From a virus: DNA of 28,269 nt. The DNA lies in the IMG/VR virus record IMGVR_UViG_3300022198_002179, positions 1 through 28,269 of that record. One strand, 5' to 3'. Within the stretch, counting starts at the first letter, position 1; the number at the start of each line of letters is the position of its first letter. A model generated the notes under the pieces. The model searched no databases and was not told the origin of the DNA. It was given only the letters and a program-made list of their open reading frames with translations. Shown piece after piece: positions 1 to 28,269 of this stretch. The position numbers were made by a program, and so were the translations under genes.

Positions 1-999
1 CAGCGTCGAAAGCCAACTTTCGCCCTCACTTGTCCAGTCGGTTGCGTAAGGTATCAGGCTTGCCGGGATAGTCGTGTGATTATTCAGGAGGTCATATACC
101 ATTTCCCAATACAGAATATCGTCGTAATGCCCGACGCGCTGCATACCGTCATCTGCGCTATGCTCGTCCGCTGTCGTACCCAGAGCGCCACGAACAACGC
201 CGCTGAGTGACCAGACACCCGCGCTGCCTGTGTAGCCTGTGTAGCTAATCACCTCACCGCTCAGACGGCCATAGAATAGCCCGTCATTGCCGAAGCTATC
301 CGACACGTCGTCCTCGGTTCCGGTAACCGTGATGCTGGTCGTGCTGGCGTTAATATCGGACTGCAAGCGCAGGTCGGTTGCGCGGGGGAACTGCGCTTTC
401 TTGCGCTCCGCCCTGCCAAGGGGATCTAGCCCCGTGATAGTCCACGCCCCGCCCGAAGGCGGGTTGATGTTCGTCACGTCATAGCGGCGCACTGTCATCG
501 CCGCCAGGCTATCGCCCTCCTTGCCCGTGTAGAGATACATCTCCAACTGCGGCACAGCCTCGCCAAGCCATGCCAAGAGCAAACGCCCGATGCTTCCCTG
601 TACGGTGCGCTCGGATGCGTAGAAGTCGCCGAATTGATTGCGGAACTCGAAGTCATCTAGTGTGACGGAAACGGTCCCGCGCAAGCCGAACGGGCTTTCA
701 CCCTCACGCACCGCTCCCAGGTTAAGCCGGGTCGGCTCGGTCCTTACTGTGCGCAGGATAGGGATTGCTGGCCCATACCATTCATCGGATGTTGGCAATC
801 CAGCCGTGAGCGGTGCCGGGTCGCCCGGTCGCGTGAAATACCAGCGCAACTCGCCGTCGAGGTTGAAAACGTCCTTTGCGCCGCAGGTGTTGTACGTCTG
901 GAAGCATTTGGGTGTTCCGGTCGCCGTGCATGTCCCAACGCCAAAGCGCAGGTCGCAACGCTTCTGCCGCAACTCTAGGACTTGAACGGTCTTAGTCAT
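1..999 (-). CDS. Tail tip/hub-type protein, C-terminus beyond the window
   Basis: The 333 visible codons start at an ATG overlapping the stop of the upstream gene (ATGA). The protein begins MTKTVQVLELRQ and has four cysteines in its first 40 residues (C15, C24, C32, C39), which could bind metal or form disulfides. The rest is rich in beta strand, with phrases such as RTEPTRLNLG and GTVSVTLDDFEFR. I recall this pattern from tail proteins encoded after the tape measure gene in alphaproteobacterial siphophages. The position, third after the tape measure in transcription order, suggests a tail tip or hub component. No catalytic motif is visible. The stop codon lies beyond the left edge, so full length is unknown. 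The tail role is inferred mainly from gene order. Confidence 0.75.
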   Translation of the reverse strand, partial: MTKTVQVLELRQKRCDLRFGVGTCTATGTPKCFQTYNTCGAKDVFNLDGELRWYFTRPGDPAPLTAGLPTSDEWYGPAIPILRTVRTEPTRLNLGAVREGESPFGLRGTVSVTLDDFEFRNQFGDFYASERTVQGSIGRLLLAWLGEAVPQLEMYLYTGKEGDSLAAMTVRRYDVTNINPPSGGAWTITGLDPLGRAERKKAQFPRATDLRLQSDINASTTSITVTGTEDDVSDSFGNDGLFYGRLSGEVISYTGYTGSAGVWSLSGVVRGALGTTADEHSADDGMQRVGHYDDILYWEMVYDLLNNHTTIPASLIPYATDWTSEGESWLSTL

Positions 1000-1793
1000 G
1001 GCGCTGCATATCCCATGCACTGGAACGTAACTGCGCCCGAATTGTTCAGATTGGCCCGCTCACGGTTAAACCGTGGCCGCTCCATCGCTCGCGCGTAGGC
1101 AACATCATCTGGATATGAAGACGGCTTGGCGGCAATGAAGAACGGCCCAGTGTTGTCAACGTGGTTGATAAAGCCCTTCCACGTCACAGCACCCGCCGCC
1201 GCTCGGAACGTTTCAGGCAAGTTCTGCACGGTCAGGTCAAAACGCAGGTCTGCGCCTTCAACAGCGCGGCCCAGAACGTCACCCCTGATGCTTTGCTGGT
1301 GACGATACCGAACTTGCTTGCTTTCGCTGATAGGCAAGCCAGTGAACACCGATAGCTGCGGCATTTCCAGAACCTCGCCCGCCTGCGCAACAGCAATCTG
1401 CGGTGCTGCCGAACCGCCGGAGATAGTGAAGGCAACGGTCGTCACCGTGGTTGAGCCGAACAGGAACACGATCGCCCCATCATCGTCAGGACTGATGCTG
1501 CCGACCGTAACACCACCCGCTGCGCAGGATACCGTAGCGCCTGTGCTGCCCAGATTGTGCGCTGCAATCGCCGCGTAACTGGTCGCTGCGCTTGAGAACG
1601 TCAGCGTGACCGTCTGAGACGTGCCGCCGCCTTCCCATACGCTCCACGTCTCGCCGTCAACAAGCCATGCCACGTTTGCCCCTGTGGCCGTGCTGGTGGC
1701 CGTAGGCGTTGCCGTGTGGGTGTCGAAGCAAATGCGCGGCTGGTCGATAGGCTCTGCAATGCCAGTGAAGCCGGATTGAATGACAACGCTCAT
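996..1793 (-). CDS. Distal tail protein, hypothetical (265 aa)
   Basis: This gene lies directly after the tape measure gene and overlaps it by ATGA; its own stop overlaps the next start. The first half (about residues 20-140) is rich in Ser, Thr, Gly and Ala with alternating hydrophobic residues, as in a beta-sandwich or carbohydrate-binding-like domain. The second half has a charged stretch around KQVRYRHQQSIRGD and ends in FQCMGYAAP. There is no signal peptide or membrane segment. In siphophages the genes after the tape measure encode the distal tail protein and tip components, and this is the most likely role. It could instead be a minor tail or adhesion protein. I do not recognise a named family. 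Confidence 0.8.
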   Translation of the reverse strand: MSVVIQSGFTGIAEPIDQPRICFDTHTATPTATSTATGANVAWLVDGETWSVWEGGGTSQTVTLTFSSAATSYAAIAAHNLGSTGATVSCAAGGVTVGSISPDDDGAIVFLFGSTTVTTVAFTISGGSAAPQIAVAQAGEVLEMPQLSVFTGLPISESKQVRYRHQQSIRGDVLGRAVEGADLRFDLTVQNLPETFRAAAGAVTWKGFINHVDNTGPFFIAAKPSSYPDDVAYARAMERPRFNRERANLNNSGAVTFQCMGYAAP

Positions 1794-3820
1794 TGGAACA
1801 CCAGCCTTCCGCCTCGGTCTAGCTGCGATTGAATTTGTTCAAGTAACCCTTCAACCGACGCGCGGCTGAAGGTGTCGCCTTGTAGATTGATGGCGACTGT
1901 TTGGGTTGCCATAGCAGGAGCAGTCGAAGATGCGCCAGCCGAAGCCGATGGAACAGATGCCGATGATGCTCCGCCAGACGTTGACGCGCTTCGGATGGCA
2001 TTAACTGCGCCCATAGCCGCCGCAAATACCTGCCCTGCCGCAGCAAGGCGAACATACCAAGGCTGCGGCTTTGGGTCGTTCAAGACTTTGTTGTATGCGC
2101 CAAATGCGTCAATCAACGCTTGCGCTGCTACAAAGGTTTTCTGTGCTGCCAACAGCTTTTTATTGTTGCTGCCCGTAAGCTGTATGAGGTTAGAAAAGTA
2201 ATCGCCCCAAGCGCCTAGCTTGTCCGATAACCCACCCTGAGCAAGCGCCTTAACGCGCTCAAAGTGTTCTTTGACACGTTCCTCTTGTGCGGTCAGTTCT
2301 TCATCTAGCTTTTCGGATGCGCTCTTACCCTTGCCCCCATCGCCCTCATCAGTCCCGACGCCCAACAGGTCAGGCAGGGTGATGCGCTCATCCTTAATGG
2401 ACGCGAGTAGGTCTCGGATTTTCTGGACGCTCTCAAGCGGCGCATCTAGTCCTGCGAACAGGCCAGCCGCTTGCTCACGCATCCCTCCTGCCTGATTAAG
2501 TGACGTCTGGCCTGCTTGTGACGTGCTTGCCGCCCCCCGCAGGAAAGCGTCGGATGCCGACATAAGCCCGTCCGCAAGCCCCTCCATGCCGGGTATGTTG
2601 GCAACGCCCTCCGACATGGATAGGAAGAAGTCGGACGCCTTCATTGCCATGCGCGAAATGGCACCAAGGAAAGAGCCTTCCATCTCCAAGAATGTCGCCT
2701 TGATGGACATAACCATTGCCGCCGCGCCATCCTTGATGCGGCCCCATACCTCAACAGCAACGTCACCCAAAAGGCCCATTGCTTCGCCAAATCCTCCAGC
2801 CGCCCCGACAAGCCTAGTAAACTGATATACCAATTCCCCAGCACCAACGATTAGCGCCAAAATGCCAGTCCTAATCATGGCGGTGCGCAGAAGCGCCAAG
2901 GAACCCGCAAGCGTGATCGTTGCCAGCCTTGCCGCGACAAATGCCGCGACCCAGCCCCGCGCCATAAACGCCGCATAAGCAACAGATGCCGCCATTGCCG
3001 TGCCGATGTACGTGACCAATCGGCCCATGTTTTCGGTCAGGACGCGCAACGCCTCGGATGCTGTCAGGTATATTGCCGAAAGCGCCTTGGTCAGCCCCAA
3101 GTTTTCATCAATGGAAAGGAAAAACTCCTGAAGCCTTTGGCCTAAAGTATCTAGCGCCCCAGCATATCCCTGCGCCGCCGCAACCGCAGCGCCTCCATAT
3201 TGCGCCTCTAGTTCATCTAGAATGAACGATTGTGCTTTGAGTAGCTGGCCGCTTTCAACCAACTTCTTGACCATTTCCTTTTGCTGGTCGGTAAATACTG
3301 TCCCGCTGCGGGCAAGCGCACTCAATCCAGTAACAGGGTCTTCCAGCGCCCGCCCCAACTGAATGGCAGAACTGCTCATGTTCTGACCCAGAACAGCCGA
3401 AAGGTCAGCCGCTACGCGAATTGTCCGGTCGAATACATCGCCAGTGACTTTGCGGAATGTCAGCAATCGCTGCTGCGCCTCAAGCACGCCCTCAGTGCTT
3501 TCCAGCGTATTCATTGCAAGTTCTCTGGCGAAGCTGCGAAGGTCGTCAGCGGTGCGCCCTGCTACGCCTCCGGTCGCCTTGATGACAGCGCCAATCCGAA
3601 ACATCGTTGTTTCAAACTTTTGGCTTTCAGCAACCGCCCTTGAGAAAACAGCCGAAACGGTGGCAATGCTGGCAAGACCGACAGCAAACGCCTTGACCGC
3701 CGAAACTGCTCTTGTTGACGCCTTTTCGACCTGTCTGATGTCACCTGATACTTTTTTCAGACCATCTTCGGCCTGTTTAGTATCTGCCGTGACCTGAACC
3801 TGTAGCTTTGGAAGCGCCAT
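1790..3820 (-). CDS. Tail tape measure protein
   Basis: At 676 aa this is the longest protein in the tail block, and it follows the tail assembly chaperone pair, the standard place for a tape measure gene. The N-terminus resembles lambda-type tape measure proteins: a short beta segment (LPKLQVQVTADTK) followed by helix. Residues about 270-332 form a run of hydrophobic segments, probably the part released into the host membrane during DNA entry. The centre is Ala-rich and helical, and the C-terminus returns to beta (QTVAINLQGD). At about 0.15 nm per residue the tail would be near 100 nm, which is an estimate. The ATG lies one base beyond the stop of the T frame. It sets tail length and guides tube polymerisation with the chaperones. 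Confidence 0.93.
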   Translation of the reverse strand: MALPKLQVQVTADTKQAEDGLKKVSGDIRQVEKASTRAVSAVKAFAVGLASIATVSAVFSRAVAESQKFETTMFRIGAVIKATGGVAGRTADDLRSFARELAMNTLESTEGVLEAQQRLLTFRKVTGDVFDRTIRVAADLSAVLGQNMSSSAIQLGRALEDPVTGLSALARSGTVFTDQQKEMVKKLVESGQLLKAQSFILDELEAQYGGAAVAAAQGYAGALDTLGQRLQEFFLSIDENLGLTKALSAIYLTASEALRVLTENMGRLVTYIGTAMAASVAYAAFMARGWVAAFVAARLATITLAGSLALLRTAMIRTGILALIVGAGELVYQFTRLVGAAGGFGEAMGLLGDVAVEVWGRIKDGAAAMVMSIKATFLEMEGSFLGAISRMAMKASDFFLSMSEGVANIPGMEGLADGLMSASDAFLRGAASTSQAGQTSLNQAGGMREQAAGLFAGLDAPLESVQKIRDLLASIKDERITLPDLLGVGTDEGDGGKGKSASEKLDEELTAQEERVKEHFERVKALAQGGLSDKLGAWGDYFSNLIQLTGSNNKKLLAAQKTFVAAQALIDAFGAYNKVLNDPKPQPWYVRLAAAGQVFAAAMGAVNAIRSASTSGGASSASVPSASAGASSTAPAMATQTVAINLQGDTFSRASVEGLLEQIQSQLDRGGRLVFQ

Positions 3821-3821
3821 A

Positions 3822-4109
3822 TCAGTCCTCTAACAACAGCTTGAGGCGTTCAACCTCGGCGTCTGACAAATGGCCTTTGACGGGCTTCTGGCCTTCGTTT
3901 TGCTTCTGGTGAAACTGCGCTTCCGCGAACCATTCAACCATCGTCATTTCCCAAAACTCGCTCGGCTGTATGCCCCAACTTCTGGCCGTGACATACATCC
4001 CGGTCCAGTCTATTTGCGTTGGGACTTTTTCTTGCCCCCGGTTTGTGCTGCCGGGGCTGGTAGGTTTTTTTCCGGCTTGCCCGGCGGCGTGATGCAATCG
4101 CCAATGCAC
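3822..4109 (-). CDS. Tail assembly chaperone, T-frame (expressed as G-T fusion)
   Basis: This frame is -1 relative to the upstream chaperone ORF. The first in-frame ATG (4109) lies inside the upstream gene and has no convincing ribosome site. The meaningful part starts around 4064, where a slippery heptamer lets ribosomes enter this frame, giving a fusion of about 190 aa. The distinctive segment is WGIQPSEFWEMTMVEWF, close to the short phage tail assembly chaperones of gene transfer agents and alphaproteobacterial phages (pattern L-x-P-x-x-F-W-x-M-T). It ends in a charged helix one base before the tape measure ATG. By analogy with lambda gpGT, the fusion would bind the tape measure and recruit tube subunits. 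Independent start at an internal ATG (the M of MYVTARSW) is a less likely alternative. Confidence 0.75.
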   Translation of the reverse strand: MHWRLHHAAGQAGKKPTSPGSTNRGQEKVPTQIDWTGMYVTARSWGIQPSEFWEMTMVEWFAEAQFHQKQNEGQKPVKGHLSDAEVERLKLLLED

Positions 4110-4393
4110 TGCACAAGCGGCCCGATGCCGTTCCCGCCGTTGTTTGTCAGGTCGTCATAGAGCGATGCTAGAACATCATCTTCGTCAACATCGCCGCCAC
4201 CCTCCTGCACCATCTCGGAGATGATATAGGCAAGCGCAGGAAGCGGCACGTTCTTGCCGTCCATTGTCCCGACAACACCCAACAGGGTTTGAGGCGCTAG
4301 GCCAGCGTCAATGCGGCGCAGGAATTTGTTGGACGGGGTGAACCAGTATTCTTTCCCGTCCAACTCAATTCGGACTTCACGAAAAACGCTCAT
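4010..4393 (-). CDS. Tail assembly chaperone, G-frame (127 aa)
   Basis: The ATG at 4393 overlaps the tail tube stop by one base (TGATG). The open frame runs further upstream, but that part is antiparallel-looking noise inside the tube gene. The protein MSVFREVRIELDGKEYWFTP is an acidic, mostly helical protein with a Lys-rich end (GGKKKSQRK). Size and position between tube and tape measure match the lambda gpG class, which coats the tape measure protein before tube assembly and is absent from the mature tail. Near its end lie the codons GAA AAA AAC, which contain an A AAA AAC slippery site leading into the T frame. Assignment rests on synteny and the frameshift layout more than on sequence similarity. 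Confidence 0.83.
   Translation of the reverse strand: MSVFREVRIELDGKEYWFTPSNKFLRRIDAGLAPQTLLGVVGTMDGKNVPLPALAYIISEMVQEGGGDVDEDDVLASLYDDLTNNGGNGIGPLVQCIGDCITPPGKPEKNLPAPAAQTGGKKKSQRK
4064..4070 (-). other. Programmed -1 ribosomal frameshift site (A AAA AAC)
   Basis: Read on the minus strand in the chaperone frame, the codons GAA AAA AAC hold a perfect X-XXY-YYZ heptamer, A AAA AAC, at residues 108-110. After a -1 slip the new frame reads on into the T segment for about 80 codons. G-GT frameshifting is a conserved feature of long-tailed phages. Twelve codons later AAG AAA AAG offers a weaker alternative site, also leading to -1. No obvious downstream stem-loop was identified by eye. Confidence 0.72.
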
Positions 4394-4794
4394 CAGGAAG
4401 CCGTAATCGCGCCGCTGCTTTCCAGAGAAAGCGTAAACGTGATTGTGTCGGCCTGTTCGCCTGTCGCCTCGAACGAGGTGATGAAGAACGAACCTGTATA
4501 CGTTGCAAAAGAGCCAAAAGACACTCGGAACGCATGAAGGGCTATTCCGCTGGACGCCGCTGCCGCAAGTGCGGAAAACGTCGATTCTGTCGCAACGCCT
4601 GTGCATGAAAGGCTCATGCTCTTTACCGCGATGTCATCCAGATATGTACGAACGCCCGCATCATCCTTATCGGTGATGTCGATTGCTTCGTTGTTGAATG
4701 TGAGGCTGTCGGTGCGAGCGCCTGCCACAACGGCATATGTCGAACCATTTGACGCATATTCAACCCGGAGGTCGCGTCCACTTTCTGCTGCCAT
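4393..4794 (-). CDS. Major tail tube protein
   Basis: This 133-residue beta-rich protein starts MAAESGRDLRVEYASNG and contains TDSLTFNNEAIDITDKDDAG, the signature of TP901-1/phi13-type tail tube subunits: an early strand, then a T-x-x-x-x-x-x-x-I-D-x-T-D region. The C-terminal half, with ITFTLSLESSG, completes the tube fold. It polymerises into hexameric rings forming the tail shaft. The ATG at 4794 has an AAGGG Shine-Dalgarno 8 bases upstream and lies about 23 bases from the predicted start of a dedicated promoter (4824-4852). The extra promoter fits the high copy number needed for this protein. It is preceded by the terminator protein gene and followed by the chaperones, the canonical order. 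Confidence 0.9.
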   Translation of the reverse strand: MAAESGRDLRVEYASNGSTYAVVAGARTDSLTFNNEAIDITDKDDAGVRTYLDDIAVKSMSLSCTGVATESTFSALAAAASSGIALHAFRVSFGSFATYTGSFFITSFEATGEQADTITFTLSLESSGAITAS

Positions 4795-4823
4795 TTTAAT
4801 TGCCCTTTCATTGGCTTTGCAAA

Positions 4824-4852
4824 GTTATACCACAGACCCGCAAACCTGCAAA
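4824..4852 (-). promoter_or_regulatory. Late-type promoter for tail tube operon
   Basis: On the minus strand TTTGCA (4847-4852) is followed by 17 bases and TATAAC (4824-4829), a good sigma70-type layout. It lies just after the stop of the terminator protein gene and directly before the tail tube gene. A near-copy lies upstream of the capsid operon at 9997-10025. GCAAA hexamers at 8-base spacing (4840-4853) overlap the -35, and another (4819-4824) overlaps the -10/start region, so both parts could be occluded or activated by one protein. Confidence 0.66.
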
Positions 4853-4853
4853 G
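4840..4853. repeat. Direct-repeat operator candidate A
   Basis: The plus strand reads GCAAACCTGCAAAG: two GCAAA-type hexamers 8 bases apart, overlapping the -35 of the tail promoter. The same arrangement occurs at 10013, 20735, 20755 and 27463. Eight-base direct repeats suit a protein that binds as adjacent dimers, such as a ribbon-helix-helix regulator; the link is inferred. Confidence 0.5.
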
Positions 4854-5285
4854 TCATGTGCCGCTGTCGTATTGAATGCGGAAAGTTAGCGGCCTGTATC
4901 GCGTAAAGCCGTCTGGGTCCGGTATGTTGCCGGGACTGCTGTCGAACAGGCAATTTACTACATTGGAACCGCTTACCACCAAGTCAAAGTCATGCAGCGC
5001 GTCATAGGTCGCCTGCGCCGCTGCGTCTGCGAGGTCAATCGCGCTCCGGCTTGCTGTAGGCCGCGCAAAGGTCGTGACCTGTATAAGCTGTTCGCCGCCA
5101 TCGCTGGTCTTGGTATCCCAAGGCGTTGCGCTCACATCCTCGATGACAGTGAACGGAAACGGCACCATGCTTTCGGGCTTGGTGTCCTGCGGCTTGTCAT
5201 AGCCAACGTATGTCGTCAGCGCCGATAGCGCTGCATCGCCTGCCAGCCGCGCTCGGATTGCCTGTGCTACGCCTGCAAAGTTCAT
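4854..5285 (-). CDS. Tail terminator / completion protein (DUF3168-like)
   Basis: The 143-residue protein starts MNFAGVAQAIRARLAGDAAL, with a conserved N-terminal helix and then a GYDKPQD turn, as in DUF3168 proteins (HK97 gp10 neighbourhood, gene transfer agent gp9). Typical later features are the segment PFTVIEDVSATPWDTKT and the closing TRYRPLTFRIQYD strand. This family caps the tail tube at the end that joins the head. It sits between the HK97 gp10-like gene, with an ATGA overlap, and the tail tube gene, as in related phages. Its stop directly abuts the -35 box of the tail tube promoter, so the promoter sits tightly between two genes. Confidence 0.87.
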   Translation of the reverse strand: MNFAGVAQAIRARLAGDAALSALTTYVGYDKPQDTKPESMVPFPFTVIEDVSATPWDTKTSDGGEQLIQVTTFARPTASRSAIDLADAAAQATYDALHDFDLVVSGSNVVNCLFDSSPGNIPDPDGFTRYRPLTFRIQYDSGT

Positions 5286-5719
5286 CGCAATTCATCCCCA
5301 AGGGCTTTCTCAAGTCGCGCCATGTATTTCGGTCGGATTTCCTCAATGGCAGGACGGAAGAACGGACGCGCGGCCATGCGAGATGTTCCGTATTCCAGAT
5401 AAGTCGCATAAGCCAATTTACTGCCAACAGTCGCGGTCAAGTCGCCAATCTTGTCAAACTCGATGCTGTTGACCAGACGGCCCGTGTCGGTCATCGGAGG
5501 CTGGCCCGGTGCGGATGCCGTGTGCGTCCGGCGCGGATTGTATTTCTCATAGGTCCGGCCTGATGCTGGCCCTCGCGCGATGCTGGTTTTGATGTTGCCT
5601 TGCAATTCCAAAGCCGTGCCGACGACCGCCCGCGAAACGGCCTGCTTGATTTCGCCAGACGCCCGCCGCAACGCAGCCTGCAACTCTGCCGAACCCTCAA
5701 GGCGAAGCGTGACGGTCAT
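5282..5719 (-). CDS. HK97 gp10-like tail/neck component
   Basis: The protein of 145 aa begins MTVTLRLEGSAELQAALRRA and contains the family hallmarks: a long N-terminal helix, the segment PPMTDTGRLVNSIEF, and the turn YATYLEYGTSRMAARPFFRPAI. The G-T-x-x-M-x-A-R-P-F-x-x-P-A motif is diagnostic of HK97-gp10-type proteins found between the head closure and terminator genes. They act in joining or maturing tail to head. Both ends overlap neighbours by ATGA, indicating translational coupling. Length is normal for the family and no residue looks missing. Confidence 0.92.
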   Translation of the reverse strand: MTVTLRLEGSAELQAALRRASGEIKQAVSRAVVGTALELQGNIKTSIARGPASGRTYEKYNPRRTHTASAPGQPPMTDTGRLVNSIEFDKIGDLTATVGSKLAYATYLEYGTSRMAARPFFRPAIEEIRPKYMARLEKALGDELR

Positions 5720-6072
5720 ACCGCGACCCCAAGCTGCGCGGTTATCTCAAGCCACTGGTCGTCAAAGTCCACATTCGCAATGAAGCGGATGTTGTATGCG
5801 CGGTTCCTGATAACCACGCGGTCTTTTTCCGTCAGGTCGGCAAAGTAGCGGCATACAATCTTGTGCGTTGATGTTGCTTCTGTGCGCTCGGATGCCCACC
5901 GCTCGCTGCCTGACATTGGCTTAACCATCGCCCGTGTCGGTGCGCCTGTGATGGTTGCCCACGTCTGCAATCGTGCGCCGTAGCTGTCTGCTGTATTGGT
6001 CACGCGCTCAAACGTCACGGCCTCCTTGAGTTGCCGTGCGTTATACTTGGATGATGTGCAGCAGTTTACCAT
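5716..6072 (-). CDS. Phage head closure / head-tail joining protein
   Basis: This 118-residue protein resembles the SPP1 gp16 type head-tail joining family. It has a strand V-T-F-E-R then T-x-D-S-Y-G, a W after about 10 residues, a central acidic/basic helix region (RWASERTEATSTHKI) and the ending strands DRVVIRNRAYNIR and WLEITAQL. It closes the connector below the portal and gates DNA exit. The ATG overlaps the connector gene's TAA by 7 bases. An unusual N-terminal stretch, MVNCCTSSKYNARQL, precedes the conserved region; a later start is possible, but no ribosome site favours one. Confidence 0.9.
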   Translation of the reverse strand: MVNCCTSSKYNARQLKEAVTFERVTNTADSYGARLQTWATITGAPTRAMVKPMSGSERWASERTEATSTHKIVCRYFADLTEKDRVVIRNRAYNIRFIANVDFDDQWLEITAQLGVAV

Positions 6073-6707
6073 GCCAATTCATCCATGCGCCTATAAGGTG
6101 CCAATAGCGCCTTCATCTGCATGTTGATGCCTTCGCACGTCCCGTCATAGAGCGATGAAACGTAAAGCCGGATGGCCTCAAGAATAGGCGCGGGGATGCT
6201 GCCGGAGCCATAGCCCGCGACATAGGTTATTTGCACCGCGTCCTGCGCCCGCAGATTGCTCGGCCACGTCTCGCCCTCGTTCAGGTAGATGCGTCCGCTG
6301 GTCAGGTCTACGCCGTAACGGGATGCGCTGTAGGTCGCGCTCACATTGTCGCGGTCATAGGTCACAACGCTGGTGACGGATTGCAGCGGAGCAAAAGGAA
6401 GATCCAGAGTATCGCCACCGCCAAGGATGTATGGACGCGATGCTGTGTGGACGCCTGGCCCAAGCGATAGCAAGCGGTCATCGCCGTAAGCCTCAGTGAA
6501 GCCGTCAGCCTTGAACACGAATGTCTCAGTCAGCAAAGCTCGCCGAAGATATTGCTTCACCGCCTCGGTTGCCGTGGCGATGTATGCTGTAATCTGGTCG
6601 TCATCTGCGGTTCCATCGACACGCAGAAAGCCCTTCATGTCCGCGAGTGAAATGGCCGGGTCGTCGGTCGATGCCGTGACGGTAACGGACTTGCGGTTGA
6701 ACCTCAT
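6066..6707 (-). CDS. Head-tail connector (gp6/phiE125 gp8-like)
   Basis: At 213 aa it shows the features of gp6-type head-tail adaptors: ISLADMKGFLRVDGTADDDQ (the helix that starts the fold, with the acidic D-x-x-D), then TATEAVKQYLRRAL, a central strand region with LPFAPLQSV, and QITYVAGYG followed by a C-terminal helix that ends near RRMDELAW. The long form with the central insert matches the phiE125 gp8 family. It forms a ring under the portal that the head closure protein binds. The start overlaps the preceding small gene's stop by ATGA. Its place between capsid block and head closure gene fits. Confidence 0.9.
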   Translation of the reverse strand: MRFNRKSVTVTASTDDPAISLADMKGFLRVDGTADDDQITAYIATATEAVKQYLRRALLTETFVFKADGFTEAYGDDRLLSLGPGVHTASRPYILGGGDTLDLPFAPLQSVTSVVTYDRDNVSATYSASRYGVDLTSGRIYLNEGETWPSNLRAQDAVQITYVAGYGSGSIPAPILEAIRLYVSSLYDGTCEGINMQMKALLAPYRRMDELAW

Positions 6708-6940
6708 TTCAACAGGCCCTTTTGAACACCAGTTCCGACCAGCTTAGGCTTTTTCGGCTTGCGCGTCTTATTCTCAGGCGCGCCGTCGTGCGCCTTCGTC
6801 ACAATTTCACAGGCGCCTTGGTCGATGAGCAATGCCAGCGTGCTATCGTCAACGTCCCGCTCCATGCCGGGATGCCACGTCTGCACGGTGATGCCGTCCA
6901 GCGCGATGCGGAATGTGCGGAGGATTTTGATGCGCGTCAT
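6704..6940 (-). CDS. Small head-region protein, hypothetical (78 aa)
   Basis: A 78-residue protein with a beta-rich first half (KILRTFRIALDGITVQTWHPG, then an acidic DVDDSTLALLIDQGACEIV) and a basic tail (KTRKPKKPK). The N-terminal half resembles the short proteins found near the capsid genes of many phages and of Mu-like elements (the segment L-x-x-G-A-C-E). Function is unknown to me. It overlaps both neighbours by ATGA, so it is certainly translated with the capsid-connector block. The basic C-terminus could contact DNA or capsid; that is speculation. Confidence 0.8.
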   Translation of the reverse strand: MTRIKILRTFRIALDGITVQTWHPGMERDVDDSTLALLIDQGACEIVTKAHDGAPENKTRKPKKPKLVGTGVQKGLLK

Positions 6941-7512
6941 GGGCTGTGCGTCCTTTGCAGCATGATAGCTTTGTCCCAGATACTAACATTTTCCGAGCAG
7001 CTGATAAAGAACCGCGCTCCATACTGAGCAAACGGTGCGGTCACGAACAGCGTCCCGTTGAAAAACAGAAAGTCCGTGATGCCGCTGCCCTTGGTCAAAG
7101 CCCGACGGTCACGCGCGATGATAGTGCTGTAATCCGAGCCAATGCCCACGTCTATCTCGGCAAAGGTCGCCGTGCTGGTGGCCTTGCTGATGCGGAATGT
7201 GAGGTTGATGTTGTACGCCTCGCCAATGGCGAACGGCTGGATTGTGCTGCCGCCGAATATGTCCAGAGAAATGCCGCGCCGATAGTCGGTTGTGCTGTCG
7301 TCCGCCAATCCGTCAATCGTCATGTGCGTGAGCGTGTCGGCTGTAATGGATTGCTTATTGTCAACGGTGTGGGTGCTGTCGTGCAGGTAAATCCATCCGC
7401 CGTTATATGGCGCTCTGCGCTCCATGTTGTCGTCAGTGCGAATGAGGATGTCAGCCGCGCGTTTGTTGTCCTCGGTGGCGTCCACCAATTCAGACCAGTT
7501 GATGTTCGTCAT
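6937..7512 (-). CDS. Hypothetical virion-associated protein (191 aa)
   Basis: The gene starts after an AGGGG ribosome site and lies between the capsid-decoration region and the connector genes. Residues 1-60 are polar with a W-I-Y-L-H-D turn. The rest (about 70-190) is beta-rich with regular short strands, for example YNINLTFRISKA and FLFFNGTLFVTAPF, compatible with a jelly-roll fold as in head fibre, decoration or accessory capsid proteins. It has no membrane segment. There is an intercistronic UUCG hairpin upstream (7536-7553). I do not recognise the family; a structural role follows from location and fold impression only. Confidence 0.78.
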   Translation of the reverse strand: MTNINWSELVDATEDNKRAADILIRTDDNMERRAPYNGGWIYLHDSTHTVDNKQSITADTLTHMTIDGLADDSTTDYRRGISLDIFGGSTIQPFAIGEAYNINLTFRISKATSTATFAEIDVGIGSDYSTIIARDRRALTKGSGITDFLFFNGTLFVTAPFAQYGARFFISCSENVSIWDKAIMLQRTHSP

Positions 7513-7535
7513 TGGATGCCCCTGCGCTTAGTGAC

Positions 7536-7553
7536 GGGCGACCGAAGCCGCCC
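7536..7553 (-). other. Intercistronic UUCG-loop hairpin
   Basis: On the minus strand GGGCGGC-TTCG-GTCGCCC forms a 7-base-pair stem with one G-T pair and a UUCG tetraloop, in the 51-base gap between two capsid-region genes. No T run follows, so it is not a classical terminator. It may protect or punctuate the mRNA 3' of the highly expressed capsid and decoration cistrons. Confidence 0.55.
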
Positions 7554-7563
7554 GCTTCTAAAC

Positions 7564-8013
7564 TCAGGTCGCCGCTGTACCGCTGTCGATGGTGGCTGTT
7601 GCCATCACCGCGCCCTTGTCCTTGCGAGCATGGACGGTCACGGCTGCATCTGTCCCGGTTGTCCCGGTTGCCACAATGCGGACGTAACGCTTCGAGCCGA
7701 TGTAGCCGATGGAGCCAATCAGCTTGTCGTCGTCGGTGTCTGCGGTCACGGTTAAGGCGCTTTCCAGTCCAACCAAGTCAGCATCGGCAACGGCTGTTGC
7801 GGCTGCTGCGGCTGTTGTGTCGCTTTCCTGAACCTCGAACGAGAAGCCCGATGCGGTGCCTGCGTCTGTGACTGTACCTGTGGACACTGTGAAGGTCAGC
7901 GCCTCCCAGCCCTGCATATCAATCCAGTCGCCTGCTGCCGGGGTTGCCCCGCTCAGTGTAGCGGAGAGGCCAAGGCCAAACTCCGCATTATTGCGCATGT
8001 CAAATTGTGCCAT
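7564..8013 (-). CDS. Probable capsid decoration/accessory head protein (149 aa)
   Basis: Directly follows the major capsid gene (stop and start overlap as TAATG). The protein starts MAQFDMRNNAEFGLGL and is rich in Ala, Thr, Asp and Gly with alternating hydrophobic residues over its full length, consistent with an all-beta fold. There are no cysteines and almost no long helix. The gene after the capsid gene in HK97-type phages often encodes a decoration or stabilising protein, which is the likely role. Identity is inferred from position and composition. The high Ala-Thr content and tight coupling to capsid are consistent with a high-copy virion protein. Confidence 0.83.
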   Translation of the reverse strand: MAQFDMRNNAEFGLGLSATLSGATPAAGDWIDMQGWEALTFTVSTGTVTDAGTASGFSFEVQESDTTAAAAATAVADADLVGLESALTVTADTDDDKLIGSIGYIGSKRYVRIVATGTTGTDAAVTVHARKDKGAVMATATIDSGTAAT

Positions 8014-9239
8014 TATGCTGCCACCTTTCCGATAACGATAGCGTCAAAGCTGGTCACATCGCCGCCAACGCGCTGCGTTGTATAGTATGTGACGAAGCCC
8101 TTGTTGGTGTACGGGTCACGCAGAACCTGAAGGCCAACGCGGTCGAGGATGGTGTATGCGCGACCGAAATCCGCATAGACAACAGACAGAGCGTTTGCAG
8201 CAACAGCAGGCATATCGTCCATGAAGACAACGGGCTTGCCGAGAAGCTGGATAGACGCTTGGCCGTCACGCATCAGAACCGGGCTGAAGAAATAGTTGTC
8301 GTTGCCCTTGAGTTGCAGGGCCGCGCCAAACGTGGTGCGCTTCATGCCGAAGACCGCGCCCGCTTGGTATTCTTCCTTCAGTCCGTTCTGCACTTCAATC
8401 AGACCATCTGCGTTCAGCGCAGCCGCCGAACCCATGTTGATTTGAGTGATTGCATTGCGCTCATATGTGCCAGCCGCTGCCGCCGCCGCATATGTCAGGA
8501 AGCCGCGAGGCTTGCCGATGCCGTCACCGGAAACAAAGGCGGTGTTCTGAGTGCGTGCAAACTTGTCGGCAACCTTGCCAGCAAGCCATGCTTCGACGTC
8601 GAGATAGCTGTCCTCAATCATCTCGGTCGTCATACGCGGGTCGGCTTCAATCTTGTGAGCCGCGATGACTTTCTGAGCAAGTTGAGGCGTGTCAGTCTGA
8701 CCACCAGATGCGCCTTCACCGACCCAGCGTGCAGCCGCTTCTTGGTCGTCAATCAGGATGTCGATGGACTTCGCACCTGTGCGCTCCACGTTCGCCACCT
8801 GACGAAGCGGGGAGGTCTCGAACACGCGGGTGATAATGGTGTTCGACAGTTCCGGACGTACCAGATAGCCGCCGTCGGGGTTCACGTCGGTGGACATGGC
8901 CTTGACTTCGATGCCCTCGGAACCTGCTTTGAAGCCGTCCGGCAGGGTGCCGTTTGCCATATACTGGCGGAATGCGTCCTTGTGCTTCTGCTCAAGTTCG
9001 CCATCCATGCCCTTGCCTGCGCCAGCGCCAGGACGGTTCATGGCCGCTTCCAACTTGGCTTGCTTGGTCTGCATCTCAGCCAGCTTGGCCGTGATGTCGT
9101 CAGCCATGCGCTGATGCTTTTCCTCGGTCACTACGTCAGTTGGTGCCGCAGCTTTGAGCGCGTCGATTTCGCCGCGCAGTTCGGTAAGGGTCGGGTTGAT
9201 TTTCTCAACAAGCCCTTTGATTTCTGCAAAATCAGACAT
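8013..9239 (-). CDS. Major capsid protein, HK97 fold
   Basis: The 408-residue protein has a charged helical N-terminal region (residues 1-70), the expected delta/scaffold domain, then a Gly-rich linker. The mature shell domain appears from about residue 115 with TDVNPDGGYLVRPELSNTI, the classic start of HK97-type capsid proteins, followed by the N-arm phrase ETSPLRQVANV. The E-loop and P-domain segments follow, including LDVEAWLAGKVADKFAR and VFMDDMPAVAANALSVVYADF near the end. It follows the prohead protease gene directly (TAATG overlap), so the N-terminal domain is probably cleaved off during maturation. Length and order are standard. A full-length antisense ORF exists here but looks like a codon-bias shadow. 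Confidence 0.97.
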   Translation of the reverse strand: MSDFAEIKGLVEKINPTLTELRGEIDALKAAAPTDVVTEEKHQRMADDITAKLAEMQTKQAKLEAAMNRPGAGAGKGMDGELEQKHKDAFRQYMANGTLPDGFKAGSEGIEVKAMSTDVNPDGGYLVRPELSNTIITRVFETSPLRQVANVERTGAKSIDILIDDQEAAARWVGEGASGGQTDTPQLAQKVIAAHKIEADPRMTTEMIEDSYLDVEAWLAGKVADKFARTQNTAFVSGDGIGKPRGFLTYAAAAAAGTYERNAITQINMGSAAALNADGLIEVQNGLKEEYQAGAVFGMKRTTFGAALQLKGNDNYFFSPVLMRDGQASIQLLGKPVVFMDDMPAVAANALSVVYADFGRAYTILDRVGLQVLRDPYTNKGFVTYYTTQRVGGDVTSFDAIVIGKVAA

Positions 9240-9946
9240 TAACGTCCTCCAATCGTTTGCAGGGTTTCGGTCAAAAGTGCTTTGAGTTCGTCAACGTCCC
9301 GTTGAACCTGCTCAGGAACGTCCGTGTCTGCGTCCCGCAGAACCTCGGCCCGTGCCTTCCATGCGCCACCCGCCATAGCCTTCGCCATGCGGTTCGAATG
9401 GCCCATATTCTTGAACGCGCGTTCTAGGTCGCGCTGTGTAATTTCGTCAGCCTTCATCGCGTAGATTCCAGCCAATTCATTCATGGGGAATGTCACGACG
9501 CTGGTCTCCCAGAGGTCCAGCTTGGTCAGCTTGCGTGACCCTTCGTCCATGTCCATTTCGTATTCTTGTGTGCGGTAGCCAATGGAAAGCCCTTCGACCG
9601 CGCCCATCTTGATGAGTTCCGCAACCTCGCCGCCCTTGCCCTTTTTGGCGACCCGGCCCTTCATGCGCAGGCCATTTTCGTCCTCGGACATCTCATCCCA
9701 GACGCCGATTGGCTGGCTTGCGTCATGCTGCCAAAGCATCTTCACGCGCCGACCGGATGCGATGCACTCCTTGAAAGCGCCCGGCATAACAATGTCACCG
9801 CCGTTGTCGCGGTTGCCGAACACCGAGCCGTAGCCCATGATTTCAAGATATTCTTCGCTCTCGCCTTCGGACTTGATTGTCAGTCCGTGCGCCAGCTTGG
9901 TTTCGAGCGGCTCGCCACCGTCTTTGCGTGCGTAATTGCGCAGCAT
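9239..9946 (-). CDS. HK97 prohead protease (S78-type)
   Basis: This serine protease cleaves the capsid delta domain and itself during head maturation. Visible family features are the opening strand EIMGYGSVFGNRDNGGDIV, the catalytic His in MLWQHD (H74), the catalytic Ser in EGLSIGY (S121) and the segment LDLWETSVVTFPMN, which matches the assemblin/HK97 protease fold. The C-terminal third is helical and charged. I chose the ATG at 9946 because GGAG lies 6 bases upstream; the ATG at 9958 would add four residues but has no ribosome site. It is the first gene of a transcription unit that begins at a promoter about 44 bases upstream, and its stop overlaps the capsid start. Confidence 0.94.
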   Translation of the reverse strand: MLRNYARKDGGEPLETKLAHGLTIKSEGESEEYLEIMGYGSVFGNRDNGGDIVMPGAFKECIASGRRVKMLWQHDASQPIGVWDEMSEDENGLRMKGRVAKKGKGGEVAELIKMGAVEGLSIGYRTQEYEMDMDEGSRKLTKLDLWETSVVTFPMNELAGIYAMKADEITQRDLERAFKNMGHSNRMAKAMAGGAWKARAEVLRDADTDVPEQVQRDVDELKALLTETLQTIGGR

Positions 9947-9996
9947 GTAAGGCTCCATCTAAGGGCTTCGGACGTTTCACAACGGCCTTTGCAAAC

Positions 9997-10025
9997 TATA
10001 TACCACGAAACTGCAAAGTTGCAAA
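9997..10025 (-). promoter_or_regulatory. Late-type promoter for head operon
   Basis: TTTGCA (10020-10025), 17 bases, then TATATA (9997-10002) on the minus strand. The shared flanks with the tail promoter at 4824-4852 (GACTTTGCA before, GTGG just upstream of the -10, TTTGCAAA after) show the two are copies of one control element. It follows a terminator at 10042-10067 and precedes the protease gene. Hexamer repeats at 10013-10026 cover the -35, and a further GCAAAC at 9991-9996 lies at the start region. Confidence 0.7.
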
Positions 10026-10026
10026 G
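10013..10026. repeat. Direct-repeat operator candidate B
   Basis: GCAAAGTTGCAAAG on the plus strand: two perfect GCAAAG hexamers at 8-base spacing over the -35 of the head promoter. It matches site D at the RHH gene's promoter (GTAAAGACGTAAAG) in spacing and core, with C replaced by T in the second base of each unit. Confidence 0.53.
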
Positions 10027-10041
10027 TCATGGCTCAGGCAC

Positions 10042-10067
10042 AAAAAAAGACCGCCCGAAGGCAGTCT
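10042..10067 (-). terminator. Intrinsic terminator after packaging genes
   Basis: On the minus strand AGACTGCC-TTCG-GGCGGTCT gives an 8-base-pair stem (one G-T pair) with a UUCG loop, and the last base starts a run of seven T. This is a strong Rho-independent terminator. It separates the terminase-portal-minor head transcript from the capsid-tail transcript that begins 20-50 bases later. A smaller hairpin, GGCGG-ACA-CCGCC, lies just downstream of the minor head stop. Confidence 0.85.
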
Positions 10068-10114
10068 AGTCAGGAAGGTCAATATGAATGCAAATATGTT
10101 AGGCGGTGTCCGCC

Positions 10115-10942
10115 CTAGTCGTCAAGCCCGACCACGCGATGTATGCTACTACACCTACAATTTATAGTCGCCGCTCCCGGCTTGCCCGCCTCGCCGGGAT
10201 ACATAATCAACAAGTCCGGCCCGCCAATCCACGGCATAGAAAACGGCTCATCCATCGCTCGCTTCTGACCGTGCATTGAAACGTGGTCATATTCCGCATC
10301 GTCGCCAAAGTTGCGCGTCCGCGCGTCTTCGGTGCTGACCCATTCCTTTTCCAACTCAAGCCCGGTGGACTTGGCGGTCTCGTGCATGGCGTAGTTTGCC
10401 GCATTGTGCGTTTCGGTTCGCGCTATCAACGCGCCTCTCGCCCGTGAGATGGACGGCACGCGATTATTGATGCCCTTGGCGATAGCATCAACGCCAAGCC
10501 CGTCTTGCTGTCCTCGCGCAACCTCCGAGACAATGCGGCTGCGGGTTGTTTCAGTCACGCGGGTGATACGCTTTCGGATTGGCTCTAGGTTAATCCACGC
10601 CAGAGCCAAAGACCGGAACAGCGCCGCAAAGCCGCCCTCCTGTTTGGCTTCAAGGTCATAGCCTAGTGCCTTGCCCTGACTGACAACACGCGCCCCAAAC
10701 GTCCGCACGGTCTGAAGGGCCATCTCTTTATACAGGTCTCGGAACGCCTGCACGTCATCATCCGACGGGGCGGGGACATATCCTAGTTCCTGATACGCTT
10801 CGAGATACCGCTTGCTCTCATCGGCCACCACGCCCGCAATCTTGCGACGAAAACGCGTCTCCATCACGTCCAATAGACGCGACTGAATGGCAGCTTCGCG
10901 CTCAGGGCTGTGGCTGATGAATGCGGGCTTTCGCGCCATCAT
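10115..10942 (-). CDS. Minor head protein (SPP1 gp7 / Mu F-like)
   Basis: The 275-residue protein is mostly helical at the N-terminus (RLLDVMETRFRRKIAG). It then has the family signature from about residue 150: VSEVARGQQDGLGVDAIAKGI, then RARGALIARTETHNAANYA, EWVSTEDARTR, and the final INCRCSSIHRV. The R-T-E-x-x-x-A and N-C-R-C motifs are diagnostic of the Mu F/SPP1 gp7 head morphogenesis family, which binds the portal and enters the head in small numbers. The gene overlaps the portal stop by ATGA. Two adjacent ATGs (10942 and 10939) are equally possible starts. It is the last gene before the terminator at 10042-10067. Confidence 0.93.
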   Translation of the reverse strand: MMARKPAFISHSPEREAAIQSRLLDVMETRFRRKIAGVVADESKRYLEAYQELGYVPAPSDDDVQAFRDLYKEMALQTVRTFGARVVSQGKALGYDLEAKQEGGFAALFRSLALAWINLEPIRKRITRVTETTRSRIVSEVARGQQDGLGVDAIAKGINNRVPSISRARGALIARTETHNAANYAMHETAKSTGLELEKEWVSTEDARTRNFGDDAEYDHVSMHGQKRAMDEPFSMPWIGGPDLLIMYPGEAGKPGAATINCRCSSIHRVVGLDD

Positions 10943-12492
10943 TCATCGTCCATTTGCCTGACAATCTTTGCCGCCCAAGACTTGCCTGCATCACCGCCCC
11001 AAAGCGCCCACGCTATACGTCCGGCGCTTGGGTATCCCGGTTCTCCCGGTGACCATCCTTCGCCCTGCTTGTCCACTTCATGCCGCGCGAAATAGCTGCT
11101 CATCCGCTTGACGGTATCGGCGCTTAGGTTCTTGCCATTGGATATGTCACGCGCTCGCGCAACGCCTACCTCGGTCCCGCCTCGGTTAAACTCGCGCCGC
11201 CATTCCAGCCCGCGCTTGGCTTCTTGCTTCATGCCATCGTTCGGAGCGTAGCTGTCGGCCTTAGTCTCGATGTCCAGCCCGTAGGCCAGCGCCTTGATGT
11301 CTTCGGCAGGCAGGTCAAACGACGCGCCCGGTGTTGGCTTAAACTCGCCATCGGCTTCCGGCTCATACCCCATGAGCATCCGCGCCTCTTGCAGCGTCAA
11401 CACGCCTTCGCGGTATGCTGTGACGGCACGTTGAAACATCCGCTCGCGTAGAGCCTCAAGGGCAGGGATAGTATCGAGGTCTAGCCGAAGTTCCAGTCCA
11501 TCGCCATAGCGCGGCAGGAGCCATGTGTTCAGGCTTGCCAGCACATCGCGCATCAGCGGAATAACGGTGTCGGTGTAAAGCCGTTCCTTGGCCTGTTCGA
11601 GATTGTTGAACGTGCTGGCGTCGTTGTCGATGAGCGGAAGCGGAACGCCAAGCGCCGCAGCGACGTATTTCGCCGTCTCGCGCATCGTGTTGGAAAAGTC
11701 CATGTCCCGCGCCGACTGCGATAGCTGCTGCCATTCAGCATCGTCGGCCAGCATCGGTATCTCGCCCGCGTTCTCGGCCCCTTGCATCCGCGCTTTGAAA
11801 TACTCGCGCATCCGGTTAATCATCTCACCGGACGGGTAGCCTGTCTTGAACCGGATAAGCCCAGAAGGCCGTGCGCTGTTTTTCAACAGCGAATAGTTCC
11901 ACCGCATCCCGGCGTTGTGCGTATCGCCAGCGATTGCCGCAGCCATGAGCGGGGACTGCCCGCGCCAATAGTCCGACGGATTGTACGTCTTGACGAATAG
12001 CAGGTCAGACTGCCCGGTAATTTGGTCCACCTCGAAAACCGTCTTCTTGCGGTTCACTTCGTAGATGTATTGCCGGGGAAGGCCAGACGCGCCGGGAACG
12101 ACCGCGATATTGAGCGGCAGAAGAGGCCATATCTCGGTCGGCTGTCGCGGGTTGTCGGACGCTGCGGCCATCTCGCCTAGAAGCATCCGGTTCACCAGCA
12201 TTTCGGTCAGCCACGTTTGCCACGTCCCGCCCGGCGTCGGTTGTTTGAGCAAGTCCAGAACCGGGTGCTGCTCGATAGCATCTTCGCCGTTGTAGAGTTC
12301 GACGTTGATAGACGTTGCCGCCCGCACGATTTCATTCACCGCGCGATAGACAATGACGTTTAGCTGATAGCCTTCGGTGATGTATTGCTGGCTCTTGTCC
12401 TTACGCGCCCAAGCTGGCCCGCCGCCAATCATCAATGCGCCGCCTGCTGGGTGCGCCTTTTCTTCTGTTCGCTTAAAAGGCCACACTGCCAT
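10939..12492 (-). CDS. Portal protein, HK97 family, with C-terminal extension
   Basis: The portal forms the dodecameric ring through which DNA enters and leaves. The start at 12492 overlaps the large terminase stop (TAATG) and gives 517 aa starting MAVWPFKRTEEK. HK97-type features include QQYITEGYQLNVIVYRAVNEI, VNRMLLGEMA, the segment VKTYNPSDYWRGQSPL, and KYVAAALGVPLPLIDND followed by TFNNLEQAKERLYTDTV. The last 110 residues or so (from about KADSYAPNDGMKQEAKRG to the end) form an added domain with SAGRIAWALWGGDAGKSWA, which I recall from other phage head proteins but cannot name. A longer reading to 12564 runs into the terminase gene and is unlikely. Confidence 0.95.
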   Translation of the reverse strand: MAVWPFKRTEEKAHPAGGALMIGGGPAWARKDKSQQYITEGYQLNVIVYRAVNEIVRAATSINVELYNGEDAIEQHPVLDLLKQPTPGGTWQTWLTEMLVNRMLLGEMAAASDNPRQPTEIWPLLPLNIAVVPGASGLPRQYIYEVNRKKTVFEVDQITGQSDLLFVKTYNPSDYWRGQSPLMAAAIAGDTHNAGMRWNYSLLKNSARPSGLIRFKTGYPSGEMINRMREYFKARMQGAENAGEIPMLADDAEWQQLSQSARDMDFSNTMRETAKYVAAALGVPLPLIDNDASTFNNLEQAKERLYTDTVIPLMRDVLASLNTWLLPRYGDGLELRLDLDTIPALEALRERMFQRAVTAYREGVLTLQEARMLMGYEPEADGEFKPTPGASFDLPAEDIKALAYGLDIETKADSYAPNDGMKQEAKRGLEWRREFNRGGTEVGVARARDISNGKNLSADTVKRMSSYFARHEVDKQGEGWSPGEPGYPSAGRIAWALWGGDAGKSWAAKIVRQMDDE

Positions 12493-13730
12493 TATAGCAC
12501 TCCGAATACTTGGTCCGAGCCGCCTCGAATCATGGGTTGAACGGCATAGCGCACGGCGTCCCATCCGTGGTTGTGAGCGTCGATAATCTTTGTTGTCACG
12601 TCGCCGTTCTCGTTTGTCTTGTAGCTATACAGCCGCGCCTCGCGCTGCATATTAGCACAATCTGGGTGTATTATGATAGACCCCCATGACCTGAGCCACG
12701 CAATGCCGTCCTCAACGCTGCCAGGCCACTTGGTTACAGCCCTCGCCATTGGTAGCCCGTGACGATTTAGGTGGCTGATGCTTTCTGGTCTTGCGCTATC
12801 CCATCGGCTCACCTCCCGTTCAAAGCCCGGTATCGCGCTAACAACAAACGGCGCGGTGTCGTCCAGTTCCAAGCCCGTGCGAAATGCCTCCCTGCGAATG
12901 TAAAAGTTATCGCCGCGTATCCAGCATTCCACCGCTGCCGTCGGGTCTTGTGAGAAGCCAAAGTCGCCTCCGTAGAATGGCCCCTGCCACTCAGGCAGGC
13001 GCGGGTTAGGTTCAAACGGTTCCACCGTCGCCTTGCTGCCGAACACCTGCGCATCACTGTTTTCGAGATACGCACCTTCCCAGACATGGGCATATGTCGC
13101 CGGGTCGAGTAGCCGCTGCTGGCGCTCACGCAATGCCTTGAGGCCGTCAGGGAAATACGGATTGTCGTTCCAATTCACCTCGGCAATCAACGCGCTCTCT
13201 GGTGGTGTCTTGCGGAACCTGCGGTCAACCGGACTGCCATCGGTGCGCGGGTTCCAGATGGCCCAGAGTTCGGACTTAGGCTGTCGGAATACGGTCGCCT
13301 CAAGTGCAATCCATGACGTTTCCGGCACGTCCTCGGCTTCCTCAACAATCGTCAGGTCCACCTTGGCAAGCGACTTAATGCTTTGCTCATTCCTGCGAAG
13401 CCCGCGAAAGATAAACTCCGAGCCGTTTTCCCCGCGCAGGTAATCCCGGCCCACGTCATAATGCGCTTCGAGCCAGGGCTGTGATGCAATCGCCGCCTTG
13501 AGTTCGGCGTGGAAACTTTCTGCAATAGATACCTGAAACTCGCGTGCGCACAGAACGCGAATAGGGTCTTTGAAGCCCCAGATTGCTGCCATCAGCGCCG
13601 CCGTAAATGACTTGGCGCTGCCCCTGCCGCCGTATGTCGCTCGATACTTAACCGAGCCGCGTTCTGGCCCGTAAACCTTCTTTAGCTTCTTGGGTAGCTT
13701 AACCGTCGTTGTCGTCATCTGCGTCTGCAA
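12492..13730 (-). CDS. terL: Terminase large subunit (PBSX/Terminase_3 type)
   Basis: This ATP-driven motor and nuclease cuts and packages phage DNA. The N-terminal ATPase has Walker A GGRGSAKS (residues 34-41) and Walker B with catalytic Glu, LTIVEEAED (126-134), followed by the coupling segment AIWNPRT. The C-terminal RNase H-like nuclease shows the acidic residues D256 in GGDFGFSQDP, D311 in SRWDSA and D391 in NHGWDAVRYA. Length (412 aa) suits the PBSX family. The start at 13730 overlaps the small subunit gene by 32 bases; the in-frame ATG at 13718 is an alternative, and neither has a clear ribosome site. Its stop overlaps the portal start by one base. Confidence 0.96.
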   Translation of the reverse strand: MQTQMTTTTVKLPKKLKKVYGPERGSVKYRATYGGRGSAKSFTAALMAAIWGFKDPIRVLCAREFQVSIAESFHAELKAAIASQPWLEAHYDVGRDYLRGENGSEFIFRGLRRNEQSIKSLAKVDLTIVEEAEDVPETSWIALEATVFRQPKSELWAIWNPRTDGSPVDRRFRKTPPESALIAEVNWNDNPYFPDGLKALRERQQRLLDPATYAHVWEGAYLENSDAQVFGSKATVEPFEPNPRLPEWQGPFYGGDFGFSQDPTAAVECWIRGDNFYIRREAFRTGLELDDTAPFVVSAIPGFEREVSRWDSARPESISHLNRHGLPMARAVTKWPGSVEDGIAWLRSWGSIIIHPDCANMQREARLYSYKTNENGDVTTKIIDAHNHGWDAVRYAVQPMIRGGSDQVFGVL

Positions 13731-14061
13731 TGATGATTGTCGTCGGCCTCATGCTGCCGTCGCTGCTGGTATGGTCAACCTCTTGACGCTCGCGCCATTG
13801 CGCCCTCGTCTTCATCCAGAATATCTGTGCTGCTGTATCGCCGCCCTTTGCCTTGTTAAATAGCGCACCGCCGATGGTCGCGTTGGCCTTGGCAATCGCA
13901 AGGTCGAGTTCGTCCCGGTAATGCTTGCGCAGCGTCTTGGCATCGATGCCGATGATGCGGGCAATGCTTTCTTGAGGCGTGCCTATGGTCGCGTGTAGCT
14001 GCACAATCTGGCGCTGCTCTGGGGTTGGCGCGTGCGGTGGTTTTCTTTTTAGTTTAGGCAT
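13699..14061 (-). CDS. terS: Terminase small subunit (DNA-recognition)
   Basis: The 120-residue protein has an N-terminal helix-turn-helix: EQRQIVQLHATIGTPQESIA then IIGIDAKTLRKHYRDEL. This matches the small terminase type that begins with a basic K-R-K-P region and ends in an acidic tail (ADADDDNDG). Between lies the helical segment ATIGGALFNKAKGGDTAAQIF, which is typical for oligomerisation, followed by MKTRAQWRERQE. It recognises the packaging site and feeds DNA to the large subunit, encoded next with an overlapping start. The ATG has AGAGGT 6 bases upstream. It is the first gene of the packaging operon, next to a divergent small plus-strand gene. Confidence 0.92.
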   Translation of the reverse strand: MPKLKRKPPHAPTPEQRQIVQLHATIGTPQESIARIIGIDAKTLRKHYRDELDLAIAKANATIGGALFNKAKGGDTAAQIFWMKTRAQWRERQEVDHTSSDGSMRPTTIIIADADDDNDG

Positions 14062-14137
14062 TTTTTACCTCTTGCTACGTCAATTTAGATGCGGCAACCT
14101 GCTCAAACAACGCAACCCCAAACACTAGGAAAAACCA
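14062..14137. promoter_or_regulatory. Divergent intergenic region, weak minus-strand promoter
   Basis: This 76-base gap separates the minus-strand terminase genes from a plus-strand small gene and should hold at least one promoter. On the minus strand TTGTTT (14105-14110), 17 bases, TAAATT (14082-14087) is a weak match. For the plus strand I see no good pair of boxes, only a GGAAAA ribosome site near 14128. The hexamer repeats of the late promoters are absent here. Confidence 0.3.
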
Positions 14138-14344
14138 ATGACCTTCACAAACCCGCATGAACAGTTTTGCTTTGACACAGCCACGCATTTTAACGCAGTT
14201 CGCGGACGCGGATTTAAGCGCAGCGTTGAGGTTTGCAAAACATTTACTGAAGCGCAGGCATATGCCGCCAAGCATGGCGACAAGCGCACGATGATTTATG
14301 CAATCAACGATCTTGGAAATAGCGCTCATATTTGCAACCTCTAA
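14138..14344 (+). CDS. Small plus-strand protein, hypothetical (68 aa)
   Basis: One of the few plus-strand genes. It starts MTFTNPHEQFCFDTATHFNAV after a purine-rich ribosome site (TAGGAAAAACCA) and has a stretch TFTEAQAYAAKHGDKRTMIY. That stretch loosely resembles TSEEAQAFADASNG in the plus-strand gene at 27744, so both may belong to a group of small accessory phage proteins. It has no membrane segment or recognisable domain. It converges on the PLP-enzyme gene; the two stops overlap by 4 bases, and a bidirectional hairpin follows. Function is unknown. The coding call rests on the ribosome site, the divergent gap and the following terminator. Confidence 0.65.
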   Translation: MTFTNPHEQFCFDTATHFNAVRGRGFKRSVEVCKTFTEAQAYAAKHGDKRTMIYAINDLGNSAHICNL

Positions 14345-15045
14345 GGACATGCTGGCCCTGTAACATTCCAGAACAAAACAAGCCCGGCCCCGCGCCGGGC
14401 TTTGCATATCCGCCACGCCTTAGCGTCGTAATGGGGACAAGAGGGAAACGGCGGTTGAAATTTAAGGGCTTTTGAAAACGGCATTCCAGCCTCGTGTATG
14501 GTTGCGCCCTGCACCTCGCTTGCAGACAAAGCCCGACCGACTTGAACAACATGCCTCCGTGCATTTGGCCATGCCATTGCAAGGCTTCGCGCCAAGACGC
14601 CTGATCCGCTGGCACACCAAACCTCGTCGGGATTAATACCTGTGGTCTTTGCTGCCTCTGCAATTGTCTCAATAGCTTCGGGCAGGTTGACGCCAAACGG
14701 GGCCAGCTTTGCGCCTGTTCTCTGGCAATACTCCCTTGCGCGTGCTTGAACGACGTTAAAATACCCGTGCGGAACCTGCATCACCTTTGCGCCGACCCGT
14801 TTGGCCTCAAGCGTCCTGTTGTGCGGCTGCTTTCGTTTCGCCACAAAGATCGTGGCCCGCTTACCTAATGATGCCGCAGTGTGCGCTAGGGCTGTCTGTG
14901 CGCCCCCCTCAGCTGGGCTGGCATAAACCACTTCGTCAGCGTCATCAAATAAAACGGGCAAGAACCGCGCCTTGGTGCCGCCTTTGAAAAGATCGTCGCG
15001 CACTACTGCAATTCCGTCGTGATATGTTACAACAGGCGGCGTCAT
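14341..15045 (-). CDS. PLP-dependent fold-type II enzyme, ACC deaminase/D-cysteine desulfhydrase-like
   Basis: The 234-residue protein aligns by eye with 1-aminocyclopropane-1-carboxylate deaminase and D-cysteine desulfhydrase. RDDLFKGGTKARFLPVL (residues 16-32) matches the family's R-E-D-x(n)-G-G-N-K-x-R-K-L-E-x-L, making K25 the pyridoxal phosphate lysine. YASPAEGGAQTALAHTAASLGK (41-62) matches the substrate/cofactor loop S-x-G-G-x-Q-S-N-x-T. ASGSGVLARS (145-154) is the phosphate-binding loop. Family members are usually over 300 aa, so this is a shortened form. The start overlaps the methyltransferase stop (ATGA). The last 20 residues, after HYDAKAW, cross a terminator hairpin and may be non-native. 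Substrate is unknown; a role in base modification or in amino-acid metabolism is possible. Confidence 0.77.
   Translation of the reverse strand: MTPPVVTYHDGIAVVRDDLFKGGTKARFLPVLFDDADEVVYASPAEGGAQTALAHTAASLGKRATIFVAKRKQPHNRTLEAKRVGAKVMQVPHGYFNVVQARAREYCQRTGAKLAPFGVNLPEAIETIAEAAKTTGINPDEVWCASGSGVLARSLAMAWPNARRHVVQVGRALSASEVQGATIHEAGMPFSKALKFQPPFPSCPHYDAKAWRICKARRGAGLVLFWNVTGPACP
14381..14401. terminator. Bidirectional terminator between convergent genes
   Basis: AGCCCGGC-CCCGC-GCCGGGCT is a perfect 8-base-pair stem with a 5-base loop. On the minus strand it is followed by TGTTTTGTTC, and on the plus strand by TTGC, so it should stop leftward transcripts better than rightward ones. It lies inside the last 20 or so codons of the PLP-enzyme reading frame, after the recognisable protein. 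Confidence 0.66.
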
Positions 15046-15956
15046 AGCTCCTCGCCCAAGTCAGCGTTTTCGGCGTCTGGCACATGCACCTCAACCTCAC
15101 CGCACGCATCGGCGGCTTTCTTGCCGCTGCCCTTAACAAAAACCAGAACATTCTGGTGCGTCTTGCCCAACTTGCGCCCCGTTGAAAATTGCCGCCCGAC
15201 ACGGATCGGCAAGCTGCCAACAGACGTGACAAGAATTGCCTCGTTATAATAGTGCAGCCCAGCCGCGCGGAACGCCTCTACTGTATCGCCCACGAAGTTG
15301 TAGTAGTTGCCTTTCTTGTCCCGCACGTCGCCCACCACGAAACAGGCAAACCGGTCCTGCTTTAGCTGGGCACACGCTTTAGCAATGATCTCAAAATAAG
15401 CAGGCCTGAAGTCATCATATTTCAGCGTGGACAAGTCGTTCGGGTCGTCGCTGTAGACCTCAAGGTCAGCATAAGGCGGGCAGGAAAAAACGAAGTCAGC
15501 TTGCACGTCGCTGGCGATCTTGTCGATGTTGCGACTGTCGCCAATGTGCCAGACCGGCATTGGGTCGCTGCACAGCGCATCGCCCTGAATGCGGTTCGCC
15601 TCAACCTGCTCCGGGCGCAACTCGACGCCGATGTATTGCCGCCCCAAACGCGAGGCCACAACTCCGCGCACCGAGCCGCCCGCGAAAGGGTCCAGTATCG
15701 TGCCGCCCTGCGGACAGAACCAGCTATACGCGAGTTCGCAGAGAACGGGGTCAAATATGCTGGTTCCGGAACTGTAGCTGTCCGGCCCTTCATACCAGTC
15801 GCGCTGGAATTCCTCAGTGCTTAGAGGGCGTCCGGCTTTTTTTTCTGCTTCCTGCTTTTTGAAGTAATATGCTGGGTCGTTTCCGCTGTCTGACTTCATA
15901 AGCACGCCTTGGACATGCTGCTCGGATTTACTCACCTTGCACCCCCCCCACGACAT
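15042..15956 (-). CDS. Phage DNA methyltransferase (motif order I then IV)
   Basis: An AdoMet-dependent DNA amino-methyltransferase. Motif I, ILDPFAGGSVRG (near residues 87-98), comes with GVEL for ribose binding; motif IV, FSCPPYADLEVYSD, follows at about 157-170. The order I then IV is opposite to the other methyltransferase in this window. CPPY with a preceding Ser departs from the usual D/N-P-P-Y, so the target base (N6-adenine or N4-cytosine) is uncertain. The segment TSIFDPVLCELAYSWFCP is typical of phage methylases that follow a ParB-like domain. The start is unclear: ATG 15956, or GTG 15935 whose frame overlaps a 26-codon leader ORF (GTGAGTAA). An 8-G tract lies at the start. It couples to the PLP enzyme by ATGA. 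Confidence 0.9.
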   Translation of the reverse strand: MSWGGCKVSKSEQHVQGVLMKSDSGNDPAYYFKKQEAEKKAGRPLSTEEFQRDWYEGPDSYSSGTSIFDPVLCELAYSWFCPQGGTILDPFAGGSVRGVVASRLGRQYIGVELRPEQVEANRIQGDALCSDPMPVWHIGDSRNIDKIASDVQADFVFSCPPYADLEVYSDDPNDLSTLKYDDFRPAYFEIIAKACAQLKQDRFACFVVGDVRDKKGNYYNFVGDTVEAFRAAGLHYYNEAILVTSVGSLPIRVGRQFSTGRKLGKTHQNVLVFVKGSGKKAADACGEVEVHVPDAENADLGEEL

Positions 15957-16008
15957 GCTCGCCGCGCATCAGGTCTTGTCCAAATGTCGCCGCTTTGCGT
16001 TTAGCCAT
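15928..16008 (-). CDS. Leader ORF, 26 codons, next to poly-G tract
   Basis: An ATG with an excellent ribosome site (GGAGG, 5 bases upstream, 16014-16018) opens a 26-residue frame, MAKRKAATFGQDLMRGEHVV and six more. It ends in TAA at 15928-15930, overlapping the GTG start of the methyltransferase. It crosses eight consecutive G. Removing one G joins it in frame to the methyltransferase, so it may be the true N-terminus of that protein, a phase-variable alternative, or a leader peptide for translational coupling. The ribosome site is better than any in front of the methyltransferase itself. I favour N-terminus or coupling over an independent peptide. Confidence 0.48.
   Translation of the reverse strand: MAKRKAATFGQDLMRGEHVVGGVQGE
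15942..15949 (-). repeat. Poly-G tract (8 G) at methyltransferase N-terminus
   Basis: Eight consecutive G on the minus strand inside the leader ORF. With seven G, the leader frame continues directly into the methyltransferase frame. Tracts of this length are prone to slippage in replication and in sequencing, so the tract is either a switch or an assembly error. Confidence 0.62.
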
Positions 16009-16055
16009 TGCGGCCTCCAATATTCTTTAATCCGGTCAATCGTTTTCCATCCTTA

Positions 16056-16688
16056 TCATATCCCGCCACCATCGGACTGCCCCCCCGGCGCTGCGTGGTG
16101 GCCATTCTCGCCCCGCCCCAACTCGCTCTTTATCCCAAGCGCCAACCAAGCCCGCTTGCGCGACTGCCACCAGCCCTCGCGGGCGTTCAGCACTGAGAAC
16201 GGTGCAATGCCAAACTTGTCCGCAAGACTTGCGGTGCTGCCCTCGTTATCGCCCTCACCGGGCAGGTTCTCAGCATCCGACTCCAGATCAAGCGCGTCGA
16301 TCTCGTCAACTTCAAAACCAGTTAGGCTGAGGTCAAACCCTTCATCTCGCAAATCGTCCAATTCAATCTTGAGGAGGTCGTTGTCCCATCCGGCATCTAG
16401 CGCCATGCGGTTGTCAGCAATGACGTAAGCCCGCCTTTGCGCGTCGGTCAGGTGCGCGGCCTCGATACAAGGCAGCTTGTCCATGCCCAGCTTTTGCGCC
16501 GCCATGACGCGCCCGTGACCTGCGATGATGCCGTTTGCGCCGTCCACGATAATCGGATTTAAGAACCCAAACTCACGGATTGACGCCGCCAGCTTTGCCA
16601 CCTGCGCATCGCTGTGCGTTCGGCTGTTGCGTGCGTATGGTATCAAGTCAGCGGTCGAAATGGTTTTATAGGCGGGAAATTTATCCAT
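16056..16688 (-). CDS. ParB-like N-terminal domain protein (methylase partner)
   Basis: The 210-residue protein begins MDKFPAYKTISTADLIPYARN and carries the ParB/sulfiredoxin-fold core: NSRTHSDAQVAKLAASIREFG, FLNPIIVDGANGIIAGHGR and RRAYVIADNRMALDAGWD. The G-x-x-A-G-H-G-R box is the catalytic/nucleotide-binding element. The end (FGIAPFSVLNAREGWW followed by RKRAWLALGIKSELGRGE) is the linker found in phage proteins where ParB domain and DNA methylase are joined or adjacent. The ATG at 16688 has AAGG 8 bases upstream; 12 more codons upstream lack a site. The frame stops just after a 7-G tract; with 6 G it would run 25 codons further, to overlap the leader ORF start. In phages such proteins accompany DNA modification; biochemical role unproven. 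Confidence 0.88.
   Translation of the reverse strand: MDKFPAYKTISTADLIPYARNSRTHSDAQVAKLAASIREFGFLNPIIVDGANGIIAGHGRVMAAQKLGMDKLPCIEAAHLTDAQRRAYVIADNRMALDAGWDNDLLKIELDDLRDEGFDLSLTGFEVDEIDALDLESDAENLPGEGDNEGSTASLADKFGIAPFSVLNAREGWWQSRKRAWLALGIKSELGRGENGHHAAPGGQSDGGGI
16080..16086 (-). repeat. Poly-G tract (7 G) near end of ParB-like gene
   Basis: Seven G on the minus strand, 25-31 bases before the annotated stop. Loss of one G changes the ending to a longer one with PGGSPMVAGYDKDGKRLTG and a TAA that overlaps the leader ORF's ATG, giving the tight spacing seen elsewhere in this genome. This suggests the 6-G form is native or that the tract switches. Confidence 0.58.
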
Positions 16689-16831
16689 GTTTGTTACCTT
16701 ATCACGTTTCTGATGCTTGGTCACCGGGCAAGGTTAGGCTGCATATAAACCCGGCCCAAGCTGCGGATGATAGGGGCTAACCATGACTTGACCATGTGCA
16801 GCCGCCCCGGCTCCGTCCGCTGACCTATTTG
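16689..16831. other. Short intergenic gap, no recognised element
   Basis: These 143 bases lie between two minus-strand genes. On the minus strand a 24-codon ATG frame exists but has no ribosome site, so I do not call it. No convincing promoter box pair or terminator was found; a TATATG lies near 16746 without a matching upstream box. Confidence 0.4.
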
Positions 16832-17167
16832 TTATCCCTGCGGCCACATCACAATGAAATGGAACGTCTCGCCATCTGGCACTTCTGCTGTTTCAGGTTC
16901 AACTGTCCAGCCTTCTGCGCATTGCACGCTTGCCGTCTCGGCATCTGCCACTGTGATGTTCAACAGGCATAAAACCTCGTCGCTTGCGACTTCCCACGTT
17001 CCGTTGGCGCTTCGCTGCTGTGCTGTGTTGTGATACGTCAGAACGCCCATCGTTGGGCTTTCCATCCGCAGTTCTGCCTTGTCGCCTTCAATGTTGGCGT
17101 TGGTCAAGTTGACGGGTTCAGCTTGTGCGCTGGTCGCAAGGATAACTGCGAATGCGAGGCGGGTCAT
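16832..17167 (-). CDS. Small secreted/periplasmic protein (111 aa)
   Basis: The protein starts MTRLAFAVILATSAQAEP, a short but clear Sec signal peptide: a basic residue, a hydrophobic stretch, and an A-Q-A cleavage site near residue 16. The mature part, about 95 residues, has two cysteines (in DEVLCLLN and SVQCAEGW) that could form one disulfide, and several short strands. The start overlaps the upstream gene's stop by ATGA-type coupling and has AAGGGCAAG ahead; a longer reading to 17263 lies in another gene. I do not recognise the family. In a phage, an exported small protein could act in superinfection exclusion or envelope interaction, but this is speculation. Confidence 0.77.
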   Translation of the reverse strand: MTRLAFAVILATSAQAEPVNLTNANIEGDKAELRMESPTMGVLTYHNTAQQRSANGTWEVASDEVLCLLNITVADAETASVQCAEGWTVEPETAEVPDGETFHFIVMWPQG

Positions 17168-17358
17168 TTCTTGCCCTTTGGCTCTGGATGGTTTGTCCTG
17201 ACATACGCGCCCAACTCGCGGGCTTGCCGCCATGCCTCGTCCTTGCTCACTGGTTGCTCCCACGGTGCGGCAGGCATAGTGACCAGCGCCACATAGCCAT
17301 AGCTGCCGCTGCTCTCGCCGGGGATGGCGCTGCGGATGATGCGGATTGTGGTGGTCAT
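17164..17358 (-). CDS. Small hypothetical protein (64 aa)
   Basis: A 64-residue protein starting MTTTIRIIRSAIPGESSGS, with a beta-type first half (GYVALVTMPA) and a helical, basic end (WRQARELGAYVRTNH). GGAGG stands 7 bases before its ATG, and it overlaps both neighbours by 4 bases, which supports real translation. A longer open frame to 17478 lies within the winged-helix gene and lacks a ribosome site. No domain recognised. It is co-transcribed with the DNA-binding protein upstream and the exported protein downstream. Confidence 0.72.
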   Translation of the reverse strand: MTTTIRIIRSAIPGESSGSYGYVALVTMPAAPWEQPVSKDEAWRQARELGAYVRTNHPEPKGKK

Positions 17359-17954
17359 TTCCCGTCCTCCAACCAATGCCGCATGGGTGCGTTGTTGCTG
17401 CGGCCTGTCCGCTCTGACCGGATGTTGAGCGCCTTTCTCGCGGTGGCGATCTTGTCCGCCGCCGATTTGTTGCTGCATCCCATGTGCGCCGCGAGGTCAG
17501 CCGTCAGACAGCCGGGGTTTGCTCGAATGAACGCCTCCACCATGTCGCGGATAGGGCTTTTCTTCACGCCGCTCTGTTCGGGCTGCTTGGCAATCGTAAA
17601 GCATCGCACTGGACGCCCTGTGGCTGGGTTCTTGCCCATTGACGCCTTGACGGTGCGGCGTTCCTCCATCCGGCTCAGAAGACTGGCGATGGATTTCGGC
17701 TCACGGTTAAAATGCGCTGCTATCTCGTGAACAGATGCGCCAGGGTTCTCTCTGACAAAATCAAATATCCTAGCCTCCGCGACTGGTCCACGCGCCTCTT
17801 GCACTGGTGGACGCTCTTTGTTGTGCCGTTTGTTGATTTCTTTGGCATCCGCTTTCATTGCGGCGATGAGTTCATCAAGGTTTGCAAATTGCGGCTTCGG
17901 CTTGTTTTCTGCGGTGCGAGAGATGCGGGGCTTGACGCTGTATGCTGTAATCAT
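17355..17954 (-). CDS. DNA-binding protein with two winged-helix domains
   Basis: The 199-residue protein has a basic N-terminal tail and two helix-turn-helix units. The first, about residues 60-103, includes GASVHEIAAHFNREPKSIASLLSRM. The second, about 132-175, includes CLTADLAAHMGCSNKSAADKI. Each is followed by a basic, wing-like segment. The tandem layout suggests a regulator or a protein that binds repeated sites. It follows the methyltransferase gene by a 4-base gap and overlaps the next gene by 4 bases. It could regulate the block it belongs to or the late genes; neither is shown. No ligand domain or catalytic motif is present. Confidence 0.78.
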   Translation of the reverse strand: MITAYSVKPRISRTAENKPKPQFANLDELIAAMKADAKEINKRHNKERPPVQEARGPVAEARIFDFVRENPGASVHEIAAHFNREPKSIASLLSRMEERRTVKASMGKNPATGRPVRCFTIAKQPEQSGVKKSPIRDMVEAFIRANPGCLTADLAAHMGCSNKSAADKIATARKALNIRSERTGRSNNAPMRHWLEDGK

Positions 17955-17958
17955 GGGT

Positions 17959-18954
17959 TTACTCCGCTGCGAAAAGGTCTGCGCCGTGCTGTTCGGCGTC
18001 TTTCAGATTCTTGTTGGCTTGGGCGGCATATTCCGGCTTGAGTTCAAAGCCGATATACTTGCGCCGCGCCTTGACCGCCTCGTATCCGGTAGAGCCTATG
18101 CCGTTGAACGGGTCCATGACCACATCGCCGGGTCGCGTATAGAGACGCAGGCACTTGCGGATAACGTCAAGCTGAAGCGGGCAAACGTGCTTTTCGTCGT
18201 TCGCTCCCTTGGCATCGCGGTAATTGCGCAGGACGTTACCTTGCTGAATGTCCATCCATACCGGGCTTGCGACACGCTGCCATTCCATCACGTCAAACTC
18301 TGCGTCTTTGATGAGTTCTGCCAACACTTCATCCGGCGGGGTTCCTGCGCAAAGCCCTTGCCGTGTAAGTTCGTCCAGCCATTCCTTGGCAATCTTTACG
18401 GCTTCCTTGTCGCTTGGTGCCGCATGTTGAATAGGCCGCTCGTTTGGTGCGTCCTTGCGAAAGAATAGCATGTAATCAGGCATCCCAACGCGGTTCATGG
18501 CGCTGTCTTTGCGGATCTGCTTGTAGAGCAAGCCGATGGCCTTGGTGCGCTGCATCTCGACCACTGGGTCTTTCCAGATTGTTGCGCGGCCATGATATAC
18601 CAGCCCCGCATCGCTGTGCGCCCTAATAAGGTCGCCAGAGAAGTCTTGTAGGCCGATGGCCCCGTGCTTGCCCTTGCGCATCGGCAGGTCGGTGCAGTGA
18701 ACACATGCAATCCGGCCAGGTCGAAGAACGCGCGTCAATGCCTCTGCAAAAAAACGATATTGCTCCATGAACGCTTCGCCTTCCCCAGCGTTGCCAAGGT
18801 CGCGCTCACTGTCGGAATAGACAAACAGATCACCAAACGGCGGGGAAAAGATGGCGCAATCAACGCTGTTCTGCGGCATCGCGTGCATACCTTCGATGCA
18901 ATCGCTGTTGTGGATGGCCCATCCGTTGCCCTGATATTCTGGCTGCTTAGTCAT
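17959..18954 (-). CDS. Site-specific DNA methyltransferase (beta order, IV then I)
   Basis: A 331-residue amino-methyltransferase. The N-terminus carries motif IV, IFSPPFGDLFVYSD (residues 35-48), and the C-terminus motif I, DVVMDPFNGIGSTG (277-290), with GFELK for AdoMet; that order defines the beta class. SPPF leaves N4-cytosine or N6-adenine both open. The stretch between holds CVHCTDLP and ATIWKDPVVEMQRT. The start at 18954 has AAGGAAG upstream and overlaps the helicase stop by 8 bases; a longer reading to 19005 lies inside the helicase gene. The operon with an SNF2-type helicase is reminiscent of restriction-modification or anti-restriction gene pairs, but no nuclease is present. Confidence 0.93.
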   Translation of the reverse strand: MTKQPEYQGNGWAIHNSDCIEGMHAMPQNSVDCAIFSPPFGDLFVYSDSERDLGNAGEGEAFMEQYRFFAEALTRVLRPGRIACVHCTDLPMRKGKHGAIGLQDFSGDLIRAHSDAGLVYHGRATIWKDPVVEMQRTKAIGLLYKQIRKDSAMNRVGMPDYMLFFRKDAPNERPIQHAAPSDKEAVKIAKEWLDELTRQGLCAGTPPDEVLAELIKDAEFDVMEWQRVASPVWMDIQQGNVLRNYRDAKGANDEKHVCPLQLDVIRKCLRLYTRPGDVVMDPFNGIGSTGYEAVKARRKYIGFELKPEYAAQANKNLKDAEQHGADLFAAE

Positions 18955-20335
18955 TGGTTTCTTCCTTAATCCAGTGCGGAAATGCGAGGTCCAGAGGACG
19001 GTCATACTTCACGCGGGTTTGAGTTTCAGATTGTGCGCGGCGCATAGCGTCTGACATGCGGCGCTTCATTTCTTCGTGCTTCTCGGCCTTGCCGTGAATG
19101 GCCCGCCAAATAGCGGCTTCTGTGTCTGCGATAACGATGTCGTTCCTGACCTGCTCCTTTTGCCCAAAGCGATGCGACCGCCGAACCGCCTGATAGTGTT
19201 GCTCGTATGAAAAGCTGATGCTGGCAAATACGGCATGTGCGCAATGTTGCCAGTTCACACCAAAGCCTGCAAGCTTTGGTTTGGTCACGATTGCCCGATA
19301 TTGCCCATCTGCAAAGCCCAATAGTCGCGCCTCTTTTTCTTCTGGCTTTTGGTCTCCCCTGACCTCAACAGCCCCGTCAATCATCTTCGTAAGCAATGCG
19401 CTCTCTTCGTTCGTTTCGCACCAGACCGTGACCGGCTTATCGTGGCTCGCCAGTTCCGCAGCGCGTTCGCAACGGTCTTGCATGGTCAGGCGCTTTTCTT
19501 GGTGGAAGCTGGTTGCGCTGAGTTCTGGGATACGGAATAGCATCCCTTGCTCTGCATCCGCCATTCGGTCGGCTGCGACCTGATGCAAGCGTCGGTCAAT
19601 ATCAGGCAAAACATATCCTGTATCGTCGCCACCTAGATCCGATGGTAGCGTTGCGCAGCGTGACCATGACGCCACCCATGACCAGAAGTCTTCTTGCGCG
19701 TGACCCTTCAACCGCCATTCCTGCGATGCCGTGCTGGTGTCGTTGATAAACCATTTTGACAGCATCTCCTGCTGTCGCATCACGCCAAGAAACTCCGCAT
19801 GGTTGCCAAGTTCCATGTGGTCATTCGGTGAAGGCGTAGCGGTCGCGGCCAGTTTGTAATTCAGACCATCAAACGCCTCCATCAACAGGTTGCGCGTGCG
19901 GCCGGCAAACGATTTCAGGATACTGCTTTCATCCAGAACGACGCCGCCAAACGATGCCGGATCTAGCTTTGACAAACGCTCATAGTTCGCCACCATGACG
20001 CCTGCGCCGACTTCGTGCTGCTCGCGTATCTGCCGCGCATCAATGCCAAACTTGACGCCCTCTCGGACCATCTGACCAGCAACTGCCAGCGGTGTCAGGA
20101 TTAGCACTGGCTTGCCGGTTTCCTCGGATACCTGCCGCGCCCATTCCAGTTCAATAAATGACTTGCCAAGCCCGGTGTCGAGAAACGCCGCGCTCTTGCC
20201 ACGGTTCAACGCGAAGTCCAGCGCGGCAATCTGGTGTTGCTTTGCCATGTCGTTGATTGGCTTCGGCGCAAAGCCCTGCATCGTCTGCGCTACCGCGCGT
20301 GATGCAATGAATTGACGGTATTCCTGAAGGCTCAT
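18947..20335 (-). CDS. SNF2-like DEAD/DEAH helicase
   Basis: The 462-residue protein has all superfamily 2 motifs: a Q-type motif near KQHQIAALDFAL (33-44), Walker A FLDTGLGKS (51-59), motif II VVLDESS (132-138), motif III AATATPSPND (163-172) and motif VI QAVRRSHRFGQK (382-393), the last being the SNF2 signature. Such proteins translocate on double-stranded DNA. In many phages an SNF2-type helicase of similar size sits in the replication region, often with a VRR-NUC nuclease, which I do not see here. The ATG overlaps the preceding small gene's stop by 4 bases, and the stop overlaps the methyltransferase start, implying linked production. Confidence 0.93.
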   Translation of the reverse strand: MSLQEYRQFIASRAVAQTMQGFAPKPINDMAKQHQIAALDFALNRGKSAAFLDTGLGKSFIELEWARQVSEETGKPVLILTPLAVAGQMVREGVKFGIDARQIREQHEVGAGVMVANYERLSKLDPASFGGVVLDESSILKSFAGRTRNLLMEAFDGLNYKLAATATPSPNDHMELGNHAEFLGVMRQQEMLSKWFINDTSTASQEWRLKGHAQEDFWSWVASWSRCATLPSDLGGDDTGYVLPDIDRRLHQVAADRMADAEQGMLFRIPELSATSFHQEKRLTMQDRCERAAELASHDKPVTVWCETNEESALLTKMIDGAVEVRGDQKPEEKEARLLGFADGQYRAIVTKPKLAGFGVNWQHCAHAVFASISFSYEQHYQAVRRSHRFGQKEQVRNDIVIADTEAAIWRAIHGKAEKHEEMKRRMSDAMRRAQSETQTRVKYDRPLDLAFPHWIKEETND

Positions 20336-20613
20336 TTTGTAACCTCCAAGTCATACTCCTCAAACTCAACTTCCATCTCTTGATAATTTTCACCAGAAAC
20401 CTCGTCGAGATGGCACAAAAAAACAGCATCGCTAAACATTCTTCCATGCGGAAAAACTTCTTTAACCATGCCGTCTTTGTGAAGATTCTTCATGACATAC
20501 CTGAACCACTCGCCCCTTTCGTCAAAAGCGCCTTCATAATGAGCCGCAATCGCCCGCGCTGTCAGCTCAACCTCTTTGCAGAGATATTTACTTATAAACA
20601 TTTTGCTAAACAT
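20332..20613 (-). CDS. Small hypothetical protein (93 aa), first gene of helicase operon
   Basis: The gene starts MFSKMFISKYLCKEVELTAR after a strong AGGAGGT ribosome site 6 bases upstream; the open frame upstream of that ATG is unlikely to be translated. It contains AIAAHYEGAFDERGEWFRYV and ends in an acidic segment (EMEVEFEEYDLEVTK). No domain recognised; the acidic tail could mimic DNA or mediate partner binding. It is preceded by about 155 bases with a structured leader and hexamer repeats, and followed by the helicase with a 4-base overlap. The long leader hints at regulation of the whole operon. Confidence 0.8.
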   Translation of the reverse strand: MFSKMFISKYLCKEVELTARAIAAHYEGAFDERGEWFRYVMKNLHKDGMVKEVFPHGRMFSDAVFLCHLDEVSGENYQEMEVEFEEYDLEVTK

Positions 20614-20645
20614 AGTGCGACCTCCTATCGCTCTCCCTGAGAGAT

Positions 20646-20697
20646 GCACGGCCAGCCGGGGGAGGTTCCGGTGTTCGGTAGCTAACCTAGGCCGTGC
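20646..20697 (-). ncRNA. Structured 5' leader, possible pseudoknot
   Basis: On the minus strand GCACGGCC (20690-20697) pairs with GGCCGTGC (20646-20653), an 8-base-pair closing stem. Inside, CCGG (20668-20671) pairs with CCGG (20656-20659). Part of that loop, AACCT (20663-20667), is complementary to AGGTT (20684-20688) outside the hairpin, which would form an H-type pseudoknot or an alternative nested helix. A small CTCTC/GAGAG hairpin lies between this and the AGGAGGT ribosome site. This could be a cis-regulatory RNA of the helicase operon. I match no known riboswitch class. Confidence 0.42.
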
Positions 20698-20734
20698 GTT
20701 CTGATGCTATCATTCACAAGTCAGGGTGCAATCT

Positions 20735-20768
20735 GCAAAACTGCAAACTAACCTGCAAACTTGCAAAG
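20735..20768. repeat. Direct-repeat operator candidates C1 and C2
   Basis: Four TGCAAA hexamers in one orientation: GCAAAACTGCAAAC (20735-20748) and GCAAACTTGCAAAG (20755-20768), each pair at 8-base spacing. They fill the space just after the ssb stop and before the structured leader. I found no good promoter pair with them, so they may bind a regulator that affects a weak promoter, read-through, or replication. Confidence 0.5.
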
Positions 20769-20770
20769 CC

Positions 20771-21160
20771 TCAGAATGGTATCTCGTCATCGAACCCTTG
20801 CTGCGCAGGCTGTTCAGGCGCTTGGTAGTTGTCCTGACGCGGCTCGTTCCCTCCTTGGCTATTGCCACCCATAAACGTCAGGTCGTTGACGCTGATGCCC
20901 AGATACGCCTTGCCATTGTGTTCTCGCGCTGTCGGTCGGCCTGTAAGAACCACCTTCGTTCCCTTGGTGATATACCGCTCAAGGCTTTCGGCCCGCTTGC
21001 CCCAGATACTGCAATCGAACCATGTGCTGTCGCGCTTGTTGCCGTTTTTGTCCTTGCCGTTGTCCACTGCTACGGAAAACCCAAGAACGGCGTCACCGTT
21101 GCCTGTGCGGCGAAGTTCAGCGTCTTTGCCGACGTTGCCCGCGATTGTTAGCTGTTGCAT
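20771..21160 (-). CDS. ssb: Single-stranded DNA-binding protein
   Basis: A 129-residue SSB of the bacterial type. The OB-fold region runs from MQQLTIAGNVGKDAELRRTG through DSTWFDCSIWGKRAE to LTGRPTAREHNGKAYLGISV, with the conserved aromatic positions. A Gly/Gln-rich linker follows, and the protein ends in DDEIPF, the acidic tail that binds replication and recombination partners. It works with the annealing protein and exonuclease of the early operon. The ATG at 21160 overlaps the preceding stop (TGATG); a longer reading to 21235 lies in the upstream gene. It is slightly shorter than host SSBs, usual for phages. Confidence 0.97.
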   Translation of the reverse strand: MQQLTIAGNVGKDAELRRTGNGDAVLGFSVAVDNGKDKNGNKRDSTWFDCSIWGKRAESLERYITKGTKVVLTGRPTAREHNGKAYLGISVNDLTFMGGNSQGGNEPRQDNYQAPEQPAQQGFDDEIPF

Positions 21161-21519
21161 CAAAAATATCCCTGTGAATGATCTGCTGTAGCGCGTCCGC
21201 AAAACCCGTTTACCAACGGAACCTTGCGTATCCATCGCTGCCCCCGCGCTTTAGGCAACTTGTCTTGCGCCGACCTGTGATAGCCCTTTGCCGTTTCCGG
21301 CCCGTCCTTTTCCCAGCCCTCACCATCCGGCATTGGCGGCGCTTTTTCGTTGTCGGGGCGCAAGCCGTCAGGAGTTTCCATCAGGTTGTCTGTTTCGATG
21401 TATTCGTGAGAACGGCCAACTCTGGCCCATGCCATGCACTCGTCGCCAATGCACGGCTTAAAGTCGTTCCACGGGCATTTGTAATTTTCAGCATCGTTTT
21501 TATTAATTACCGGCATCAT
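21160..21519 (-). CDS. Cys-containing hypothetical protein (119 aa)
   Basis: The protein starts MMPVINKNDAENYKCPWNDF and has three closely spaced cysteines (C15, C23 and C28 in KCPW, KPCIG and DECMAW), with a fourth near the end (NGFCGRA). A zinc or iron-sulfur site is possible. I recall similar C-P-x(n)-C-x-G-x-x-C proteins next to ssb in other phages, without a known function. Two adjacent ATGs are possible; the second is better spaced from the AGGGAGAGC ribosome site. It overlaps the GapR-like gene's stop and the ssb start, so all are co-translated. Confidence 0.8.
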   Translation of the reverse strand: MMPVINKNDAENYKCPWNDFKPCIGDECMAWARVGRSHEYIETDNLMETPDGLRPDNEKAPPMPDGEGWEKDGPETAKGYHRSAQDKLPKARGQRWIRKVPLVNGFCGRATADHSQGYF

Positions 21520-21758
21520 GCTCTCCCTTCGATTGCGGCTTCGTACAGTTCAAGGATGGCTTCCTCCTCGGCCAGTTCGTCGCGGTTGCGCTTGCGACGT
21601 GCTACCACTTTGCGCAGGACGGCGCTGTCATAGCCACGACCCTTGGCCTCGGCGTAAACTTCCTTCTGCGCCTCTGCGGCCTCTTGCTTTTCGGCTTCGA
21701 GCGTTTCGATACGCTCCACGAATTGCCGCAGTTCTTCGGCTGTCACGCTATCAGTCAT
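21516..21758 (-). CDS. GapR/DUF2312-family DNA-binding protein
   Basis: An 80-residue, highly helical protein: ELRQFVERIETLEAEKQEAAE, then VYAEAKGRGYDSAVLRKVVARRKRN, then EEEAILELYEAA. The E-x-x-x-R-G-Y-D-x-x-x-L-R-K-V-V-x-x-R motif is diagnostic for DUF2312, which includes the Caulobacter nucleoid protein GapR that clamps overtwisted DNA. The family is nearly confined to alphaproteobacteria and their phages, which supports the host guess. It may help phage replication or chromatin. Ribosome site AGGAG; overlaps the 45-aa gene by ATGA and the next gene by 4 bases. Complete in length. Confidence 0.94.
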   Translation of the reverse strand: MTDSVTAEELRQFVERIETLEAEKQEAAEAQKEVYAEAKGRGYDSAVLRKVVARRKRNRDELAEEEAILELYEAAIEGRA

Positions 21759-21892
21759 GATTCACTCCTTGTGATGATGCGTTTGATTTCAGGTATGGTG
21801 CGGCCAGTCATGCGTGCCAGCCGACCAAAGTTCATGCCCGCAATGAAGCGGTCAATGATGTCTTCCTCCGTCCAGTGACTGAATTGACTCAT
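21755..21892 (-). CDS. Small HTH-like protein (45 aa)
   Basis: A short gene between two firm genes: ATG at 21892 overlaps the previous stop (ATGA), and its own stop overlaps the GapR-like start (ATGA). The product begins MSQFSHWTEEDIIDRFIAGM and contains NFGRLARMTGRTIPEIKRII, a plausible helix-turn-helix (helix, turn at G, recognition helix). It fills the gap exactly, which is the main reason to call it. Function unknown; a small DNA-binding protein is likely. Confidence 0.7.
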   Translation of the reverse strand: MSQFSHWTEEDIIDRFIAGMNFGRLARMTGRTIPEIKRIITRSES

Positions 21893-22341
21893 GCCTGCCC
21901 CCGATATTGTTCGGGGATTGTCTCGCCCCAATAATCCAAGGTTTTAATTGCATGTTCCCGCAATGAAGGCGTCAACAGCATACGTTGCGCGGCTGGTAAA
22001 ACCCGCTCGTAAAGCAACTTCGCTTCGTCGTGTGTCAGCTTGGTTCTGTCGCCGCGCCCCGCCTTGCTCTCAGATGTTCCGCGGGCTTCGAGAATAAATA
22101 TCCGAATGTCTGCCGGTGCCGGGCGGCGTTTCGGCTCTTGCCGCAAGTACTGCTCACATGCCGCCCCAATCTGTTCTTGGGAAAACCCGGACAACGCCTT
22201 GATCCAGTCCATCATCGCCGCCTCCTCCACCATCTCGTTCGTTGCTGGTCGAAAATAATGGCTTAGAAGGGTCTCGATCCTGCCCGCTATCCATTTCGGA
22301 GAAGCGGGCTTCAAGACGTTCAGCGATAGATCGTTTGACAT
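21889..22341 (-). CDS. Hypothetical replication-region protein (150 aa)
   Basis: Starts at 22341 with a GGAGG ribosome site 8 bases upstream and reads MSNDLSLNVLKPASPKWIAG, then ETLLSHYFRPA, MDWIKALSGFSQEQIGAACEQYL and RRPAPADIRIFILEARG. I recall this helical pattern (a W-x-x-A-L-x-G-F-x-x-x-x-I-x-x-A segment followed by R-R-P-x-P-x-D-I) from alphaproteobacterial phages, without a known function. Its first 188 bases overlap the 3' end of the DUF1376 gene in another frame, which is long for this genome. Its stop overlaps the next gene by ATGA. A role in replication is suggested by neighbours alone. Confidence 0.82.
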   Translation of the reverse strand: MSNDLSLNVLKPASPKWIAGRIETLLSHYFRPATNEMVEEAAMMDWIKALSGFSQEQIGAACEQYLRQEPKRRPAPADIRIFILEARGTSESKAGRGDRTKLTHDEAKLLYERVLPAAQRMLLTPSLREHAIKTLDYWGETIPEQYRGQA

Positions 22342-23050
22342 TGGTGCGGCCTCCTTCAATTTGGCGCATGTGTGGAATTGATTGCTGGTCCTCCCAGCGT
22401 CGGTTGTTAAGATACGTTGCCGCATGGATAGGGTTGGCATCTGGGCTTGCGGCCTGCCATTGGTCAAACCATCCCGCCCTGACCGCAGCGTATGCTGCCC
22501 GCTTGCTTTCGATGTTCAGCTTTCGCCAAGCCTTCACAGCGTTCTGTTTGTTTTTCTTTGAAGGCCAGATTTCCCAGAAATCAGAGAACCCTTCATCCTT
22601 GCCAGATCGCCTAGATGATACGTTAGTATCATCGTTAATATATGGTTCTGGTTCTGGTATGCTAGCGTTTCGCTGTAGCGAATTTGTAGCGTTTGCTATG
22701 CTCTGTTCTTTAGATTTCAAAGCCTTATCAGCGCCGCCACGCGCCCCATTGTGCGCGTTAACTGCACGTTTCGCTGCAACATTTTGTGCCTCTAAACGTA
22801 GTCTTTTGCTGTAAATGCCATCATCGTCACGCTCAAAATACCGCTCAATCTGACCCCAAACGCGCGTCCAGTTGCGCCCGCATCGAGCCACCCTTTGTAG
22901 CTTTTTGTGGTCATCAGGAAGGCTGTTTCCGTCACGGTTCCACTGCGCCATCAGCAGCAGCATATACGCGCCGACCTCGGCGGCATCGAGGTCTAACGTG
23001 TCTCCGAGAAAGTCAGAAACCCATAACGGCATGAATGGTGTTTTGCTCAT
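22154..23050 (-). CDS. DUF1376 replication protein
   Basis: The 298-residue protein begins MSKTPFMPLWVSDFLGDTLD, the DUF1376 hallmark (P-x-M-P-L-x-x-x-D-x-L-x-D-T), continuing with AAEVGAYMLLLMAQWNRDGN, a winged-helix-like core as in phage replication initiators. A polar linker follows, then DFWEIWPSKKNKQNAVKAWR and HAATYLNNRRWEDQ, a second conserved region. The last 62 residues or so are low complexity (GGGGGDD) and overlap the next gene in another frame. Such proteins stand where lambda O-like initiators do, so origin binding is likely. AAGGG lies before the ATG. The upstream 141-base gap holds a terminator-like hairpin. Confidence 0.91.
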   Translation of the reverse strand: MSKTPFMPLWVSDFLGDTLDLDAAEVGAYMLLLMAQWNRDGNSLPDDHKKLQRVARCGRNWTRVWGQIERYFERDDDGIYSKRLRLEAQNVAAKRAVNAHNGARGGADKALKSKEQSIANATNSLQRNASIPEPEPYINDDTNVSSRRSGKDEGFSDFWEIWPSKKNKQNAVKAWRKLNIESKRAAYAAVRAGWFDQWQAASPDANPIHAATYLNNRRWEDQQSIPHMRQIEGGRTNVKRSIAERLEARFSEMDSGQDRDPSKPLFSTSNERDGGGGGDDGLDQGVVRVFPRTDWGGM

Positions 23051-23157
23051 TTTTGCCCTTCACTTTTCGGGCCGGGTCTTGAACGCATCACCACAATGCG
23101 CTACAAATGACCCAGCAAGCCATGCTCATTTTCTACCGCCTAACCAGCGGAAAATCA

Positions 23158-23186
23158 AGCGGCCCTGCCTCACGGTAAGGGCCGCT
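23158..23186 (-). terminator. Hairpin, terminator-like (copy 1 of repeated element)
   Basis: AGCGGCCCT and AGGGCCGCT form a 9-base-pair stem with an 11-base loop; on the minus strand TTGATTTTC follows. It lies just after the stop at 23192. A 27-base stretch (23155-23181) is identical to 24410-24436, which also lies right after a gene end, so this is a duplicated element. Termination efficiency is likely moderate because the T run is interrupted. Confidence 0.62.
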
Positions 23187-23191
23187 TTACT

Positions 23192-23650
23192 TTAAGAGCC
23201 TAGAAGCATTTGTCCATCTTGGCGGTCGCGCCGCTCTTGAACATATGCCCGCAACTCTTTGGCGTGCTTCATCATGCCTTTTGCAGCTTTTTCAAACTCA
23301 ATAGCCCTCGCCTCAAGTTCTTCGTCTGTGCAAAGGTTAACTGGAACAAGCAAGTGGTCGTCGCCACGGTGAACAGGATATGCGGTGCGAAGATGCTCAA
23401 ACCCGTCAAGAATTGGTGTTTCTGCGGTCGGTTCGGCGTATTTATCAACGGCGCGTTTGACCATGCCAACAATAGTTTCACGAGCGCATATCGTGTAAAA
23501 GTCTGCATCCTCGCCCTGAATGTCAGGCCGCTCTGACATGATTTTAGCGGTGAAGAATTGAACGTGTCCGATAGCGCCGCTTTCAACGGTGTCTTGCACC
23601 ATCTTTCGTATCTCAGCTTTGATTTGCTTAATGTCTTGCATTTTCTTCAT
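23192..23650 (-). CDS. Hypothetical early protein (152 aa)
   Basis: Starts MKKMQDIKQIKAEIRKMVQD at an ATG that overlaps the previous stop (ATGA). The protein is mostly helical, with a first helix pair, a central region with AETPILDGFEHLRTAYPVHRG, and a long C-terminal charged helix (RAIEFEKAAKGMMKHAKELRAYVQERRDRQ), likely a coiled coil. No domain recognised. It is the last gene before a terminator-like hairpin, so it ends a transcription unit that begins upstream of the next gene. Confidence 0.8.
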   Translation of the reverse strand: MKKMQDIKQIKAEIRKMVQDTVESGAIGHVQFFTAKIMSERPDIQGEDADFYTICARETIVGMVKRAVDKYAEPTAETPILDGFEHLRTAYPVHRGDDHLLVPVNLCTDEELEARAIEFEKAAKGMMKHAKELRAYVQERRDRQDGQMLLGS

Positions 23651-24306
23651 ATCCTTGTTGCTACTTTGTCTGTGATTGCATCAATCTTTTGAATTGCTGC
23701 CCTTAGTCTTGCCCGCTCTTTTTCGTTCAAAGTTGGCAAAATTTGGTCGTGATTTTGATTTGTTAGGTCTCGCGCCGCTTGCTCAAACTCAGCGACATAG
23801 TGCAATGCGCGATTGTATTCCTTCGGGTCTCTGCCCTCCAAATCCACTAAAGGCTTGCGCGGCTTTGTTCCTTGGCTTGCAAGCTGTGAAAGTGTCGGCG
23901 GTTTGTCGGCTTCGATTTGCTCCTGAAAATCACGCTCTGGAACATTGGCGATGCGGGTTGCTTGCTTCGCTTGGTGAGGCGACATTCCAGCCTCACGCGC
24001 AGCATCATATTTTCCGAAAGGGCGCTCGCCCGCCTTTTCGACGTTTGGCAAATTGTAGCCCGTTGCAGGCTCAATCTGTTTCAATAACTCCCCAGCACGA
24101 CGAATAGCCCGCGCTCGAATGCGCTGTGCCATCCGCTCAAGTTCTTGGTCTTCGGATTGCCGCGCGTAGCTTGCCAGCGCCGCCGCCTTGTCTGCCCAGT
24201 CTTTGCATTCATCAACCTGACTGCATTGAGCAAGCGCGGCTTGTGCGGCTTGATATGTCTGCGGAAGCGATGCGCCGCTAACAGATATTGTGGATGGTAA
24301 GTTCAT
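23647..24306 (-). CDS. Hypothetical protein, helical (219 aa)
   Basis: Starts MNLPSTISVSGASLPQTYQA, with GAGGGC before the ATG at 24306; nine upstream codons lack a site. The centre reads DECKDWADKAAALASYARQ, RIRARAIRRAGELLKQI and KYDAAREAGMSPHQAKQATRIANVP. I recall this order from phage proteins near replication or methylase genes, with a helix-turn-helix-like segment at REAGMSPHQAKQATRIA. The rest is a long helix. DNA binding is plausible, the function unknown. It is preceded by a 137-base gap that holds the second copy of a repeated hairpin. Confidence 0.82.
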   Translation of the reverse strand: MNLPSTISVSGASLPQTYQAAQAALAQCSQVDECKDWADKAAALASYARQSEDQELERMAQRIRARAIRRAGELLKQIEPATGYNLPNVEKAGERPFGKYDAAREAGMSPHQAKQATRIANVPERDFQEQIEADKPPTLSQLASQGTKPRKPLVDLEGRDPKEYNRALHYVAEFEQAARDLTNQNHDQILPTLNEKERARLRAAIQKIDAITDKVATRI

Positions 24307-24412
24307 TTTGCCCTCTATGTTGGGGCAGTCCATTGAACCCAGATTTTAATCATGGTATCAATTTCCTGCGTTTGTGGTGAATGCACTTTATCCGCTGCAT
24401 GTGGATTATTCA

Positions 24413-24441
24413 AGCGGCCCTGCCTCACGGTAAGGGTCGCT
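24413..24441 (-). terminator. Hairpin, terminator-like (copy 2 of repeated element)
   Basis: AGCGGCCCT pairs with AGGGTCGCT (one mismatch-type G-T pair) around the same 11-base loop as copy 1. It starts 3 bases after the RusA-like stop on the minus strand. Little T follows (TGAATAATCC), so it may serve as an mRNA end-protecting or processing structure more than a terminator. The remaining gap up to 24306 shows no clear promoter. Confidence 0.48.
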
Positions 24442-24443
24442 TG

Positions 24444-24845
24444 TCATTTAATCCACCCCTCAAACGGCACTTCAGCAACCAGCGGCATGTCCGAGATTCG
24501 CACGATAACGTAGCCCAGATTATTAGCGTCTGGCGGCTGTATCGGCGCGTATGAAACATGGAACAGGCTGTCATCGACGCCCAGCGCATCGGACAGCGCG
24601 TCCTGCCCCGCCTTGAACGCGGCAATGAGATTGTCCCGGTCGCGGCGTCGGTTGTTCGGCGGGTGAAACTCGATGTGTAGATGTATCTGGTCCGCTTTGA
24701 ACCGATTGACGCCCCACGCTGTGCATTCCAGTCGGCACCACTGGCGGTACTTCTTTTTCTCAGCTGCCAGCCGCAGATGATGCGGTCGAGCGTTTGGGTT
24801 CAGGATTGCTGGGGGAAACGGCAGTTTGATTGTCAGGCACTTCAT
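24444..24845 (-). CDS. rusA: RusA-like Holliday junction resolvase
   Basis: A 133-residue RusA-family endonuclease that resolves four-way junctions formed in recombination. The catalytic acidic residues are visible in RRDRDNLIAAFKAGQDALS (D69 and D71) and GVDDS (D91, D92), with the conserved Lys (K78) between, closely matching E. coli RusA D70, D72, K76 and D91. The N-terminus has the typical strand IKLPFPPAILNPN. The start at 24845 overlaps the HTH gene's stop by 4 bases. It is the last gene of the recombination operon, followed by a hairpin. Length is normal. Confidence 0.95.
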   Translation of the reverse strand: MKCLTIKLPFPPAILNPNARPHHLRLAAEKKKYRQWCRLECTAWGVNRFKADQIHLHIEFHPPNNRRRDRDNLIAAFKAGQDALSDALGVDDSLFHVSYAPIQPPDANNLGYVIVRISDMPLVAEVPFEGWIK

Positions 24846-25048
24846 GGCTTCACCAGCGTATAGGACGCTACCCGCTTGCCGCTGTCGGTCTCAACCATTT
24901 CCCTGTAGATGTTGTGGCCGGATTGCTTTAGGTCATAGATACGCGCTCCCAAGCGGAAACAGCCGTATTTGTTGAGCGCGTCAATCGGCGTGATGCTGCG
25001 GCCTGTCTTGAGGTGCGCCAGTATCTTCGCGGTCTGTGTCTCGGTCAT
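24842..25048 (-). CDS. Small HTH-domain protein (68 aa)
   Basis: The product starts MTETQTAKILAHLKTGRSIT and then reads PIDALNKYGCFRLGARIYDLKQSGH, the pattern of phage winged-helix proteins: helix, I-T-P-x-D-A, G-x-x-R-L-x-A-R-I-x-D-L-K recognition helix, then a wing with I-Y-R-E-M-V-E. Members are common in recombination and replication blocks and are assumed to bind DNA. The ATG overlaps the preceding stop by 4 bases, as does the stop with the RusA-like start. Complete; no effector domain. Confidence 0.88.
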   Translation of the reverse strand: MTETQTAKILAHLKTGRSITPIDALNKYGCFRLGARIYDLKQSGHNIYREMVETDSGKRVASYTLVKP

Positions 25049-25395
25049 ATTGTGTTTGCCTCTCTTGCTTCAATCATGTCCTCGGTTTTGCTTATCCAGT
25101 CTATGTCTTGCCCGTACTCGCGTTTCCAGCGGCTTGGCTGTTGGTGCAGCGCAATCTTGCTGGTGTCCATCAAGCCCTGATGATGCCCCTCGCACAGAGG
25201 GATTGTCATCTCATCCGGCACCTTGCGGAAACTGCCGCGCTGATGAATGACGTGATGCGCTTGAGTTGGGCTTTGCTGTGGCAGGCAGTAGGCTGTGCAG
25301 ATGATGCAAGGTAGGTCTCGGACCTTGGCAAGATAGGCCGGGTTTGGCTTGGCCCTCTGCGGCTTCTGTGATGGCTGTTGTCCTGTTAGGTTCAT
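25045..25395 (-). CDS. HNH-type nuclease (Ref/DUF968-like)
   Basis: The 116-residue protein has a zinc site (C30 and C33 in PCIICTAYC; C68, H71 in LCEGHH) and an HNH-like core, QAHHVIHQRGS (H47, H48), followed by KVPDEMTIPLCEGHHQGL. This matches the small phage nucleases related to P1 Ref, which cut DNA in a RecA-dependent manner, and DUF968. The start at 25395 overlaps the DUF551 stop (ATGA); the longer reading to 25509 lies in that gene. Place next to RusA and NinB supports a recombination role. RecA dependence is assumed from family, not seen. Confidence 0.86.
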   Translation of the reverse strand: MNLTGQQPSQKPQRAKPNPAYLAKVRDLPCIICTAYCLPQQSPTQAHHVIHQRGSFRKVPDEMTIPLCEGHHQGLMDTSKIALHQQPSRWKREYGQDIDWISKTEDMIEAREANTI

Positions 25396-25619
25396 TGCGG
25401 CGGCTCCGGTAGTGGCATCCAGTGGGTAAATGCGTTCCAATAATTCATTACTTGGTGATCGTGCGGATTCACCCATCCTTCGCGCCGCACGCCGTATCCA
25501 TCTGACCAATATCCAATAGCGCGATGGCCGTTCGTGCTTGCCAAGATGACCATAGGCCCAAAGGAAACGTCAGGATCGGTTGATTTTTTCGGCGCTGTTT
25601 CTATTGATTGCCATTTCAT
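25392..25619 (-). CDS. DUF551-like protein (75 aa)
   Basis: A 75-residue protein beginning MKWQSIETAPKKSTDPDVSF and ending in YWNAFTHWMPLPEPP. The frame W-x-x-I-x-x-A-P at the start and the closing T-H-W-M-P-L-P-x-P-P are hallmarks of DUF551, small phage proteins of unknown function. It overlaps both neighbours by 4 bases. Rich in Trp and aromatic residues; no catalytic motif known. Confidence 0.93.
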   Translation of the reverse strand: MKWQSIETAPKKSTDPDVSFGPMVILASTNGHRAIGYWSDGYGVRREGWVNPHDHQVMNYWNAFTHWMPLPEPPQ

Positions 25620-26068
25620 CGCGGCACCTCGTTCTCATACTTCAGTATCTCTGGGTCGGTCAGCGGCACGCCTTGCGCCCGGTAGTGGCCCTGCACCGCA
25701 TCCATGTATTCCGTCAGTTCCTTGACGCTCATTTCGCGCGTCATCGCCAGAATGCCACGCTCGAATAGAAAGCATTGCTGTTCGTATGTTAAGCCGTCAA
25801 ACATCCGCTCCCATACCCGTGACCATATCGGATCTCGCCTGCGAATTGGCACGCCGTAGGCCACATGGCATTGCCCTTTGACTTGTGCCGCTGTCATGTC
25901 GCCGAGGTGCTTGGCAATGTCGCCATACCATTTGTGCAGAAGGCTGTTCTGAGACAGCGTGCGTTTGTTGCCATCGCCGATGGTGATGGTGAAGGGCAGG
26001 GGGAGGCCGGTAATCATACCAGCCACCTTCTGCGCCTCGTGTTCTGTTAAGACGCGAATTGTCTTCAT
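25616..26068 (-). CDS. ninB: NinB-like recombination protein
   Basis: The 150-residue protein shows NinB/Orf features: PFTITIGDGNKRTLSQNSLLHKWYGDIA (the R-T-x-x-Q-N-x-L-x-H-x-W segment) and then LGDMTAAQVKGQCHVAYGVPI and SVKELTEYMDAVQ near the end. Lambda NinB (Orf) binds DNA and helps load recombination proteins at ssDNA with SSB. The start overlaps the exonuclease stop by 4 bases. Position between exonuclease and RusA is standard for a lambda-like recombination set. Length close to the family's. Confidence 0.91.
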   Translation of the reverse strand: MKTIRVLTEHEAQKVAGMITGLPLPFTITIGDGNKRTLSQNSLLHKWYGDIAKHLGDMTAAQVKGQCHVAYGVPIRRRDPIWSRVWERMFDGLTYEQQCFLFERGILAMTREMSVKELTEYMDAVQGHYRAQGVPLTDPEILKYENEVPR

Positions 26069-26667
26069 GCCCGCGCCTCTAACTCGGCCAACTTGCCTTG
26101 GACCTGTTGCACGAAGTCCGTCACCGCCTGCCGCAACTCCGCTTGCAGCTTCGGGTCGGCGTCAACGCGCGTCACCTGCATCTTTAGATGCTCAGGAAAT
26201 GACGGGTTGAACGAAACAAAATCGCACCACGTCCGCCCGGTGCATTCCATCTGCCACTGCATTTGCAGCAAATAGCCTTTGTCGATGCTGCCACCTGTCA
26301 GGTTTTTGATGTGCTTGGCCGGCTGGGGACACTTTATCTCCACCAAGCCATCGTCGCCAATCAAGCCGTCGGGTGATGCGCCAGACCATTCAATGACCGG
26401 ATGCGGGATAAACCCTACCTCGGTCACCTCGTTGCCTGTCTCTAGTTCATAGAACGCCCGCGCTTGCGGCTCGGTCTCGTTGCCGTGTTCCATCGCCGCG
26501 CTCTTGAATGTCTCAACAGGCTGGCCTGTCAGGCGCTCGCATACAAGCTGCGCCATGTAGTTCTGATACCCGGCTGCTGTCTTCGCCATCATCACATTTG
26601 ACAGTGCCGAGGCGGTTACCCGCCCCGCACGCTCGGCCAGCCATTCCTGGCTTCCCTGCTCACTCAT
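26065..26667 (-). CDS. YqaJ / lambda-type exonuclease
   Basis: A 200-residue double-strand DNA 5'-3' exonuclease of the PD-(D/E)XK type. It starts with GSQEWLAERAGRVTAS, the family's first helix and substrate turn. The active site is seen in MEHGNETE (E60), SGASPDGLIG (D100) and VEIKCP (E110, K112). MQWQMECTGRTWCDFVSF completes the fold. It resects ends for the ERF annealing protein encoded just upstream. The ATG at 26667 overlaps the ERF stop by 8 bases; ten more codons upstream have no ribosome site. Complete, all metal ligands present. Confidence 0.95.
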   Translation of the reverse strand: MSEQGSQEWLAERAGRVTASALSNVMMAKTAAGYQNYMAQLVCERLTGQPVETFKSAAMEHGNETEPQARAFYELETGNEVTEVGFIPHPVIEWSGASPDGLIGDDGLVEIKCPQPAKHIKNLTGGSIDKGYLLQMQWQMECTGRTWCDFVSFNPSFPEHLKMQVTRVDADPKLQAELRQAVTDFVQQVQGKLAELEARA

Positions 26668-27274
26668 TGCCCAGTGCCTCCGCGAGAATATCGCCAATCT
26701 GGCTCTGTTCCGCGTTTGCCGCGATGGTCGCGCTCAGTTTCTTCATCGCCCTGTCGAAAGCGTCCACCGGGAACTGCTCAAGCGATGGTGCGCCGTATGC
26801 CGCGCAGATTTTAGCTTCTGGAACGCCAGCTTCCTCGGCTGTATCGCGCAGTGCAATGAATTGGTCTGCACTGATGGTGCGAGGTGCGGCCTTCGCTGCG
26901 GCGTTGCCGTCGTCGTCTTCCGGTGCGATGCCAGCCAATGCCATCAGGCCGTACCGACGTGCGTAGGTGATGGCGCTGCCAAGCCCCTGCATGTCGTTTT
27001 TACCCACGATGAGCGGGATGCTGCATTCAAGAACGTCGCCGCCTTCGTGAATGAATTTGGTGACGACAGAGCGGCCAAGGTCGGTCTCGGTCATCGGCTG
27101 GATGACGGCGATGCCGTTGGCGTTGAGCGCAGGCATGCAGGCATCAACCACGCTTGCCAGGTCGGCATACTTGCTCTTAAAGTGCGGGTTCTGCGCCGAC
27201 TTGAGCGCCTTGCCCATCTGCGCCTGCGCTGCGGCCAGTGCTGCCGCGATGTTCGGGTGTTTAGTGTCAGTCAT
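26660..27274 (-). CDS. erf: ERF-family single-strand annealing protein
   Basis: The 204-residue protein has the ERF core: NPHFKSKYADLASVVDACMPAL, NGIAVIQPMTETD, then GSAITYARRYGLMALAGIAPEDDDGN. The Y-A-R-R-Y-x-L motif plus acidic end is the signature. It anneals complementary single strands and pairs with the exonuclease encoded next. A polar linker and a helical C-terminal region (LEQFPVDAFDRAMKKL) follow. The ATG at 27274 has GAAGGGAAAG upstream and overlaps the RHH gene's stop by 8 bases; a longer form to 27319 lies in that gene. It is the first enzyme of the early operon. Confidence 0.95.
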   Translation of the reverse strand: MTDTKHPNIAAALAAAQAQMGKALKSAQNPHFKSKYADLASVVDACMPALNANGIAVIQPMTETDLGRSVVTKFIHEGGDVLECSIPLIVGKNDMQGLGSAITYARRYGLMALAGIAPEDDDGNAAAKAAPRTISADQFIALRDTAEEAGVPEAKICAAYGAPSLEQFPVDAFDRAMKKLSATIAANAEQSQIGDILAEALGNE

Positions 27275-27440
27275 GGTCTTTCCCTTCGGTTTGAGTTTGC
27301 TTTTCGACCCGCGATGCAAGTCGGTCTAAGGCGGCACGGCATACCTCTGACACCGTGCGGCCATCCTTTTTGAGCGCAGCTTGCCAGCGGGTGATTTCGC
27401 CTGCCGTCGCTCGAAAGTTTATGATGCTTCGTTTCTGCAT
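27267..27440 (-). CDS. Ribbon-helix-helix (CopG/Arc-like) regulator (57 aa)
   Basis: The product reads MQKRSIINFRATAGEITRWQ, then AALKKDGRTVSEVCRAALDRL: a short N-terminal strand (the DNA-contacting ribbon) and two helices with the G-x-T-V-S-E-x-x-R-x-A-L pattern of the RHH fold. Such proteins bind DNA as dimers on short repeats and often repress their own gene. The start at 27440 is chosen because the -10 box ends 7 bases upstream, so the mRNA would start at or next to the ATG; the longer frame to 27500 crosses the promoter and is excluded. It leads the early operon, overlapping the ERF gene. Candidate binder of the hexamer repeats in this window. Confidence 0.86.
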   Translation of the reverse strand: MQKRSIINFRATAGEITRWQAALKKDGRTVSEVCRAALDRLASRVEKQTQTEGKDHD

Positions 27441-27446
27441 GGGGCG

Positions 27447-27475
27447 AGCATAAGCGCAAAGCGTAAAGACGTAAA
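27447..27475 (-). promoter_or_regulatory. Early leftward promoter, leaderless RHH mRNA
   Basis: Minus strand: TTTACG (27470-27475), 17 bases, TATGCT (27447-27452), then six bases (CGCCCC) and the ATG at 27440. The spacing places the transcript start at the ATG, and no Shine-Dalgarno exists. Repeats GCAAAG, GTAAAG and GTAAAG (27456-27476) lie across -35 and spacer. Confidence 0.65.
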
Positions 27476-27476
27476 G
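27463..27476. repeat. Direct-repeat operator candidate D
   Basis: GTAAAGACGTAAAG on the plus strand, two hexamers 8 bases apart, with a further GCAAAG seven bases left (27456-27461). It overlaps the -35 and spacer of the RHH gene's promoter and lies 13 bases from the rightward -35, so a bound protein could affect both directions. Confidence 0.52.
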
Positions 27477-27488
27477 CGCATTTTTGTC

Positions 27489-27517
27489 TTTACATCGCAT
27501 CCGGCAATGCGTAATGT
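27489..27517 (+). promoter_or_regulatory. Rightward promoter for small plus-strand genes
   Basis: Plus strand: TTTACA (27489-27494), 17 bases, TAATGT (27512-27517). It drives the plus-strand genes that start at 27564. The -35 boxes of this and the leftward promoter are 13 bases apart, an arrangement typical of a divergent phage control region. Confidence 0.62.
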
Positions 27518-27563
27518 CTACCTATCAACAACGGCCACCGCGCCACCAGATAGGGAAACGACC

Positions 27564-27698
27564 ATGACCACTTACAAAGCAGCAACATTTAACGGAAACG
27601 TCGTCACGGGGACAGGCGCAACGCTGGCGGAGGCAAAGGCGGACGCTCAGGTAAAAGCTGCCGCGCTTGGTTCCTGCATCCGCAAGCGCATCGCCTAA
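27564..27698 (+). CDS. Small plus-strand protein (44 aa), first of the rightward cassette
   Basis: The gene starts at the ATG at 27564, preceded by GATAGGGAAACGACC, a leader nearly identical to that of the next gene (GATAAGGAAACGACC). The product begins MTTYKAATFNGNVVTGTGAT, then has LAEAKADAQVKAAAL, a helix, and a basic end. The upstream frame (to 27381) crosses the promoters and is not used. It is followed by a UUCG hairpin. Function unknown; the conserved leader and hairpin spacing argue for real expression. Confidence 0.72.
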   Translation: MTTYKAATFNGNVVTGTGATLAEAKADAQVKAAALGSCIRKRIA

Positions 27699-27704
27699 CC
27701 AAAC

Positions 27705-27718
27705 GGGGCTTCGGCCCC
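27705..27718 (+). other. Intercistronic UUCG hairpin 1
   Basis: GGGGC-TTCG-GCCCC directly after the stop of the 44-aa gene. The same sequence recurs after the next gene. There is no T run, so it is more likely an mRNA stability or processing element than a full terminator. Confidence 0.58.
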
Positions 27719-27743
27719 ACCAACACCAGATAAGGAAACGACC

Positions 27744-28025
27744 ATGACTACATATGCCTTCGCCACAACCGACAACGTAACCTTTGACAACGTGGTTGCC
27801 ATCATGACTTTCGAAGCAAAGATGGTTTCGACTGCCTTCGGCGGCTCAGCATACGCAGCACGCTCTGCTACCTTAAGCCGCTTTTACTTTGACACATCCG
27901 AGGAAGCGCAGGCATTTGCAGATGCAAGCAACGGCGGCGAAAACTACCGCAACCTGTCCGAGATTGCCCGCCTTGAGGCGCAGGACCGCGCCGCATACCT
28001 CAACGCCACCGCGCTTGTCGCCTAA
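27744..28025 (+). CDS. Small plus-strand protein (93 aa)
   Basis: Starts MTTYAFATTDNVTFDNVVAI after AAGGAAACGACC, with the same Met-Thr-Thr-Tyr beginning as the preceding gene. A central segment is RFYFDTSEEAQAFADASNGG, and the end is helical (ARLEAQDRAAYLNATAL). The EAQAFA stretch loosely matches EAQAYA in the plus-strand gene at 14138. No known domain. Expressed from the rightward promoter in a group of genes separated by hairpins; probably an early accessory function against or within the host, but this is only a guess. Confidence 0.78.
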   Translation: MTTYAFATTDNVTFDNVVAIMTFEAKMVSTAFGGSAYAARSATLSRFYFDTSEEAQAFADASNGGENYRNLSEIARLEAQDRAAYLNATALVA

Positions 28026-28030
28026 CACAC

Positions 28031-28046
28031 CGGGGCTTCGGCCCCG
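28031..28046 (+). other. Intercistronic UUCG hairpin 2
   Basis: CGGGGC-TTCG-GCCCCG, a 6-base-pair stem with UUCG loop, six bases after the stop of the 93-aa gene and before the next ribosome site. Same core as hairpin 1. Confidence 0.58.
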
Positions 28047-28066
28047 CCACCAAGGAGAAACGACAC

Positions 28067-28269
28067 ATGAACCGCACCGCAAACACATTTCGCGCCGACC
28101 TCAAGCCCATGTTCGGCCTGCCTCAGATTAAGCCGCGCATCGGTGAGGCGTTTGATGTCAACAACGACCTGCACCTTTTGGATGCCTGCACGGTTCTGCA
28201 CCGCGACGGCCACATCACTCGCGGCACTGCCGCAAGCGTTACGCACGACGCGCTGATTGATTGGAATCG
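28067..28269 (+). CDS. Plus-strand gene, 3' end beyond window
   Basis: An ATG at 28067 follows AAGGAGAAACGACAC, an excellent ribosome site of the same style as the two genes before. The visible 67 codons read MNRTANTFRADLKPMFGLPQ, then IGEAFDVNNDLHLLDACTVL and HRDGHITRGTAASVTHDAL, open to the right edge. No family recognised. It is the third member of the rightward cassette. Confidence 0.68.
   Translation, partial: MNRTANTFRADLKPMFGLPQIKPRIGEAFDVNNDLHLLDACTVLHRDGHITRGTAASVTHDALIDWN

Follow-up and report, generated by a model that had tools for sequence, protein, structure and literature searches.

Between two genes of the viral DNA analysed here, a stretch of 28,269 nucleotides (IMG/VR record IMGVR_UViG_3300022198_002179, positions 1 to 28,269) that is referred to as the window, lies an untranslated gap of 157 nt, which raises the question of whether it carries a regulatory RNA and, if so, of what kind. 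The gap (20614-20770, minus strand) extends from the stop of a gene for a single-stranded DNA-binding protein (ORF end 20771) to the ATG at 20613-20611 of the next gene, and the coordinates given for it in a preliminary description, which took it for a possible riboswitch-like leader, hold. The neighbouring genes are:

20771-21235, minus strand: single-stranded DNA-binding protein (SSB) gene, upstream of the leader (phrog_44, 2.4e-29)
20332-20613, minus strand: first gene behind the leader, a 93-aa orphan with ATG at 20613 (ORF list; alternative GTG start at 20649)
18947-20335, minus strand: DNA helicase, second gene of the operon (phrog_62, 2.3e-58)
17959-19005, minus strand: DNA methyltransferase, third gene (phrog_67, 6.8e-44)

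The 93-aa gene overlaps the helicase start. A PHROG search with the 105-aa form of the orphan (GTG start) gave no match, and a single related locus was found among viral contigs, in a near-identical phage (L020) that has the window's genes at 100% identity where these fall within the locus. The window resembles ordinary tailed-phage DNA, with terminase- and portal-like ORFs named by eye from the ORF list, and no integrase was seen by eye among its ORFs.

The RNA in the gap belongs to a known family in an unusual place. A permissive Rfam scan of 20550-20850 (E up to 1) returned RF02996, the int-alpA RNA, as its sole match, at full length (model 1-71; window 20635-20697, minus strand) and with 52.1 bits against a cut-off of 35.8 (E = 3e-8 when the whole window is scanned); the consensus pairs are kept, no non-standard pair is marked, and the earlier statement that no known class could be recognised is thereby superseded. 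The window copy has the same three-stem fold and AGGG tail as the family, but it is located between the SSB gene and the orphan gene plus helicase instead of between an integrase and alpA, the location that gave the family its name and that is not part of the model. A core-only model (R1, P1 to P1') matches at 20646-20697. By its folding energy alone the leader stands out only modestly (z = -2.16; 4 of 200 shuffled sequences fold as well), and it is the Rfam match and the covariation in relatives that show the structured leader to be real and beyond chance. Rfam's structure line for RF02996 contains P1, P2, P3 and an unpaired tail, and the model ends before the hairpin P5 and the Shine-Dalgarno (SD) sequence. 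The following elements were distinguished in the window:

20635-20697, minus strand: int-alpA RNA core plus 3' tail (RF02996, model 1-71; Rfam match)
20690-20697, minus strand: P1 5' arm, GCACGGCC (pairing; 96.2% of P1 cells paired in relatives)
20646-20653, minus strand: P1 3' arm, GGCCGUGC (pairing; relatives)
20677-20687, minus strand: P2 hairpin, GGU-UAGCU-ACC (pairing; relatives)
20656-20671, minus strand: P3 hairpin, CCGG-AACCUCCC-CCGG (arms 20668-20671 with 20656-20659; relatives)
20660-20667, minus strand: P3 apical loop, AACCUCCC, complementary to the tail and the SD (family tests)
20633-20637, minus strand: 3' tail GGGAG, predicted to form a 5-bp pseudoknot with the P3 loop (family tests)
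20617-20631, minus strand: P5 hairpin, GCGAU-AGGAG-GUCGC, presenting the SD (fold; control against other SD-led ORFs)
20620-20625, minus strand: predicted SD GGAGGU, putative alternative partner of the P3 loop over 6 bp (family tests)

Much of the architecture previously proposed is recovered: the 8-bp closing stem corresponds to P1 (20690-20697 with 20646-20653), which covaries in relatives, and the CCGG hairpin with a loop complementing a distal segment corresponds to P3, of which the loop-to-tail pairing likewise covaries. The small hairpin that had been placed just before the ribosome site is present as well, but it encloses that site (20617-20631) rather than preceding it. In the P3 loop, CUCCC (20660-20664) complements the tail GGGAG (20633-20637) and ACCUCC (20661-20666) complements the SD GGAGGU (20620-20625), and the latter pairing would need two inner P5 pairs to open. 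In the energy fold a local hairpin, CUCUC-AGG-GAGAG (20632-20645, minus strand), competes with the tail pseudoknot. An intrinsic terminator scan of the leader returned P5 itself, before the start codon, as the sole terminator-like site.

The gap between the SSB gene and the RNA has features of its own. Five TTGCA-type repeats (TTTGCAAG, TTTGCAG, TTTGCAG, TTTTGCAG and ATTGCA; 20727-20767, minus strand) join a long hairpin in the RNA fold of the window leader; they are nearly identical in six related loci (L005, L019, L020, L022, L029 and L033), absent from L012 and L003, and possibly represent an operator or iterons. Closer to the RNA, TTGCAC, 16 nt, TAGCAT and 6 nt to P1 (20698-20731, minus strand) form a weak promoter-like layout that would start a transcript at P1; TAGCAT is kept in 7 of the 8 relatives read, the exception being L003, and the promoter scan did not report this site.

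Relatives were collected from viral and bacterial sequences. A search with the core pattern yielded 33 viral contigs, 18 of them over the Rfam cut-off, and at least 119 stretches in bacterial genomes, and 42 of the 43 genomes taken from the latter list passed Rfam. A genome survey with the Rfam model, not selected by the core pattern and using filters that can miss weak copies, covered the order to which a Candidatus Desulfobacillus genome (L128) belongs, with 80 of 399 genomes over cut-off, and a sample of the phylum of a Granulosicoccaceae genome (L124), with 51 of 398; none of 14 control genomes had an RF02996 match. Searching for the element by DNA similarity turned up no usable match in phages and two plasmid records, and one of two E. 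coli queries returned nothing. The survey loci, for which 100 further regions were fetched, are the best places per search together with lower-scoring places picked by hand, and thus a subset of the places listed. Some stretches hold two or three int-alpA copies (L356, 2664-5157; L343, 3011-3755; L300, 3092-11214) and look as if the leader had been duplicated along with its gene slot; in one L255/L356 copy P1 is imperfect, and neither an SD hairpin nor a start can be made out clearly.

For the seed alignment, 72 pattern matches passed the filter, 12 were removed by eye, and 43 of the 48 distinct cores left were aligned. The core-only model was run on 155 survey loci, the window and L173, and gave 146 matches including the window; 15 survey loci, placed by Rfam, and L173 had no match at E 0.01, and those 15 stand outside the statistics. 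One match had too little downstream DNA and three lacked a P3 in the parser, leaving 142 rows (139 distinct), in 133 of which a start codon lies 26-49 nt beyond the core; 130 of these 133 have a P5 (127 distinct). As the core model holds nothing 3' of P1', features downstream of it are independent observations.

The stems of the core covary among homologous leaders, the check that the preliminary description had named. In the seed alignment 94.4% of cells are paired, against 76.7% after shuffling, with 109 both-side changes against 29.1, and structures slid along the alignment pair just 35-45%. One result is weak: 11 pairs show a both-side change, which is not unusual (9.1 after shuffling, with 40 of 500 shuffles reaching 11). 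The seed was selected with fixed motifs, so that motif invariance within it is by construction; in the distinct survey cores, UA follows P1 in 132 of 139, CU precedes P1' in 107 of 139, and GAA is present around the P2-P3 joint in 126 of 139. Among 143 survey copies, position -2 before P1 is never G and positions -3/-2 are rich in A or T, and because of this bias the 5' end of the conserved RNA may lie a few bases before that of the Rfam model. The apical loops of P2 show a small number of types; besides GACG, several palindromic ones occur (AGCU, GAUC, GGCC), and a loop-loop contact is possible.

Behind the core, a start codon is found at a nearly constant distance. In 112 of 139 distinct copies (113 of 142 rows), an ORF that begins with ATG, has at least 30 codons and is preceded by a purine-rich SD starts 28-42 nt downstream of the core, compared with 1813 of 26976 random positions (6.7%) of the same loci; no start codon lay in the searched range in 9 of 142 rows. 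In all 17 viral copies over the Rfam cut-off, window and twin left aside, a start codon with a frame of at least 30 codons lies 27-36 nt downstream of the core. The 15 loci missed by the core model, read with Rfam coordinates, have an ATG-led ORF close behind in 13 cases (not L350 and L352), and two E. coli copies over the cut-off show the leader layout; in one of these (L359) the RefSeq start of a hypothetical gene is the ATG predicted from the RNA. The locus L142, one of the 12 removed from the seed by eye, is a true member by Rfam (50.1 bits); it has the core, but a tail, P5 and SD are not clearly recognisable.

The SD sits in the 3' hairpin P5 just before the start codon, a hairpin that the Rfam model does not contain. 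Other SD-led ORFs from these loci served as the control: 50 of 402 reach a P5 score of at least 11, whereas the leaders do so in 82 of 133 cases (Fisher p = 2e-27), and at a threshold of 9 the counts are 141 of 402 and 104 of 133; 51 of the 133 pre-start segments score below 11. The stem itself varies (GCGA/UCGC in the window, CGC/GCG in L022, GCAC/GUGC in L021, CUGU/ACAG in L247).

The P3 loop matches both the tail and the SD of its own leader better than those of others. The matched tail pairing score is 13.6 against 10.5 after permutation and the matched P5-loop pairing score 11.7 against 9.4, both above all 300 permutations; the excess persists on both sides with one copy per downstream-protein group (n = 85), and that of the loop-SD pairing also when the SD window is chosen without folding. 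Kinship was controlled for by comparing each copy with its nearest relative that has a different P3 loop (n = 112): a copy's own tail gave the better match in 70 cases and the worse in 19, with 23 ties, and for the P5 loop the corresponding figures are 66, 26 and 20. Watson-Crick runs of at least 6 occur between P3 loop and tail in 53 of 127 copies (permuted mean 13) and between P3 loop and SD window in 52 of 127 (permuted mean 15). Part of the loop-SD match is expected, because loop and SD are complementary in composition, and mismatched loop/partner pairs reach 5 bp in 18-30%. Leaders with off-type loops (not CCU/CCC; L335, L355 and L284) match both tail and SD region, the P3 loop of L232 matches the P5 loop over 9 bp, and a subfamily of ten copies missed by the core model (L325, L326, L334, L336, L337, L338, L344, L345, L347 and L349) combines, by eye, CCUGG within the loop with CAGG in the tail and the SD CAGGAG, a further type of loop to which both partners fit.

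Where both helices are at least 4 bp long, at least 3 loop bases are common to both in 102 of 105 copies, and since the same loop bases are used, the two pairings exclude each other. Covariation of one loop with tail and SD, together with this mutually exclusive use, would place the int-alpA RNA among alternative-pseudoknot translational leaders. As isolated strands, the mean duplex energies of the two sides are close (tail -6.8, SD -7.6 kcal/mol; in the window -8.7 and -10.4 kcal/mol, respectively), the stronger side being the SD in 81 of 130 copies and the tail in 44 of 130. With geometry ignored, such close energies would fit a balanced switch.

The genes around the RNA differ widely. The longest upstream ORF with its stop within 600 nt was picked mechanically in 127 copies, so that some of these may not be genes; 122 are at least 100 aa long, and among the 116 scanned, 75 match an integrase family and one an SSB family. 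In 63 of 127 copies the upstream stop lies at most 25 nt from P1, compared with 76 nt for the SSB stop in the window. Downstream, 122 proteins fall into 75 single-linkage similarity groups, between which distant kinship is possible, with 59 singletons and largest groups of 16 and 15. The 121 of 133 downstream proteins that were scanned mostly lack a family match; 13 Pfam and 16 PHROG families occur, each with one member except for one Pfam family with two. In 7 of 133 copies a strict pattern finds an AlpA-like motif in the downstream DNA read, which extends up to 3 kb. Two candidate common themes were rejected: anti-phage cargo, as PADLOC assigned just six models with one member each to the 121 proteins, and a common C-terminal motif, found in 5 of 122 only.

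Among the close kin of the window, six relatives besides the twin also have the RNA behind an SSB-like gene, and in none of these is the next gene that of the window: in L022 it is the helicase directly, and in L005, L012, L019, L029 and L033 it encodes a relative of the 199-aa protein of the window (17355-17954). L003, which has no SSB match, likewise has a relative of this protein behind its RNA. In the leaders of these kin the P3 loop and tail are constant and the P5 stem differs, with the exception of L005, which has no clear P5; constancy of loop and tail with a varying P5 stem is as expected if the leader were retained and adapted anew to each gene. Among 5426 E. coli genomes, 124 contain a match, at 84% identity, to a 44-nt stretch of survey copy L256; the one read, L359, passes the Rfam cut-off and has the order tRNA-Gly, integrase, RNA, hypothetical gene, HTH regulator. 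Another copy (L360, 4496-4562, 60.6 bits) lies in an E. coli record filed as a 4.9 Mb plasmid, probably a chromosome, with isrK and C4 RNAs 3 kb beyond it.

Sequence comparison thus establishes the core structure, its place before a start codon, P5, and the covariation of one loop with both partners. From these it appears reasonably probable that the int-alpA RNA is a cis-acting leader, probably with two states, that governs translation initiation of the next gene; alternative pairings before a strong ribosome site had been proposed for the window, and the comparison of relatives backs that proposal. The leader would consist of a three-way-junction core (P1, P2, P3), a purine tail, and P5 carrying the SD before the start codon. 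Pairing of the P3 loop with the tail in a pseudoknot would leave the SD free and translation on, and pairing of the loop with the SD would hide the SD and turn translation off. We infer that both states form in the cell. Their balance could be set by a ligand or protein at the junction, or by ribosome traffic on the upstream gene. The conserved junction is likely the sensor; the close upstream stop suggests ribosome traffic as the input for many copies, a suggestion that does not extend to the window because of the 76 nt between SSB stop and P1.

Other readings have to be weighed against a two-state leader. A passive leader, i.e., a stable structure that insulates or tunes the next gene through spacing, mRNA protection or upstream coupling without switching, would agree with the proximity of the upstream stop to P1 in half of the copies, which suggests a compact intergenic module, and with the lack of a shared function among downstream genes; it would leave unexplained why the P3 loop tracks both tail and SD and why unpaired junction bases are conserved (UA, CU), and is considered somewhat unlikely. 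The small-molecule riboswitch of the preliminary description, with AdoMet as a conceivable ligand, draws on the resemblance of the compact junction with conserved unpaired bases to an aptamer and of the SD-linked alternative pairing to a translational expression platform. The scans of the window, however, matched no known riboswitch family and the downstream genes share no metabolic theme, which renders this reading unlikely. Its AdoMet version was rejected: neither SAM nor SAH classes matched in 20550-20850 (E up to 1), the downstream proteins are diverse, and methyltransferase families are rare among the 121 scanned (one Methyltransf_11 and one Methyltransf_23 in Pfam, and one PHROG methyltransferase).

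A protein of the mobile element or host could instead bind the RNA as a translational operator, in this phage with SSB as the first candidate. The six relatives that keep the RNA behind an SSB-like gene while the next gene changes would suit such an operator, and there is precedent in the T4 gp32 protein, which binds a pseudoknot in its own mRNA. However, the upstream ORF is usually an integrase in the survey, and the named phage with the most similar SSB, Sulfitobacter phage NYA-2014a, has no core-model match in the 6.9 kb read, so that an operator seems distinctly doubtful. Least probable, and quite improbable, is a trans-acting sRNA, a free transcript that would pair with other mRNAs through the pyrimidine-rich loop. 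Rfam assigns RF02996 the type 'Gene; sRNA', the anti-SD-like loop could in principle reach many SDs, and int-alpA is listed among the small RNA matches in E. coli genomes in one paper, the only one among the papers searched that was found to name the family. On the other side, the start codon lies at a near-fixed distance, the SD hairpin is coupled to the core, and no general promoter-like signal at P1 was seen across 143 copies; this arrangement argues for action in cis rather than for the trans-acting type given by Rfam.

A two-state leader has parallels among known systems. SAM-II and preQ1-II are pseudoknot translational riboswitches, in which, similarly, a compact pseudoknot by the SD could govern translation; neither has an Rfam match here, and in the int-alpA RNA the SD lies in a separate hairpin and competes with the tail for one loop. 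The ribosomal-protein leader pseudoknots of S15 and the alpha operon and the T4 gene 32 pseudoknot share alternative or pseudoknotted folds at a ribosome site, but each serves one cognate gene, whereas int-alpA leaders precede many different genes. The E. coli copy between integrase and HTH regulator recalls AlpA-type phage satellites (E. coli PICIs), in contrast to the window with its tailed-phage character and no integrase seen. The int-alpA family was reportedly first described by Weinberg and others in 2017; Rfam's model, the basis of this comparison, contains neither P5 nor the SD nor the double pairing.

Tentatively, and with somewhat less than even confidence, the family may be viewed as a portable two-state switch, in which an anti-SD loop would shuttle between the real SD and the tail as its decoy, and which mobile elements across Pseudomonadota would set before ever-changing orphan genes behind their integrase, such that translation of the first accessory gene would require a shared signal. 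The int-alpA RNA is common in the sampled genomes (80 of 399 and 51 of 398 over cut-off). If the cis-leader reading is true, it would gain a testable function and its sRNA label would come into question, a set of unknown mobile-element genes would be under one shared translational control and, in this phage, a replication operon would be under the control of the leader.
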